DNA of 55,508 bases, from contig MVRV01000084.1 in assembly GCA_002068015.1 (NCBI GenBank), positions 1-55,508 on the forward strand, in the 5' to 3' direction. How positions within the stretch are numbered: the stretch's first letter is position 1; the number at the start of each line of letters is the position of its first letter. Shown one piece after another: positions 1-55,508 of this stretch. Origin of the DNA: Smithella sp. PtaU1.Bin162 (GTDB lineage: Bacteria; Desulfobacterota; Syntrophia; Syntrophales; Smithellaceae). Below the pieces are notes generated by a model. It worked only from the letters and a program-made list of their open reading frames with translations. It had not been told where the DNA came from and made no database searches. Both the position numbers and the translations under genes were made by a program.

Positions 1-398
1 AGAATACTGTCCCATCCAGAGTCGTTATATTTATAGCGGTCTATCACTTTTCCGTTTTTGTCGAAATCTATATATTCTTTCATCCGGAGCAGTCTTTTAT
101 TACAATCAATTTCCCACAAAACAACTTCATGATGATAGTCTTTGTACTTTATGGATTTTTCCGGATCATATTTCTTTACTTCTTCAACCCTTTTCTCTCT
201 TACATCATCCGTTATAGTCATATAACTCCACACTAACGGCAGGTCCGGTGATTTCTTGATAATTTTTTTATTGTAATAGAAATTATATCCGACATAATCC
301 CATATTTTAGGATCCGGTTGTTCCGACAAGCAGTTTGGGGGAAAAGCAAGGAAGATGATCGTCAATAGTGCGAAAGGTAAGTTGAATTTATTTTTCAT
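1..398 (-). CDS. Exported Adhesin_E-like protein, partial at the left edge
   Basis: Reading the minus strand from ATG at 398 gives an open frame that runs off the window, so the C-terminus is missing. About 132 residues are visible. The N-terminus (MKNKFNLPFALL...) has a lysine-containing start and a hydrophobic stretch to about residue 20, followed by a Cys, which suggests a signal peptide or lipoprotein signal. The mature part has the pattern of the surface-adhesin E family (PF16747): an early Trp-containing strand, a central 'LWEIDC' strand and a late 'YIDFDKNGKVID' strand. An AGAGGA ribosome-binding site lies just upstream. The family assignment is by motif only. Function is unknown beyond a small exported beta-rich protein. 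Nothing recognisable lies between 399 and 590. Confidence 0.6.
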   Translation of the reverse strand, partial: MKNKFNLPFALLTIIFLAFPPNCLSEQPDPKIWDYVGYNFYYNKKIIKKSPDLPLVWSYMTITDDVREKRVEEVKKYDPEKSIKYKDYHHEVVLWEIDCNKRLLRMKEYIDFDKNGKVIDRYKYNDSGWDSI

Positions 399-590
399 AA
401 GTCCTCTTGATGTCCGTCAGATAATTTATTTACCGTGAGCGATATGGAGTTTTGAATATTTCGACTTCTCTTTCTTTGTATCCAATATAACCGGAAAAAA
501 TCAAGTAATAAAAAAGCTGGACAGTTTATCTAACCCCTTGATATATTTTAACGAGACAAATATGGAGCAAGCCGGCGGAAGAGACGGTGG

Positions 591-704
591 ATGATGCTTA
601 GGTATGATAAGGTTAGTAAATTCCATATCCCTACAAACGTTTCAGAAGATTGGGGAAAATTATTAGCCGAACAATATCAAAATAAGGAAAACTTTTTACC
701 ATGA
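591..704 (+). CDS. Very small ORF overlapping the next gene
   Basis: A 37-codon frame starts at ATG 591 (alternative ATG 594) and ends with a TGA that overlaps the ATG of the next ORF in an ATGA arrangement at 701-704. The peptide has a basic start (MMLRYDKVSK) and is otherwise polar. I do not recognise it. The overlap with the downstream ORF suggests translational coupling and is the only real support. It could equally be the decayed 3' end of an older gene, since a third frame (562-594) also ends here. Confidence 0.3.
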   Translation: MMLRYDKVSKFHIPTNVSEDWGKLLAEQYQNKENFLP

Positions 705-922
705 ATACTGAACTGGAAAATGATGTTACAGAGTTAGATCTGGAAGATGATGCTTATGCTCTGGAAGCTAAAATGAGAAAACTGGAAAAAGAAGCGGCAA
801 GATTGTTAAATCATTCAAACGAATTGCTGCAAACTCTTAATAAGGAAACATCAAAGCGGGAAGAAACTAAACAAGAGGGGAGTGAAGTAAAAGACGCAGG
901 AGAAAATATAGTTTCCTCGTAA
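701..922 (+). CDS. Small acidic coiled-coil hypothetical protein
   Basis: This 73-residue protein is very rich in Glu, Lys and Leu. Residues 10-55 show heptad-like spacing (LEDDAYALEAKMRKLEKEA) typical of a coiled coil, and the tail is polar. No signal peptide or membrane segment is visible. An AAGGAAAAC stretch about ten bases upstream is a fair ribosome-binding site. The start overlaps the stop of the 37-residue ORF before it, and the UPF0270 gene follows 53 bp later. I do not recognise a family. A small structural or adaptor protein is possible, but this is a guess from composition. Confidence 0.5.
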   Translation: MNTELENDVTELDLEDDAYALEAKMRKLEKEAARLLNHSNELLQTLNKETSKREETKQEGSEVKDAGENIVSS

Positions 923-975
923 ATTATCTTTGAGGATGTACTAATTATTAATGTAATCGTATGCAGATTTAAAGA

Positions 976-1227
976 ATGACTATCCATATAATTCCGGTAA
1001 ATAAGCTCAGCTCTCAAGCTTTAAAAGGTATTATCGAAGAATTTATTTCCCGAAACGGAACTGATTACGGAGCAATTGAGGCTTCTTTGGAAACAAATTT
1101 CAAACAGGTAAAACAGAAGCTTAAAACCGGAGCAGCGGTTCTTGTTTTTGATGATGAGACGGAAACCGCAAATATATTTTTGGCGGATAACCCCATTTTA
1201 AAAAAGATTGATACTTCTGATTGTTGA
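976..1227 (+). CDS. UPF0270 (YheU-like) family protein
   Basis: The 83-residue protein matches the UPF0270/YheU pattern. It has an N-terminal 'IIPVNKLSSQAL', then 'GIIEEFISRNGTDYGAIEASLE', where the RxGTDYG core is the family hallmark, then 'QVKQKLKTGAAVLVFDDETETANI'. Length is normal for the family (about 70-90). The biochemical role is not established. No clear ribosome-binding site precedes the ATG. Bases 981-1006 recur almost exactly at 5465-5490, where a truncated second copy seems to lie. The gene is better known from gammaproteobacteria, so horizontal acquisition is possible but not shown. Confidence 0.8.
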   Translation: MTIHIIPVNKLSSQALKGIIEEFISRNGTDYGAIEASLETNFKQVKQKLKTGAAVLVFDDETETANIFLADNPILKKIDTSDC

Positions 1228-1278
1228 AACCTCTCCTATTATTGTTTGCCTTTGTAATAGTTTACTAAGCCCATTTAT

Positions 1279-1318
1279 TATATAATTCAGTTGACGTATT
1301 GACTGAATTATATATAAT
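1279..1318 (+). promoter_or_regulatory. Sigma-70-type promoter with embedded palindromic operator
   Basis: TTGACG at 1291-1296 and TATAAT at 1313-1318 are separated by 16 bp, a good housekeeping promoter for the ATPase gene at 1342. A perfect 13-bp inverted repeat, TATATAATTCAGT at 1279-1291 and its complement at 1302-1314 with a 10-bp spacer, covers the -35 box and most of the spacer. That position suits a repressor site. The promoter and palindrome are seen directly; operator function is inference. Confidence 0.65.
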
Positions 1319-1341
1319 ACGGTCAATATCATGACGGAGAT

Positions 1342-2478
1342 ATGAGTATGTATATTCCCCAGATACAATTAAAAAATCTTAAAAAGTCGGTCATTCCGGG
1401 TAAAGTAATTGTGATTTATGGCGCGAGGCGGACTGGCAAGACAACTTTACTCAAGGAATTTTTGAAAAATGAAAGCGAAACATACACTCTGGTTAGCGGT
1501 GAAGATATCACTATCCAATCATATTTATCCAGCCAATCAATAGAAAAGCTGACAGCGTTTGTCGGCTCAACCCGTCTGCTTGTAGTCGATGAGGCGCAGA
1601 AAATTCCTCATATCGGCATTAACCTCAAGCTGATTTCCGACCATATGCCTGATGTTCGTGTTATCGTTACGGGCTCCTCATCATTTGATCTGGCGCGCAG
1701 CACGGGCGAGCCTCTCACTGGACGCAAGTTCACACTGAAGCTATTCCCTCTTGCCCAATTGGAAATCGGGCAGATAGAAAAAATTCACCAAACCCAAGCC
1801 AATTTAGAAAACCGCCTTATTTACGGTTCGTATCCCGAAATAGTTTTAATGCCGGATAATAAAAGGCGTGAGCACTATCTCAAAGAAATTGTGTCATCTT
1901 ATCTATATAAGGATATTCTGGAAATGGATGGCGTCCGGCATTCAGCCAAGATCAGTCGGCTGTTGCAGCTTATTGCTTTTCAAATCGGCAAGGAAGTTTC
2001 TTTAAGCGAATTGGGAACATCCCTCGGCATGAGCAAGAACACCGTGGAACGCTATTTGGATCTGCTGGGAAAAGCGTTTGTCGTTCAGCGATTAACCGGC
2101 TTCAGCCGCAACTTGCGCAATGAAATTACAAAAAACTGCCGTTATTATTTTCTTGATAACGGCATCCGCAACGCCCTGATTAATAATTTTAACTTACTGG
2201 AACAACGTAATGATGCCGGGGAATTGTGGGAAAATTACATAATAATCGAGCGGCTAAAGCGTCAAGAATACTTAGGCGGTGCAGCCAATAATTATTTTTG
2301 GCGGACTTATGCAAAGCAGGAACTGGATTTTGTGGAAGAGCGCGAAGGCCGTTTATTTGGTTATGAAATAAAATGGGGGAAGGTAAAATCGCGGAAGCCG
2401 AAAGAATGGCTATCAACTTATCCGGAAGCTTCCTGTGAACTGATTAACAGAGAAAATTATCTTAAGTTTATAAGCTGA
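1342..2478 (+). CDS. AAA_14 / DUF4143 family ATPase
   Basis: This 378-residue protein has the two-domain layout of the ATPases that pair AAA_14 with a C-terminal DUF4143 domain. Walker A is GARRTGKTT (residues 27-35). Walker B is LLVVDEAQ (79-86). A sensor-like 'VIVTGSSSF' follows near 107-115. A winged-helix-like segment lies around 210-250 (LSELGTSLGMSKNTVERYLDLL), and the DUF4143 nuclease-like part ends with 'ELDFVEEREGRLFGYEIKWGK', where the E...EIKW residues resemble a PD-(D/E)XK fold. The precise cellular role of the family is unknown. ATG 1348 is spaced better from GGAG at 1336-1339 than ATG 1342 is. The gene stands alone and converges with the LuxR-type gene. Confidence 0.85.
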   Translation: MSMYIPQIQLKNLKKSVIPGKVIVIYGARRTGKTTLLKEFLKNESETYTLVSGEDITIQSYLSSQSIEKLTAFVGSTRLLVVDEAQKIPHIGINLKLISDHMPDVRVIVTGSSSFDLARSTGEPLTGRKFTLKLFPLAQLEIGQIEKIHQTQANLENRLIYGSYPEIVLMPDNKRREHYLKEIVSSYLYKDILEMDGVRHSAKISRLLQLIAFQIGKEVSLSELGTSLGMSKNTVERYLDLLGKAFVVQRLTGFSRNLRNEITKNCRYYFLDNGIRNALINNFNLLEQRNDAGELWENYIIIERLKRQEYLGGAANNYFWRTYAKQELDFVEEREGRLFGYEIKWGKVKSRKPKEWLSTYPEASCELINRENYLKFIS

Positions 2479-2494
2479 TTCTATTCACAAAACG

Positions 2495-3373
2495 TCACGA
2501 TTCCGACATTAAATTTGTTTGGAGATAATTAATTAAATTAATTTTATGATTTTTAATTTTAAGCTTACGGCGAATATGTTCCCGATGCCGGTTAATTGTA
2601 GCTACGGATACACCTCTCAAGTCGGCTATTTCTTTGGTAGGCAATCCGTTTCTGATCATATTGCAGATACTGACCTCGGTGGGAGTCAGTGACTGATAAT
2701 GTCTTAGCATTTTATTGGTAAACGGGAATGTGATTTCTTCCAGATTACGTTTTATTAAATCAATATATTTCTGCTTGTTTTTTTCTATCGCCGGCGTAAG
2801 GGCGTGAATAATCGGCATGACAATCTTCTCAATATTTAATTGAATATTTTCATAAATACGTTTTTTTTCATCTTCGATATTGGAGAGAACTACCCGCAGG
2901 GCTGCATTCGTCTCCTGCAGGGCTTTTCTTTCCAGCAACAGTTGTCGGTTGTTTTCCTGTAATTCCTGCTCCGCCGTAACCCGAACGGCGATTTCGCCGA
3001 TGCGCTGAGCAACCTCTTTCAATAAAAGTCTTTCTTCTTTAAGGAAAGGTCCCTCATCTGCTTTTGGCCGTTCTTCGATATACCCAATTATGATATCTCC
3101 GGCAGGTTCATCTCCAACCCGGATCTGTGCGGTCTGCTGCCATTCACTCATTTTAAAATTCCTGCTTTCAAAAGTCTGTCCCTGAAAAACGATACGGGCA
3201 CAGGCGACATCGGAATAAAGCCAGGAAATCGGGAGAAAATCGACCAGATTTTTTAATAAGTCATTCATAGAGTCGTGATGGAGTTCGGCCAGTCTTGCTA
3301 TTCCATATAAACAATTCAGCTCCTTGATGCGTTCCTTTAATGCTATTTCGATACTGTTTTTATCTTTCGGCAT
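2495..3373 (-). CDS. LuxR-type regulator with N-terminal GAF-like sensor region
   Basis: From ATG 3373 this is a 292-residue protein. The C-terminal 60 residues are a LuxR/FixJ-type helix-turn-helix (LTPTEVSICNMIRNG, then TKEIADLRGVSVATINRHREHIRRKL). Residues 10-155 have a GAF-like alternation (ELNCLYGIARLAE at the start, then DVACARIVFQG and GDIIIGYIEE), and a coiled-coil linker follows (VTAEQELQENNRQLLLERKALQE). The ligand is unknown. A longer ORF opens at 3445, but the ATG at 3373 has a GGAG site at -8 to -11 and begins a more typical protein. It is divergent from the FemAB-like gene and may regulate it. Confidence 0.8.
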   Translation of the reverse strand: MPKDKNSIEIALKERIKELNCLYGIARLAELHHDSMNDLLKNLVDFLPISWLYSDVACARIVFQGQTFESRNFKMSEWQQTAQIRVGDEPAGDIIIGYIEERPKADEGPFLKEERLLLKEVAQRIGEIAVRVTAEQELQENNRQLLLERKALQETNAALRVVLSNIEDEKKRIYENIQLNIEKIVMPIIHALTPAIEKNKQKYIDLIKRNLEEITFPFTNKMLRHYQSLTPTEVSICNMIRNGLPTKEIADLRGVSVATINRHREHIRRKLKIKNHKINLINYLQTNLMSES

Positions 3374-3431
3374 TGTTGTCTCCATTAAAATTAACTTCAG
3401 AGGGCATGGTTTATTGCCTATTTTATATAGG

Positions 3432-3464
3432 CATTTACGATGCATTATACTATCATTTACAATG
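3432..3464. repeat. Direct repeat CATTTACRATG in the divergent promoter region
   Basis: CATTTACGATG at 3432-3442 and CATTTACAATG at 3454-3464 differ at one base and are 22 bp apart, about two helical turns. They lie between the LuxR-type gene (ATG 3373, minus) and the FemAB-like gene (3580, plus). A minus-strand TATAAT (3444-3449) sits between them. This is a plausible binding site for a dimeric regulator, possibly autoregulatory. The repeat is seen; the role is inference. Confidence 0.4.
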
Positions 3465-3579
3465 TCTTCTTTGTCAATTAAAAGATAACTTTACATATAA
3501 TCGCAATTCTTCCGGTGCATTTCATTATAAATGTATTAATTGCTGAATTTGCTGCGGGCTTATTGGTGGGAGATTTAAT

Positions 3580-4659
3580 ATGAAAATATATGTACAGCCA
3601 AAAAGGGTTGAAGCTCTGCTTCCTACGGATATTTTGTTTCAGACAACCTACTGGAGCCAGGTTAAGTCCCGGTTAGGTTGGAAGCCTTTCGCCTTTGATT
3701 TTCAATCATCGGCTGGCAATCGGGGCGATGTATTAGTCCTGATCAGGCCTCTGGGTTGCGGCCTTGCGGCCGCCTATGTTTTTCAAGGTCCGGAAACCGA
3801 ACCTGATCCTGAAAAACATGGTTTGTTTCTCGAAGAATTATCGCATTCGATGATCAAACACATTAATTATAATGTAGCTTTTATCCGTTATGATCTTCCC
3901 TGGTCATCACCATATTTTTCGGATTCCCCAATGGATGATTCTTATCATGATTTTCCGCCTGTGCGCTTACGGGAATTGCGCATGAATTTCGGTACCCGGA
4001 CCTGGGGGCTGAGGAAAGCAACAACAGATCTGACGGTTGCTGATACTTTGATTATTGACTTGGCTCGTTCCGAAGATGCCATTTTTGCACAGATGAAGCC
4101 GAAGACTCGATATAATATCCGTCTGGCACAACGGAAAGGCGTGCACGTATTTAACGCTTCGGTAGAAATGTTGCCTTTATTCTATCAACTTTATCTGCAA
4201 ACGGCTAAACGCAACGGATTTCCACCGGGAACATATCGCCATTTTTCTGCTCTCTTCTCTGCGCTGATACTCAATCCCGGGTCATCCGAAATAATTTTCC
4301 TGCTGGCAAAAAAAGATCAGGATATTCTTGCCGGGGCGATCATCATCATTTCCAGGCGACGGGCGATTTACCTGTTTGGTGCTTCCTCCAATGAACGGCG
4401 CAACTTAATGGGACCATATATCCTTCACTGGGAGGGCATAAAACAGGCTCGCGGCAAAGGGTGTTATACTTATGATATGGGATCCGTATCGCCCTATCAT
4501 AATCCCCATCATCCCTATTTCGGCATGTACCGATTTAAAACCGGCTTTGGTGGAAAAATTGTTCATCGCAATGGTTCGTGGGATTATCCCTTGAATTTGC
4601 AGGAATATGAGGCATTCCGTAATTTCGAGTTAATGCACAGTTTGAAGTTCCCCGAATAA
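3580..4659 (+). CDS. FemAB-like peptidyl-transferase (GNAT superfamily)
   Basis: This 359-residue protein resembles the FemA/FemB/FemX family, which adds amino acids to peptidoglycan stem peptides or other acceptors using aminoacyl-tRNA. Visible features are an early 'LFQTTYWSQVKSRLGW', the first GNAT half with 'AFIRYDLPWSSPY', a central 'FAQMKPKTRYNIRLAQRKGVHV' that is the strongest family signature, and the second half with 'LYLQTAKRNGF', 'AGAIIIISRRRAIYLFGASS' and 'YDMGSVSP', ending at 'FKTGFGGKIV'. No membrane segment is seen. The ribosome-binding site is GGGAGA. In a Gram-negative host the acceptor may be lipid or exopolysaccharide rather than an interpeptide bridge. Confidence 0.85.
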   Translation: MKIYVQPKRVEALLPTDILFQTTYWSQVKSRLGWKPFAFDFQSSAGNRGDVLVLIRPLGCGLAAAYVFQGPETEPDPEKHGLFLEELSHSMIKHINYNVAFIRYDLPWSSPYFSDSPMDDSYHDFPPVRLRELRMNFGTRTWGLRKATTDLTVADTLIIDLARSEDAIFAQMKPKTRYNIRLAQRKGVHVFNASVEMLPLFYQLYLQTAKRNGFPPGTYRHFSALFSALILNPGSSEIIFLLAKKDQDILAGAIIIISRRRAIYLFGASSNERRNLMGPYILHWEGIKQARGKGCYTYDMGSVSPYHNPHHPYFGMYRFKTGFGGKIVHRNGSWDYPLNLQEYEAFRNFELMHSLKFPE

Positions 4660-4964
4660 AAAAAGAAATGAGATGTTTTCAGAAGGGTAACAAACATGAG
4701 TCGGTTATCCGTAATGAAAAATCTTTATCAATATGGACGGTACATGCATGTCAATGATACCTGAGTTTCACATAAAGGGAAGCGGAATTTACCCTCTCAT
4801 CAATTGCATATCGCAACAGGTGTAAAACGATGCACCTTTAAAGCGGAAAGTAAAGAATCTCTTCAAAATTGACAAATAATGCGACGGTTTTAAAGAAATC
4901 GATTTCAGTTTTAAAATTATGTTGAGAGGAATGTTGTTTATAATCACTACTGAGGAGTTTTACT
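4660..4964. other. 305-bp intergenic stretch with a tiny ORF and a weak hairpin
   Basis: No convincing gene lies here. A 22-codon frame (4696-4764, MSRLSVMKNLYQY...) has a reasonable GAAGGG site in front but no recognisable product and may be the start of a decayed gene. A short hairpin with AGGTG/CACCT arms lies at 4818-4837. The right part holds the presumed promoter of the Rnk gene. Confidence 0.3.
4869..4896 (+). promoter_or_regulatory. Putative sigma-70 promoter of the Rnk gene
   Basis: A perfect -35 TTGACA at 4869-4874 is followed after 16 bp by TAAAGA at 4891-4896, a weak -10. The gene starts at 4965, leaving a leader of about 60 bases. No operator palindrome is obvious. Confidence 0.4.
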
Positions 4965-5375
4965 ATGAAAGAAAAATCCATCTATATCACCGACTGCGAT
5001 TTTGATCGTTTGGCTGAACTTTTAGAATCGGTTAAAAGAGGCTATCGTCACAGTCATTTCACTAAATTGGAAAATGAGTTGGAACGAGCGATCATTGTTG
5101 CGCCGAAAGACATGCCCTCTGATGTAGTGACAATGAATTCAACTTTTTCCATGACCGGTATGGCTTCCGATAAAGAAGAGATTTATACCCTTGTCTATCC
5201 GGAGGGCAGCAACTTTGAAAGGGGAAGGATATCGATCCTTGCACCAATCGCTACGGCAATTATCGGCTATCGAGCCGGGGATACCATTGAGTGGGATGTC
5301 CCGTCCGGCAAAAAGACACTCAAGGTAATCAAGATACTTTATCAACCGGAGTCGACCGGTAACTATGATTTGTAG
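4965..5375 (+). CDS. rnk: Rnk-type GreA/GreB C-terminal domain protein
   Basis: This 136-residue protein has the layout of Rnk, 'regulator of nucleoside diphosphate kinase'. A short helical N-terminus (IYITDCDFDRLAELLES...LENELERAIIV) is followed by the GreA/GreB-like FKBP-fold domain: 'MPSDVVTMNSTFSM', 'YTLVYPEGSNFERGRISILAPIATAIIGYRAGDTIEWDVPSG'. Rnk proteins bind RNA polymerase near the secondary channel but lack the long coiled coil needed for transcript cleavage, as here. A strong AGGAG site precedes the ATG. It is monocistronic, followed by two hairpins. Confidence 0.9.
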   Translation: MKEKSIYITDCDFDRLAELLESVKRGYRHSHFTKLENELERAIIVAPKDMPSDVVTMNSTFSMTGMASDKEEIYTLVYPEGSNFERGRISILAPIATAIIGYRAGDTIEWDVPSGKKTLKVIKILYQPESTGNYDL

Positions 5376-5413
5376 GCCGGAAGATTATTATTGGCGAAAT
5401 TCTATTCAAGCGG

Positions 5414-5441
5414 TTTCGGGTTCAGGGTAATGAACCCGAAA
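5414..5441. terminator. Hairpin downstream of the Rnk gene
   Basis: A perfect 11-bp stem, TTTCGGGTTCA (5414-5424) against its complement at 5431-5441 with a GGGTAA loop, lies 38 bp after the Rnk stop. On the plus strand it is followed by A rather than T residues, so it is a poor intrinsic terminator in that direction and may act as a transcript-end stabiliser. Confidence 0.4.
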
Positions 5442-5464
5442 AAAGAAGCAAGCGGCAAACTCTT

Positions 5465-5490
5465 TATCCATATAATTCCAATAAATAAGC
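5465..5490 (+). repeat. Near-identical fragment of the UPF0270 gene 5' end
   Basis: These 26 bases match 981-1006, the start of the UPF0270 gene, at 24 of 26 positions. The two differences are GG versus AA inside one codon. In the same frame the fragment encodes IHIIPINK and runs into a stop 18 bases later (5509-5511). It looks like the remains of a second, truncated UPF0270 copy, separated from the first by 4.5 kb. Confidence 0.55.
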
Positions 5491-5543
5491 CTGTCACCGG
5501 GTATCAGAAATAAGGGTATGGTATTGAAGAGAACAGGCAAAGA

Positions 5544-5573
5544 AAAGGGTTAACCTTAATTGGTTAACCCTTT
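5544..5573. terminator. Bidirectional intrinsic terminator
   Basis: A perfect 12-bp inverted repeat, AAAGGGTTAACC at 5544-5555 and its complement at 5562-5573, has a 6-base loop. On the minus strand, downstream of tRNA-Phe, it is followed by TTTTCTTT. On the plus strand the stem ends in TTT and is followed by GATTT. It sits between the plus-strand Rnk gene and the minus-strand tRNA. Confidence 0.65.
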
Positions 5574-5581
5574 GATTTAAA

Positions 5582-5657
5582 TGGTGGGCCAGGACAGAAT
5601 CGAACTGTCGACACTCGGATTTTCAGTCCGATGCTCTACCGACTGAGCTACCGGCCC
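5582..5657 (-). tRNA. tRNA-Phe (GAA)
   Basis: The minus strand folds as a complete 76-base cloverleaf. The acceptor arms GGGCCGG/CTGGCCC pair with one G-U. The D arm is GCTC/GAGC, the anticodon stem is TCGGA/TCCGA with loop CTGAAAA (anticodon GAA), the variable loop is 5 bases, and the T arm is GACAG/CTGTC with loop TTCGATT. The discriminator A and an encoded CCA end complete it. Confidence 0.97.
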
Positions 5658-5693
5658 GCCAGATTTGCAATACCTGCGAAAAGCAGGCATTCG

Positions 5694-5720
5694 TCTATAA
5701 AATATGAAATCTTTTGTCAA
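5694..5720 (-). promoter_or_regulatory. Putative promoter of tRNA-Phe
   Basis: On the minus strand TTGACA (5715-5720) and TATAGA (5694-5699) are 15 bp apart, about 37 bp before the mature tRNA start. The spacer is short, but the hexamers are good. A small CCTGC/GCAGG hairpin at 5673-5687 lies in the leader. Confidence 0.45.
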
Positions 5721-6361
5721 GGTGTTTTTTGATCGCCGCCGCATTGTTGATCGGCCGCCTGATCTTTTTTTTCAGCAGTTGCCGTATTGGGCTGCATCGG
5801 CTCCCGGCTTATCGCTTCACTTTGCCTTTCGTCCGTCAATGGCACAGCCGATGCCGGCTGCGGATCAGGGATGGTGAGGCCGCAAACTTCGTTTTCCCGG
5901 GGCAGGATAATCACTACCGTTCCGGCGATCTTATCATGCCATCCCTGCTTCCGGCGGTCAAAGGCAGCCCAGAGAAATCCGATATAAAAAATACTGGAAA
6001 CCACATACCCCACTGATCTTAAAAAGGCGAGTCCGAAACCGACGGGTTTGCCTTCGGTTGTTAAGACCTTTAAACCCAGCAGCATTTTACCCGGTGTCTG
6101 GCCCTTGATGCCGTGGAAATAGGTAAAGTAGGCAAGAGACAGGATAAGATAAGTTGCTGTTGCCATAATGGTGATGGCGGCGACATGTGCGGGATCGGTC
6201 CAGCCGGCGAGCACATTACTGCTGTTGCCGGACATCAGGCCGAAAATAAATGCAGCTGCAATAACTAATGACAAAATAAAAAAAACAATAATAATGATTG
6301 TATTATCAATGGTGTAAGCTATCAGTCGCCGCCAGAAGCCGGCAAATTTATAAACAGCCAT
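5717..6361 (-). CDS. RDD-family membrane protein
   Basis: This 214-residue protein carries an RDD domain (PF06271). The N-terminal 'FAGFWRRLIAYTIDNTIIIIVFF' holds the Arg and Asp residues that name the family. A second hydrophobic segment, 'AAITIMATATYLILSLAYFTYF', leads into the conserved loop 'GQTPGKMLLGLKVLTTEGKPVG', and a third segment is followed by 'DRRKQGWHDKIAGTVVI'. The last 50 residues are a polar tail. RDD proteins are inner-membrane proteins of mostly unknown transport function. ATG 6361 is preferred to the upstream ATG 6376 because GGAGGT lies seven bases before it. It follows rsmE closely, as the last gene of the prmA-rsmE-RDD unit. Confidence 0.85.
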   Translation of the reverse strand: MAVYKFAGFWRRLIAYTIDNTIIIIVFFILSLVIAAAFIFGLMSGNSSNVLAGWTDPAHVAAITIMATATYLILSLAYFTYFHGIKGQTPGKMLLGLKVLTTEGKPVGFGLAFLRSVGYVVSSIFYIGFLWAAFDRRKQGWHDKIAGTVVIILPRENEVCGLTIPDPQPASAVPLTDERQSEAISREPMQPNTATAEKKDQAADQQCGGDQKTP

Positions 6362-6372
6362 CCTTACCTCCC

Positions 6373-7128
6373 TCAAATCTTGCTGAAAATTCCTTTTTCA
6401 TATTGAATGATGGAAATTATGGCCAGTGCCGCCGTTTCGACTTTCAGAATTTGTTTGCCCAGACTCACAGAAATAAATCCGGCTGCGGTTGCTCTTGCAA
6501 TTTCTTCCCGCGAAAATCCGCCTTCCGGACCGACAACAATGAAAAAGTCTTTGGTCGCGGCCCGGGTTTGGTCAGAAAGAACCTCCCGAATGCTTTTTTG
6601 ATTTTCTTCTTCCCAGAATATCATTTTAAGTGCTGACCCACCGGCGCGGGCAAGCATTTCTTCGAAAGAGACAACCGGAAAAACATCTGCTATCCGGGTA
6701 CTGCGGCAGCAGCGGGCGGATTCACAGGCTATTTTTTGCCAGCGGGCGGTTTTCTGCGGGTTTTTTTCATTGGTAATGCGGCTGACGGAACGCGCTGCCG
6801 TAAAAGGTATGATCACATCGGCACCAAGTTCGGCGGCGCCGCGGACGATTACATCCATTTTATTGGCTTTGGGAATGGCCTGGCCGAGAGTGATTTTTAT
6901 GTCTCTGGCGGATATTTCCACTTCTTTGCCCAGTTCCAGAGCCACTCTGCCGGCGGAAAAGTTTTTAATTACGGCTTCGAACTCATGTCCCCAACCGTCA
7001 AAAACAGTGATGCGGTCTCCGGTTTCCAGCCGCAATACCTGCTTCAAATACTTGTAGTTATCCTGCTTAAGTTCGCACTGCTTTCCTTTTTCCAATGCGA
7101 TCGAGCTATAGATTCTGGGGGTGGTCAA
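6373..7128 (-). CDS. rsmE: 16S rRNA (uracil-1498-N3)-methyltransferase
   Basis: RsmE methylates N3 of U1498 in 16S rRNA using S-adenosylmethionine and has a SPOUT (trefoil-knot) fold. The protein shows the N-terminal PUA-like 'PRIYSS' and 'NYKYLKQVLRLETGDRITVFDG', the central 'QAIPKANKMDVIVRGAAELGAD', and the SAM-binding knot 'VGPEGGFSREEI' with 'SLGKQILKVETAAL' near the C-terminus. A TTG at 7128, preceded by AGAGGTAAGG, places PRIY at residue 4 as in E. coli RsmE. The open frame also extends to a TTG at 7161. The gene follows prmA on the same strand, a common pairing. Confidence 0.93.
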   Translation of the reverse strand: MTTPRIYSSIALEKGKQCELKQDNYKYLKQVLRLETGDRITVFDGWGHEFEAVIKNFSAGRVALELGKEVEISARDIKITLGQAIPKANKMDVIVRGAAELGADVIIPFTAARSVSRITNEKNPQKTARWQKIACESARCCRSTRIADVFPVVSFEEMLARAGGSALKMIFWEEENQKSIREVLSDQTRAATKDFFIVVGPEGGFSREEIARATAAGFISVSLGKQILKVETAALAIISIIQYEKGIFSKI

Positions 7129-7192
7129 GATTTGCCTTACCTCTGTTGAAATCTTCCGCAAAATTACCTGTTAGCATATAAAGAGAATTATC

Positions 7193-8134
7193 CTAAGCAG
7201 CCGATGCTTTTTTCTTGAGCACGTAGCAGACCCATTCCTTTTCCTTAATAACTCTGCTTGAAGTCAGTTGCGCGGCCCAAAAATCTTCTTCGATATCCCG
7301 GGCGTCCTGTTCGATAATGCCGGAGATAATCAGGTAACCTTCCGGAAGCAGCAGATGCGTGAGATGCTGGCGCAGTTTCAACAGAAGCTTGGAAGTCAGG
7401 TTGGCTATAATGAGATTGCGTGGCTCGTTTATGGTCATTGCATCCTTATCAACAACGGTGATCCGGTCGTCGACATGATTAATGGCGGCATTTTCCCGGG
7501 CGATTTCCGTCGCCTTCTTGTCAATATCGAGACAGATGACGTCTTCAGCGCCCAACCTGGCGGCGGTTATACCGAGTATTCCGGTACCGCAGCCGACGTC
7601 AAGCACTTTCCAGCCTTTTACCGTGCGGTCTTGCATAATGATATCTTCCAGCGCTTCAATACACATTCGGGTGGATGCGTGCTGGCCTGTGCCGAAGGCC
7701 ATGCCCGGATCAATTTCAATGACAATATCACGGCTGGATGGTGTATATCTTTCCCATGTCGGTTTGACGATAATATTGTTGCTGACACGGATCGGTTTGA
7801 AATATTTTTTCCATTGTTCACCCCAATCCGGATCCGGGATGATTTCCGTTTTTAAGACCGGAGTGGCAAAGTCGGGAAAAATTTCTTTCAGGCTTTCCAG
7901 ATATCCGGCAATGGCGGCAATGCGTTTTTCACTGCGGACATCCTGCGGAAAATAAGCCTTGATTGTTTCACAGTTCGATAATTCCGGAAAATCTCCCGGG
8001 GACTGAGGCTCCAGCGTTTCCTGAAAAACACCCTGAGCACCTGTTTCCGTAAGAAAATTCCCCAGCGCATCCATCAATTCCGAGCCGGCCGATATTTCAA
8101 CTTTCAGCCATTTTTCCTGTTCTTTTTCCGTCAT
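7193..8134 (-). CDS. prmA: Ribosomal protein L11 methyltransferase
   Basis: PrmA trimethylates ribosomal protein L11. The 313-residue product has the N-terminal substrate-recognition domain (WLKVEISAGSELMDALGNFLTETGAQGV), the linker 'PDWGEQWKKYFKPIRVSNNIIVKPTWE', and the Rossmann methyltransferase with 'IDPGMAFGTGQHASTRMC', motif I 'VLDVGCGTGILGITAARLGA' and the catalytic-loop 'LIIANLTSKLLL'. Length and motifs are typical. It is first in the prmA-rsmE-RDD unit. No strong ribosome-binding site precedes ATG 8134. Confidence 0.95.
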   Translation of the reverse strand: MTEKEQEKWLKVEISAGSELMDALGNFLTETGAQGVFQETLEPQSPGDFPELSNCETIKAYFPQDVRSEKRIAAIAGYLESLKEIFPDFATPVLKTEIIPDPDWGEQWKKYFKPIRVSNNIIVKPTWERYTPSSRDIVIEIDPGMAFGTGQHASTRMCIEALEDIIMQDRTVKGWKVLDVGCGTGILGITAARLGAEDVICLDIDKKATEIARENAAINHVDDRITVVDKDAMTINEPRNLIIANLTSKLLLKLRQHLTHLLLPEGYLIISGIIEQDARDIEEDFWAAQLTSSRVIKEKEWVCYVLKKKASAA

Positions 8135-8298
8135 GAAATAAACCCGTAATATCAGTATGTTAAATTTATCTGTTTCTGACGCCCGGTGCCTTCTTTATAG
8201 ATATAACCTCTTTTGAGTAATATTTCAAGAACACTGTATGGTTTTGTCAGAAGAGACGTCAATGGTTCGCGAAGAGATGATGATAAAAAGACGGTTTC

Positions 8299-9102
8299 CT
8301 ACGGAAACGGAGCCCGGAGGAATTGGGATGTAAGCACAAGCGAGAGCAAAACGCCCAGAACAAGCAAGGCGAATACCTCTTCACGGCCGAAGTGCTGCTG
8401 GTTTAAAGTGGTCCGCGGTCCCCGGGCATAGCCTCTTGCTTCCATCGCTTCCGTCAGATCATCGGCCCGCCTGAAGGCGCTGACCATGAGGGGTATAATG
8501 AGCGCAGCGAGGCTTTTTATTTTCCGGGCCGGCCGGCCGGTTTCTATTGCGGAGCCCCGGGCTATTTGTGCTTGTTTGATCCGGTCATACTCTTCCAGAA
8601 GTGTGGGCACGAACCGCAGAGACATGGATACCATAACGGCAATATCCTGAACGGGAACCCGGAGATACTTCAGCGGACCGAGAAGATATGTGAGCCCGTG
8701 CACAAGATCCGAAGGAGATGTGACCATGGTGAGAAGAACACCGCACAAGGCCAGGGCGATAAACTGCCAGGCAATGATCAGCCCGCGGGAAAGCCCCTCT
8801 GCAGTGATTTCTACCGGCAAATACGGAGCAGTAAATAAAACGGTGCCGTCCGTAAAAAAAAGATGCAGGGCAAAAAGCAGAACTGCAAACCAGACCAGCG
8901 GTTGAAGTGCTTTCCAAATGGAGAAAAAATTCAGCCGGCAGATAAAACAGACGATGAAGACAAATGAGCTGATCAGGAATATCTCCCAGCCCCGGGCCTG
9001 AAAAATAAGAAGAGAAAGAATGACTGTGGCGAGTATTTTGACCCTTGCGTCCAGACGGTGTCCGAAGGAATTGTTGTTTATGTATTGGCCGAGGGTAATC
9101 AT
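8299..9102 (-). CDS. ecfT: Energy-coupling factor transporter transmembrane protein (EcfT/BioN)
   Basis: This 267-residue membrane protein is the T component of an ECF transporter. It has several hydrophobic segments, starting with 'FGHRLDARVKILATVILSLLIF', where the D-R-K pattern is family-typical. Two cytoplasmic coupling helices carry the A-R-G signatures: 'RIKQAQIARGSA' and 'DLTEAMEARGYARG'. These contact the ATPases. It is last in the bioB-birA-bioY-ecfA-ecfT operon, so it most likely completes a biotin transporter with BioY and EcfA. A GGA site precedes the ATG. Confidence 0.93.
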   Translation of the reverse strand: MITLGQYINNNSFGHRLDARVKILATVILSLLIFQARGWEIFLISSFVFIVCFICRLNFFSIWKALQPLVWFAVLLFALHLFFTDGTVLFTAPYLPVEITAEGLSRGLIIAWQFIALALCGVLLTMVTSPSDLVHGLTYLLGPLKYLRVPVQDIAVMVSMSLRFVPTLLEEYDRIKQAQIARGSAIETGRPARKIKSLAALIIPLMVSAFRRADDLTEAMEARGYARGPRTTLNQQHFGREEVFALLVLGVLLSLVLTSQFLRAPFP

Positions 9103-9115
9103 GCTTTTTCCTTTT

Positions 9116-9946
9116 TTAACGCGCTCTGGTCAGTAAGCGGTGAATTTCCCGGCCGGCTTCTTCAACGGTGAAAATGTCCGGTGTCAGGGACCATCCCTGA
9201 CGATTCAGATGCCGTATCAGTTCCGTGATGGGCGGCAGGGGTAATGTAAATCCCGTATTTTCCTGCTTTGCACATAATATATCGCGGAGGTGACCGTCAC
9301 GGATCAGTTTTCCCCGGTTCATAATCAGCAGACGATCGGCGTCGGCCATGTCGGCCGCATCATGGGTGATATGAATAATGCCGATCCCCTTTTTATGCAG
9401 CTGTTTCATCATCGCAAGAACGCGCCGCCGGCCGGTTGCGTCAAGGTAGGCGGTGGGTTCATCGAAGGCGATATACCGGGGATTCATGATGAGAACCCCG
9501 GCCAGAGAAACGAGACGTTTTTCGCCGCCCGAAAGGGTGTGGGGGGCGCGTCCGGCAAGGGATTGCAGGCCGAAGCTCTCCAGAATATCATGCACCTGCC
9601 GGCGGATTTCCTGCGGCGGCAGGTTAAGATTTCCGGGACCAAAGGCGATATCCTCTTCAACGGTCATTCCCACGATCTGATTATCCGGATTCTGAAAGAG
9701 CATGCCGACAAGACGGCGGATTTCCTTGTGGTTCGCCGGATCAGCGGTATCGAGGCCGTCTATGGTCACAGTACCCCGGTCCGGACGGACGAGAGCATTG
9801 AGCTGCCGGATCAGGGTTGTTTTACCGCAGCCGTTCGAACCGGTTAAGGCAACATATTCCCCTTCATGGATTTCCATGCTTATATCGCTCAGTGCCGGAG
9901 CCGCAGAGCCTTCATACTGATAGAAGATATTATTGATCTTGATCAT
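9116..9946 (-). CDS. ecfA: ECF transporter ATP-binding protein (EcfA/BioM)
   Basis: This 276-residue ABC ATPase has Walker A GSNGCGKTT (36-44), the Q-loop Gln at 85 in 'MLFQNPDNQ', signature LSGGEKR (138-144), Walker B 'YIAFDEPTAYLD' and the H-loop 'GIIHITHDAADMA'. The 'NPDNQ' Q-loop is characteristic of ECF ATPases. Its start overlaps the bioY stop by four bases. Only one ATPase gene is present, so it should act as a homodimer as in BioMNY systems. Confidence 0.94.
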   Translation of the reverse strand: MIKINNIFYQYEGSAAPALSDISMEIHEGEYVALTGSNGCGKTTLIRQLNALVRPDRGTVTIDGLDTADPANHKEIRRLVGMLFQNPDNQIVGMTVEEDIAFGPGNLNLPPQEIRRQVHDILESFGLQSLAGRAPHTLSGGEKRLVSLAGVLIMNPRYIAFDEPTAYLDATGRRRVLAMMKQLHKKGIGIIHITHDAADMADADRLLIMNRGKLIRDGHLRDILCAKQENTGFTLPLPPITELIRHLNRQGWSLTPDIFTVEEAGREIHRLLTRAR

Positions 9947-10491
9947 ATTCTGTTAAAAATATGCCTCCGAATTTTTCGGCAGATGAGAGAGGCCGCAATG
10001 ATTTTGGCTGCATCGCCGGGAAGAGGGGGGAGCAATCCGACAGAGACGGCTTTTAGGAAGCTCAGCTTTGCCACGATCATAAGTTGTATGATTCCCAGGG
10101 TGTAGACAACGATCATCCCGGCGGTTATTGCACCCATCAACCAAAACACTCCGGGATCGCGGCGCAGCGACGTCAGTTTGCCGAGAATAAAGGCACCGGC
10201 CACAAACCCGATCAGATAACCGCCCGTAGGTCCGATAAGAACGCCGATGCCGGCTCTGCCGCCGGCAAAAACTGGAAGACCGATGATGCCTAAGAGAATG
10301 TAACCGATCTGGCTTAATGCTCCCAGGTATCCGCCCAAGAGTGCTCCGGACAGCATGACAAAGAGCGTCTGCATTGTAATGGGCACAGGCGGCAGGGGAA
10401 TCATAATATAAGCTCCGATTGCCATGAGTGCACTGAACATGGACGCATAAGCCATACCGCGCAGCGATGTTTTTTCCGGTGTTTTGTTCAT
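9943..10491 (-). CDS. bioY: Biotin transporter substrate-binding subunit BioY
   Basis: BioY is the S component that binds biotin in the membrane. The 182-residue protein has six hydrophobic segments and the family motifs 'MIPLPPVPITMQTLFVMLSGALLGGYLGALSQIGYILLGIIGLPVFAGGRAG' (residues 31-81) and 'IGPTGGYLIGFVAGAFILG'. It lies between birA and ecfA, and the neighbours supply the energising module. Confidence 0.96.
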   Translation of the reverse strand: MNKTPEKTSLRGMAYASMFSALMAIGAYIMIPLPPVPITMQTLFVMLSGALLGGYLGALSQIGYILLGIIGLPVFAGGRAGIGVLIGPTGGYLIGFVAGAFILGKLTSLRRDPGVFWLMGAITAGMIVVYTLGIIQLMIVAKLSFLKAVSVGLLPPLPGDAAKIIAASLICRKIRRHIFNRI

Positions 10492-10497
10492 AATATC

Positions 10498-11508
10498 TCA
10501 CATTATCGTTATATCTCCGGAAAACATGCGCATTTCGCCTTCCCGGTCGTTGCGGAGGATTAAAAAGCCATCGCAATCCAGATCCGTGACTTTTCCGCTG
10601 CAGCTGCCGTTGATCGTCTCAATAGTTACTTGTCTGCCCAGCATATCCGTCAAGTCCTTCCAACGAATTATAATGGGATCAAATCCCGATTCCCTGAACA
10701 CTCGATACCAGCTTTCCAGTAATTCCAGAAACCGGCGCAGGAGGAAAACCCGGGGAAATGGTTTTCCGGTTTCCGTAATAACACTAGTGGCCTTGCTGCG
10801 GAACTCTGCGGGGAAATGGTCGGCGGGAGTGTTGACGTTAATGCCCAGACCGATGATCATATAATCAACGGCATCCATTTCCATCGACATTTCCAGAAGG
10901 ATTCCCCCTATTTTTTTACTTCCCACCAGGATATCGTTCGGCCATTTGATAGTCGCCTTGAGACCGGCGGCAGCGATCAGAGTTTCGGCCGCCGCAACGG
11001 CGGCAAGAATACTCATCCGCGATGCCGTATCGGGGAGCAGCGGCGGCCGTATAATCAGGGAAATACAAATATTTTCTCCTGCCGGGGCAAACCACGTCCG
11101 GTTGAGACGGCCTCGTCCCTGAACCTGTTCTTCGGCAATTACAAGAACCCCTTCGGCGGCGCCGAAGGCGGCCAATTCCTTGGCCCTGCGGTTGGTGGAA
11201 TCTGTTTTTTCAAGGCAGTGAATATCCCGCTGGCCAAAAATGGAAGTATTTAATCCGTCGCGGATTTCCCGGATAAGCATCCGGTCGGGAATGTCCGCAA
11301 GGAGGTAGCCCTTGCGGGGTGACGAATTTATTTTGTATCCTTCTTTTCTCAGAATTTCAATTTTCTTCCAGATGGCGGAGCGGGTCATAGCCAAACGCTC
11401 GGCCAAAAACTGGCCGGAAAGCCATTGTCCCTGATGTTGTTTCAGGAGGTTCAGTATCACATCGCTGCCTGCGTTTGCCTGTTCCAAAGCCTTAATCATG
11501 TTCGTCAC
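10498..11508 (-). CDS. birA: Bifunctional biotin repressor / biotin-protein ligase
   Basis: BirA makes biotinyl-5'-AMP, transfers biotin to carboxylase carrier proteins, and as holo-repressor controls biotin genes. This 336-residue protein has the full-length layout. An N-terminal winged helix (residues 17-66, 'LAERLAMTRSAIWKKIEILRKEG') is followed by the ligase core with GRGRLNRTW (131-139), KWPND (188-192) and 'GSKKIGGIL' (196-204), then the C-terminal SH3-like domain. The presence of the DNA-binding domain agrees with the operator found upstream of bioB. Its ATG overlaps the bioB stop (ATGA). Confidence 0.96.
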   Translation of the reverse strand: MTNMIKALEQANAGSDVILNLLKQHQGQWLSGQFLAERLAMTRSAIWKKIEILRKEGYKINSSPRKGYLLADIPDRMLIREIRDGLNTSIFGQRDIHCLEKTDSTNRRAKELAAFGAAEGVLVIAEEQVQGRGRLNRTWFAPAGENICISLIIRPPLLPDTASRMSILAAVAAAETLIAAAGLKATIKWPNDILVGSKKIGGILLEMSMEMDAVDYMIIGLGINVNTPADHFPAEFRSKATSVITETGKPFPRVFLLRRFLELLESWYRVFRESGFDPIIIRWKDLTDMLGRQVTIETINGSCSGKVTDLDCDGFLILRNDREGEMRMFSGDITIM

Positions 11509-12557
11509 TTTTTCTTTGAGGTTGCGGTTTTATGACCACAGGTTTTTCCTGTTTTTGCTGCGCAGGAGCACAGGGGTTTTGCTTCCCGCGTGGTTTTAAG
11601 CCCCAGATCGGCGATCATTTCCTGATCAAGAGCGTTTTCCCGGCCGGCCGTTGTTAAATAATTTCCCGTCATCAGGGAATTGGCGCCCGCCATGATGGCG
11701 AAAGGCAGCAGCTGCCGCAGGTTTTTTTCTTTGCCGCCGCATAGTTTGATGTCCCGGTCGGGCAGCAGGAAGCGGAAAATGGCGATGGTCAGCAGGATTT
11801 CCAGGGGCGGCAGGGGCTCCCTGCGGGCGAGCGGAGTTCCTTTGATCGGGGTGAGGATGTTCAGAGGTACGGAATCAACATCCAGTTCCCGAAGTGTTTG
11901 GGCTAATTCGATCCGGTGGGTAATTCCCTCTCCCAAACCGATAATTCCCCCGGAACAAACAGTAAGGCCGGCTTCCTGCGCAGCTTGTACCGTTTTTACA
12001 TCTTCGTCATAAGCATGGGTCGTGCAGATGGCGGGAAAGAAACTCCGGGATGTTTCAAGGTTATGATGGTAACGGTAGAGGCCGGCATCTTTTAAATCCC
12101 GGGCTTTTTGTGTATCTATGATACCGAGAGAAGCGCAGGGCTGAAGTCCCAATTTCCGGATCTCTCCAATGGCCCGGAAAATTTCCGACCACTCTTTTTT
12201 TGTTTTTACCGTTTTGCCGCTGGTGACGATGCCGAACATTTCCGCCCCGCTGCGGGCAGCCTCTTCGGCCGCCGCGCCGATTTTTGCAACACTCTTCAGA
12301 GGATAAGAAGATGTACCTGTTGCATAATGGGAAGATTGGGCGCAAAAGGAGCAATCCTCCGAACATTTGCCTGATTTTGCATTGACGATGCCGCAAAGGA
12401 TGATTTCCCGTCCCTTGAAATGCTCACGTATTTCGGAGGCCGCGGCCAGAATCCGGAAAGGACGGCTCGCGCCTTCAATGAAAAGGGCCAGAGCCTCATT
12501 GGCGTTAGTGCCTCCTTTTTTAACGGCCTGATCTTTCAGTTTATCAATAATATCCAA
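11505..12557 (-). CDS. bioB: Biotin synthase
   Basis: BioB is the radical-SAM enzyme that inserts sulfur into dethiobiotin. The CxxxCxxC motif is at Cys65, Cys69 and Cys72 (GKCSEDCSFCAQS). Later family motifs are 'YRYHHNLETS', 'CSGGIIGLGE', 'VPLNILTPIKGTPL' and 'LMTGNYLTTAGR'. The 350-residue length is normal. The extreme C-terminus is a Cys- and Lys-rich tail (LCSCAAKTGKTC...). The start is a TTG at 12557 with AAAGGA about eight bases upstream. It is first in the biotin operon. No bioF, bioA or bioD is in the window, so the cell either has them elsewhere or depends on uptake plus dethiobiotin conversion. Confidence 0.96.
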   Translation of the reverse strand: MDIIDKLKDQAVKKGGTNANEALALFIEGASRPFRILAAASEIREHFKGREIILCGIVNAKSGKCSEDCSFCAQSSHYATGTSSYPLKSVAKIGAAAEEAARSGAEMFGIVTSGKTVKTKKEWSEIFRAIGEIRKLGLQPCASLGIIDTQKARDLKDAGLYRYHHNLETSRSFFPAICTTHAYDEDVKTVQAAQEAGLTVCSGGIIGLGEGITHRIELAQTLRELDVDSVPLNILTPIKGTPLARREPLPPLEILLTIAIFRFLLPDRDIKLCGGKEKNLRQLLPFAIMAGANSLMTGNYLTTAGRENALDQEMIADLGLKTTREAKPLCSCAAKTGKTCGHKTATSKKK

Positions 12558-12613
12558 GTGCTGTTTCCTTTGAGGAGATTTGTTGGTGGTTTTTTAATTA
12601 AAAAGATGTAAAA

Positions 12614-12643
12614 TGTCAACCAAAATATATAATGCGGTTGACA
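12614..12643. promoter_or_regulatory. BirA-type biotin operator
   Basis: The dyad TGTCAACC-N14-GGTTGACA (12614-12621 and 12636-12643) lies 56 bp upstream of the bioB start codon. The known bacterial BirA consensus has TTGTNAACC and GGTTNACAA half-sites separated by 14-16 bp. Together with a DNA-binding-type BirA in the operon, this strongly suggests autoregulation by holo-BirA. The same site also overlaps a plus-strand -35 box. Confidence 0.85.
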
Positions 12644-12664
12644 ATATCTTCGCGAGAGTAATAT
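12638..12664 (+). promoter_or_regulatory. Candidate promoter of the tetrapyrrole operon
   Basis: TTGACA at 12638-12643 and TAATAT at 12659-12664 are 15 bp apart on the plus strand. The -35 box is the right half of the BirA operator. A leader of about 170 bases would follow, containing a GGGAT/ATCCC hairpin at 12691-12704. The spacer is short, so this is tentative. Confidence 0.4.
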
Positions 12665-12839
12665 TTCTGCAGTCGGTGCGTATTCTGTGCGGGATTAATA
12701 TCCCGGGAGATTACATTTTCCCCCTGCGGTCACGGTGTAACTTAATCAATTGGCCGGCTTGAATTTTACCTTTCTTCGTGATAGCTTTTAATGAATGTTT
12801 TTCACTCGCAAAGCTTGTGTCGCAACTGGAAGGAGAATC

Positions 12840-13472
12840 TTGAAATATTATCCCCTTTTTTTCAATATTACGGGTAAAAAATGTGTGGTGATCGGCGGCG
12901 GCGAGGTAGCGGCAAGAAAAATTGCGAGGCTTCTCGACTGCGCTGCCGAAGTTTATATCGTAAGTCCGCAGTTGAGTCCGGAGCTTGTTAAACTGAAAGC
13001 CGGCAATAACATTAAACATATTGCGGATAATTATAATGCCCGTTACCTTGCCGGGGCGGTTTTGATTATCGGGGCGACGGATGACGAAAAGACAAATGCG
13101 GCGATTTCCTCAGATGCCCGTAATCTGGGCGTCCCGGTGAATATAGTTGATGATCCGCAAAAATGCGATTTTATTCTGCCTTCCGTTATCGAAAGAGGTG
13201 ATCTGACTATAGCCGTCAGCACCGGCGGTAAAAGTCCGGCACTGGCTCGCCGCCTGCGGGAAGAGCTCGCGAAAAAATACGGCGGAGAATATGAAATCCT
13301 GCTCAAAATTCTGGGGAATATGCGCCGGCAGTTAAAAAATTCGGAGACGGGCAATTCCTGGTGTGATTCCCTCATCGACTCCGGAATCCTTGAGGCAATT
13401 GCCGCCGGGAATTGGGAGAAGGTTAAGAAAACGGTTAAAGAAATAACCGGCGAGGAGGTGGTGCTCGGGTAG
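12840..13472 (+). CDS. Precorrin-2 dehydrogenase / sirohydrochlorin ferrochelatase-like (CysG N-terminal type)
   Basis: The product converts precorrin-2 to sirohydrochlorin with NAD+ and may insert iron to make sirohaem, the starting point of the Ahb haem route. From a TTG at 12840 it has 210 residues. It begins 'KYYPLFFNITGKKCVVIGGGEVAARKIARLL', where the GGGxVAxRK nucleotide-binding loop is the family hallmark, followed by 'LIIGATDDEKTNAAI', 'VNIVDDPQKCDFILPSVIERGDLTIAVSTGGKSPALA'. AGGAG at 12831-12835 supports the TTG start over the longer frame from 12795. It opens the operon; the next gene starts two bases after its stop. Confidence 0.92.
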   Translation: MKYYPLFFNITGKKCVVIGGGEVAARKIARLLDCAAEVYIVSPQLSPELVKLKAGNNIKHIADNYNARYLAGAVLIIGATDDEKTNAAISSDARNLGVPVNIVDDPQKCDFILPSVIERGDLTIAVSTGGKSPALARRLREELAKKYGGEYEILLKILGNMRRQLKNSETGNSWCDSLIDSGILEAIAAGNWEKVKKTVKEITGEEVVLG

Positions 13473-13474
13473 TC

Positions 13475-14290
13475 ATGGAAATTATATTATTCAAACTTGC
13501 CTTTGCCTTTTGCCTGCTCAGTACGGCCGGTTATCTGCTTTCGCTTTTAATTAAAAAAGTGGTGCCGGCGAAAATATCCACCTGGATACTGGTTATCGCT
13601 TTCGGTTTTCTGACCATTAATTTATTTCTGGTGATGGTCAATCCGGCAGGCTATATCAAGATTGGTTCCCGGGAGTTTTTTTCATTTTGTGCCTGGGTGG
13701 TGGCCGGCGTTTATCTCGCCTTCCAGATGAAAACCAAAACGAGGATTCTGGGTTCGTTTATTTCTCCCATTATTTTGTTGCTGATGATTGCCGCCGCCGG
13801 ACGGGAATCCGGCAGATCACTGGTTCCGGAAGACATGCTGGGCTGGCTTACCCTTGTTCATCTGGTTTTAGTTGTTGCCGGCGAAGCGTTATTTATTCTC
13901 GCCTCCTGCGCCGGAGCGATGTTTATTATTCAAAACAGCCTCCTGAAGCACAAAAAATCAAGCCATATGAGCAGGCTTCTGCCGGCGCTTCATGACCTTG
14001 ACCGGATTAATCATCTCGGCTTGCTTTGGGGTTTTCCTGTTTTGACCCTGGGACTTTTTGCCGGAATTGTATTTGCCGGATATACCTGGGAATCAGGATG
14101 GCCGGGAGATCCGAAAGTTATCTGGACATCTGCCGCCTGGGCGGCGTATGGATTTCTGCTGCATCAGAGGCTGGCCATCGGCTGGAAAGGCATTCGTATG
14201 GCTGTCATATCCTGCGCCGTTTTTATTTTGTTGTTGCTTTCTTATTCCGGTGTAAGATTTTGTTTTTCAACTTTGCATGATTTTGTTTAG
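13475..14290 (+). CDS. HemX/CcsA-like cytochrome c assembly membrane protein
   Basis: This 271-residue membrane protein has about eight hydrophobic segments and belongs to the CcsA/CcmC superfamily (cytochrome c assembly protein, PF01578). The tryptophan-rich loop characteristic of that family appears as 'YTWESGWPGDPKVIWTSAAWAAYGFLLHQR', which spans residues of a WWD-like motif. Conserved His residues in membrane segments could bind haem. Genes of this type next to hemA are called HemX and are thought to affect haem export or glutamyl-tRNA reductase level. It sits between the sirohaem synthase gene and hemA with minimal spacing. Confidence 0.82.
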   Translation: MEIILFKLAFAFCLLSTAGYLLSLLIKKVVPAKISTWILVIAFGFLTINLFLVMVNPAGYIKIGSREFFSFCAWVVAGVYLAFQMKTKTRILGSFISPIILLLMIAAAGRESGRSLVPEDMLGWLTLVHLVLVVAGEALFILASCAGAMFIIQNSLLKHKKSSHMSRLLPALHDLDRINHLGLLWGFPVLTLGLFAGIVFAGYTWESGWPGDPKVIWTSAAWAAYGFLLHQRLAIGWKGIRMAVISCAVFILLLLSYSGVRFCFSTLHDFV

Positions 14291-14293
14291 AGC

Positions 14294-15556
14294 ATGATAG
14301 CATTAATTGGCTTAAATCATAAAACGGCACCGCTTGCCGTAAGGGAAAAGCTTTTTGCCGGTTGTCAGGAAGAAAGTGATTTGCCGGTCCGGCTCACCGC
14401 TGTTTGCGGCATCCGGGAAGCAATGTTTCTTTCTACCTGTAATCGCATAGAGATTCTGACCCGGATCGACGGGCAGGAGGAGACTCTTTATAAACTGCGG
14501 GATTTTCTGGCGGCCAGCGGCGGTTTAACGCCAGAGGAAGCTCGCGATTGCCTTTATCTGTATTGCGACGAAAATGCTGTAAGGCATCTTTTTCGGGTTG
14601 CGGCAAGTCTGGATTCGCTCGTGATGGGTGAAACACAGATACTGGGACAGGTGAAAGATGCCTACCGTCGGGCACTCGAAAAAAATTCTACCGGTGCGGT
14701 TCTGAATCGCCTGCTGCACCGGGCTTTCCGGACGGCAAAAAGAGTACGCTCGGAGACGGCCATTGCCGTAAATCCGGTATCGGTGAGTTTTGCCGCCGTA
14801 ACTCTCGCCAAAAAAATATTCGGTTCTCTTACTGGTAAAGAAGTTCTGGTGATCGGTGCCGGAGAGATGGCCGAGTTGACCGGCATGCATCTGGTGGCCA
14901 ACGGTATTTCCGGGATCATTATTGCCAACAGATCGCAGGCCCAGGCATCGGTTCTGGCGGAAAAGTTCCATGGCCGGGCCGTATCTCTGGAAGCCCTGAG
15001 AGAGGCGCTTACCGAAGCCGATATTGTCATCAGCTCCACCGGTGCTTCTTCTTATATTGTAAGCGCCGATTTAATCAGGCAGGTTCATCATCAGCGTAAA
15101 AACCGGTTGCTGTTTTTGATTGATATCGCTGTTCCGCGGGATATTGATCCGCAGGCGGGTGCCGTCGAAAATGTTTACCTTTACAATATCGATAATCTGC
15201 AGGATATTGTCGACGAAAATATGAATGCCCGCAAAAAGGAAGCATTAAAAGCCGAAGCAATTGTGGAAGAGGAAGTTAAGAACTATATCAACTGGGTTAA
15301 GGAACTCGATGCTGTTCCGACGATAGTATTACTAAGAAACAAAGTGGAAGAAATTGTCCGGCTGGAACTGGTTAAGGCCGGATCATGGATGAAGGATATG
15401 AATGAGACGGAAAGACAAAAAGTGGAAATCCTGATCAACTCGATAGTGAACAAACTTCTGCACAATCCGGTGACGGTACTGAAAGAAGAGAGTTCCGAAT
15501 TTAAATCGGCCGATATTGTTGCTTTGACCAGACAGCTTTTCCGCCTGGACGAATAA
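14294..15556 (+). CDS. hemA: Glutamyl-tRNA reductase
   Basis: HemA reduces glutamyl-tRNA to glutamate-1-semialdehyde, the committed step of the C5 route. The 420-residue protein has the N-terminal 'GLNHKTAPLAVREKL', the catalytic Cys49 in 'FLSTCNRIEIL', 'GETQILGQVKDAYRRA', the NADPH-binding 'VLVIGAGEMAELTG' and the C-terminal dimerisation helices ('RNKVEEIVRLEL', 'INSIVNKLLHNPV'). It starts three bases after the HemX-like gene. hemL, for the next step, is not in the window. Confidence 0.97.
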   Translation: MIALIGLNHKTAPLAVREKLFAGCQEESDLPVRLTAVCGIREAMFLSTCNRIEILTRIDGQEETLYKLRDFLAASGGLTPEEARDCLYLYCDENAVRHLFRVAASLDSLVMGETQILGQVKDAYRRALEKNSTGAVLNRLLHRAFRTAKRVRSETAIAVNPVSVSFAAVTLAKKIFGSLTGKEVLVIGAGEMAELTGMHLVANGISGIIIANRSQAQASVLAEKFHGRAVSLEALREALTEADIVISSTGASSYIVSADLIRQVHHQRKNRLLFLIDIAVPRDIDPQAGAVENVYLYNIDNLQDIVDENMNARKKEALKAEAIVEEEVKNYINWVKELDAVPTIVLLRNKVEEIVRLELVKAGSWMKDMNETERQKVEILINSIVNKLLHNPVTVLKEESSEFKSADIVALTRQLFRLDE

Positions 15557-15609
15557 GAAAAACCGGCTGCAATTACAAAGAAGGAAAAATAATTAAATAT
15601 TGGAGCAGA

Positions 15610-16533
15610 ATGAAGATTAAAATAGGAACGCGCGGCAGTAAGCTCGCTTTAATACAGGCCAATCTGGTGGCCGCTAAAATACGAAAAGAAGCTCCGGGAA
15701 CAGCTGTTGAAATTCATGTCATCAAGACCAGCGGCGATGTTATGCAGGATGTTTCACTTTTAAAAATCGGCGGCAAAGGTGTGTTTGTCAAAGAAATTGA
15801 GGACGCTCTTCTTGCCGGCGGTATTGATCTGGCCGTACACAGCATGAAGGATGTTCCCGGTGAAACGCCTGAAGGTCTTGCCTTCTGTGCCGTTCTTCCA
15901 CGGGAAGATGTGCGCGATATTCTGGTATCACGCGGCAACGTTAAAATAGAGTTCATGCCCCGGGGAGCGCGAATAGGTACCGGGTCGCTCAGGCGTGCTG
16001 CTCAGATTAAAGCGATGCTTCCCGATGTCGTCATAGTTTCACTACGCGGCAATATCGATACTCGCCTAGATAAAATTGAGAAGGAAAATTTAAACGGGAT
16101 TATTTTGGCGGCGGCTGCCCTGAAAAGACTCGGATATTTTCAGAAAATAACGCAGTATCTGCCGGTGGAATTGATGCTGCCGGCGGTTGGGCAGGGGGCG
16201 CTGGGGTTGCAGATAAGGGAAACGGATCACGCTTTGGCCGGAATTCTCGCGAGGTTGAACCATGCTCCGACCGCTGCGGAAATTACCGCCGAACGTGCTT
16301 ATCTTCTGGCATTGGGCGGCGGATGTTGCCTGCCGATTGCCGCATATGGGAAAACGGAAGGCGGGAATCTCTTTCTGGAGGGTATGATGGCGGCTCCCAA
16401 CGGCACTATTGTAATTCGCGACAAAGTCAGAGGATCCGTTGCGGATGCGGAAGAATTGGGTAGGGAACTCGCCCGCATTATTCTGGAGAAAGGCGGCAAA
16501 AAACTTCTGAATTTGTGTACGGAAATAATATGA
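15610..16533 (+). CDS. hemC: Hydroxymethylbilane synthase
   Basis: HemC polymerises four porphobilinogens to hydroxymethylbilane. Motifs are 'IGTRGSKLALIQA', 'IKTSGD', 'VHSMKDVP', 'ARIGTGSLRRAAQ', 'SLRGNIDTRLDK' and 'LPAVGQGALG'. The dipyrromethane cofactor attaches to Cys239 in 'ALGGGCCLP', which here is followed by a second Cys. The 307-residue length is normal, and GGAG lies eight bases before the ATG. The stop overlaps the next ATG (ATGA). Confidence 0.97.
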   Translation: MKIKIGTRGSKLALIQANLVAAKIRKEAPGTAVEIHVIKTSGDVMQDVSLLKIGGKGVFVKEIEDALLAGGIDLAVHSMKDVPGETPEGLAFCAVLPREDVRDILVSRGNVKIEFMPRGARIGTGSLRRAAQIKAMLPDVVIVSLRGNIDTRLDKIEKENLNGIILAAAALKRLGYFQKITQYLPVELMLPAVGQGALGLQIRETDHALAGILARLNHAPTAAEITAERAYLLALGGGCCLPIAAYGKTEGGNLFLEGMMAAPNGTIVIRDKVRGSVADAEELGRELARIILEKGGKKLLNLCTEII

Positions 16534-18089
16534 ATAAAAAAAATAAACCGGGAACGGTATATATTATTGGAGCGGGACCGGGCGATGCTGGATTGATTAC
16601 GGTGAAAGGGGCCGACTGTCTCGGCCGGGCGGATGTTGTTGTTTACGACTATCTGGTCAATGAAGAATTACTGGAGTACGCACGGCCCGCAGCGAGGTTT
16701 GTTTATGCCGGTAAAAAGGGCGGAGAGCATACTTTGCCACAGGATAAGATCAATGAACTGTTGGTAAGAGAAGCGCAAGACGGCAACACGATTGCGCGTC
16801 TTAAGGGTGGAGATCCCTTTATTTTCGGGCGCGGCGGTGAGGAAGCGGAGGAGCTGGCCCGGAATAACGTGCCTTTTGAAATAATTCCCGGCGTTACTTC
16901 CGCCGTTGCCGTTCCCGCCTATGCGGGTATTCCGCTGACACATCGGGGACTTACTTCCACAGTGGCATTTGTCACCGGCCATGAAGACCCGGCCAAAGAA
17001 AAAAGTGATATCGATTGGCCGACTCTTGCCGGAATCGGCACGCTGGTTTTTTTGATGGGTGTGAAAAATATTGCCCGCATTACGGATGCTTTAATTAAAT
17101 ATGGTAAATCGCCTTCCACGCCTGCGGCTCTAATCCGCTGGGGGACGACTCCCCGGCAGGAAGTTGTTACGGCAACGCTGGATGCGATTACTGTGCGCGC
17201 TGAGGCCTGCGGTTTTGCTCCACCGGCAATTCTTGTGGTGGGCAATGTTGTTGATCTGCGGGAAACACTTAAGTGGTTTGACGGAAAACCGCTTTTCGGT
17301 AAAGGTATTGTCATAACACGTCCGGAGCGTGAGAAGGATAATCTCGCCGCATTGCTTGCGCAGGAAGGTGCACGGGTTATTTGCTTTCCGACAATAAAAA
17401 TAACGCCGCCGCCCGATTGGAGCAGTCTCGATGCCGCAGTGACTCAACTTAATACTTATAACTGGATAATATTTACGAGTGCCAACGGGGTGCATTATTT
17501 TTTCGAGCGGCTGGCGGCGTTGGGCAAGGATATCCGGGAACTGAAAAGCGTTAAAATATGCTGTATCGGTCCGGCGACGGCTTTCCAAATTCAGGCAAGG
17601 GGGATAGGAGTTGACCTGATTCCCGAATATTATATTTCCGAAGGCATTCTGAAATCATTGGCCAAACTGGATTTGGCGGGACAAAAAATACTGATCCCCC
17701 GGGCGGTGCATGCCCGGGATGTCCTTCCGGAAGGGCTGACTAAAATGGGAGCGGCCGTGGATGTGGTGGCCGCATATGAAACAGTGAATTCCGGCAGAAA
17801 GAAAGAAGAGCTGTTGGAACTGATCAGGAATGATGGTATAGATGTAATTACTTTTACCAGTACTTCGACCGTAACCAACTTTTTGGAAATTATGGGCGGG
17901 GATTTCATCTGTCCGGCGAAAATCAGGATAGCCTGCATCGGACCTATTACCGAAACGGCGGCGCAAAGGGCCGGATTTAATGTCGATATCCGGCAGGACG
18001 AATATACCATGGAAGGGCTGGTGCAGTCCCTGGTACAATATTTCAAAAACGAACAGGCGGCGGAAAGCGGAAAGAGGAATAATTCATGA
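16530..18089 (+). CDS. cobA-hemD: Fused uroporphyrinogen-III C-methyltransferase / uroporphyrinogen-III synthase
   Basis: This 519-residue fusion does two consecutive steps. The N-terminal half is a SUMT (CobA): 'YIIGAGPGDAGLITVKG', 'VVVYDYLVNEELL', 'GDPFIFGRGGEEAEEL', 'VPFEIIPGVTSAVAVPAYAGIPLTHR'. The C-terminal half is HemD: 'IVITRPEREKDNLAALLAQEGA', 'IIFTSANGVHYFFERL', 'CCIGPATAFQIQARG' and 'VITFTSTSTVTNFLEI'. Such fusions are common in Firmicutes and Desulfobacterota and push flux to precorrin-2. The ATG at 16530 overlaps the hemC stop. The frame also runs back to a GTG at 16515, which is less likely. Confidence 0.95.
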   Translation: MNKKNKPGTVYIIGAGPGDAGLITVKGADCLGRADVVVYDYLVNEELLEYARPAARFVYAGKKGGEHTLPQDKINELLVREAQDGNTIARLKGGDPFIFGRGGEEAEELARNNVPFEIIPGVTSAVAVPAYAGIPLTHRGLTSTVAFVTGHEDPAKEKSDIDWPTLAGIGTLVFLMGVKNIARITDALIKYGKSPSTPAALIRWGTTPRQEVVTATLDAITVRAEACGFAPPAILVVGNVVDLRETLKWFDGKPLFGKGIVITRPEREKDNLAALLAQEGARVICFPTIKITPPPDWSSLDAAVTQLNTYNWIIFTSANGVHYFFERLAALGKDIRELKSVKICCIGPATAFQIQARGIGVDLIPEYYISEGILKSLAKLDLAGQKILIPRAVHARDVLPEGLTKMGAAVDVVAAYETVNSGRKKEELLELIRNDGIDVITFTSTSTVTNFLEIMGGDFICPAKIRIACIGPITETAAQRAGFNVDIRQDEYTMEGLVQSLVQYFKNEQAAESGKRNNS

Positions 18090-19273
18090 TCGGCATTTCC
18101 AAATTATATTGCGGTGCGGTAGAACCTTCGGATGTCCTGCGCTACGGCCGGGAATCCGGGAAATTGCCCTCGCATCTTCTGCAGTTTTCCGCCGATAAGC
18201 GTCCGGTAGTTGTTTGGAATATAACCCGCCGCTGTAATCTGCGCTGCATTCATTGCTATTCCAATTCCCGGGATATTTCTTTTGCCGGTGAACTCACGAC
18301 AGGGGAGGGGAAAAACGTACTGAAGGATCTCGCGCAATTCGGTTCTCCGGTAATTCTTTTCTCCGGCGGCGAGCCGCTGCTGCGCCCTGATCTGGCGGAT
18401 CTCGCCGAATATGCCGTGGATCAGGGATTAAGGGCCGTCATTTCGACAAACGGTACTTTAATTACGAAAACCATTGCCGGGAAGTTGCAGAAAATCGGCC
18501 TTTCTTATATAGGTATAAGTCTGGACGGTACGGAAAAGACGCATGATACTTTCCGGCGGACAAAAGGTGCTTATGCGGCTGCTCTTACCGGAATTCGCAA
18601 TTGCCGTGACGCGGGAATAAAAGTCGGTATACGTTTCACCGTAAGCAGGCATAATGTTCAGGATGTTGCGGCCATGTTCGATCTGCTTGCGGAAGAAGAG
18701 ATCGAAAGGCTTTGCTTTTATCATCTGGTTTACAGCGGCCGCGGCCTGGAACTTAAAAATGAGGATTTAACTCCGGGAGAAACCCGTAAACTTCTCGATC
18801 TGATTATGCGCCGGACGAAAGAGTTGTTTGCCGCCGGAAAGCCGCGGGAAATTCTTACCGTCGATAATCATGCCGACGGTCCCTATCTCTATTTGAGGCT
18901 GCAGGAAGAAAATCCGGAAAGAGCAAAAGAGGTTCTGGAACTGCTTAGAATGAACGAAGGCAACAGTTCAGGCCACGGTATCGGATGCATCAGCTGGGAC
19001 GGAGAAATTCATCCTGATCAGTTCTGGCGCAGCATTTCTTTCGGTAATGTGAGGGAAAGGCCGTTTAGTGAAGTATGGCTGGATAAATCCATGGGACTTC
19101 TGGTAAAGTTGAAAGAAAAAAAGAAATATGTGCAGGGACGTTGTGCCGGGTGCCGCTGGTTGGATATTTGTGGTGGTAACTTTCGGGCGAGGGCAGAGGC
19201 TGCCGGAAATATCTGGGGGCCTGATCCGGCCTGTTACCTTTCTGATGAAGAAATTTCCGTTAAGGAGGGTTGA
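18086..19273 (+). CDS. ahbC: 12,18-didecarboxysiroheme deacetylase (radical SAM)
   Basis: AhbC removes the two acetate side chains of 12,18-didecarboxysiroheme to give iron-coproporphyrin III in the alternative haem pathway. The 395-residue protein starts with the family-typical 'MIGISKLYCGAVEPSDVLRYGR' region (residues 1-22). It carries the radical-SAM CxxxCxxC in 'CNLRCIHC', 'FSGGEPLLRPDL', 'ISLDGTEKTHDTFR', and a C-terminal auxiliary cluster region (CISWDG, then CAGCRWLDICGG and a final Cys). Its ATG overlaps the hemD stop. The split between AhbC and the related AhbD at 20839 is made from N-terminal extension and C-terminal Cys pattern. Confidence 0.9.
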   Translation: MIGISKLYCGAVEPSDVLRYGRESGKLPSHLLQFSADKRPVVVWNITRRCNLRCIHCYSNSRDISFAGELTTGEGKNVLKDLAQFGSPVILFSGGEPLLRPDLADLAEYAVDQGLRAVISTNGTLITKTIAGKLQKIGLSYIGISLDGTEKTHDTFRRTKGAYAAALTGIRNCRDAGIKVGIRFTVSRHNVQDVAAMFDLLAEEEIERLCFYHLVYSGRGLELKNEDLTPGETRKLLDLIMRRTKELFAAGKPREILTVDNHADGPYLYLRLQEENPERAKEVLELLRMNEGNSSGHGIGCISWDGEIHPDQFWRSISFGNVRERPFSEVWLDKSMGLLVKLKEKKKYVQGRCAGCRWLDICGGNFRARAEAAGNIWGPDPACYLSDEEISVKEG

Positions 19274-19275
19274 AG

Positions 19276-19764
19276 ATGAAACAGGAAATGTTGAAGGAGA
19301 ACCTGGCATTAATGGAGAAGTTGAAAGAACTTCCGGTACTGCATTCGTTCGGCACAAAGGATATGAACAAGCTTCTCACCTTCAGTAATGTAAAAAAATA
19401 TTTTGCCGGTGAAACGATTATCGAGGAGGGAAGCTATGACAACTGGATTTATTTTCTGGTTGATGGTCATGTCCGGATAGTTAAAAATGGAGAGGAAATA
19501 GACACACTGAGACGTACCGGAGATATCTTCGGAGAGATGTGTGTGATTGACGGATCTCCGCGTTCGGCTTCGATTGAGGCAATCGACGATGTCACCTGTC
19601 TGGCCACGGATGTATCCTTTATGGATAGTCTCTACAGTGAAGACAAGGTGGCGTTTTGTGCGGTATTTTATCAAATGATTGCCGAAGTACTGGCTTGCCG
19701 GCTGCGGGAAACAAGCACGGAACTGGTTAAAATAAAAGAAGAACTGCAAAGGCTGAAAAAGTAA
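19276..19764 (+). CDS. Stand-alone cyclic-nucleotide-binding domain protein
   Basis: This 162-residue protein is a single cNMP-binding domain of the CRP/PKA type: '[16 protein letters not shown]', '[34 protein letters not shown]', '[27 protein letters not shown]'. The phosphate-binding cassette reads [14 protein letters not shown], with the Glu and Arg expected for cyclic-nucleotide binding. There is no helix-turn-helix; the C-terminus is a charged helix. It starts at ATG 19276 with GGAGGG six bases away, immediately after ahbC and before hemB. The context suggests a role in haem synthesis, for example as a ligand- or redox-sensing regulator of a neighbour, but no such function is established. 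Confidence 0.85.
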
Positions 19765-19786
19765 CGGCAGTAAAGGAGGTTTTAAA

Positions 19787-20761
19787 ATGCAATTCCCTGA
19801 ATATCGTCCCCGAAGGTTGAGGAAGAATGAAAATTTTCGTCGTCTGGTTCGTGAAACACAGGTAAGTGTCGATGATTTGATCTATCCGCTTTTTGTGGTT
19901 CCCGGCAAAAACGTTAAAAAACCGATCCAGGCTATGCCCGGCAACTTTCAGATGTCCGTAGACAACATCGTTCGCGAGGCCGAGCTCGCCTGTAAACTGA
20001 AGATACCGGCTCTATTGCTTTTTGGAATTCCGTCGCATAAAGATGAACTGGCCACCGGCGCCTTTGCCAAGGACGGAATTGTTCAACAGGCCGTGAAGAA
20101 AATAAAAAAAGAAGTTCCGGATATTTTGATTGTGACCGATGTCTGTCTGTGTGAGTACACCAGTCACGGCCATTGCGGTATGCTCGAGAAAGAAACGGTC
20201 GATAATGACTCGACTTTGGAGGTGCTCACGGAAACAGCCGTTTCCCATGCTCGCGCCGGTGCCGATATGGTTGCGCCTTCGGCTATGATGGACGGACAGG
20301 TAGCGGCAATCCGGGAGGGTCTTGATGAAAATAATTTCGCGGATGTTCCCGTTATGGCTTATGCCGCCAAACATGCTTCCTGCTTCTACGGACCTTTCCG
20401 GGAAGCCGCGGAGAGTGCCCCGAAATTCGGCGACAGAAAATCCTACCAGATGGATCCGGCCAACGGTGATGAAGCGATGCGGGAAATCACGCTCGATGTT
20501 GCGGAAGGTGCGGATATTATCATGGTAAAGCCGGCTCTTCCTTATCTGGATATCATCTGCCGGGCCAAACAGGAATTTGACCTGCCGCTCGCGGCCTATA
20601 ATGTGAGCGGTGAATTTGCCATGATTAAAGCAGCGGCGGCCAACGGGTGGCTCGACGAAGAGCGCGCCATGCTTGAATCACTCACGGCAATAAAACGGGC
20701 AGGCGCCGACATTATCATTACGTATTGGGCCAAACAGTTTGCCGAGCTGCAAAGTAAATAG
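19787..20761 (+). CDS. hemB: Porphobilinogen synthase (delta-aminolevulinate dehydratase)
   Basis: HemB condenses two 5-aminolevulinates to porphobilinogen. The 324-residue protein has the two Schiff-base lysines, Lys195 (AAKHAS) and Lys248 (MVKPA). It also has the Cys triad of the zinc-dependent class: Cys120, Cys122 and Cys130 in '[14 protein letters not shown]'. The N-terminal arm '[19 protein letters not shown]' is typical. A strong AAAGGAGG site precedes the ATG. Confidence 0.97.
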
Positions 20762-20789
20762 ATTTCAAAATGCATGAACATTTCGGCAT

Positions 20790-20817
20790 CATCATTCCGT
20801 AATGTTCCGGAATGATG
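20790..20817. repeat. Intra-operon hairpin between hemB and ahbD
   Basis: CATCATTCCG (20790-20799) and its complement CGGAATGATG (20808-20817) form a perfect 10-bp stem with an 8-base loop, in the 77-bp gap between hemB and ahbD. There is no T-tract, so attenuation or mRNA processing is more likely than full termination. Confidence 0.5.
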
Positions 20818-20838
20818 AAAAGATGAGGCTGTTTAGTT

Positions 20839-21921
20839 ATGCCATCGGGTCACGGTTTGCCAAATTCCGACAATAACCTGCGGATGATTGCCTGGGAAGT
20901 CACGCGCCGCTGCAATCTGAATTGCCTGCACTGCCGGGCTGCTGCAGGCTGCGGCCCTTTTGGCGGAGAGTTATCAACAAATGAATGCATGGGACTTCTC
21001 GATGCAATTGTGCAAGCGGGAAATCCGGTAGTGATTATGACCGGGGGTGAACCGCTTTTAAGACCGGATATTTTCGATCTGGCGGCAGCAGGTACGGCTA
21101 AAGGGTTGCGTATGGTTATGGCCACGAACGGTACGCTGGTTGATACAGCCGTGGCCAGACAGTTGATCCAAAGCGGCATTAAAAGAGTCAGTATCAGTGT
21201 CGACGGAAAGGATGCCGCCGGCCACGACGCTTTGCGCGGCGTGCCCGGAGCTTTTGCCGGAGCAATGGCCGGAATTAATGAACTGAAAAGCGCCGGGATG
21301 GAATTCCAAATCAATACGACGATAACAGCGGATAATATCGATCAGATAAAAGATATTCTTGATCTGGCCGTCAATATCGGCGCGGCGGCGCATCATATTT
21401 TTCTGCTCGTACCGACCGGACGGGGCAGAAACCTCGCCTCCCGGACAATTAACGCCGCTGATTACGAAAAAACACTGCTGTGGTTTCATGAGCAGAGCCT
21501 GTCTTGCGGAATACAACTTAAAGCAACCTGTGCGCCGCATTATTTCCGGATCAGGCATCAGCAGAAGGATAATAACCGGGAGACCAAAAAACTGCGGGGG
21601 CAGTTTTCTGAAGCCACGCGCGGCTGTCTGGGCGGCATTTCCTTTTGCTTTATCTCTCATACGGGAATAGTACAGCCCTGCGGTTATCTGGAACTTGACT
21701 GCGGTAATGTGCGCAGTGAGGAGTTTCCCGTCATATGGCAAAATTCGGAAGTATTTAAAAATCTGCGGGATCCGAGTAAATACGACGGCAAATGCGGCCG
21801 GTGCGAGTTTATCAAGGTATGCGGTGGCTGCCGGGCCAGAGCTTATGAAAAAACCGGTGATTATCTGGCCGAGGAGCCGCTTTGTCTTTACGAACCCGGG
21901 CAAAAATTATTCAGCAGATAA
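20839..21921 (+). CDS. ahbD: Heme b synthase (AhbD, radical SAM)
   Basis: AhbD oxidatively decarboxylates the two propionates of iron-coproporphyrin III to vinyl groups, giving haem b. The 360-residue protein has 'EVTRRCNLNCLHCRAAAG' (CxxxCxxC), 'IMTGGEPLLRPDIF', 'ISVDGKDAAGHDALRGVPGAF', 'TTITADNIDQI' and a SPASM-like C-terminus with 'GIVQPCGYLELDCGNVR' and 'CGRCEFIKVCGGCRARAY', which suits a second Fe-S cluster. It is followed directly by the Lrp-like decarboxylase subunit gene. No obvious Shine-Dalgarno precedes ATG 20839. Confidence 0.9.
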   Translation: MPSGHGLPNSDNNLRMIAWEVTRRCNLNCLHCRAAAGCGPFGGELSTNECMGLLDAIVQAGNPVVIMTGGEPLLRPDIFDLAAAGTAKGLRMVMATNGTLVDTAVARQLIQSGIKRVSISVDGKDAAGHDALRGVPGAFAGAMAGINELKSAGMEFQINTTITADNIDQIKDILDLAVNIGAAAHHIFLLVPTGRGRNLASRTINAADYEKTLLWFHEQSLSCGIQLKATCAPHYFRIRHQQKDNNRETKKLRGQFSEATRGCLGGISFCFISHTGIVQPCGYLELDCGNVRSEEFPVIWQNSEVFKNLRDPSKYDGKCGRCEFIKVCGGCRARAYEKTGDYLAEEPLCLYEPGQKLFSR

Positions 21922-22380
21922 ATGATCATGGATGAAATCGATAAAAAATTGCTCAACATTCTGCAGAAGGAATTTCCGCTTACGGAATATCCTTTTGCCG
22001 TCGTTGCGGAACAATGCGGTATCGGCGAAGAGGAAGTGCTTATCCGGGTCGGCAGATTGAAAAAAGAAGGAATTATCCGCCGGATCGGAGCGGTTTTTGA
22101 CGGAGCTAAATTAGGTCGTGCCGGTACTCTTTGCGCCGCCCGTGTTCCGGAAGATAAAATCGGTGACTTTGTCCGGATTATCAATGCCGAAAAAGGTGTT
22201 ACGCATAATTACCGGCGCCGCAACGAGTATAACGTCTGGTTTACCGTCAACATGGCTACCTCGGATAAACTGGATGAGTTTCTGGAGCATGTGAAAGAGA
22301 AAACCGGTGTCACGGATATTCTCGACATGCGGGCGGTCAAGACATATAAAATAGATGCATCCATGGAAATGGTCTCATAA
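21922..22380 (+). CDS. Siroheme decarboxylase subunit (AhbA/AhbB, Lrp/AsnC-like)
   Basis: AhbA and AhbB form a heterodimer that decarboxylates sirohaem to 12,18-didecarboxysiroheme. This 152-residue protein has the Lrp-like fold: an N-terminal winged helix (MDEIDKKLLNILQKEFPL, then EEVLIRVGRLKKEGIIRRIGA) and a RAM-like half with 'GVTHNYRRRNEYNVWFTVNM', whose His and Arg residues match the active-site region of the family. Only one such gene is present here; I cannot say whether it is A or B. The start is ATG 21922, adjacent to the ahbD stop; ATG 21928 is possible. Confidence 0.85.
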   Translation: MIMDEIDKKLLNILQKEFPLTEYPFAVVAEQCGIGEEEVLIRVGRLKKEGIIRRIGAVFDGAKLGRAGTLCAARVPEDKIGDFVRIINAEKGVTHNYRRRNEYNVWFTVNMATSDKLDEFLEHVKEKTGVTDILDMRAVKTYKIDASMEMVS

Positions 22381-22435
22381 ATCAATGACACTCGCTGAAA
22401 ACGAATGTAATGAAGGTTGAAGCAAAAGTGGAATT

Positions 22436-22498
22436 GATCCCGAAAGCGAAGCCCAGCGTATGCAGGGCGAGCTAGTTACGGCGAAGCTATTCGGGATC
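22436..22498. repeat. 63-bp inverted-repeat element upstream of polA
   Basis: GATCCCGAA (22436-22444) and TTCGGGATC (22490-22498) are perfect 9-bp arms. Between them are further self-complementary pieces such as GCCC/GGGC and two GCGAAGC-like segments, so the transcript should fold into a compact branched hairpin. It lies in the 185-bp gap between the haem operon and polA. Confidence 0.5.
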
Positions 22499-22565
22499 CC
22501 ATGGTTATATTCCCCACAGCTTGTGGCAGGGTCGTTTATTGATGCAGATAGGAGCAAAATAAATT

Positions 22566-25256
22566 ATGTCCGGTGAAAATAAGATTCCCACAGTCGCTCT
22601 TGTCGACGGCAGCAATTACGTCTATCGGGCCTTTTACGCAATCCCTTCGCTGACCAATTCCAAGGGTTTTCCGACGAATGCCATTTACGGTTTTACCACC
22701 ATGCTATTGAAACTGCTGCGTGATGCGGAGCCGGACTACATAGTGGTGATGTTTGATCTCAAAGGGCCTACCGTGCGCCATGAGGAGTTCGCCGATTACA
22801 AAGCAACCCGTAAACCGATGCCGGACGATCTGATCCCGCAGATACCCTTCATAAAAGATGTCGTGCGCGGTTTATCCGTGGCGATAGTGGAGAGACAGGG
22901 CATCGAGGCCGACGATCTTATCGGTACGCTCGCCGGGAAAGCCAGTGCCCTGGGCTGGAAAACCCTCATCGTTTCCGGTGACAAGGACCTGATGCAGCTC
23001 ATCGATGAAAACGTCACCATGATTGATACGATGAAGGATAAAACCTATGATGTGGCGGCGGTAAAAGAGCGCTTTGGTGTCGGTCCCGATAAGGTCATGG
23101 AAATATTGGGACTCATGGGTGATGCCTCCGATAATATTCCGGGCGTGCCGGGGATCGGGCCCAAGACCGCCCAGCGGTTGATTGAAGAGTATGGTTCGGT
23201 GGAAGCGGTTATTCAGAATGCGGAAAATTTGCGCAACGTCAAATTGCGGGAAAGCTTCCGCAATTTTGCCGGCCAGGCCAGGATGAGCCGTCAGCTGGCC
23301 CTGATTCGGAAAGATGTGGAAATTGATTTCGATTTAAAGGAGGCGGCGCGCCGCGAACCCGATAAAGAAGCCCTTTTTCAACTCTTCAGTGAATTTGAAT
23401 TTTCATCGCTTCTGCAGGAAATCAAGACCGGCGGGGGGAAGGTTGAAAAAGACTGTAGAGTTGTCCAAGACAGAAAGGAGCTGGATGCCCTTGCCCTGCA
23501 TCTGCAGGCTTGTTCCGAAATATCCTGGGAATTTATCCGGGATAAAAATTCGCCGGCGGAGCTGGTAGGAATTGCGGCGGGCAGCGGTAACGATGTTTTT
23601 TATGTGCCGGTCGGGCATACTGCGCTTTCGGAACAGCTGCCGGGAAAAGAAGTTTTGGCCGCGCTTCTTCCTGTTTTCTCGAGCACTAAAATAATAAAAT
23701 ATGTACATGATCTCAAAACTATTCTTGTTTTCCCGGATAATCTTGTGCTGGATGTGGAAATAGGTAAGGATACCATGACTAAGTCAAATTGGTCTGATAT
23801 CATGCTGGCTGCCTACCTTTTAAACCCGGCCAGACACTCCTATGAAATTTCGGAAATCGCCTGGGATTATTTGCATGAACAAATTCCCAACCCCGGCGAT
23901 GTGGCCGGAGGCAAAGGCAAAACTTATCCGCTTAATCTGGTGCCTGTAGACAAAATGGCCGCTTACGCCGGATGCCGTGTGAGGGCAATCCTTGCGCTGG
24001 CACCGGTTCTTACGGCAAAATTGAAGGAAATAAACTCTTCCGACCTTTTTACTAAAGTTGAGATGCCGCTACTGCACGTGCTTGCGGAGATGGAGAAAAA
24101 AGGGGTGCTGGTGGACGTTGATATTTTGCATCAGATGTCCAAAGAGCTGGCGCAGTTGCTTTCCATCTCAGAGGAGAAAATTTTCCGTCTGGCCGGTGAA
24201 AAATTCAACATCAATTCCCCCAAGCAATTGCAGGCCGTTTTATTTGAAAAACTGAAACTTCCTCCGGGCAAGAAGACCAAAGAAGGTTTTTCCACGGATG
24301 TGGATGTTCTGTCTTATCTGGCGCAAGGCCATGAACTGCCGGCCGAGATTCTGGCTTACCGCAGCCTTTCAAAGCTCAAGTCAACGTATGTTGATGCGTT
24401 GCCTCTCCTCCTCAACCCGCAGACGGGCCGCATTCATACCTCCTACAATCAGACTGTGACGGCAACAGGGAGGCTCTCGAGCAGTAATCCCAATTTGCAA
24501 AACATTCCCGTGCGGACACTGGAAGGAAAAAGAATCCGGCAGGCCTTTATCGCCGCACCTGGTTCAGTTCTCATTTCCGCCGATTATTCCCAGATAGAGC
24601 TGCGCGTGCTGGCACACCTTTCCGGAGACAAAACTCTTATCGAAGCCTTTCTCTCCGGCGAAGATATCCATAATCGTACGGCCTCCGACATCTTCGGCGT
24701 TTTTCCGGAAATGGTCAGCCCCGATATGCGCCGCCAGGCCAAGGTGATCAACTTCGGCATTCTCTACGGCATGAGTGCCTTTGGTCTCGCCAAGGAGCTG
24801 AATGTACCCCAGAAAACGGCGCAGGCTTATATTGACGGATATTTCCAGCGCTATAAAAAAGTGCGTTCCTATCTCGATGGAATATTGGAAAATGCGCGCC
24901 GGGATGGTTTTGTCTGCACTTTACTGAATCGCCGCCGTTACCTGCCCGAGCTCACAAGCAAAGTTGCCGCAGTGCGCCAGTTTGCCGAGCGCATGGCGAT
25001 AAACACTCCTATTCAGGGGACTGCCGCCGATTTGATCAAGGTGGCGATGGTCAACATCGCCTATCTGTTCAAAAGCAAGAATCTTGATGCCCGGCTGATC
25101 ATGCAGGTGCATGATGAACTTGTCTGCGAAGCGCCGCTTGGCGAAAAAGATGAAGTCATGGCGCTTGTTAAAAAGGAAATGGAAGAGGTAATCAAACTCA
25201 ATGTGCCGCTTAAGGTGGAGATTGCCGCAGGCGCAAACTGGGACGAGGCCCACTAG
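22566..25256 (+). CDS. polA: DNA polymerase I, proofreading site degenerate
   Basis: This 896-residue protein is full-length Pol I. The 5'-nuclease domain occupies residues 1-290 (VDGSNYVYRAF, GIEADDLIGTLA, VSGDKDLMQL, GDASDNIPGVPGIGPKTA). The polymerase domain has motif A 'ADYSQIELRVLAHL' (DYSQIELR 673-680), motif B 'RRQAKVINFGILYG' and motif C 'MQVHDELV'. The middle 3'-5' exonuclease-like domain (about 295-490) lacks three of the four metal-binding carboxylates. Compared with E. coli, Asp355 aligns with Ser320, Asp424 with Ile386 and Asp501 with Arg471; Glu357 is kept as Glu322. Replication primer processing and repair should be intact, but proofreading is probably lost. Alignment was by eye. 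Confidence 0.95.
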   Translation: MSGENKIPTVALVDGSNYVYRAFYAIPSLTNSKGFPTNAIYGFTTMLLKLLRDAEPDYIVVMFDLKGPTVRHEEFADYKATRKPMPDDLIPQIPFIKDVVRGLSVAIVERQGIEADDLIGTLAGKASALGWKTLIVSGDKDLMQLIDENVTMIDTMKDKTYDVAAVKERFGVGPDKVMEILGLMGDASDNIPGVPGIGPKTAQRLIEEYGSVEAVIQNAENLRNVKLRESFRNFAGQARMSRQLALIRKDVEIDFDLKEAARREPDKEALFQLFSEFEFSSLLQEIKTGGGKVEKDCRVVQDRKELDALALHLQACSEISWEFIRDKNSPAELVGIAAGSGNDVFYVPVGHTALSEQLPGKEVLAALLPVFSSTKIIKYVHDLKTILVFPDNLVLDVEIGKDTMTKSNWSDIMLAAYLLNPARHSYEISEIAWDYLHEQIPNPGDVAGGKGKTYPLNLVPVDKMAAYAGCRVRAILALAPVLTAKLKEINSSDLFTKVEMPLLHVLAEMEKKGVLVDVDILHQMSKELAQLLSISEEKIFRLAGEKFNINSPKQLQAVLFEKLKLPPGKKTKEGFSTDVDVLSYLAQGHELPAEILAYRSLSKLKSTYVDALPLLLNPQTGRIHTSYNQTVTATGRLSSSNPNLQNIPVRTLEGKRIRQAFIAAPGSVLISADYSQIELRVLAHLSGDKTLIEAFLSGEDIHNRTASDIFGVFPEMVSPDMRRQAKVINFGILYGMSAFGLAKELNVPQKTAQAYIDGYFQRYKKVRSYLDGILENARRDGFVCTLLNRRRYLPELTSKVAAVRQFAERMAINTPIQGTAADLIKVAMVNIAYLFKSKNLDARLIMQVHDELVCEAPLGEKDEVMALVKKEMEEVIKLNVPLKVEIAAGANWDEAH

Positions 25257-25261
25257 ACACC

Positions 25262-25383
25262 ACCAAGCCGTCTTCATGCGGCTACCTTTGTTGGCTTCGT
25301 CGTCGGCGTCCTCAACGTATTGTCATATACGCCTCCGGCGCCTCCTCCTAGCCGCCTCGGTATCCTTTTGAATACGGCTTGGT
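25262..25383. repeat. 122-bp palindromic repeat element (family copy 1)
   Basis: Arms ACCAAGCCGT (25262-25271) and ACGGCTTGGT (25374-25383) enclose a second inner pair, CGGCTA/TAGCCG, and a symmetrical centre with ACGTAT and ATACG. The element fills most of the gap after polA. Its length and centre resemble the 123-bp element at 44975-45097, although the outer arms differ. No ORF is present. Confidence 0.6.
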
Positions 25384-25488
25384 ATTACAATGGTGATGAC
25401 TAAAGGGGGCCTTGCATCTGGCCGTTTTTGAACAGCCCCGCAAAGGCAAATCGGAAAATAGTTTCTTAAGATAAAAAAGAAGGAAATA

Positions 25489-25875
25489 ATGCAGCTTAAA
25501 ACACACCTGGCGATAAACCAATCCCTCTGCGGGCAATTACTCTCGGTTGATGAAGGCACGGCCATTGTAAAAATCAACACTACCGCCGAAATGGTTGTAG
25601 ACGATCACAAACTTGTACATGGCGGTTTTATTTTCGGGGCCGCCGACTATGCTGCAATGGCGGCGGTCAACGATCCCAATGTCGTGCTTGGCTCCGCCGA
25701 GGTAAAGTTCCTGAAGCCGTCGAAATCCGGCGATTCCGTGCTGCTGAAGGCAAAGGTTGTTGAGACCAAAGGAAAACGCAGGCGTGTTGATGTCGAAGGC
25801 GTTGATGAATCCGGAATAACAATATTCTCCGGTATTTTTATCTGCTTCGTTCTGGAAAAACATGTCCTGGGGTGA
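25489..25875 (+). CDS. Hotdog-fold thioesterase
   Basis: This 128-residue protein has the hotdog-fold pattern of the PaaI/4HBT superfamily. It has 'INQSLCGQLLSVDEGTAIVKI', the central helix signature 'LVHGGFIFGAADYAAMAAVND', where HGG and the acidic residue in 'GAADYA' are the usual catalytic region, then 'VLGSAEVKFLKPSKSGDSVLLKAKVVETKGKRRRVDVEG'. It should hydrolyse an acyl-CoA; the chain is not predictable from this sequence. AAGGAAATA precedes the ATG. It opens a cluster with the Fe-S aldo/keto reductase, and the two genes are 5 bases apart. Confidence 0.8.
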   Translation: MQLKTHLAINQSLCGQLLSVDEGTAIVKINTTAEMVVDDHKLVHGGFIFGAADYAAMAAVNDPNVVLGSAEVKFLKPSKSGDSVLLKAKVVETKGKRRRVDVEGVDESGITIFSGIFICFVLEKHVLG

Positions 25876-25880
25876 GGAAT

Positions 25881-26888
25881 ATGGATCAAATACAGTTGGG
25901 TAAAACAGGAATAATCTCGAACAAAAATGGTTTTGGTGCACTGCCGATTCAAAGAATCAGTAAGGAAGATGCGGCAGTATTATTAAAGAAAGCTTATCAG
26001 AGTGGCATTACATTTTTTGATACGGCCAGGTTTTATACTGATAGTGAAGAAAAAATTGGCTATGCGCTGAGTGAAGTACGGAAGAATATCCATATCGCTT
26101 CCAAGACGATGTGCACGAAGGTGGAAGATTTCCGGAAACAGTTAGACATATCCCTCCGATTACTGAAGACGGACTATTTAGATATCTACCAATTCCACAA
26201 TCCGGGTTCCTGTCCGAAACCCGGCGACGGTTCGGGTCTGTATGAGGCAATGCTGGAAGCAAAAAGAAAAGGGAGAATCAGGCACATTGGTATAACGAAT
26301 CACCGTCTTCCCGTTGCGCTCGAAGCGGCCGAATCCGGATTGTATGAGACAATTCAATTTCCTTTCAGTTATCTGGCTACGGAGAAGGAAGTTGCCCTGG
26401 TTAATCTGTGTAAAGAAAAAGGAATCGGATTTATAGCTATGAAATCCTTATCCGGCGGGCTTATCACCAACTCGGCGGCAGCCTATGCCTATCTGGCTCA
26501 ATATGATAACGTATTACCGATTTGGGGAATACAAAAAGAGAAGGAATTGGACGAATTCATCAGCCACATGGTTGATCCGCCGGTGCTTACAGAGGAGCTT
26601 AAGGTGATTATTCAAAAAGACCGCGAAGAACTCAGCAAGGATTTCTGCAGAGGTTGCGGTTATTGTCTGCCCTGTCCGGCGGAAATTGATATTCCCATAT
26701 CAGCCAGAATGTCACTGATGATTCGCCGGGCACCGGTTTCCGTATACCTGAGTGACAGCTGGAAGGAAAAGATGAAGAAGATCGATGATTGTACTCATTG
26801 CGACCACTGTAAGGATAATTGCCCTTACGGCTTGGATACACCGAGACTTTTGGAGGAAAACTGGGCTGATTATAAGAACTTTATGTAA
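25881..26888 (+). CDS. Aldo/keto reductase with C-terminal 4Fe-4S domain
   Basis: This 335-residue protein has an N-terminal aldo/keto reductase barrel: 'LGKTGIISNKNGFGALPIQ', 'GITFFDTARFYTDSEEKIGYAL' with the catalytic Asp and Tyr, 'IHIASKTM' with the Lys, and 'DIYQFHN' with the His. A C-terminal ferredoxin-like domain has 'CRGCGYCLPCPAEIDIP' and 'CTHCDHCKDNCPYGLDTP', enough Cys for two 4Fe-4S clusters. Such proteins are common in anaerobes and probably couple carbonyl reduction to low-potential electron carriers. ATG 25881 follows GGTGAGG; the longer frame begins with a GTG at 25872 that overlaps the thioesterase stop. Confidence 0.88.
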   Translation: MDQIQLGKTGIISNKNGFGALPIQRISKEDAAVLLKKAYQSGITFFDTARFYTDSEEKIGYALSEVRKNIHIASKTMCTKVEDFRKQLDISLRLLKTDYLDIYQFHNPGSCPKPGDGSGLYEAMLEAKRKGRIRHIGITNHRLPVALEAAESGLYETIQFPFSYLATEKEVALVNLCKEKGIGFIAMKSLSGGLITNSAAAYAYLAQYDNVLPIWGIQKEKELDEFISHMVDPPVLTEELKVIIQKDREELSKDFCRGCGYCLPCPAEIDIPISARMSLMIRRAPVSVYLSDSWKEKMKKIDDCTHCDHCKDNCPYGLDTPRLLEENWADYKNFM

Positions 26889-26950
26889 GGCGGTCGTAAA
26901 CTGACATAATAAAGTTTACATTCACCTGGTACCCCGGGGAAAGATGATTT

Positions 26951-28123
26951 ATGAAAAAATATGTCATTTTAATTGCATCATTACTAATGATGCTTTCCTT
27001 GGGTATTTATTTGGCCTGGAGTACGTTTGTTCCCGCCTTGAAACAAGGATATGGGTTTTCTATTGCTCAAACACAGACTGTCTTCGGTACCTATGTGCTT
27101 GTTGTGACGGTGTTTATGTTACTGGGCAGCCAGCTTTCGGCCCGCATCGGTCCGCGGATTACATCTTTTATCGGCGGAATCATATTTGGCACAAGTTACA
27201 TTCTGGCCGGTTATTCCAACGGATCATATCCTTCACTGTTAGTACTCATTGGAATCTTTGTTGCCGTTGGTGCAGGCCTTTGTTACATGAGTCCGGTTTC
27301 CTGTGTGACGAAATGGTTCCCGCGGTACAGAAGCATGGTAATCGGCATAGTTGTCGCCGGATATGGGGCCAGTGCCATAATTGTTTCCCGCATCGGCGAA
27401 TATCTGCTCGCCCGGCAAACGGATGTTTTGACTATCTTCAAGTATCTGGGCATTTGCTCTCTCCTTGTTGTCACAACAACCTCTTTATTTTTACAAAATC
27501 CTCCAGCTGAAAAAAGTACGGAAACCGGCAAAATTAACGTGAAGATTACAGCTATTCTGAAAGATCGTAACTTCTGGGGGCTTTTCTGCGGATTTTTTCC
27601 GGGGTCGTGTGTCGGTTTAATGAGTATCGGAAACATCAAACCCTTGGGTCTTTCTCTGGATCTGAATCTGTTAGTAGCCGGAGCGGCGGTAACCGTAATT
27701 GCCGTTTTCAACACACTGGGCCGTGTCGGCTGGGGTTTGATCGGCAGCGTGATCGACGGGAAAAAAGCAATCATCATCTCGCTTCTCAGCACGAGCATTG
27801 TATGCTTGGCGGTACCATTTGCCGTAACAGGCAATATAACGTTCCAGATTTTCGCTGTCCTGGCCGGCTTCAACTACGCCGCTTGTCTGGTGCTTTATGC
27901 CGCAGAGATTGCCCGGTTCTACGGAACGGAAAGGATGGGCGTAATTTATTCCATCCTCATGCTTTCCAACGGTCTGGCCGGATTTATTGCTCCTCCCCTG
28001 GCCGGGAAAATATTTGATACAATGGGCACATACACACCGGCATTTTTAATCTTTGGTTTAATGGCGTTTATCTCAATTTTCTTATTTAATTTTATTTATC
28101 AGCCGGTTCAGGCGAATAAATAA
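26951..28123 (+). CDS. MFS transporter, OFA (oxalate/formate antiporter) type
   Basis: This 390-residue protein has twelve hydrophobic segments and the MFS layout. 'GIYLAWSTFVPALKQGYGFSIAQTQTVFGTYVL' and 'SARIGPRITSFIGGIIFGTSYILAGYS' resemble the OFA family that includes oxalate:formate and related monocarboxylate carriers. The second half shows 'NTLGRVGWGLIGSVIDGKKAI', an MFS loop motif, and 'GLAGFIAPPLAGKIFD'. It lies between the Fe-S reductase and a CaiB-type CoA-transferase, so the cargo is probably a small carboxylate. The exact substrate is not evident. Confidence 0.85.
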   Translation: MKKYVILIASLLMMLSLGIYLAWSTFVPALKQGYGFSIAQTQTVFGTYVLVVTVFMLLGSQLSARIGPRITSFIGGIIFGTSYILAGYSNGSYPSLLVLIGIFVAVGAGLCYMSPVSCVTKWFPRYRSMVIGIVVAGYGASAIIVSRIGEYLLARQTDVLTIFKYLGICSLLVVTTTSLFLQNPPAEKSTETGKINVKITAILKDRNFWGLFCGFFPGSCVGLMSIGNIKPLGLSLDLNLLVAGAAVTVIAVFNTLGRVGWGLIGSVIDGKKAIIISLLSTSIVCLAVPFAVTGNITFQIFAVLAGFNYAACLVLYAAEIARFYGTERMGVIYSILMLSNGLAGFIAPPLAGKIFDTMGTYTPAFLIFGLMAFISIFLFNFIYQPVQANK

Positions 28124-28183
28124 AAAATTTTTGATGTAAGTTTTATTCAATATGAAACATAAGCAACATAGAGGGGATTGGTC

Positions 28184-29371
28184 ATGCAAAAAGCGTTAGA
28201 GGGAATGAAAGTTCTGGACTTCACCAAAGTATATTCAGGGCCGTACTGTACTCTGCTTATGGCGGATATGGGCGCGGAAGTAATAAAAGTGGAAACGATT
28301 GGCAAGGGTGATGAAACCAGAGCCTTTGCTCCCGTGAGAGATGGTGTTAGTGCTTATTACAACTATCTCAACAGAAACAAAAAGAGTATTACGCTTGATT
28401 TAAAGTCTGCAGAAGGCAGAAAGGTTGCACTGGATCTGGCAAAATGGGCGGATGTTATTGTCGAAAACTTTGCTGCGGGAACGATCGGGAAACTGGGTCT
28501 GGGGTATGAGGATGTTGTCAAGGTCAATCCCGATATTATTTATGCTTCCATCTCCGGTTTTGGTCAGTATGGCCCCTATAAGGATAAACTTACCTATGAT
28601 GCCATTGCGCAGGCCATGGGCGGGCTTACATCTTTATCCGGATTACCCGGAGGTAAACCATCGAAAGTGACGCCGGCAATATCCGATGCCATTACCGGCG
28701 TCCATATGGCGTATGCAATCATGGTGGCCGCATTCCATAAACAGAAGACCGGCGAAGGCCAGTACATTGACGTGGCTATGACGGATGTGGTTTTTTCCAT
28801 TCTGGAAGGTTGTGTAACCATGCAGACTCTGCTCGGCGTCAATCCACAGCGTCTCGGGAACGCTTCCCTGGCCGCTGTGCCGTACGATGTTTATAATGCC
28901 AAAGATGATTATATTGTTATCGGTGCTCCGAACGATTCGCTGTTTGTGAAGCTTGCCAAAGCAATGCAGCGGGAAGATCTTCCGGAAGACCCGCGCTTCA
29001 AGACAAATCTGATCCGGATTGAAAACAGAGCGGCGATAGATGCCATCATCAGTGAATGGGCTGCGAAATACACCGTTGCCGAAATCGAAGATATATTGAA
29101 TGCGGCCCGTGTTCCGGTGGCGCCGATCAAGTCCATCGCCCAGCTGGTTAATGATCCCGGCATTGCCGCCCGGGAGATGCTGATTGAGCATGACAACCCC
29201 GTTCACGGAAAAGTAAAATATCCGGGCAATCCGCTGAAGCTTCAAAAAACTCCTCCCGATACGTCCAGGAGAGCTCCCCTGCTCGGTGAAAATACCGATG
29301 AAATCCTTCAATCGGTTTTAGGTTATTCGAAGGAAAGCATTGACGAACTGAAGAAAAACAAAGTTGTCTGA
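28184..29371 (+). CDS. CaiB/BaiF family (family III) CoA-transferase
   Basis: This 395-residue protein is a family III CoA-transferase, which moves CoA between carboxylates through an aspartyl-CoA intermediate. It has 'LEGMKVLDFTKVYSGPYCTLLMADMGAEVIKVE', 'NYLNRNKKSITLDLKS', 'VIVENFAAGTIGKLGLGYE', 'YASISGFGQYGPY' and 'AISDAITGVHMAYAIMVA', where Asp168 matches the catalytic Asp of formyl-CoA transferase. The C-terminal part is 'ARVPVAPIKSIAQLVNDP'. ATG 28184 has GAGGGG upstream; the frame extends two codons to a TTG. Paired with an OFA-type carrier it may activate the imported acid. Whether the substrate is oxalate is not shown; no oxalyl-CoA decarboxylase is nearby. Confidence 0.9.
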   Translation: MQKALEGMKVLDFTKVYSGPYCTLLMADMGAEVIKVETIGKGDETRAFAPVRDGVSAYYNYLNRNKKSITLDLKSAEGRKVALDLAKWADVIVENFAAGTIGKLGLGYEDVVKVNPDIIYASISGFGQYGPYKDKLTYDAIAQAMGGLTSLSGLPGGKPSKVTPAISDAITGVHMAYAIMVAAFHKQKTGEGQYIDVAMTDVVFSILEGCVTMQTLLGVNPQRLGNASLAAVPYDVYNAKDDYIVIGAPNDSLFVKLAKAMQREDLPEDPRFKTNLIRIENRAAIDAIISEWAAKYTVAEIEDILNAARVPVAPIKSIAQLVNDPGIAAREMLIEHDNPVHGKVKYPGNPLKLQKTPPDTSRRAPLLGENTDEILQSVLGYSKESIDELKKNKVV

Positions 29372-29389
29372 CAGTGAGCCGGAGCACAC

Positions 29390-29421
29390 AGACCCGCACA
29401 GACCCGGGGTCAGGTCTTGAA
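29390..29421. repeat. Short GC-rich palindromic (REP-like) fragment
   Basis: AGACCCGCACAGACC is followed by CGGGGTCAGGTCT, giving AGACC/GGTCT (29400-29404 and 29413-29417) and an internal GACCC/GGGTC overlap. It resembles dispersed REP-like palindromes and sits between two convergent genes. It is a short remnant with no gene. Confidence 0.35.
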
Positions 29422-29493
29422 ATATCAGTTTTTGTTGGTGAGTTTTTCCAGCAAAGGTAAGGAAATAAATAGAACGGTTGTCCCGATTATTAT

Positions 29494-29811
29494 CTATTCC
29501 TTCAGCTTAGAAGCTTCTTGCACATCATAATGACGCGCAATCGGCTCAACCTTAGAAAGTAATCGCCTTGCTTCAGGTTCGAAAACTGGTACATCATAAT
29601 CAGAACCAGCAAATTTCTTAACGGCATCTATCGACTCAAACAAGTTCATCGTCACAAATTCGGATTCTTCTTTGTTATCATGACGAAGGATATATCCTCC
29701 AATATAACCTTCTATTGTTCTAAGCCCAGGATAGACCACTTCCCGAAGTAACTGTTCATAGGCATTTGCATTTTCAGATTTTGTCCATCCTTTCCAAACT
29801 CGGGCTATCAT
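29494..29811 (-). CDS. Antibiotic-biosynthesis-monooxygenase (ABM) domain protein
   Basis: This 105-residue protein has the dimeric alpha-beta-barrel ABM pattern: 'MIARVWKGWTKSENANAYEQLLREVVYPGLRTIEGYIGGYILRHD', then 'ESEFVTMNLFESIDAVKKFAGSDYDVPVFEPEARRLLSKVEPIARHYDV'. Related proteins are small cofactor-free monooxygenases, haem-degrading enzymes or stress-induced proteins. No haem ligand can be assigned with confidence. It stands alone between repeat-rich regions and has no clear operon partner. Confidence 0.75.
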   Translation of the reverse strand: MIARVWKGWTKSENANAYEQLLREVVYPGLRTIEGYIGGYILRHDNKEESEFVTMNLFESIDAVKKFAGSDYDVPVFEPEARRLLSKVEPIARHYDVQEASKLKE

Positions 29812-30169
29812 TTTTCATTCTCCTTTGCATTATTTTGTCGTAACCAGATTTATCTTCTTCGCTTTGCAAACGTGCAGCCCAACGAAAAGCTCAGCCGGAG
29901 CTGTCCAGCGGACCGAGATCGGCTGTAGAATCCCATACGGGACGCCCTTAAGTATTTAAGTTATTGCTTTTATTCCTTTGCTGCAAACTATTTTAAGGCA
30001 AAGCGCTCTGAGATACTTAATTATTTAAGGGCGTCCCCCTTATCGCTCCTTATCGCGTTAAGTTATTCAATATATTTAAGAAATCAAATCCGGGACTGAT
30101 TCCTTAGGTGGATGGCCGCAATAACGGAAAGTTACCTTGCCATGACCATTTACTGATTTTGAGTCTTCG
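29812..30169. other. 358-bp non-coding region with palindromic repeat
   Basis: No supported gene lies here. It contains the promoter side of the ABM gene, a G/C-rich segment with CAGCCG/CGGCTG complementarity (about 29892-29934) and the 99-bp inverted-repeat element. A small reading frame overlapping the end of the flavoprotein gene is not convincing. Confidence 0.5.
29939..30037. repeat. 99-bp REP-like inverted-repeat element
   Basis: The arms at 29939-29961 and 30015-30037 are 23 bp long and complementary at 21 positions. Both begin or end with the GGGACGCCCTTAA core. About 53 bp separate them. This is the structure of a paired REP sequence of the kind mobilised by RAYT transposases; no transposase gene is present in the window. 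Confidence 0.65.
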
Positions 30170-30739
30170 TCACGGAGTTGCTGCTTTCCTCCCCAGATCA
30201 AAAGCCTCCTGCAAGGCTTTTGCATTTTGGGCGATTTCTCCCTTATCACCGGCTGCGGCCATAACGTCACCAAGCCAGTGCATTCCGGTCATCTGTGCAG
30301 TTGATTTAAAACTGTGGACGACCGGGTCAGCCGTATGCACGTTGGTATCGCCGCAAACGGTGATCAATCCGATGCGTTTGCCCTTCATTTGAGGGTAATA
30401 GGCTTTCTGCCAGCTCCAGTCGGCAGCGAAAAAAACGCACCACCTGTCGAGATACGCTTTCATCTGTGCAGTCATGGACCAGAAGTAAACGGGGCTTGCG
30501 TGGATTACGGCATACGCATCCAGTATCTTTCCCTGGATTTCGCTCATATCATCCCGAATGACGCAAATACCGGTTTTGTTGCATTTTTTGCAGTCTTTAC
30601 AGCCGGAAATTTGCTTACGGTCGAGGATGATTTTTTCTACCTTTGCCCCGGCTTCTTTGGCACCGGCCAGAGCCCGGCTCAAGAGTATGTCGGAGTTTCC
30701 TTTGATCCGCGGACTTCCCAGAATTCCCAATATTTTCAT
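30170..30739 (-). CDS. NADPH-dependent FMN reductase / flavodoxin-fold protein
   Basis: This 189-residue protein begins 'MKILGILGSPRIKGNSDILLSRALAGAKEAGAKVEKI', the FMN-phosphate loop of the flavodoxin-like NADPH-dependent FMN reductase family (PF03358). It has the Cys-rich 'ISGCKDCKKCNKTGICVIRDDM', common in anaerobic iron-sulfur flavoprotein relatives, then 'DAYAVIHASPVYFWSMTAQMKAYLDRW' and 'RIGLITVCGD'. The four Cys could bind a 4Fe-4S cluster. ATG 30739 has GGGGAGGG upstream; the frame extends six codons further. Substrate unknown. Confidence 0.85.
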   Translation of the reverse strand: MKILGILGSPRIKGNSDILLSRALAGAKEAGAKVEKIILDRKQISGCKDCKKCNKTGICVIRDDMSEIQGKILDAYAVIHASPVYFWSMTAQMKAYLDRWCVFFAADWSWQKAYYPQMKGKRIGLITVCGDTNVHTADPVVHSFKSTAQMTGMHWLGDVMAAAGDKGEIAQNAKALQEAFDLGRKAATP

Positions 30740-30986
30740 AATTGCCCTCCCCATCATCCGTATTTTAAATCTTTGCAGCAGAAATCTAACGCAAAGTTAG
30801 CGCTAATAATCTGATTTGTAAATGTCAAAAAAATATTATAACAAGGGAAAAAATGTCGATTATTCCGGCTTTGCCGTACTTAATTTTTGGAGCACTCCTG
30901 CCGATAACAGAGCTAGCCGGAAGAAGGCGTCTTGTTTCCAGAAAAATAAACCGGTATTATTTTATAGGCATCGGAATGGTAACAGT

Positions 30987-31829
30987 ATGAAATATTTTAT
31001 TAAATTCGGAGTTGTATTCCTGTTGGTCATTTTATTTCCTTTTATCGGCATGGCGGCGGAAATGGAAGAAAAAGGACTGCGGGTCAGTCCGCCTCTATCC
31101 CGGGAGAAAGTCACCCAAGTCAAGATTATGATCGATTCGGCAGACGGTGGGCCGAAAGTTCATACTCTGCAGCTTGGTTATCCCGCCTCCACCGTTCTTG
31201 TCACAGCCGCTTCCTTAACTGTTAAAAAAGGTTCTTATAAAATAGAATTGCTGGGGAATGATAAGCCCGCGGTTACTCTTTCCGCGCAAAACGGCAAGAC
31301 CGTAAAAGCCGAGGGCCGCCTGAATGTATCGGCCGAAGGAGCCGTTCAATACAGAGTAACGGCAAAGAAAGCAAAAGGCGTTGCCTTTGATCTTTCGTTC
31401 AATCCTTATCAGGAAGAGGTAAGGGGCGGCAGTGTCGATGCGGAAGAAAAATTATCATTGAACGGAGACAGCATTAAATTGAAGTTAACCTGCGTTGCGG
31501 GGAAGGATTGTCTTCTCCGTGTGCAAAACCTAAGCCCGTCCAAAGCCTGCCGGAATATTCTCTTTCGGATTGATTATAAAATAATGACACGGACGGAAAC
31601 CGTTGAAAAAAATAAAAGCGGCATTATTGAAGATATTCTTCCGCCCGGTAAAGCCGGTGAATGGCCGGTAGGTCTCGTTTTCGGGGAGCCGCCCAAAGAT
31701 ATGAAAATAGCGGTGATCAAGGCGGATGCGGTTGATGCCGTCCAGGTTACGGCGCCTTTTGGGAATTTACAGAAAAGCGGTACCATCGAACTGCTGCCGA
31801 TTGCTCCTTTGTCCGGTGAGGTTAAATAA
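30987..31829 (+). CDS. Exported protein of unknown function
   Basis: From ATG 30987 this is a 280-residue protein with a clear signal peptide (MKYFIKFGVVFLLVILFPFIGMAAE, cleavage likely after GMA). The mature part is Lys-, Val- and Ser-rich and looks like beta-sandwich material (VHTLQLGYPASTVLVTAASLTVKKGSYKIELLG), with two Cys at 'GKDCLLRVQNLSPSKAC' that could form a disulfide. I do not recognise the family. The frame opens at 30822, but the upstream part has no signal and a basic composition. It converges with feoAB. Confidence 0.65.
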   Translation: MKYFIKFGVVFLLVILFPFIGMAAEMEEKGLRVSPPLSREKVTQVKIMIDSADGGPKVHTLQLGYPASTVLVTAASLTVKKGSYKIELLGNDKPAVTLSAQNGKTVKAEGRLNVSAEGAVQYRVTAKKAKGVAFDLSFNPYQEEVRGGSVDAEEKLSLNGDSIKLKLTCVAGKDCLLRVQNLSPSKACRNILFRIDYKIMTRTETVEKNKSGIIEDILPPGKAGEWPVGLVFGEPPKDMKIAVIKADAVDAVQVTAPFGNLQKSGTIELLPIAPLSGEVK

Positions 31830-31911
31830 CTAGAGAGTACGTAATACGGATCGGAAGGTTCGCCGGTCGCTGCAAAATGATTCAAGAAAGCAAAGTACGA
31901 CGGCCTGTAAT

Positions 31912-34152
31912 TTAGAATCCCAGCCATTGAACAAAGTTATAGGCCAGCACACCACCGAAATAAGATACAAGCAGAGTTAGAACAATTGAAGAATAAAACC
32001 AGCGGTTGCTGTTCATTTCTTTTTTCAAAACGGCAATGGTCCCGGCACAGGGAATAAACAGCATCATCACGACCAGAAACGCCGCGGCCGATGCATGACT
32101 CATGACCTGTGGCAGCACACGTACCAATCCCTCTTCGCCCACGGAATAAAGAACTCCCAGTGTCGCCACGACATTTTCTTTGGCGACAAGTCCGGTTAAA
32201 AGTGCGGTGATCATTTTCCAGTTCAGGCCAAGAGGAGCGCCGGCCGGTTCCAGCAGTTTGCCTGCTTGCGCGAGCCAGCTTTCTTCGACCACTCCCGAAG
32301 GATAGTAGGACAAAATCCAGATCACTATGGCGACCGCGAGAATTACCGTTCCCGCTTTGCGCACAAAAGCAATTGTTCTGGCCCGGACAACCATCATGAT
32401 GGTTCTTAAATCCGGCCGGTGATAGATGGGCAGTTCCATAATAAAAGGAGCGTCCTGCTTCCAGATGGCCTTATTTACAAAAATTCCCGCTATTCCCAGA
32501 GCAACTATGTTCACGGCCAGAATGCTCCAGGATACGTAAGGGGCGTTGGAGCCGAAGACGGCTGCCGAAACGAGTGTCAGAACGGCAAGTCTGGCGGCGC
32601 AGGGAACAAAGGGAATCAAAAGCAGCGTGATCATCCGTGCCTTGCGGGTTTCGATAATCCTTGCTCCCAGCACGGCGGGAACGTTGCACCCGAAACCAAG
32701 ACACATCGGAATAAAGCTTTTGCCGTGCAATCCGACGAGATGCATGATTCTGTCCATAACAAAGGCGGCGCGCGCCATATAGCCTATATCTTCCAGAAGC
32801 GCCATGATCACGAAGAAAATAATCAGTACGGGCAGAAAAGTAATCACCGAACCGGCGCCGCCGATGATGCCGTTCAAAAACAATCCCTTAACCCATACGG
32901 GAAATCCGGCCAGTGAAGGTTCACTCCAGACAGTGAAGTGCTGAATCAAGCCGTCGAGCCAGTTCTGCAGGGGAATTCCTATGGAATATGTAAGGAAGAA
33001 CACGATCGCCATAACGGCAAGTAAAACCGGAATACCGAATACCGGCCGGGTCAGGATGTGGTCGATTCTGTCGGTCATGACCACCTGACCCATCTTGAAA
33101 CGGGAAAGAGCCGCCCGTGATATTTGTTCAATCCAGTCATAACGTCCGTTTACGACCGCATGCAGTGAATCTTCGTGCTCGCTGAAGAGCGCCTGAATCT
33201 TTTTCCAGGAATCCGGAGGCATCTGCTCCTCCATCTGCCTGGAAACATCGGCGTCTCCTTCCATTAATTTCACTGCCAGCCACTCCGGCGTATAGGGCTC
33301 GCGGCAATAAGGACGAACATAGGATATGATTTTTTGATAAACGGGCAGGTGCTCGGCCGATACTTCCGGCAACCGCGGATTGAGCTTCAGTTCGCCTGCG
33401 GCGAAAACGCTGATCTGGGTAATAAGTTCTTTAATACCGTTGTTGCGCTTGGCGACCATGGGAGTGACGGGGATGCCTAAAGATTCCTGCAGCGCCCTCG
33501 TATCTATCTGAATGCCCTGCTGCGAGGCGACATCGAGCATGTTCAGTGCCACAATCACCGGCCGGTTGAGCAGAAGAACTTCCGCCAGAAGGTAAAGACT
33601 TCGTTCCAGCGCCGCGGCATTTAAAACCAGAACAACTAAATCCGGTTTTTCTTTAATAATAAATTCACGGGTAACTCTTTCTTCTTCTGAAAAAGCAGTG
33701 AGGCTGTATGTTCCGGGTAAATCGACGATCCTGATCAGCAGTCCTTGCGACCGGTGAAATCCCTCTTTTTTTTCAATGGTTTTTCCCGGCCAGTTGCCGA
33801 CATGCTGGGACAAGCCGGTGAGAATGTTGAAGACGGTGGATTTGCCTACATTGGGCTGACCGGCAAGGGCGACGAATATTTCCTTTTCGGCGTCAGGTTC
33901 GCAGATATTTTCTTTGGCCGGCGGCGCTTTATAAACCATTATTTTTGCCGCCTCACCCTGTCCCAGGGCAATTTTTGTATCCGCTACCTGTACGATGACG
34001 AGACCGCCGCTGACCTGGGCGATTTTAAATTTGGCATTGGCGACAATACCCATTCCCGCGAGGCGGCTCATTAAAGCGGAACCTCCGTCAATGGAAGAAA
34101 TGATGCCCTGGTCGCCTTCCAGCAATCGGGTTATGGGAATGGAATTGGTCAT
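31912..34152 (-). CDS. feoB: FeoA-FeoB fusion ferrous iron transporter
   Basis: This 746-residue protein joins an N-terminal FeoA (SH3-like) domain, residues 1-75 (GDQGIISSIDGGSALMSRLAGMGIV), to FeoB. The FeoB G domain has G1 GQPNVGKST (98-106), G3 DLPG (144-147) and G4 NMLD (204-207). The membrane part carries Gate motifs ('IMALLEDIGYMARAAFVMDRIMHLVGLHGKSFIPMCLGFGCNVPAV' region and 'LLIPFVPCAARLAVLTL'). It imports Fe2+, needed for the Fe-S and haem enzymes nearby. GGAGAGAC precedes the ATG. The DUF2156 gene lies 10 bases upstream, on the same strand. No separate feoA or feoC is seen. Confidence 0.95.
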   Translation of the reverse strand: MTNSIPITRLLEGDQGIISSIDGGSALMSRLAGMGIVANAKFKIAQVSGGLVIVQVADTKIALGQGEAAKIMVYKAPPAKENICEPDAEKEIFVALAGQPNVGKSTVFNILTGLSQHVGNWPGKTIEKKEGFHRSQGLLIRIVDLPGTYSLTAFSEEERVTREFIIKEKPDLVVLVLNAAALERSLYLLAEVLLLNRPVIVALNMLDVASQQGIQIDTRALQESLGIPVTPMVAKRNNGIKELITQISVFAAGELKLNPRLPEVSAEHLPVYQKIISYVRPYCREPYTPEWLAVKLMEGDADVSRQMEEQMPPDSWKKIQALFSEHEDSLHAVVNGRYDWIEQISRAALSRFKMGQVVMTDRIDHILTRPVFGIPVLLAVMAIVFFLTYSIGIPLQNWLDGLIQHFTVWSEPSLAGFPVWVKGLFLNGIIGGAGSVITFLPVLIIFFVIMALLEDIGYMARAAFVMDRIMHLVGLHGKSFIPMCLGFGCNVPAVLGARIIETRKARMITLLLIPFVPCAARLAVLTLVSAAVFGSNAPYVSWSILAVNIVALGIAGIFVNKAIWKQDAPFIMELPIYHRPDLRTIMMVVRARTIAFVRKAGTVILAVAIVIWILSYYPSGVVEESWLAQAGKLLEPAGAPLGLNWKMITALLTGLVAKENVVATLGVLYSVGEEGLVRVLPQVMSHASAAAFLVVMMLFIPCAGTIAVLKKEMNSNRWFYSSIVLTLLVSYFGGVLAYNFVQWLGF

Positions 34153-34162
34153 GTCTCTCCGG

Positions 34163-35023
34163 TTATTTTTTTAAACAAACATGATATTTTTTCAATAATT
34201 TCTCGGGTCCGTAGGAACCTTTGGTGCGGCGCAGATTTTTACTGCCCATATCTTCTTCGAGGTTCAAAAACCTGTATCGGGGCAGTAACCGCCTGGCTGT
34301 GTCATTAAACATAAACTCATAAATGCCGTGATATTTCGTAAATGCTTTGGCAAAATGCAGGACAAAGGTTTCAGCGTTCAACGGCTCTCCGATAACAAAT
34401 CCCGCCGGTTCACTTTCAATGTAATAGAGAGTTCCCCATAAATCAAGCCCGGAAAATTTTTCCAGCGCCTCCCGGCATTGGAGAAAATCGGTTTTATTTA
34501 CGGCAAGTCCCGAATCGTTCTGCCAGCTTTGCAAAACAGTCAGCGCCGGCAAAGAGTTTTCACCGGAAATCGCCTGTGCCCGGGGAGTGTAGGCGGCAAA
34601 AAACTGCTTTAAATGGTTGCGATGGCGGACATACTGTTTTCCCTGAAATGAAGCCATTTTCTCCGTGAGGTAAAGATAATCCGATTCGCTGTCGTCATAG
34701 CTGATAATAAATTTATTTTCCGGAAAAAAGGAGAGCCATTCTTCCGGTACCGGGAAGAAGAAGTTATCTTCCGCAAGCAGATTTTCAAATGTTTTCTGAT
34801 CGCAGCCCCGCAGATCGTTGAGCGGCATTATATAGTGTTCACCCTGCCGGTTACAGCCGGCAATGAATAATCCGCAATCCGTGGTCAGAAATTCATAATG
34901 ACTGATGCTGCGGAAGAGGAATATATTGGCAAACGTGTAATCGGAAATCGGCAGATTCAACTCTTTAAATTTTTCCCGCAGTAATGTTTGGTGATGAAAA
35001 TCAATTATCTCCAGCTTTTTCAT
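34163..35023 (-). CDS. DUF2156 family protein (GNAT-like)
   Basis: This 286-residue protein matches DUF2156, the fold of the C-terminal transferase domain of phosphatidylglycerol lysyltransferase. Visible features are 'ISDYTFANIFLFRS', 'CGLFIAGCNRQGEHYIMPLNDLRG', 'QYVRHRNHLKQFFA' with its RHRNHLK motif, 'GLDLWGTLYYIESEPAGFVIGEPL' and the C-terminal 'YRFLNLEEDMGSKNLRRTKGSYGPEKLLKKY'. There is no membrane domain, so it is a soluble stand-alone version. ATG 35023 is preferred over the TTG at 35041. The 10-bp spacing to feoAB suggests co-transcription, but no functional link is known. Confidence 0.8.
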   Translation of the reverse strand: MKKLEIIDFHHQTLLREKFKELNLPISDYTFANIFLFRSISHYEFLTTDCGLFIAGCNRQGEHYIMPLNDLRGCDQKTFENLLAEDNFFFPVPEEWLSFFPENKFIISYDDSESDYLYLTEKMASFQGKQYVRHRNHLKQFFAAYTPRAQAISGENSLPALTVLQSWQNDSGLAVNKTDFLQCREALEKFSGLDLWGTLYYIESEPAGFVIGEPLNAETFVLHFAKAFTKYHGIYEFMFNDTARRLLPRYRFLNLEEDMGSKNLRRTKGSYGPEKLLKKYHVCLKK

Positions 35024-35059
35024 AAAACGAATTCCGGTCAATCCTTTCTCGAAGGCGCT

Positions 35060-35746
35060 CTATAAAATAAATTTATGCTCGTTTTCTTTGAGCCAGTGCC
35101 GGTGTAATTTGTATTCCGGCATGGCTGCCTCCAGCAATTTCCAAAATCCGGAAGAATGGTTTTTTTTCTTAATGTGCATTAATTCATGGATAATTACATA
35201 ATCAATTACAGCCGGCGGTGCCATAATCAGCCGAAAGCTGAAAGCCAGATTACTTTCTTGCGAACAGGAACCCCAGCGTGTCCGGGCCGATGTGATTTTA
35301 ATGCTTTTAGGCAGTAAATTCAGCCGGCCCGCCAGATCTGCCACCTGTTTTCCAATATATTCCACCGCCCTGGTTTTATACCAGTCAATAAAATAAATTT
35401 TTCTTCCGGCCGTATCCCTGGGGCTGTTAAGATAAAACCGGTTGCTCCAAAAGACAAGACCCTCCGGCAAATTTTGCTCACGGAATACTTCCAGGGGGTA
35501 GGACCCGCCCAGGTAATAAAAATATTCTCCCGATACAAATTCCTTTTCTTTTCTCCGGAATAACAGTGCATTTTGTTTTCGGATTGTTTTTTGAATCCAA
35601 TTTTGTTTTTCCTCGACGAAACGATTTATCTCGTCTAATCCTGTAAAAAAGGGCGCTGAAACAACAATTTCCGCTTTGCCGTTTATTTGCAGGGAAATTG
35701 TTTTTTTTCTTTTTCTGCTTTTTTTCAGGATGTAAGGAACAGCCAT
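35060..35746 (-). CDS. YgjP-like (DUF45) zinc metallopeptidase
   Basis: This 228-residue protein has the DUF45/YgjP pattern. It has 'LKKSRKRKKTISLQINGKAEIVVSAPFF', 'EEKQNWIQKTIRKQ', 'SARTRWGSCSQESNLAFSFRLIMAPPAVIDYVIIHELMHIKKKNHSSGFWKLLE', where HELMH...H forms the zinc site of a SprT/M48-like protease, and 'HRHWLKENEH'. Family members are often found beside type I restriction or other modification genes, but none are near here. Start ATG 35746 is tentative, since no strong ribosome-binding site is visible; the frame reaches a GTG at 35770. Confidence 0.85.
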   Translation of the reverse strand: MAVPYILKKSRKRKKTISLQINGKAEIVVSAPFFTGLDEINRFVEEKQNWIQKTIRKQNALLFRRKEKEFVSGEYFYYLGGSYPLEVFREQNLPEGLVFWSNRFYLNSPRDTAGRKIYFIDWYKTRAVEYIGKQVADLAGRLNLLPKSIKITSARTRWGSCSQESNLAFSFRLIMAPPAVIDYVIIHELMHIKKKNHSSGFWKLLEAAMPEYKLHRHWLKENEHKFIL

Positions 35747-35857
35747 TATTTGATCCAGTTTTTGATGCACCTAGCCCCTTTGGCCGCTTTCTTACCACAA
35801 TCGGGCCATTATAACCAATTACTTATTGCCGCCGGAGAAAGGATGGTAAAAGGAAAA

Positions 35858-38470
35858 TTATTGCGGTTTGATATCGGCGAAAGTGAAGCGGTTTTTCCCG
35901 GAGCCTTTGCTGCGATACATGGCCGTATCCGCCTGCGCGATGAGATTTTCCATATCCGTGCCATGGTCGGGATAAAGCGCGATGCCGATGCTGGCACCTA
36001 CCGACACTTTTCGACCGTTGAAGGTGATCGGCAAGGAGAGCATCCGGATGATTTTTTCGGCAATTTCTCCCGCATTTCCGGCGGAACGGAGTGCTGTTGC
36101 GACGATTATGAATTCATCTCCCCCGACGCGGGCAACCGTATCAGTTTCACGGATGCAGGCAAGAAAGATTTGAGCCACTTTTTTCAGTACATAATCGCCG
36201 GCTTCATGTCCCAGAGAGTCATTGACGGTTTTAAAGCCGTCCAGATCGATAAACATCACGGCCGTCCGGTAATTATGGCGGCGGGACATGCCGAAAGCCA
36301 TGGCCATACGGTCTTTTACCAGCCGAAGGCTCGGCAGCCCCGTCAGTGCATCATGATTTGCGAGGTGTTGAATCCGTTCTTCGGCCTGTTTGCGTTCGGT
36401 GATGTCCCGGACGACACTGATGAATGCCCGCGGCTGCCCGGTTGCCGTCCGGACGATGGAGGAATTGATTTCCGTTGTGATAGTCTGACCGTTATGCAAC
36501 CGCACCAGATATTCGTTCTTCTGGGAAGATCCCGTCTCCAGGGTATGAAGGAAGTTGGCTGCGGCAATATCCCTGTAATTATCGGCAAGGAGATCAAAAA
36601 TACTGTTTACTTCTTTGAAAAATTGATCGGTTCCCGATACTCCGTAGGTCCTGGCAGTTTGATTGTTGGCGGCGATTATACGTCCTTTCAGGTCATACAT
36701 GATGATGGGATCGGGGGATGTTTCAATCAGCGAACGGTACAGCTCTTCACTTTCCCGCAGAGCCTGTTCCGCCCGCTTGTGCTCCGTTATGTCAATGAAT
36801 GTCACCAGAAAATCATCGGCAATTGCAGTGCCGGAGATGAGAATATTGCGTATGACACCGTCTTTGCAGGTCACATTATATTCGGCAGCTTTTATATCCG
36901 TGCCGTTCTCCAGGGCTGTCCCGAGAGCCGCTTCCCATTTTTGTATCACCTCTTGCCGGTATTTTTCTTCCGGATATGCCTTGATCCACCACTCGGCAAG
37001 AGTGGGAACTTCCTCTTCAGTGTAACCGAAGATTTCGCTAAACCGCTCATTGCGAAAAGTTATTACTCCGTCGCGAGTGACATAGCAAATGGGCAGAGGC
37101 AGGCTTGCGAGCAGTTTCCGCAGCTTTTCTTCGTTCTTCTTCAAGGCTTCTGCGGACTCTTTCCACGCAGTAAAATCCCAGTTGATGCCGTTTATCCGCC
37201 ACGGCCTGCCGTTTGCGTCTCTCTCCAGTTTGGCTAATCCCCTCAGATGACGCACGGCTTTGGTTTGGGAAATAACCCGGAATTCGTTATCATAACCGGT
37301 TTTCCCGAGCCGGATGTTTTGCAAGGCAGCTTCTATTCCCGGCATATCGTCGGGATGAATCCTGTTCAGGATAATTTCAAGAGTCGGTTGAATTTCGCGA
37401 GACAGATCGAAAAGAATGTACATGCGTTCGTTCCAGGTGTGGATATCGGTATCCAGATCCCATGTCCAGACTCCGATATCGCCGGATTTTACGGCCATAT
37501 CCAGACGTGATAATGCTATTTGCAGCTCCCGCGTTGCTTTTTCATGCTCGGCCATTTCCCTTTCCATTCTCAGTTTTGCCTCGGTCATTTTTCTGGCCTG
37601 GTGGGATGAATTTTGGAGAAGGTAGATGATGAAGACCATCAGGGCCGAAAACAATATACCGGTCAATGTTATTATCAGCGGCAAGAGAGTCTTGTTTTGG
37701 TTCAGAAAATTCCGTGTCGGCCGGATATGGATGGAGAGACGCTGCCCCATGATTTGAGAGTTGGCCATCGTTTCCCATTCCGAATTTTTCAGATCATCCC
37801 ATCCTTTTTGCCGGAAAACAGGTTCGTCATTGATATATGCCGCGATCCGGAAATCATCGGATGCCCGGTGCCGGCGACTGACGCTGAAAACATAATCCAT
37901 CCATTCCTGAATACGGAAGGCTGCCAGAATAATTCCGTGAAATTCGCCTCTTAGATACAGGGGGAAATATATCGAAAATCCTTTGCCGCCCATAATCAGT
38001 TCAACCGGTGCCGTCATTGCCGGTGACCTGGTTGCCTTAACTTTTTCGAGTGCCCGGCGGCGATTCTGCTCGAAAGTAAGATTCAGATTTATCGCCGATT
38101 CATTGCCTTCCAGCGGTACTATCCAGTGAATACAAAAATCCTTATCGGCCCAGCCTATGGCCTGGAAACCGGGAACATCGGCGAGGTACGCATGGGTGTT
38201 GTCCACGAATTCCCTCCGGGTCATACTACCGCGTAATTCCCAGCGTTTAACCATGCGCTGAAGGGACGGGATGCGGTTTTTCAAGTCGGCATCCATATGA
38301 CCGGCCAGGTATTCGGCCTCGGCTTTGATCTTATGACGCAGAATGTTTTCCTCCCGCTGGCGGAACGACCAGTATAACGAACCCACCAGCACGCATAATA
38401 ATATGCCGATCAAAATAGGCAAGAAATTGATTTTGCTGCGATATTTTACGTATGACGAAAAATCGGACAT
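35858..38470 (-). CDS. CHASE-PAS-GGDEF diguanylate cyclase
   Basis: This 870-residue membrane protein makes cyclic di-GMP. Residues 14-32 and about 285-308 are membrane segments flanking a periplasmic CHASE domain (RWELRGSMTRREFVDNTHAYLADVPGFQAIGWAD, then FSIYFPLYLRGEFHGII). Three PAS-type modules follow, starting 'MAVKSGDIGVWTWDLDTDIHTWN', 'LLASLPLPICYVTRDGVITFRNERF' and 'SLIETSPDPIIMYDLKGRI'. The GGDEF active site is at 783-787. RETD at 774-777, five residues upstream, is the inhibitory I-site, so product inhibition is expected. There is no EAL domain. The strong AAGGGTGACAG site supports the start. No cognate partner gene is next to it. Confidence 0.92.
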   Translation of the reverse strand: MSDFSSYVKYRSKINFLPILIGILLCVLVGSLYWSFRQREENILRHKIKAEAEYLAGHMDADLKNRIPSLQRMVKRWELRGSMTRREFVDNTHAYLADVPGFQAIGWADKDFCIHWIVPLEGNESAINLNLTFEQNRRRALEKVKATRSPAMTAPVELIMGGKGFSIYFPLYLRGEFHGIILAAFRIQEWMDYVFSVSRRHRASDDFRIAAYINDEPVFRQKGWDDLKNSEWETMANSQIMGQRLSIHIRPTRNFLNQNKTLLPLIITLTGILFSALMVFIIYLLQNSSHQARKMTEAKLRMEREMAEHEKATRELQIALSRLDMAVKSGDIGVWTWDLDTDIHTWNERMYILFDLSREIQPTLEIILNRIHPDDMPGIEAALQNIRLGKTGYDNEFRVISQTKAVRHLRGLAKLERDANGRPWRINGINWDFTAWKESAEALKKNEEKLRKLLASLPLPICYVTRDGVITFRNERFSEIFGYTEEEVPTLAEWWIKAYPEEKYRQEVIQKWEAALGTALENGTDIKAAEYNVTCKDGVIRNILISGTAIADDFLVTFIDITEHKRAEQALRESEELYRSLIETSPDPIIMYDLKGRIIAANNQTARTYGVSGTDQFFKEVNSIFDLLADNYRDIAAANFLHTLETGSSQKNEYLVRLHNGQTITTEINSSIVRTATGQPRAFISVVRDITERKQAEERIQHLANHDALTGLPSLRLVKDRMAMAFGMSRRHNYRTAVMFIDLDGFKTVNDSLGHEAGDYVLKKVAQIFLACIRETDTVARVGGDEFIIVATALRSAGNAGEIAEKIIRMLSLPITFNGRKVSVGASIGIALYPDHGTDMENLIAQADTAMYRSKGSGKNRFTFADIKPQ

Positions 38471-38750
38471 CTGTCACCCTTCAGGAAATTAATGGCTGTC
38501 AAATTATTCAGCTGACAACTAAACCCTTATTTAATTTATCGGTTTTTCTTCGTTAATATTTAATCTTGCTTGATATTTCTTTAATGGGAATAAGAAAAAT
38601 TGTTCTTTCCGGTGGATATAAAAACAATTCCTGATTACCGCATTAATATCCGGCCGGTAAAACAAAAAAACTCTTTTCCGGAATGCGCAGGGGGATTCCA
38701 TAAACAAAACTTTTCAATAAAATAATAATGTGTTAGAAAGAAAAAAAATT

Positions 38751-39110
38751 ATGAACCCGGGTGCGATGGAAAAAATCAATCAACGTCCCTGGGGCTGCTA
38801 TGAAGTTATCGCGGAAGCCCCCGATCATAAAATAAAGAGAATAGTAGTTAAACCCGCCTGCCGGACAAGCCTGCAGAACCATAAACTGCGCAATGAACAC
38901 TGGTTTGTTGTCGCCGGTAACGGCAGGGCGCTCGTTGAAGATGAAGAGTTCCCACTTCGTGCCGGCTCCAGTGTCGATATTCCCGCAGAAGCCAGACACC
39001 GGTTATGGAACGTCTCTGCGGAGCCGCTTGTCATCATTGAAGTACAAACGGGGAAATACTTCGGGGAAGATGATATAGAGAGGTTTGCCGACGATTACGG
39101 CAGAATTTGA
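38751..39110 (+). CDS. Cupin protein, mannose-6-phosphate isomerase type II C-terminal domain
   Basis: This 119-residue protein is a single cupin domain matching the C-terminal isomerase domain of type II phosphomannose isomerase/GDP-mannose pyrophosphorylase: 'QRPWGCYEVIAEAPDHKIKRIVVKPACRTSLQNHKLRNEHWFVVAGNGRALVEDEEFPLRAGSSVDIPAEARHRLWN', then 'PLVIIEVQTGKYFGEDDIERFADDYGR'. The H-x-LRNEHW and ARHR motifs carry the metal ligands. It lacks the nucleotidyltransferase half, so it is a stand-alone isomerase or sugar-binding cupin. It lies just before the hybrid kinase gene with no shared function evident. ATG 38766 is another possible start. Confidence 0.85.
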   Translation: MNPGAMEKINQRPWGCYEVIAEAPDHKIKRIVVKPACRTSLQNHKLRNEHWFVVAGNGRALVEDEEFPLRAGSSVDIPAEARHRLWNVSAEPLVIIEVQTGKYFGEDDIERFADDYGRI

Positions 39111-39229
39111 TGCATATTTTGTGATCGCCGCCTTTCAGAACTCCAAAATTCAGAAATAATAGATACGGATGGCCGATATTTCATATAGATGATGTTTTCT
39201 TGCTTGGTTGCAGACCGAAAGGGGAATTC

Positions 39230-41971
39230 ATGATTTCATCCACGGATAGAGAAATCAGCTGCCGGATCACCAAGACGCTGCTTCTGTATGTTCGGGAAAA
39301 GAACAAAGGTTCTCTGGGAAATCTGCTTACCGGGCTGGGTCTCGATGAAAAATATCTGCTGGATACCGACAACTGGGTTTCCCATGATTTTCTCCTTAAA
39401 CTGTATGACCGGATGGTCGCAATTTTACAGGATGAAAATGCCGTCTATCACATGGCTCTGGCCTCCGACCGGTTGAAAACAATGAGCAGGCTGGACCGAA
39501 TCGGCCGTATGCTCGGCAATCCACGTTTAATTTACTCACAAAGTCCGCTTTATAACAAGTTTCTGAAATTAAACGGTGAAGTATATATCCATGAAATCGG
39601 CGATTCCTGGGTAGTTTTGGAAGACCGTTATCATGTTAGTGAACTGAAAACCCGTTATGATTGCGACTATACCAGAGGGATACTGGAAGGCATACCAACT
39701 ATCTTCGATCTTCCGCCGGCCCGGGTGGAAGAAATTACCTGCCAGATTCCCGCCGAACGTTATGGCCTGAGAACATGGGGAGATCATCCCCGCCAGGGGG
39801 CAAAGTGCTGCCTGTACAGAGTATCCTGGGATCCTCAAAGCAAACCGTCGTTTTGGAAACAGTTGTTGAAATATGGGATATTTTTAACGGCTATCCGGGA
39901 TGTTCATGAAGCCAATCGGAAAATACAGGAAAAATATAATGAGGTCAGACAACTGGCATCTGATCTGCAACTGGCCAATCAGGAATTAAAAAGTGCACAT
40001 AAACAGCAGGAGCTTTACCTGCAGGATTTGAAACTTTCCGAGGAAAGATACCGGCTGCTGGCGGAAAATACATCGGATATTATCTGGACGATGAGTCTGG
40101 ATGATATGCGATTTACCTATGTCAGTCCATCAGTGGAAAAGGTTATGGGCTACGGCATGCAGGAGTCCTTGTCATTGAGGATGGAACAACTCTTAACTCC
40201 ACGGTCTTTGCAAAAGGCAATGGCCGCTATCGGGGAGGAATTGGCCAAAGAGACAATAAAAGGTGTTGATCCCAATCGCTCCGTTGGCTTAATTGCCGAA
40301 CATATTTATAAAGACGGCAGTTGCGGGTGGTGTGAAATAAAGGGGACGTTTCTTCGGGATGCTGCCGGACGGGCAGTGGGTATCCTTGGTATGACGCGCA
40401 ACGTCAATGAACGCATTCAGGCTCAGGAAAAATTACGCGAGAGCGAGTCACGCCTTAATGCAATTTTTGAATATAACCCTACGGCCATAGTTCTTATAGA
40501 AAAAGAGACCAGAAAAATCATTAATATAAATAACAGCGCGAGGCAGCTTATCGGGCTGCCGGTCGAGGATATTCTCGGGATGATTTGCCATAACTTTATC
40601 TGTCCTGCTGAATCCCATTCCTGCCCGATCTGTGATCTGGGCCAGACCGTAAACCGTTCGGAGAGATTTCTGCTTCGCCGTGACGGCAGCAAAATACCTG
40701 TTCTGAAAACGGTTGTCGTAATAAATATCGACGGCAAGGAATATCTCCTGGAAAGCTTTATTAATATCTCCGAACAGAAACGGGCGGATGAAGAAAACCG
40801 GTTGTTACAGGAGCGCCTGCAGCGGGCCGAGAAGATGGAAGCCTTGGGTACATTGGCCGGCGGAGTAGCCCACGATCTCAATAATGTTCTGGGCGTTATA
40901 GTCGGTTATTCCGAACTGCTTCTGGGCGAGATTGATAAAACAAGCCCAATAAGGCCGCGGGTAGTGAACATCATGAAGGGCGGTGAGAGAGCTGCCGCCA
41001 TCGTCCAGGATCTTCTGACCATTGCCAGACGAAACGTCTCCGTCAGTAAGGTTATCAATCTCAATGACATTATCAATGATTACCGGAATGCTCCGGAATT
41101 GGAAAAACTGCTTTCATTGCATCCCGCCGTTCAGATAGAAACAAATCTGGAAAAAGATCTGCTCAATATTCTGGGATCTCCGGTTCATCTGAACAAGACA
41201 ATAATGAACCTTTGTCTTAACGCCGCCGAAGCCATGCCGCAAGGCGGCACTGTTACAATAACAACCCGCAATCAGTACCTGGATGTTCCCGTGCAGGGAT
41301 ATGATGATGTCAATGAAGGTGATTATGTGATTCTGGAGGTAGCGGATACGGGTGAAGGCATCCCGGCCGCCGATCAGAAACGTATTTTTGAGCCGTTTTA
41401 TACAAAAAAAATCATGGGCCGAAGCGGCACGGGGCTCGGATTAGCCGTAGTATGGGGCACCGTTAAAGATCATAAAGGCTACATTAACGTTCATAGTGCT
41501 GAAAGAAAAGGAACAACCATAACCCTTTATTTTCCGGTGACAAGACAGGAAATATCCCGGGTCCAAAATTCTTTGCCGCTGTCCGAATATATGGGTAACG
41601 GAGAATCCATACTGGTCGTTGATGATATTTACGAACAGCGTGATCTGGCAGTCCAGATAATGACCAGGTTGAATTACAAGGTAACGGCAAAAAGCTCCGG
41701 TGAGGAGGCGCTGCAATACCTGAAAACGGCCAGGGCCGACCTTATTGTTCTGGACATGATTATGGAACCGGGCATGGATGGATTGGATACTTACAACAAA
41801 ATTCTGGAAATTCATCCGCGGCAAAAGGCTATTATCGTCAGCGGATTTTCCGATACTGACCGGGTCCGGCAGGCACAGCTTTTGGGTGCCGGTGCTTATG
41901 TCAGCAAACCCTATGTAAAGGAAAAACTGGGGCTGGCGGTCAGAAAGGAGCTGGACCGACCGATAAAGTAG
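39230..41971 (+). CDS. Hybrid sensor histidine kinase with C-terminal receiver
   Basis: This 913-residue soluble kinase starts with an unassigned sensory region of about 230 residues (residues 1-235), then a coiled coil (EANRKIQEKYNEVRQLASDLQLANQEL), two PAS modules (ENTSDIIWTMSLDDMRFTYVSPSVEKVMGYG; FEYNPTAIVLIEKETRKII), the HisKA H-box 'LAGGVAHDLNNVLGV' with His548, an HATPase (NLCLNAAEAMP; VADTGEGIPAADQKRIFEPFYTKK; GTGLGLAVVWG) and a receiver with the phosphoacceptor Asp842 in 'LIVLDMIMEPG'. No membrane segment is visible. ATG 39230 has AAGGGG upstream; the frame extends ten codons. No response regulator gene is adjacent. Confidence 0.9.
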   Translation: MISSTDREISCRITKTLLLYVREKNKGSLGNLLTGLGLDEKYLLDTDNWVSHDFLLKLYDRMVAILQDENAVYHMALASDRLKTMSRLDRIGRMLGNPRLIYSQSPLYNKFLKLNGEVYIHEIGDSWVVLEDRYHVSELKTRYDCDYTRGILEGIPTIFDLPPARVEEITCQIPAERYGLRTWGDHPRQGAKCCLYRVSWDPQSKPSFWKQLLKYGIFLTAIRDVHEANRKIQEKYNEVRQLASDLQLANQELKSAHKQQELYLQDLKLSEERYRLLAENTSDIIWTMSLDDMRFTYVSPSVEKVMGYGMQESLSLRMEQLLTPRSLQKAMAAIGEELAKETIKGVDPNRSVGLIAEHIYKDGSCGWCEIKGTFLRDAAGRAVGILGMTRNVNERIQAQEKLRESESRLNAIFEYNPTAIVLIEKETRKIININNSARQLIGLPVEDILGMICHNFICPAESHSCPICDLGQTVNRSERFLLRRDGSKIPVLKTVVVINIDGKEYLLESFINISEQKRADEENRLLQERLQRAEKMEALGTLAGGVAHDLNNVLGVIVGYSELLLGEIDKTSPIRPRVVNIMKGGERAAAIVQDLLTIARRNVSVSKVINLNDIINDYRNAPELEKLLSLHPAVQIETNLEKDLLNILGSPVHLNKTIMNLCLNAAEAMPQGGTVTITTRNQYLDVPVQGYDDVNEGDYVILEVADTGEGIPAADQKRIFEPFYTKKIMGRSGTGLGLAVVWGTVKDHKGYINVHSAERKGTTITLYFPVTRQEISRVQNSLPLSEYMGNGESILVVDDIYEQRDLAVQIMTRLNYKVTAKSSGEEALQYLKTARADLIVLDMIMEPGMDGLDTYNKILEIHPRQKAIIVSGFSDTDRVRQAQLLGAGAYVSKPYVKEKLGLAVRKELDRPIK

Positions 41972-41973
41972 AC

Positions 41974-41998
41974 ATCCGGGACAGTCCGGATCTTCTTT
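41974..41998. terminator. Terminator between convergent hybrid kinase and ygiQ genes
   Basis: ATCCGG (41974-41979) and CCGGAT (41986-41991) form a 6-bp stem with a GACAGT loop, followed by CTTCTTT. It begins two bases after the kinase stop codon. It is a short stem but in the right place. Confidence 0.5.
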
Positions 41999-42021
41999 GC
42001 CGCCGGGAAGAAGGAAGAAAA

Positions 42022-43743
42022 TTATTTTCCGGAATGGAGAAACGGCCTGTTTCTTCCCGCCTTTCCGACAAGAATGTCTTTTTGCCGCTGTTTTCCGCCC
42101 GTATCTTTTTCCACAAATATTTCCAGGCCGGTGGCGTAATCGCTCTTGGTCCAATACATTAAACTCGAATAAGTGGAAGGCGTCGGAGTAAATATCTGTA
42201 CCTGCTGCGGATGAATTTTTAATTCACGGGAAGCAAAAGACTTCAGATCGTGCATATCCGCTTCCGTGCAGCCGGGATGGGCGGCGATAAAATAGTAAGT
42301 CAAAAACTGTCGGGCGGGAGAACCGGCCTGCAATTCATCAAAAATCATTTTGAATTTCAGCAAGTCGTTGATTGCCGGTTTTCCCATAAGTTGCAAAACT
42401 CTTTCTACAGTGTGTTCCGGCGCTACCTTGATCTGTCCGGAAATGTGATGTTTGACGATTTCTTGCAGATAACTTAAGCAGTATTTTTTGTCGGCAAGCA
42501 AAAGATCATACCGAATTCCCGAAGCCACGAATATTTTTTTGATACCCGTTACTTTTCTTAAACGGCGCAAAAGACTAATTTGTCTGCCGTGATCGGTTTT
42601 GAGGTGATTGCAGACGCGGGGATAAAGGCAGCGCTTGTTTTTGCAGGCGCCCTCAGTCTGTTGGCGTCTACAGTCGATGCCGTACATGTTGGCTGTCGGT
42701 CCGCCCACATCCAGAATATATCCCTTAAAATCGGGCAGTGCGGCAATCCGGCGGGCTTCGGCAACAATCGATTCTTCCGAACGTGAAATGACGGCTCTTC
42801 CTTCATGGACGCCGATCGAGCAGAAATTGCATTCACCGAAGCAGCCGCGATGCGAGGCAAGGGAAAACTTAATTGTATCCATTGCCGGGACTTTCCCGCC
42901 GGCCTGATAAAACGGATGAACGTTCCTTTCAAAATCCAAAGCATGGATTTTATCGAGTTCGTGAGAAGTAAGAGCGGGCTGGGGGGGATTGTGAATTAAA
43001 AATCGCGGACCATGCTGCTGGAACATACCCTGTGCCGTCAGCGGATCATTATTTTGATAAAAAAGATGAAACATCCGGGCAAAGGATTTTTTATCCCGGG
43101 CGGCTTCCTCAAACGAAGGCAATTCCAGATAATCCTCCCCCGGTGCTGAATTTATGTAACAGATGCCCCGGGTGTCTTTTATTTCCCGGCGGTCTTTAAT
43201 CTTTTGGGCTATCTCGACAACGGCTTTTTCGGCCATGCCGTAGATGAGGATATCGGCACGGGCATCAAAGAGGATGGCGCGGCGGATGGAATCCGACCAG
43301 TAATCATAATGAACGATGCGCCTCAGGCTTGCTTCCAGACCTCCCAGTACCAGCGGCCGGGTGTTTTTGAAATGTTGCCGGATCAGATTGGCATAGACCA
43401 CGCAGGCACGATCCGGCCGCCGGTTATTCCTGCCCCCGGGGGTCAGATCATCGCTGCGTCTTTTCTTTTTTGTCGCGGTGTAATTGGCAACCATCGAATC
43501 CATGGCGCCTGCGGTGATTCCCCAGAAAAGTTCCGGTTCTCCCAAGCGGCGGATATCGGCATCTGTTTGCCGGTCGGGCTGGGCGATAATTCCCACGCGA
43601 AAACCGGCCGCCGCAAGCACGTGACCGATTACCGAAACGCCGCAAGACGGGCTGTCGATATATGTGTCTCCGGAGACAAGGATGATATCCGGTTTATCCC
43701 ATTTTAATTTTTCCAGTTCTGCGCGGGTTGTGGGTAGAAACAT
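42022..43743 (-). CDS. ygiQ: YgiQ family radical SAM protein
   Basis: This 573-residue protein matches YgiQ, a large radical-SAM family of unknown reaction. It has 'MFLPTTRAELEKLKWDKPDIILVSGDTYIDSPS', 'GVSVIGHVLAAAGFRVGIIAQPD', the radical-SAM 'SHRGCFGECNFCSIGVHEGRAVISRSEESI', 'YILDVGGPTANMYGIDC', 'IKVAPEHTVERVLQLMGKP' and 'QVQIFTPTPSTYSSLMYWT'. Length is close to the shorter clade (about 570-650). It is monocistronic. The gene is common in anaerobes, and the product is probably a methylthio- or methyl-transferase-like enzyme, but that is unproven. Confidence 0.93.
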   Translation of the reverse strand: MFLPTTRAELEKLKWDKPDIILVSGDTYIDSPSCGVSVIGHVLAAAGFRVGIIAQPDRQTDADIRRLGEPELFWGITAGAMDSMVANYTATKKKRRSDDLTPGGRNNRRPDRACVVYANLIRQHFKNTRPLVLGGLEASLRRIVHYDYWSDSIRRAILFDARADILIYGMAEKAVVEIAQKIKDRREIKDTRGICYINSAPGEDYLELPSFEEAARDKKSFARMFHLFYQNNDPLTAQGMFQQHGPRFLIHNPPQPALTSHELDKIHALDFERNVHPFYQAGGKVPAMDTIKFSLASHRGCFGECNFCSIGVHEGRAVISRSEESIVAEARRIAALPDFKGYILDVGGPTANMYGIDCRRQQTEGACKNKRCLYPRVCNHLKTDHGRQISLLRRLRKVTGIKKIFVASGIRYDLLLADKKYCLSYLQEIVKHHISGQIKVAPEHTVERVLQLMGKPAINDLLKFKMIFDELQAGSPARQFLTYYFIAAHPGCTEADMHDLKSFASRELKIHPQQVQIFTPTPSTYSSLMYWTKSDYATGLEIFVEKDTGGKQRQKDILVGKAGRNRPFLHSGK

Positions 43744-43870
43744 GATTTTGACCGCATACTTTTTATTGGTGGCGGGATTCAGTTAATACGAAGATATGCT
43801 TCCGGTCAAGAAAGAATAACGAAATTGACTGTTAATAATTATACTAACGGTGCGGCAAGTCTGCGGCGCA

Positions 43871-44509
43871 TTATTTTTTCAGGTTTTCGCGGAAGACTTT
43901 CCGGAATTTTTCCAGCTTGGGATTGATGATAATCCGGCAGTAAGATTCTTCCGGGTTTTGCTGAAAGTAATCCTGGTGGTAATTTTCGGCGCGATAAAAA
44001 GAGTTAAAAGGCACAATCTGCGTTACTATCGGTTTCTGATAAGCCTTTAGTTTTTTAAGTTCGTCGATAACTTTGGAAATTACGGCTTTTTGTTGATTGT
44101 TGCGGTAGAAGATAATGGAACGATATTGAGTGCCGCTGTCCGCGCCCTGCCGGTTTAAGGTAGTCGGGTCGTGGGTGACGAAAAAAATCTGCAGTATTTT
44201 TTCCAGAGTAATGAGCTGCGGATTAAAGGTTATCTGGACTACTTCCGCATGTCCCGTTTTACCGGAACATACATCCTCATAAGTTGGATTGGTTGTTGAT
44301 CCTCCGGCGTAACCGGATTCGACTTTTTCCACGCCCCGGACTTCCCGGAATATTGCTTCCGTGCACCAGAAGCATCCGCCGCCTAGAGTAATAACTTCTG
44401 AAGAATTTGCCGTCATATTTTTTTGCGCCTCCGTTTCCCTGCCGGCAATGCCAAATAAGCAAAAAAAGAACAACAAGCCGATATAAAGAATTTTTTTCAT
44501 TACTTTCAT
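43871..44509 (-). CDS. msrA: Exported peptide methionine sulfoxide reductase MsrA
   Basis: MsrA reduces methionine-S-sulfoxide. The catalytic '[28 protein letters not shown]' motif lies near residue 45, and the later motifs are '[12 protein letters not shown]', '[29 protein letters not shown]'-type, and '[18 protein letters not shown]' with the downstream Cys. The first 30 residues are a lysine-rich start followed by a long hydrophobic run ([19 protein letters not shown]), so the enzyme is probably exported. ATG 44509 is close behind the upstream gene's TGA (44518-44520); ATG 44500 is an alternative. It probably shares an operon with the four-helix membrane protein before it. Confidence 0.92.
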   Translation of the reverse strand: [212 protein letters not shown]

Positions 44510-44517
44510 TGCCCTAT

Positions 44518-44931
44518 TCAAACGATGGAAATAATACCGGCGTGGACTAAACCGGAAATCAGAGCGATAATTATCGACAGTAAGGCCATGTACCCCAGCA
44601 GGCGATGGATCATTCTTGCCCTTATCTTATTTTTTGCCCGCAAATGATAAAATCCAAAGATCAGGGCAAGAAAAGCGATCAGAAGTGTTATTGCGCCGAT
44701 GGCGGGATGAAAGCCCGCGATGTGTTCTCCTTCCTGTTGATTAATTACAAAAAAAGCCACACAAATGCCGGCGAATAAAAAAAACACCGACGTAGAGTTG
44801 AACAACCTGTGGATCTTTAACCAGGAGCGATTTTTGCGGAAAAACAAGGCCATACTTACTCCCGCAAGCATGCACAGCAGAGCGAAAATTTCCGCTACCT
44901 TGTGCAATAAAAAAATTGTGGCAAGATCCAT
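44518..44931 (-). CDS. Four-helix membrane protein, possibly b561-like
   Basis: From ATG 44931 this is a 137-residue protein with about four hydrophobic segments. It contains several His residues near membrane boundaries: 'FLLHKVAEIFALLCML', 'IHRLFNSTSVFFLF', 'GEHIAGFHPAIGAITLLIAFLALIFGFYHLRA', 'MIHRLLGYMALLSIIIALISGLVHAGII'. This spacing resembles b561-type di-haem proteins, but the haem ligands are not proven. The stop is 8 bases before the msrA start. An electron-supply role for the exported MsrA is inference. The longer frame to 44985 runs into a palindromic repeat and is unlikely. Confidence 0.65.
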   Translation of the reverse strand: MDLATIFLLHKVAEIFALLCMLAGVSMALFFRKNRSWLKIHRLFNSTSVFFLFAGICVAFFVINQQEGEHIAGFHPAIGAITLLIAFLALIFGFYHLRAKNKIRARMIHRLLGYMALLSIIIALISGLVHAGIISIV

Positions 44932-44974
44932 TTTTAGTCTCGATATAAATGGTTTCTGCAGCTTTTGTCCTAAG

Positions 44975-45097
44975 AGGCTGTTCAAAAAGGCTCATCTGCG
45001 GCGTTACGCTTCGGCTCTCGCTGTTCACGTACCTCTAAAGTACGCTCCGCTCTCCGATCCTCGCGATGCCTTGCAGCTAAACCTTTTTGAACAGCCT
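44975..45097. repeat. 123-bp palindromic repeat element (family copy 2)
   Basis: Perfect 16-bp arms, AGGCTGTTCAAAAAGG (44975-44990) and its complement (45082-45097), bound a symmetrical element with ACGTAC and GTACG at its centre. The centre and overall length (123 bp) are close to those of the 122-bp element at 25262-25383, and a shorter relative lies at 55320-55392. No coding potential is evident. Confidence 0.65.
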
Positions 45098-45124
45098 GTA
45101 AAACAGGTTTTTTGCGATACGCTA

Positions 45125-45964
45125 CTAAAGCGTCAATTCAGTTCCCTGACGCATGGCAAAGCACTCAATATCTTTCTTTTGTCTGGTAATTTCTTTACGG
45201 CATTCATCTACTATTGTTTCTACTGCTGCATCAACCCTTTCCTGATTATGGTGAAAAAGTCCTAATTTTTTTACTCCGGCTTCCAGGGCCAGTTTTAAAG
45301 CGTCATTGTAAACGGAATGTCCCCATTTCCGGGTTTTTTTGTATTCATCCTGTGTATATTCGGCATCGTGAATGAGCAGATCGGCTCCGCGGGAAAAATT
45401 CAGGTAGTCCTGATAATCAAGTCCTCCTTCGTGGCGGAAGCCCAGTTCATTGTCCGTCAGAAAAACGAAACATTTGCCGTCTTCTTCCAGCTTGTATCCG
45501 CTGCCTTGATTAGGGTGGCTGAGCGCGATGGGGGTGATGGTTATGGAATCAAACCGATAGGATTCCACACAGGTATCCTGGTAAGATATCCTGGCATTGA
45601 TTGCATCAAAATTAACCGGAAAATTAGGAGGCATCATAATCCGGGCAAGCATGTCCCTTAAGGAATCCTGGGCAAAGGGACAGCCCCAGATGTTGATGCT
45701 GCTTTTATGAGAATAGATGGGTTTAAAAAAGGGAAAACCCATGATGTGATCCCAGTGGGCATGTGTGAGCAGGATCGTATAATCATGACGATTTTCCTTA
45801 AGAAGGAGATTGCCCAATTCGCGAATGCCGGATCCGGCATCGATAATGAGAATTTCATCTTTTTTAGTCCGAATTTCGAGGCAGGTCGTGTTGCCGCCAT
45901 AGAGTAAATATTGTTTGCCTGAAACCGGAATAGACCCTCTTGCACCCCAGCAGCGAATAATCAT
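45125..45964 (-). CDS. MBL-fold metallohydrolase
   Basis: This 279-residue protein has the metallo-beta-lactamase fold: 'IIRCWGARGSIPVSGKQYLLYGGNTTCLEIRT', 'ILIIDAGSGIRELG', the metal site 'ILLTHAHWDHIMGFPFF' (HxHxDH), 'FVFLTDNELGF', 'LIHDAEYTQDEY' and the late 'LFHHNQERVD'. The 'GARGSIP' start is typical of a clade often annotated as cyclic-nucleotide phosphodiesterase-like or PhnP/ribonuclease-Z-like. The substrate is unknown. ATG 45964 has AGGGGG upstream; the 17-codon longer frame is unlikely. Confidence 0.85.
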   Translation of the reverse strand: MIIRCWGARGSIPVSGKQYLLYGGNTTCLEIRTKKDEILIIDAGSGIRELGNLLLKENRHDYTILLTHAHWDHIMGFPFFKPIYSHKSSINIWGCPFAQDSLRDMLARIMMPPNFPVNFDAINARISYQDTCVESYRFDSITITPIALSHPNQGSGYKLEEDGKCFVFLTDNELGFRHEGGLDYQDYLNFSRGADLLIHDAEYTQDEYKKTRKWGHSVYNDALKLALEAGVKKLGLFHHNQERVDAAVETIVDECRKEITRQKKDIECFAMRQGTELTL

Positions 45965-46149
45965 TTTTCCCCCTTGTGTTTGAATAATAATACAAAAAAA
46001 AAGTTTATTAAGCAAATATTATAACAGATGATTATAACAGACGATGTTCGCGGTATATTCGACTTGATAAAGATTTTTGACATTTCTTTATTAAAAGAAA
46101 AGTGTTAGGTAGTAAAATCGATTTAGTATTCAAGAGATATGGTTCTGTA

Positions 46150-49100
46150 ATGAATAGTGCTGATTCAGAAAAAAAATCCGGAGATTATATGACTATTGCC
46201 GCCATTGCTTCGGTCATTGGCGCAGCAATGAGCACGGAAACTCTGTCCGCTGTTTTTGAGTTGAATCCTTCCGAACTGAATGAACTTATCCGGACAGCAG
46301 ATAAAATGGAGTGCCTGCAACGAAAACAAAATTTGGTTTGTTTTTGTATTGATAAAATTCGTAATCTGAAACCGGCATTAACTTTTTTTCCAAAGCCGCT
46401 TTTCCGTTATCTGACGGGGATAAACACCAGGCAATTAAAAAAAGAACTTCCGGTAATTCTGGAAAAGCTTGCGGATATCGGTATTTTCAGAAGTGAGATT
46501 GTGCTGATACTCAACGAAATGGGGAATCTGGCCAAACGCGAGCACTATATGGATCATGCTCTGGAGTTCTATGACAGGAGCGCCGTATATTGTAAAATCC
46601 ATAATTTAGAAAAAAAATTATTCGTCAGATGTGTTTTGAATATAAGCAAACTTGATTTCATGCGGGGCATCAGCCCGCTGAGAACCGTGGAGTTGCAAAA
46701 TGAGGCCCTGTCCCTGATCAACGAAAGCAATCTGACAGCAGAGGATGCACTGTTAATGTTGTATGCCGGAATCGGAAGGCATTTTGCAGGGGAAGAAGAT
46801 GAAGGATTTATTTTAAGGAAAAAGGGAGACGACTATTTAAGACAATTTAACAATACAGAAATCCATAATGAAGCAATTCCTCTTATCGGCTGGCATCTCT
46901 ATCTGCTGGGCAATTTTCAAAGTGCCATTGCGTATTATGAAACAATGATTCTGGCCATCGAAAACCGCAAGGATGTGGAAGTCATTGCCTTTGCGTATCC
47001 GCCGATTATTTTCAGTTACTTCTTTCTGGGCGAATTCAATCGCGCTCTTGTTCTGAATGAAATTATCTATAAACATGCTTTGGAGCGGCAGGATTTTTTG
47101 GCGGCAACCTTGATGTATTCCATCTCCGGACGAGTTCACCTGTACATGAAGGACAACGAAAATGCCGCAGCCATTTTGTACAAGGCCTATGCGGAATCTC
47201 TGCAGGAAGATTATGGCTGGGGTAAGTACTATACGCTGTTTGCACTGTGCTTGCTGCATCTGAATGCCGGAAGGGCCGAGGCCTGCCGGGAAGCTCTGGT
47301 GCTCGCCAACGAGGCGGCCGCAAAGCATAACTTTGGAAGAATAAATGCGTCCCCTTTTTTGCTGGATGCCTTGAAAATGATAGAGGATCAGGGATTACCG
47401 GCAATTGAAGGGATGCGCTATGAAGATGAACTGGAGCGGAATATTCATTCCCGGAATGTTCATCTGTCGGGAGTATCTTGCCGTCATGTGGCTTTGTTGA
47501 AAAAAAACAGAAATGAAAGTACCCGGGATGTTTTATACATGCTGGAGCGAAGCATAGAACTGCTCCAGTCTTCCGGAAACCGGATTGAACTGGGGAAAAG
47601 TTATGTGGAATTGGCCCGTGTCATGAGCGAGGAAGGAGACAAGGCCGGAGCGAAACGTAATGCAGAGCTGGGCTGGCGGGCTTTGGGTGATCATGTAAAT
47701 GATTATTTTCCCAATGAGCTCAGAAACCTGTTGCAGACGGAAGAGCTTCCTTTAAACATGGCGGTGCAACTGGAAACCAGCTGGCTGGAATTGCGCCACA
47801 TTATTAATCCCGATCGATTGTTGACCCGGATATTAACATCGCTCAGCCGTATTATTAAAGTGGAAAGCGGTGCACTGGTGGGATTTTCCGGGGACAATAT
47901 GCCCAAAGTGCTCATTTCTCAGAATATTGATATGGAGGAACATGGCTCCGCCCAGTATCAGCGGATGATGGGAATGGTTTCCTATGCGGCGGAAAATCAA
48001 GAGCTCTTTACCTTTTTTAATGAGAATGCCGTAAGAGGAAAAGCATTTATCAATCTGGATACCAAACCCGGATTTATTTTTTGCGTTCCTTTTTTTAATC
48101 AGGAAGCCGTAGGCGCCGTGCTTTATCTGGAGAGTTATTACCGGGATTCTGATCTGACTGAAAAAGAGCGGGAAAGCATCCGGACCTTTGTGCAGAATAT
48201 TTCCCCGCACTTATTTGCCACTCTTTGTTATGAGGTCCGGCGGCGGCAGACAAAAGACGGAGAACTGTCCGATCAGGATGTGTCTTACGAAGTAATGCAT
48301 GACGATTTTTGTGTCAGTACGGACGAAACCGTTTCCCTGATCATGAATCGCATTAAAAAAGTGGCGGAAACGGATGTCCCGATTTTACTGACCGGGGAAA
48401 CCGGATCGGGGAAAGAGGTTTTTGCCAAAGAGATTTACCGGCAGAGCAAACGCAAGGCGGTTTTTATAAAAGTTAATTGCAGTGCTATTCCCGAAAGCCT
48501 GATTGAAAGCGAACTTTTCGGATACGAAAGGGGCTCTTTCACCGGTGCGACTCATATGAAAAAAGGTTATTTTGAACTGGCCCATGGCGGTACTATATTT
48601 TTAGATGAGATCGGCGAGTTGTCCTTACTGGCGCAGGTGAAACTTTTGCGTGTGCTTCAGGAACATGAAATTATGCGCGTCGGCGGTACGGAAGCGATAA
48701 AAATAAATTTTCGGCTCATTGCTGCGACTAATAAAGATTTAAAGCAGGCAGTGGAAAGAGGTTCCTTCCGGCGTGACCTGTATTATCGGTTGAACGTCAT
48801 GCCTCTTGAGGTGCCGCCGCTGCGCGAAAGAAAATCGGATATTCCGAGATTGGCCAGGTTTTTTGTGGAAAAATATTGCCGTCTGCTGGGACGGGAAAAA
48901 TGTATCATCCGGCCGGGCAGTGTTTTATGGCTTTTGAATTATAATTGGCCCGGCAATGTCCGTGAGTTGGAAAACTTAATCCAGAAAGCGGTTTTGCTTA
49001 CCGAGGGAAATGAAATTAAAATAGAAAATTTTGAGCCGGGCGGCGGCAGTAAGACTATCGGCGTGGAAACCGTGCAGACTCTGGAAGAAGTGGAACGCAA

Positions 49101-49233
49101 TCATATTTTGAAGGTCATCGGACATTGCAAGGGGAAAATAGCCGGTGCCGATGGAGCGGCCGCATTGCTTGGTCTTAAACGGACAACGTTGATTTCTCGT
49201 ATGGAAAAATACGGAATCCGGGCAGCGAAATAA
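46150..49233 (+). CDS. Sigma-54 activator with STAND-like N-terminus, TPR-like region and GAF domain
   Basis: This 1,027-residue protein has unusual architecture. Residues about 10-110 look like the winged-helix part that follows the ATPase in STAND proteins ('IAAIASVIGAAMSTETLSAVFELNPSELNELIRTADKM'), with no Walker A before it. A long alpha-helical TPR-like stretch follows (about 110-540), then a GAF-like domain (about 560-700). The AAA+ sigma-54 activator domain has Walker A GETGSGKE (749-756), a GSFTGA loop (795-800, with Ser for Ala), Walker B 'GGTIFLDEIGEL' and 'LNVMPLEVPPLRERKSDI'. A Fis-type helix-turn-helix ends the protein. The start is tentative; the frame also runs to a GTG at 46102. 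The next genes, same strand, are its likely target. Confidence 0.9.
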   Translation: MNSADSEKKSGDYMTIAAIASVIGAAMSTETLSAVFELNPSELNELIRTADKMECLQRKQNLVCFCIDKIRNLKPALTFFPKPLFRYLTGINTRQLKKELPVILEKLADIGIFRSEIVLILNEMGNLAKREHYMDHALEFYDRSAVYCKIHNLEKKLFVRCVLNISKLDFMRGISPLRTVELQNEALSLINESNLTAEDALLMLYAGIGRHFAGEEDEGFILRKKGDDYLRQFNNTEIHNEAIPLIGWHLYLLGNFQSAIAYYETMILAIENRKDVEVIAFAYPPIIFSYFFLGEFNRALVLNEIIYKHALERQDFLAATLMYSISGRVHLYMKDNENAAAILYKAYAESLQEDYGWGKYYTLFALCLLHLNAGRAEACREALVLANEAAAKHNFGRINASPFLLDALKMIEDQGLPAIEGMRYEDELERNIHSRNVHLSGVSCRHVALLKKNRNESTRDVLYMLERSIELLQSSGNRIELGKSYVELARVMSEEGDKAGAKRNAELGWRALGDHVNDYFPNELRNLLQTEELPLNMAVQLETSWLELRHIINPDRLLTRILTSLSRIIKVESGALVGFSGDNMPKVLISQNIDMEEHGSAQYQRMMGMVSYAAENQELFTFFNENAVRGKAFINLDTKPGFIFCVPFFNQEAVGAVLYLESYYRDSDLTEKERESIRTFVQNISPHLFATLCYEVRRRQTKDGELSDQDVSYEVMHDDFCVSTDETVSLIMNRIKKVAETDVPILLTGETGSGKEVFAKEIYRQSKRKAVFIKVNCSAIPESLIESELFGYERGSFTGATHMKKGYFELAHGGTIFLDEIGELSLLAQVKLLRVLQEHEIMRVGGTEAIKINFRLIAATNKDLKQAVERGSFRRDLYYRLNVMPLEVPPLRERKSDIPRLARFFVEKYCRLLGREKCIIRPGSVLWLLNYNWPGNVRELENLIQKAVLLTEGNEIKIENFEPGGGSKTIGVETVQTLEEVERNHILKVIGHCKGKIAGADGAAALLGLKRTTLISRMEKYGIRAAK

Positions 49234-49285
49234 TAATATCTTCAAGGCCGCTGCAAAAGAGGTAACCTTATTAAATCCATCCCCG

Positions 49286-49329
49286 AAATGTCGAATTGTC
49301 GAAATATCGACACGCAGTTTTCGACATTT
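49286..49329. promoter_or_regulatory. Nested palindromes of TGTCGA, candidate enhancer site
   Basis: Four TGTCGA half-sites occur: forward at 49289 and 49297, reverse at 49307 and 49321. The outer pair forms a 10-bp perfect inverted repeat, AAATGTCGAA/TTCGACATTT (49286-49295, 49320-49329). The inner pair forms TGTCGA-AATA-TCGACA (49297-49312). It lies about 140-175 bp before a sigma-54-like promoter, the usual enhancer distance, and just after the activator gene. It could also act as a terminator hairpin. Confidence 0.6.
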
Positions 49330-49463
49330 TTAAAAAAAATCGAAAAATTTGCGCGTTTACCTGTCTGCAGGATAAATTTTATTTACAAAAATTAGCTCGT
49401 TAATTCAATATGTTTTATCCGTTTAAAGTCAAGATTAATTTGAATTCCCTCCTCTGAAGTATT

Positions 49464-49480
49464 TTGGCATGATTCTTCCT
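49464..49480 (+). promoter_or_regulatory. Sigma-54 (-24/-12) promoter candidate
   Basis: TTGGCATG-ATTC-TTCCT matches the -24 box almost fully (TTGGCACG) with correct 10-bp spacing between the GG and the -12 dinucleotide. The -12 dinucleotide is CC instead of GC, a significant deviation. The CoA-transferase start codon (49534) lies 54 bp downstream. The activator gene and enhancer-like palindromes upstream raise the likelihood. Confidence 0.45.
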
Positions 49481-49533
49481 AATCTAAGCACCATAGATTG
49501 CATTATTGTTCCTTAGAAAGGGAATTATCCGGA

Positions 49534-50847
49534 ATGAAAACTACAGATAATTGGAAAAGCTATTATAACTCAAGAATAATGTCGGCTGATGAAGCGGTCC
49601 GGGTCGTAAAATCACGGGATCGGGTGATCGACGGTCATGGTACCGGTCAGCCTACATTACTTAGAGAGGCCCTGATCCGTCGGGCTGATGAACTGGAAAA
49701 GGTTGAAGTGGTCTCCGGTTTTGCCCTGGGCAATGCGGAATATTGCCGGCCGGAATATGAAAAAAATTTCGTTCATCATTCTGTTTTTAACAATGCGGCT
49801 ACGAGACAGGCTCATTGGGAAGCTCGTGCTGAGTTTACACCGGCCCCATTTTCAGTACTGGACAGGTTGTTTACGACAAAGCTGCCGGTTGATGTACTTT
49901 TTATCCAGATAACACCACCGGATAAAGACGGATATGTCAGTATGGGGATAGATGTTTCTTTCACCAGGGCTGTCGTGGATACCGCCCGTATTGTGATCGC
50001 CCAGGTTAACAATTACATGCCCTGGACATTCGGTGATTCAGTAATTCATGTCAACGATATAGATTATTTTGTTGAGGGCGATGTTCCGCTTCATGAAATT
50101 CCTGAAGCTGAAGAGATCAGTGATAAAGAGAAATCAATTGCCAATCATATTGCATCATTAATAAATGACGGGGACACCATTCAAACCGGAGTAGGGGCTA
50201 TTCCGGATACGGTTTTATCATTGCTGGACAATCACAAAGATATAGGTATCCATACGGAACTGGCTTCTACGGGAATAATGAAAATGTTGGAAAAGGGTGT
50301 CATCAATAATTCACGGAAATCCCTTGATGCGGGGAAGGTTGTCTGCACGCTGATGGGTGGAACGAGGGCATTTTATGATTACGTCGATCATAATCAGACA
50401 TTCGAAATGCATCGCAGCGGTTATGTGAACAATCCGCTGATTATTGCCAGACAAAAAAACATGGTAGCCATGAATTCGGCAATCCAGGTTGATCTTTTCG
50501 GTCAGGTCTGTGCGGATATGATTGGTCCCAAGCAATTCAGTGGTGTGGGAGGACAACTGGATTTCCTGCGTGGTGCGGCGATGGCGGAAGGCGGAAGATC
50601 CATTATCTGCCTTGCGGCAACAGCCGCCAAAGGAACGATTTCCCGGATAGTGCCCAGTCTGGATGCGGGAGCTGCCGTTACCGATACACGCTACGATGTA
50701 ATGTACATCGTGACGGAGTTCGGCATAGCTGATTTGTGGGGAAAAACCAATAGAGAGCGGGCAAAGGAATTGATCAGGATAGCTCATCCCAAATTCCGTG
50801 AGCAGTTGGAAAAGGACTACTACGAAAAGATACACCGGGTTTTATAA
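49534..50847 (+). CDS. Acetyl-CoA hydrolase/transferase family (family I) CoA-transferase
   Basis: This 437-residue protein belongs to the acetyl-CoA hydrolase/transferase family that includes 4-hydroxybutyrate and succinate CoA-transferases. It has 'RVIDGHGTGQPTLLREALIRR', 'VDVLFIQITPPDKDGYVSMGIDVSFTRA', 'IQTGVGAIPDTVLSLLDNHKDIGIHTELASTGIMKM' with the catalytic Glu in HTEL, 'FSGVGGQLDFLRGAAMAEGGRSIICL' and the C-terminal 'VTEFGIADLWGKTNRERAKELIRIAHP'. It moves CoA from acetyl-CoA or succinyl-CoA to an acid. ATG 49534 is favoured over a TTG at 49498. It is the first gene of the putative sigma-54-dependent operon. Confidence 0.9.
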   Translation: MKTTDNWKSYYNSRIMSADEAVRVVKSRDRVIDGHGTGQPTLLREALIRRADELEKVEVVSGFALGNAEYCRPEYEKNFVHHSVFNNAATRQAHWEARAEFTPAPFSVLDRLFTTKLPVDVLFIQITPPDKDGYVSMGIDVSFTRAVVDTARIVIAQVNNYMPWTFGDSVIHVNDIDYFVEGDVPLHEIPEAEEISDKEKSIANHIASLINDGDTIQTGVGAIPDTVLSLLDNHKDIGIHTELASTGIMKMLEKGVINNSRKSLDAGKVVCTLMGGTRAFYDYVDHNQTFEMHRSGYVNNPLIIARQKNMVAMNSAIQVDLFGQVCADMIGPKQFSGVGGQLDFLRGAAMAEGGRSIICLAATAAKGTISRIVPSLDAGAAVTDTRYDVMYIVTEFGIADLWGKTNRERAKELIRIAHPKFREQLEKDYYEKIHRVL

Positions 50848-50961
50848 AATAAATATTATGACGCAATTTGCTTAATCTGTTGAGAGAAACACTGAAATTA
50901 AACAGGCAGACACAGATTGGCTGTATTGTAATAAATCAAAAGATTAAAGAAGGAGAAAAAA

Positions 50962-51969
50962 ATGAAAAAGAAGTTATGTGCTCTGTTAGTCGTGGTATTT
51001 GTTTTCAGTTTGGTGCTCTATGGAAACATCGAGGCTGCCGCTAAAGAAAAACCGGTTAAAATAACAATTTCCTGTGCAGCTATCGCTACTCATCCCTATG
51101 TCCTTTCCGCAAAATGGTCACAGGAAAAACTCAAGGAACTGGGCAGTTCCATAACCCTGGATATTCATCCCGGCGGTATTTTGGGTGGTGAAAGGGAAAC
51201 AGTAGAGGGAGTAATGCTGGGCAGTATAGATATGGGTCTTGTTGCCGATATGTCGATAGCCGGATTTATTCCGGAAATGGCTTTTGCCAATTTTCCGGGC
51301 ATGTTTAAAGATTATAACGATGTTCAGAAACTTTATTACAATGGTTGGGTCGGGGAAAGAGTTAAAAAATTATGCGCGGCGAAAGGGCTCAAGGTGCTGG
51401 GTTTTAATGATAACGATTTCCGCTGGATTACCAATTCCAAGCGTAAAGTCACAAAACCGGAAGATATTAAAGGTCTGAAACTCCGGGTTCCCGAAGTTGC
51501 CTTCCTTGTTGACTTTTTTAAGGAGTTTGGAGCGCTTCCGACACCTATTGCCTTGGGTGAACTGGCCACGGCATTACAGCAGGGAGTAGTGGACGGGCAG
51601 GAACTTGGTGCCACTTGTGTTTATCCATATGGGTTTTATGAATTCAACAAATATATGACAAGAATTCACCACAGCTACAGCGCTGCTCCGATCATTCTTA
51701 ATATGGATAAATGGAATTCCTTGAGTGCAAAACAACAGAAGGAGCTTCAAACAGCGATAGATTATGGCACGGATAAAGAATTTAAACACAACAGGAAGTA
51801 TGTTGATGAAGTAATTGCGAAGATGAAAGCAAAGGGAGTAATTTTCTCGGATATGACACCTGAACTGCAGCAGGCTATTTTGAAAACCGGTAAAAAATTG
51901 GCTAGCAGCCCCAAATATTTAAGTGCTTTTGGACAGGATATCGTTGATAAAATGTATCCTTCCAAATAA
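50962..51969 (+). CDS. dctP: TRAP transporter solute-binding protein (DctP family)
   Basis: This 335-residue periplasmic protein has a clear signal peptide (MKKKLCALLVVVFVFSLVLYGNIEAAAK). The mature part shows TRAP DctP features: 'HPYVLSAKWSQEKLKELGSSITLDIHPGGILGGERETVEGVMLGSIDMGLV', 'RWITNSKRKVTKPEDIKGLKLRVPEVAFLVDFFKEFGALPTPIALGELATALQQGVVDGQE'. Arg in 'KLRVPE' is the conserved carboxylate-binding residue. It binds an organic acid, exact ligand unknown. An AAGGAG site precedes the ATG. Confidence 0.93.
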   Translation: MKKKLCALLVVVFVFSLVLYGNIEAAAKEKPVKITISCAAIATHPYVLSAKWSQEKLKELGSSITLDIHPGGILGGERETVEGVMLGSIDMGLVADMSIAGFIPEMAFANFPGMFKDYNDVQKLYYNGWVGERVKKLCAAKGLKVLGFNDNDFRWITNSKRKVTKPEDIKGLKLRVPEVAFLVDFFKEFGALPTPIALGELATALQQGVVDGQELGATCVYPYGFYEFNKYMTRIHHSYSAAPIILNMDKWNSLSAKQQKELQTAIDYGTDKEFKHNRKYVDEVIAKMKAKGVIFSDMTPELQQAILKTGKKLASSPKYLSAFGQDIVDKMYPSK

Positions 51970-52053
51970 TGGTTGGCGGTAAATATTAAAGTGGCGTGAT
52001 GCTGATACATCAGCATCATGCCGGAAATTAACGGTAAAAGAGGTTGATAATTT

Positions 52054-52614
52054 GTGCAGAAAAAAATTGTAAAGCATAAATGGCTGCAGACTATACTATT
52101 TGCAGAGACAAAATTCGCCCGCATGGAAGCATTTTTTACAGCGGTCATGTTTTTTGGAATGATGATTTTAATATTTGTTCAGGTAGCTTGCCGCTATGTA
52201 TTTTTTATTCCCATGCCTTGGTCGGAAGAGTTAGTGCGTTATTTATTTATTGTCGTTTCGTTCATTGGAGCGGGAGTTGCTTCTTTTGACAACACACATA
52301 TAGAGATCAATTTATTATCATCGCTGTTGAATAAAATCAGAGATGAAAAAAGAAAGAAAAGTATCATCCGATACTTTAATATATTCAAATATATTCTCGT
52401 AATCGGTGTTTCCTTCTGGCTTGCTAAGTTATGCTACCAGTTTACGGTAAAGATTAATGCCATGGGGCAGCTTACACCTGCCATGCGTGTACCTATGTGG
52501 TATGTAGACGCTTTTATCTGCCTGGGTTTGGTGCTGGTTGTGTTGCACAGTCTGATCAAACTTATCACGGAAGCGGCCGGCTACTCCACAAATTATGGAG
52601 GAAGCGCAGAATGA
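52054..52614 (+). CDS. dctQ: TRAP transporter small permease (DctQ family)
   Basis: This 186-residue membrane protein has four hydrophobic segments and the DctQ signature 'RYVFFIPMPWSEELVRYLFIVVSFIGAGVASFDNTHIEINLL'. The start is a GTG at 52054 with AGAGG upstream. The stop overlaps the dctM ATG (ATGA), the usual arrangement in TRAP operons. Confidence 0.92.
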   Translation: MQKKIVKHKWLQTILFAETKFARMEAFFTAVMFFGMMILIFVQVACRYVFFIPMPWSEELVRYLFIVVSFIGAGVASFDNTHIEINLLSSLLNKIRDEKRKKSIIRYFNIFKYILVIGVSFWLAKLCYQFTVKINAMGQLTPAMRVPMWYVDAFICLGLVLVVLHSLIKLITEAAGYSTNYGGSAE

Positions 52615-53866
52615 TAATGATCATGGCATTTATTATTGTATTTTTTACTTTTGCTCTGCTGCGGGTACCGGTTTGCTTCAGTATCAGTTTGGGTGCCGTA
52701 GCCGGCTATCTTGTAAGCGACATTAACATGAAAATCATACCGCCAGCACTGTTAAACGGTCTGGACTCCTTCCCGCTGCTGGCCATACCAGCGTTTATTT
52801 TTGCCGGAGAACTGATGTCCAGCGGCGGAATCTCCAGCGCCATAATGAAATTTATCCAGTCATTAACAAGTCGCTTTAGAGGAAGCCTGGGTACCGTACT
52901 GGTTGGTTCTTCCATGTTGTTTGGTTCCATTACCGGCTCATCGCTGGCCACGGTTACTGCTATCGGCGGTATAATGCTGCCTGAAATGAAAAAGGCTGGT
53001 TATGATAGGAGATATACCACAGCTTTACTTGCCGCATCCGGATTCCTGGGTATCTTGATTCCGCCCAGCGTTCCGGGTGTGATATATGCATTGATGTCTG
53101 AACAAAAGGTTACAGAGGTATGGATGTCCACCCTTTTGCCGGGGGCAGGACACAGCCGAAAATTGCCGAGCCTTTCCATTTAAAGCCGTTTGTAGCCGGG
53201 GTACAGAAGGCTGCTCCCAAAGCTTTGGTAGCATTTATAATGCCGGTTATTATTTTTGGCGGTGTGTATAGCGGAGTATTTACCGCTACAGAAGCCGGTG
53301 CTGTTTCGGTATTTTATGGTTTGCTTGCCGGCTGGATTATTTACCCGGTATTTTTTAAAACAAAAGCGGACGTAGCTTTGAGCACAACGATTCGTAACAG
53401 TGCAGTCAACAGTGCTGCAATAGCATTGCTGATTGCCTCGGCGGCGCTTGTCGGCCGCATGGTAGCATTAGGTGGAGTAACTCAGCAATTAATTGATTTT
53501 TTGATGGGCATTACTACATCAAAATATATTTTTATTCTGGTAATCAATTTAATTTTTTTCGTAATAGGTATGCTTTTGGAGACCTGTACCAGCATTGTGC
53601 TCTTTACACCTATTCTTGTTCCGATCGCCATTGCCTACGGCATTGATCCTGTCCATTTCGGTGCTATCATGTTGTTAAATCTGGAAATTGGATTGATTAC
53701 GCCGCCTTTTGCGGCAAATCTGTTTGTGGCTTGCCGGATGTCAAATACTACCATGGATGAGATCATTAAGCCTTTGTTACCGTTTTACGGAGTATGTCTT
53801 CCGGTACTTCTTATTACAAGCTATTTTCCGGCGTTGATTTTGTGGCTGCCTAAAGCGACCGGGTAA
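52611..53866 (+). pseudogene. dctM: TRAP transporter large permease (DctM), frameshifted
   Basis: The gene is split between two frames. The first part (52611-53183) starts 'FIIVFFTFALLRVPVCFSISLGAVAGYLV', continues with 'FPLLAIPAFIFAGELMSSGGIS', 'GSLGTVLVGSSMLFGSITGSSLATVTAIGGIMLPEM' and 'GFLGILIPPSVPGVIYALMSEQKVTEVWMSTLLPG', then stops. The second part, in another frame, continues from about 53141 ('KIAEPFHLKPFVAGVQKAAPKALVAFIMPVIIFGGVYSGVFTATEAGA', then the conserved C-terminal half to 'LILWLPKATG'). Joining them needs a shift equivalent to a loss of 3n+1 bases. The join is about ten residues short, and the hydrophobic helix expected there is missing. Either the gene is broken or the sequence has an error. 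Confidence 0.8.
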
Positions 53867-53942
53867 AGGGCAATATATCCAGGAGTGTATCTTGGTTTAA
53901 AGCAACACATGTCTATGATTGATTGCAAGGAGAAGGAATGTA

Positions 53943-54350
53943 GTGATTGAAAAGATTGATCATATAGGAATCGTCGTGAAAGATCTGGAAGAAGGAAAAA
54001 GATTGTTTTCCGAAGGTCTGGGCTTTAAAATGACATCGGAGGAGATATCGGAAGAGTTTAACTGCAAGATCGCCTTTTTCCCGTGCGGTGAAGTTCTTCT
54101 GGAACTTGTTCAGCCCATAGGCCCCGGGCCCAGTCAGGAATTTTTAGACAAGTGCGGTGGTGGCATTCATCATATCTGTTACAAAGTTCCGGACATCGAT
54201 AATGCTGTAAAAAAAATGAATAAAAGTTTTACACTGAAAGACCAAAAACCCCGCCCTGGTGCAAACGGCTCTAAAGTATTTTTTCTGGCACCGGCCAGTA
54301 TTTTAAATATGGAGACTGAATTTGTAGAGCTGGCTGATAAGGAAGAGTGA
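53943..54350 (+). CDS. VOC-family, methylmalonyl-CoA epimerase-like protein
   Basis: This 135-residue protein resembles methylmalonyl-CoA epimerase of the VOC superfamily: 'IDHIGIVVKDLEEGKRLFSEGLGF', 'LLELVQPIGPGPSQEFLDKCGGGIHHICYKVPDIDNAVKKM', 'PRPGANGSKVFFLAP' and 'METEFVELAD'. The His residues in the first and third parts and the final Glu are positioned as metal ligands. The start is a GTG at 53943; the longer frame starts at 53919. In this operon it may epimerise a CoA thioester produced by the CoA-transferase/BKACE steps. Confidence 0.8.
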   Translation: MIEKIDHIGIVVKDLEEGKRLFSEGLGFKMTSEEISEEFNCKIAFFPCGEVLLELVQPIGPGPSQEFLDKCGGGIHHICYKVPDIDNAVKKMNKSFTLKDQKPRPGANGSKVFFLAPASILNMETEFVELADKEE

Positions 54351-54392
54351 ATAGTTCCAATTATAAAAGAAAACAAATGGGGAGATAATCGC

Positions 54393-55313
54393 ATGAGTAA
54401 AGTTGTTATTACAGTGGCCATAACAGGAGCGATTCATACACCGGCCATGTCGGAATATTTGCCTGTTACACCGAAGCAAATTGCCGGGGAAGTAATTCGT
54501 TCGTGTCAGGCAGGGGCGGCTGTAGCTCATGTCCACGTGAGAAATCCGGAGACAGGACAACCCAGTTCCGATCAGAAGATGTTTTGCGAGGTAGCTGAAA
54601 AAATCAAAAGGAAATGTGGCATAGTCATTGGTTTTACAACCGGCGGTGCTTTGGGAATGACGCTTGCCGAAAGACTGGCCGTAGTGAACAATTTAAAACC
54701 GGAAATAGCCAGTTTTACTCCCGGTTCACTGAATTTTGCCCTGTTCCCGATGCTCGAAAAAACAAAAAAATTTAAGTATGATTGGGAAAAGCCGTTTATT
54801 GAAGGAACGGAGGATATCGTCTTTGCCAATACTTTTAAAACTATGCGTGAATATGCGGCTGCCTTTGCTGCCGCCGGCACGAAACCGGAACTGGAAGTTT
54901 TTGACGTGGGTATGATTCATAACATTGATTTCATGATTAAACGGGGACAACTGAAACCACCCGTCTATATTCAATTTGTTCTGGGGATATTAGGAGGACT
55001 TCCGGCGACTCCGGAAAGCCTGTTTACGCTATATAATGCGGCCAAGATGATATTGGGAGAATTTAAATGGTCGGTATGTGCCGGAGGACGCAATCAAATG
55101 GGCATAATGGCGACGGCAATGGCGATGGGTGGAAATGCCAGGGTAGGGATGGAGGATGCGCTTTATCTGGAGAAGGGAAAACCGGCGACCAGTAATGCTG
55201 AGATAGTTGCTAAGGTAGTTCGCATTGCCAAAGAACTTGGACGGGAAATTGCGACACCGGAGGAAGCCCGGAAAATTATAGGATTGAAGGGTAGTGACAA
55301 TGTTGGATTCTAA
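54393..55313 (+). CDS. BKACE family protein (DUF849, beta-keto acid cleavage enzyme)
   Basis: BKACE enzymes condense a beta-keto acid with acetyl-CoA to give acetoacetate and a new acyl-CoA. The 306-residue protein has the zinc site 'GAAVAHVHVRNPETG' with His46 and His48, 'GIVIGFTTGGALGMTLAERL', 'PEIASFTPGSLNFALF', 'PELEVFDVGMIHNIDF', and 'GNARVGMEDALYLEKG' with the likely third ligand Glu254. It is longer than the 276-residue Kce prototype. GGGGAGA precedes the ATG. The substrate differs between subgroups and cannot be read from the sequence. Neighbours are a CoA-transferase, a TRAP carrier and an epimerase-like protein. Confidence 0.92.
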   Translation: MSKVVITVAITGAIHTPAMSEYLPVTPKQIAGEVIRSCQAGAAVAHVHVRNPETGQPSSDQKMFCEVAEKIKRKCGIVIGFTTGGALGMTLAERLAVVNNLKPEIASFTPGSLNFALFPMLEKTKKFKYDWEKPFIEGTEDIVFANTFKTMREYAAAFAAAGTKPELEVFDVGMIHNIDFMIKRGQLKPPVYIQFVLGILGGLPATPESLFTLYNAAKMILGEFKWSVCAGGRNQMGIMATAMAMGGNARVGMEDALYLEKGKPATSNAEIVAKVVRIAKELGREIATPEEARKIIGLKGSDNVGF

Positions 55314-55319
55314 CATCGG

Positions 55320-55392
55320 ACAGGCTGCTGAAAAAGGTTTCCAGCATACGAGACTGTGTCGCAATGTCCTTTAGGGTATTTGAGCAGCCTGT
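55320..55392. repeat. 73-bp palindromic repeat, short relative of the 122-bp family
   Basis: ACAGGCTGCT (55320-55329) and AGCAGCCTGT (55383-55392) are perfect 10-bp arms, and the left arm continues with GAAAAAGG as in the larger element at 44975. It sits in the gap between the BKACE gene and the partial gene at the edge. Confidence 0.55.
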
Positions 55393-55429
55393 AAAAAAGG
55401 AGTTCTGTTTATAAACTTGGAAAGGATAG

Positions 55430-55508
55430 ATGTGTGGTTCCATGAATGAGATTCCTGTTTTTTTTCTGCATGGTTTGGCGTACGCCGGATTGTTGTTTTT
55501 GGTGTCGG
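55430..55508 (+). CDS. Partial membrane protein at the right edge, possibly a LivH-like permease
   Basis: An open frame starts at ATG 55430 (or 55442, in frame) behind GGAAAGG and runs off the end. The visible part is CGSMNEIPVFFLHGLAYAG followed by LLFLVS, a hydrophobic start like the first helix of branched-chain amino-acid type ABC permeases. With only 26 residues the assignment is weak, but the gene is probably real, since it continues the operon strand and has a ribosome-binding site. Confidence 0.45.
   Translation, partial: MCGSMNEIPVFFLHGLAYAGLLFLVS

Follow-up and report, generated by a model that had tools for sequence, protein, structure and literature searches.

The window analysed here is a stretch of 55,508 nucleotides from Smithella sp. 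PtaU1.Bin162 (contig MVRV01000084.1), and within it lies a run of haem genes with one additional member (Table 1). Between ahbC and hemB stands a gene for a protein of 162 amino acids with a cyclic-nucleotide-binding domain (CNBD). The preliminary description had placed a lone CRP-like sensor domain here, closely spaced with its neighbours, and this holds good: PF00027 is the sole Pfam domain in the protein, the gene begins 2 bases after the stop of ahbC, and hemB begins 22 bases after the gene ends. The surroundings constitute a true siroheme-dependent haem operon. As in other Ahb operons, ahbA, ahbC, ahbD, hemA, hemB, hemC and cobA-hemD are clustered, but the CNBD gene is extra: 106 of the 117 AhbC-bearing genomes sampled from the order have no such gene beside ahbC. 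AhbB is encoded on another contig of the source genome (G000:C51; 138.9 bits, cut-off 125). The roles of AhbA/B, AhbC and AhbD are taken as given in PMC11306076.

Table 1. Positions in the window of the CNBD gene, the haem genes around it and the putative ribosome-binding sites.
Feature	Position	Strand	Basis
Upstream operon: precorrin-2 dehydrogenase (CysG N-terminal type), cytochrome-c-assembly-type membrane protein, hemA, hemC, cobA-hemD fusion	12795..18089	+	Pfam, NCBIfam
ahbC, 12,18-didecarboxysiroheme deacetylase (radical SAM/SPASM)	18086..19273	+	TIGR04546, 689.3 bits, cut-off 650
Shine-Dalgarno-like AAGGAGGG ahead of CNBD gene, within the end of ahbC	19262..19269	+	sequence reading
CNBD gene, lone cyclic-nucleotide-binding-domain protein, 162 aa	19276..19764	+	PF00027, predicted structure, six CRP contacts
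Shine-Dalgarno-like AAAGGAGG before hemB	19772..19779		sequence reading
hemB, porphobilinogen synthase	19787..20761	+	PF00490, E 1e-153
ahbD, haem b synthase	20839..21921	+	TIGR04545, 541.6 bits, cut-off 500
ahbA, sirohaem decarboxylase subunit alpha	21922..22380	+	NF040708, 161.4 bits, cut-off 140

The frame of the CNBD gene runs from ATG at 19276 to TAA at 19762-19764. A longer version could begin with TTG at 19270, overlapping the stop of ahbC, and the ATG was chosen because of the Shine-Dalgarno-like sequence ahead of it. That site and the one before hemB are both strong, and since the gaps are short as well, the plain reading is that ahbC, the CNBD gene and hemB would share one transcript and be closely coupled. 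No promoter-like site was found between 18000 and 21000, where 3.1 were expected; terminator-like sites in the same interval number five, against 3.5 expected. One of the five, on the + strand at 19217-19232, within ahbC, was not accepted as real. Elsewhere in the window, a cluster that lies upstream of the haem genes and diverges from them (8299-12557) encodes a biotin-synthase-like radical SAM protein with a BATS domain, a biotin-ligase-like protein with a helix-turn-helix, an ABC ATPase and a CbiQ-type transport protein, and at 31912-34152 a single protein of 746 amino acids carries both FeoA and FeoB domains.

Is the gene more than a chance reading frame? It is, because copies at the same place in three other genomes (G003, G034 and G028) encode proteins 81-84% identical to it and because the ratio of nonsynonymous to synonymous change is low. 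By the NG86 method dN/dS is 0.11 against G003 and 0.07 against G034, and the gene is thus under purifying selection in the two computable pairs out of four tried, the other two being saturated, as were most gene pairs. At third codon positions the CNBD gene is 67% identical to that of G003, versus 49-57% for eight flanking genes, a difference that is no more than suggestive of recent transfer of the CNBD gene.

The match to PF00027 is a sound one (58.1 bits against a curated cut-off of 27.5; E 8.8e-16, residues 40-122). A Pfam scan of the protein found no helix-turn-helix or other DNA-binding domain, so it does not belong with the CRP/FNR regulators, and the NCBIfam CRP model agrees with it over positions 13-136 of 214, scoring 34.3 bits where the cut-off is 266. 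The structure predicted for a single chain (mean pLDDT 77.6, pTM 0.66) shows helices at the N terminus, the beta-roll of a CNBD and a long C-helix that would extend over 41 residues (121-161). The motif in this helix matches that of CRP.

There are marks in CRP by which a CNBD that binds cAMP may be recognized: a Gly-Glu and an Arg-Ser that bind the phosphate and a Thr-Ser on the C-helix. The contacts in the E. coli protein, which I take to be G71, E72, R82, S83, T127 and S128, align (K-12 reference) with G86, E87, R96, S97, T146 and S147 of the CNBD protein, so that all six are matched. The family preserves them. In an alignment of 18 rows, G86, E87 and R96 are invariant, position 97 is serine or threonine in every row, position 146 is threonine in 17, and position 147 is serine or threonine in 17. 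This is not a property of the domain in general, as judged by the 14 PF00027 domains in the source genome, just two of which carry all six contacts. One is the CNBD protein. The other (L005; G000:C39:61718-62107) is a second lone CNBD.

Then there is the evidence of distant relatives. The best profile matches in the PDB are the domains of eukaryotic PKG and PKA, followed by others that include Bd1971 and bacterial CRPs, while the search by fold found PKG, Thermus thermophilus CRP, GlxR and 3gyd. The CNBD protein has in common with the sensor half of E. coli CRP the fold, the six cAMP contacts and the C-helix, and with T. thermophilus CRP, GlxR and Mycobacterium tuberculosis CRP the fold and the C-helix, but it differs from these CRPs in ending past the C-helix, without a helix-turn-helix. 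The regulatory domains of PKA and PKG, top matches by sequence profile, have a phosphate-binding cassette of the same type; the CNBD protein, in contrast, is bacterial, single-domain and free of any kinase. Another solved structure, 3gyd (Mfla_1926 of Methylobacillus flagellatus), is a CNBD with a chain length of 180 residues; it comes from another lineage and aligns with a TM-score of 0.72 by query and 0.66 by target, at 20% identity. The conserved CRP-type contacts, together with the PKG, PKA and CRP relatives in profile and fold, make it likely that the protein binds cAMP; the matches of PKG type make cGMP a possible ligand. The earlier suggestion that the protein binds a nucleotide has thus become probable, with six CRP contacts matched, and because the domain is alone and has no DNA-binding partner within the protein, action through contact with another protein is probable too.

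A role in defence was considered and set aside, the PADLOC matches falling on the CNBD part of Pycsar proteins. The match to the Pycsar effector PycTIR, a fusion of CNBD and TIR, spans positions 31-145 of a 288-position profile, and the protein has no second Pfam domain. As to a source of cAMP, the genome encodes six class III cyclase domains. At least one is found in all 12 genomes of the first sample that have a close family member, versus 36 of the 47 others, but such domains are too common and the difference too small to carry weight.

How widespread is the association with ahbC? The first sample, 59 genomes including the source, has a close family member in 12 and a weak match in G052 (3e-24), with AhbC in 51. 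A larger sample covers 155 genomes of the order Syntrophales, with the CNBD family taken at E 1e-40 and AhbC at E 1e-80. The family is present in 27 and AhbC in 117. Both occur in 22 genomes, adjacent to each other in 11 and apart in 11, and 95 of the 117 AhbC genomes have no family member at that threshold. These counts do not support the idea that the protein belongs to the Ahb route in general. The 11 genomes with ahbC directly upstream of the CNBD gene are G000 (the source), G003, G006, G028, G034, G036, G043, G472, G473, G475 and G476, drawn from four families of the order. The copy in G442 lies at a contig end, where the next gene is the same as in the family f16, and the other 15 of the 27 are elsewhere. 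G028 is counted as adjacent; without it the count is 10. Its CNBD contig (L068, G028:C112) is only 4,666 bases long and holds ahbC in three pieces, and the genome possesses a second, complete ahbC-hemB without a CNBD gene, on account of which the contig may be a stray or a duplicate. In family f16, the order in G475 and G476 is ahbC, CNBD, then a gene for a TPR protein; in G473 hemB does not appear within 1.4 kb past the CNBD gene, and in G472 the contig stops at the CNBD gene itself. No fusion of AhbC with a CNBD was found in the loci read, a frame of 730 amino acids around ahbC in G043 extending upstream, away from the CNBD gene.

In the phylum at large, 33 of 395 genomes have the family (E 1e-25), at 38 places. 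Two of these are beside ahbC, in the source genome and in G043, and 36 are away from it. For thirty of the places the neighbours were read directly, in loci that include up to 1.5 kb of flank on either side; the remaining eight were judged by lying on a contig other than that of AhbC (seven) or by the absence of an AhbC match (one).

It is equally instructive to look at operons that lack the gene. There are 35 such loci (28 of 30 from one set and 7 from another), and in 33 of them hemB is the next gene of the pathway after ahbC. The exceptions are L113, where the contig ends, and L132, where a TPR gene stands in place of hemB. The latter belongs to G049, of family f16, which has ahbC and the TPR gene and lacks the CNBD gene. 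(Immediately upstream of ahbC in the same locus, at L132:4374-6071, is a BrkB/YihY membrane protein with a different CNBD fused to it.) In the 33 loci ahbC and hemB lie between 6 and 315 bases apart, and in 22 of them the gap does not exceed 26 bases, the figures being distances between those genes regardless of small open reading frames in the wider gaps. The loci with hemB next include those of the congeners G001 and G002 and of G037, G056, G057 and G039, whose family member sits elsewhere in the genome. Since ahbC is followed by hemB in all but two of the loci that lack it, the operon can evidently do without the CNBD gene and keep its order. Some Syntrophales thus have in their haem operon a conserved yet optional gene, which adds no new step to the haem pathway, because most of the relatives sampled have the haem genes without it.

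The preliminary description would have taken absence from related operons as a sign of chance insertion. Absence from most of them is indeed what the survey for co-occurrence with ahbC and hemB gives, but "chance insertion" is too strong, because the linked copies group together, they come from four families, and in f16 the ahbC-CNBD pair persists where hemB is not next. The grouping is seen in two trees. The wider has 49 rows, omitting L012, G473 and the second copies in two-copy genomes, and ten of the rows linked to ahbC fall within a starred clade of 12, together with L052, at a contig end, and L021, the stand-alone copy in G044, a genome in which no AhbC match was found. The second tree has 38 rows; it takes in every one of the 11 linked copies and more of the order, but fewer rows from the phylum. 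There the 11 copies and L052 form one group (support 85/81), recovered in 83% of 200 bootstrap trees, and L021 falls immediately outside it. A single joining is the simplest account of linked copies that form one group: the CNBD gene probably, though not beyond doubt, came to stand behind ahbC once, in part of the Syntrophales.

What happened thereafter is less tidy. On an AhbC tree of 45 rows, the carrier state needs six changes, five of them forced by starred branches. (The tree omits the duplicate loci L065 and L067, as well as ten AhbC genomes from the 51 of the first sample: G009, G010, G014, G015, G019, G020, G024, G026, G029 and G030.) One joining followed by repeated loss or exchange would give such a pattern, the change counts fitting gain or loss alike. 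Within the source genome the two neighbours tell different stories. Its AhbC is 82-83% identical to those of G006 and G008, which belong to other genera, and 73-77% identical to those of the other six genomes compared (73-75% for the congeners G001-G003). Its CNBD protein is 81-84% identical to those of G003 and G034 and 63% identical to that of G006. Both groupings, AhbC with G006 and G008 and CNBD with G003 and G034, are starred on their trees, and therefore ahbC or the CNBD gene appears to have been exchanged separately in this genome. The source genome's hemC and polA are nearer those of its congeners, and hemB is uninformative. A piece of the operon with ahbC was likely the part exchanged.

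I propose, with somewhat more belief than doubt, that the CNBD protein is a stand-alone receptor dimer of cAMP type that acts by protein contact and serves as an optional accessory of the haem operon. It would consist of a CRP-like CNBD and a long C-helix, lacking any output domain, and would come from a family of the phylum whose members lie for the most part in other places of their genomes and which was placed behind ahbC probably once, then kept or lost. It would bind cAMP supplied by the cell's class III cyclases, dimerize through the C-helix (modelled as a single chain) and act by touching another protein. Co-transcription, if it occurs, would tie expression of the haem genes to the sensing of cAMP, and the protein may be a tuning device of the operon. 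The domain, the conserved ligand-contact residues and the conserved but optional place can be read from the sequence; ligand, partner and effect are what I infer. AhbC is the best guess among possible partners, because it remains the neighbour where hemB is not next, but it is a tentative guess that I would not be surprised to see fail. Less likely still is the full picture in which this receptor docks on AhbC and cAMP sets the flux from didecarboxysirohaem to haem, perhaps as part of a wider habit in the family of pairing with radical SAM enzymes. Several things weigh against the proposal as a whole: most AhbC genomes of the order lack the family, half of those with both have them apart, no residue of AhbC or HemB marks the carriers, ahbC and the CNBD gene have discordant histories in the source genome, and the family adjoins other proteins elsewhere in the phylum, such as a SLAM-like TPR protein and a different radical SAM protein.

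An alternative view is that the gene is along for the ride: its product would be a cAMP receptor that serves a process with no connection to haem and merely makes use of the operon's expression. This is a serious possibility, if one I would bet against. The gene is optional, with its six changes of state on the AhbC tree; nearly all its places in the phylum are away from ahbC; and the histories of ahbC and the CNBD gene disagree in the source genome. Moreover, no residue in AhbC (10 carriers against 35 others; 120 of 200 shuffles as high) or in HemB (7 carriers against 33; 46 of 200) marks the carriers, in a comparison of low power whose shuffles ignore kinship. A mere passenger, however, would not so readily explain why linked copies cluster on the tree or why adjacency to ahbC is found in four families, even where hemB is not next.

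Two further roles draw on the kinship with CRP. A CRP without its helix-turn-helix might pair, C-helix to C-helix, with full-length regulators of CRP type and, in such mixed dimers, dampen their binding to DNA, and the CRP-like motif in the helix, 41 residues long in the model, would suit this. Yet a mixed dimer set by cAMP is not obvious, because four PF00027 domains that lie in frames of CRP-like length in the source genome (L002, L004, L011 and L013) lack the Glu and Arg contacts to cAMP, and I consider the idea improbable. It is too much to expect that the protein is instead a sensor of haem or porphyrin that feeds back on the pathway. The position within a haem operon invites the thought, and the CRP fold can hold haem, as it does in CooA. 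The pocket, though, has retained its contacts for a cyclic nucleotide, the invariant columns of the 18-row alignment include one cysteine (C108) and no histidine, and most members in the phylum sample live away from ahbC.

If the receptor does act on AhbC, then cAMP would be tied to the supply of haem in anaerobes with the siroheme-dependent pathway, and close relatives without the gene offer natural controls. Even as a hitch-hiker it would point to a compact family of predicted receptors of cAMP type that have no helix-turn-helix. The literature searched, mostly outside subscription journals and so weak evidence of absence, yielded nothing that connects AhbC with a cyclic-nucleotide-binding protein, and none of the matches listed concerned a haem operon with a lone CNBD. 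Within the reach of these searches, a known kind of protein stands in a new setting.

Other settings of the family are worth recording. In three loci from three other families of the phylum (L088:2003-3022, with the CNBD gene turned to +, and likewise L089 and L090) the gene after the family member encodes a radical SAM protein, part of which aligns with AhbC at 32-33% identity. The one from L088, the only one scanned, exceeds no cut-off among the NCBIfam matches listed (25 models). The gene that precedes the pair appears by eye to be purF-like. In family f52 (L081, L083 and L084, again with the CNBD gene turned to +) the CNBD gene is followed by one for a protein of about 460-480 amino acids. 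In L081 and L083 this protein runs to the end of the locus; that of L084, the one scanned, contains TPR repeats and a SLAM-like domain.
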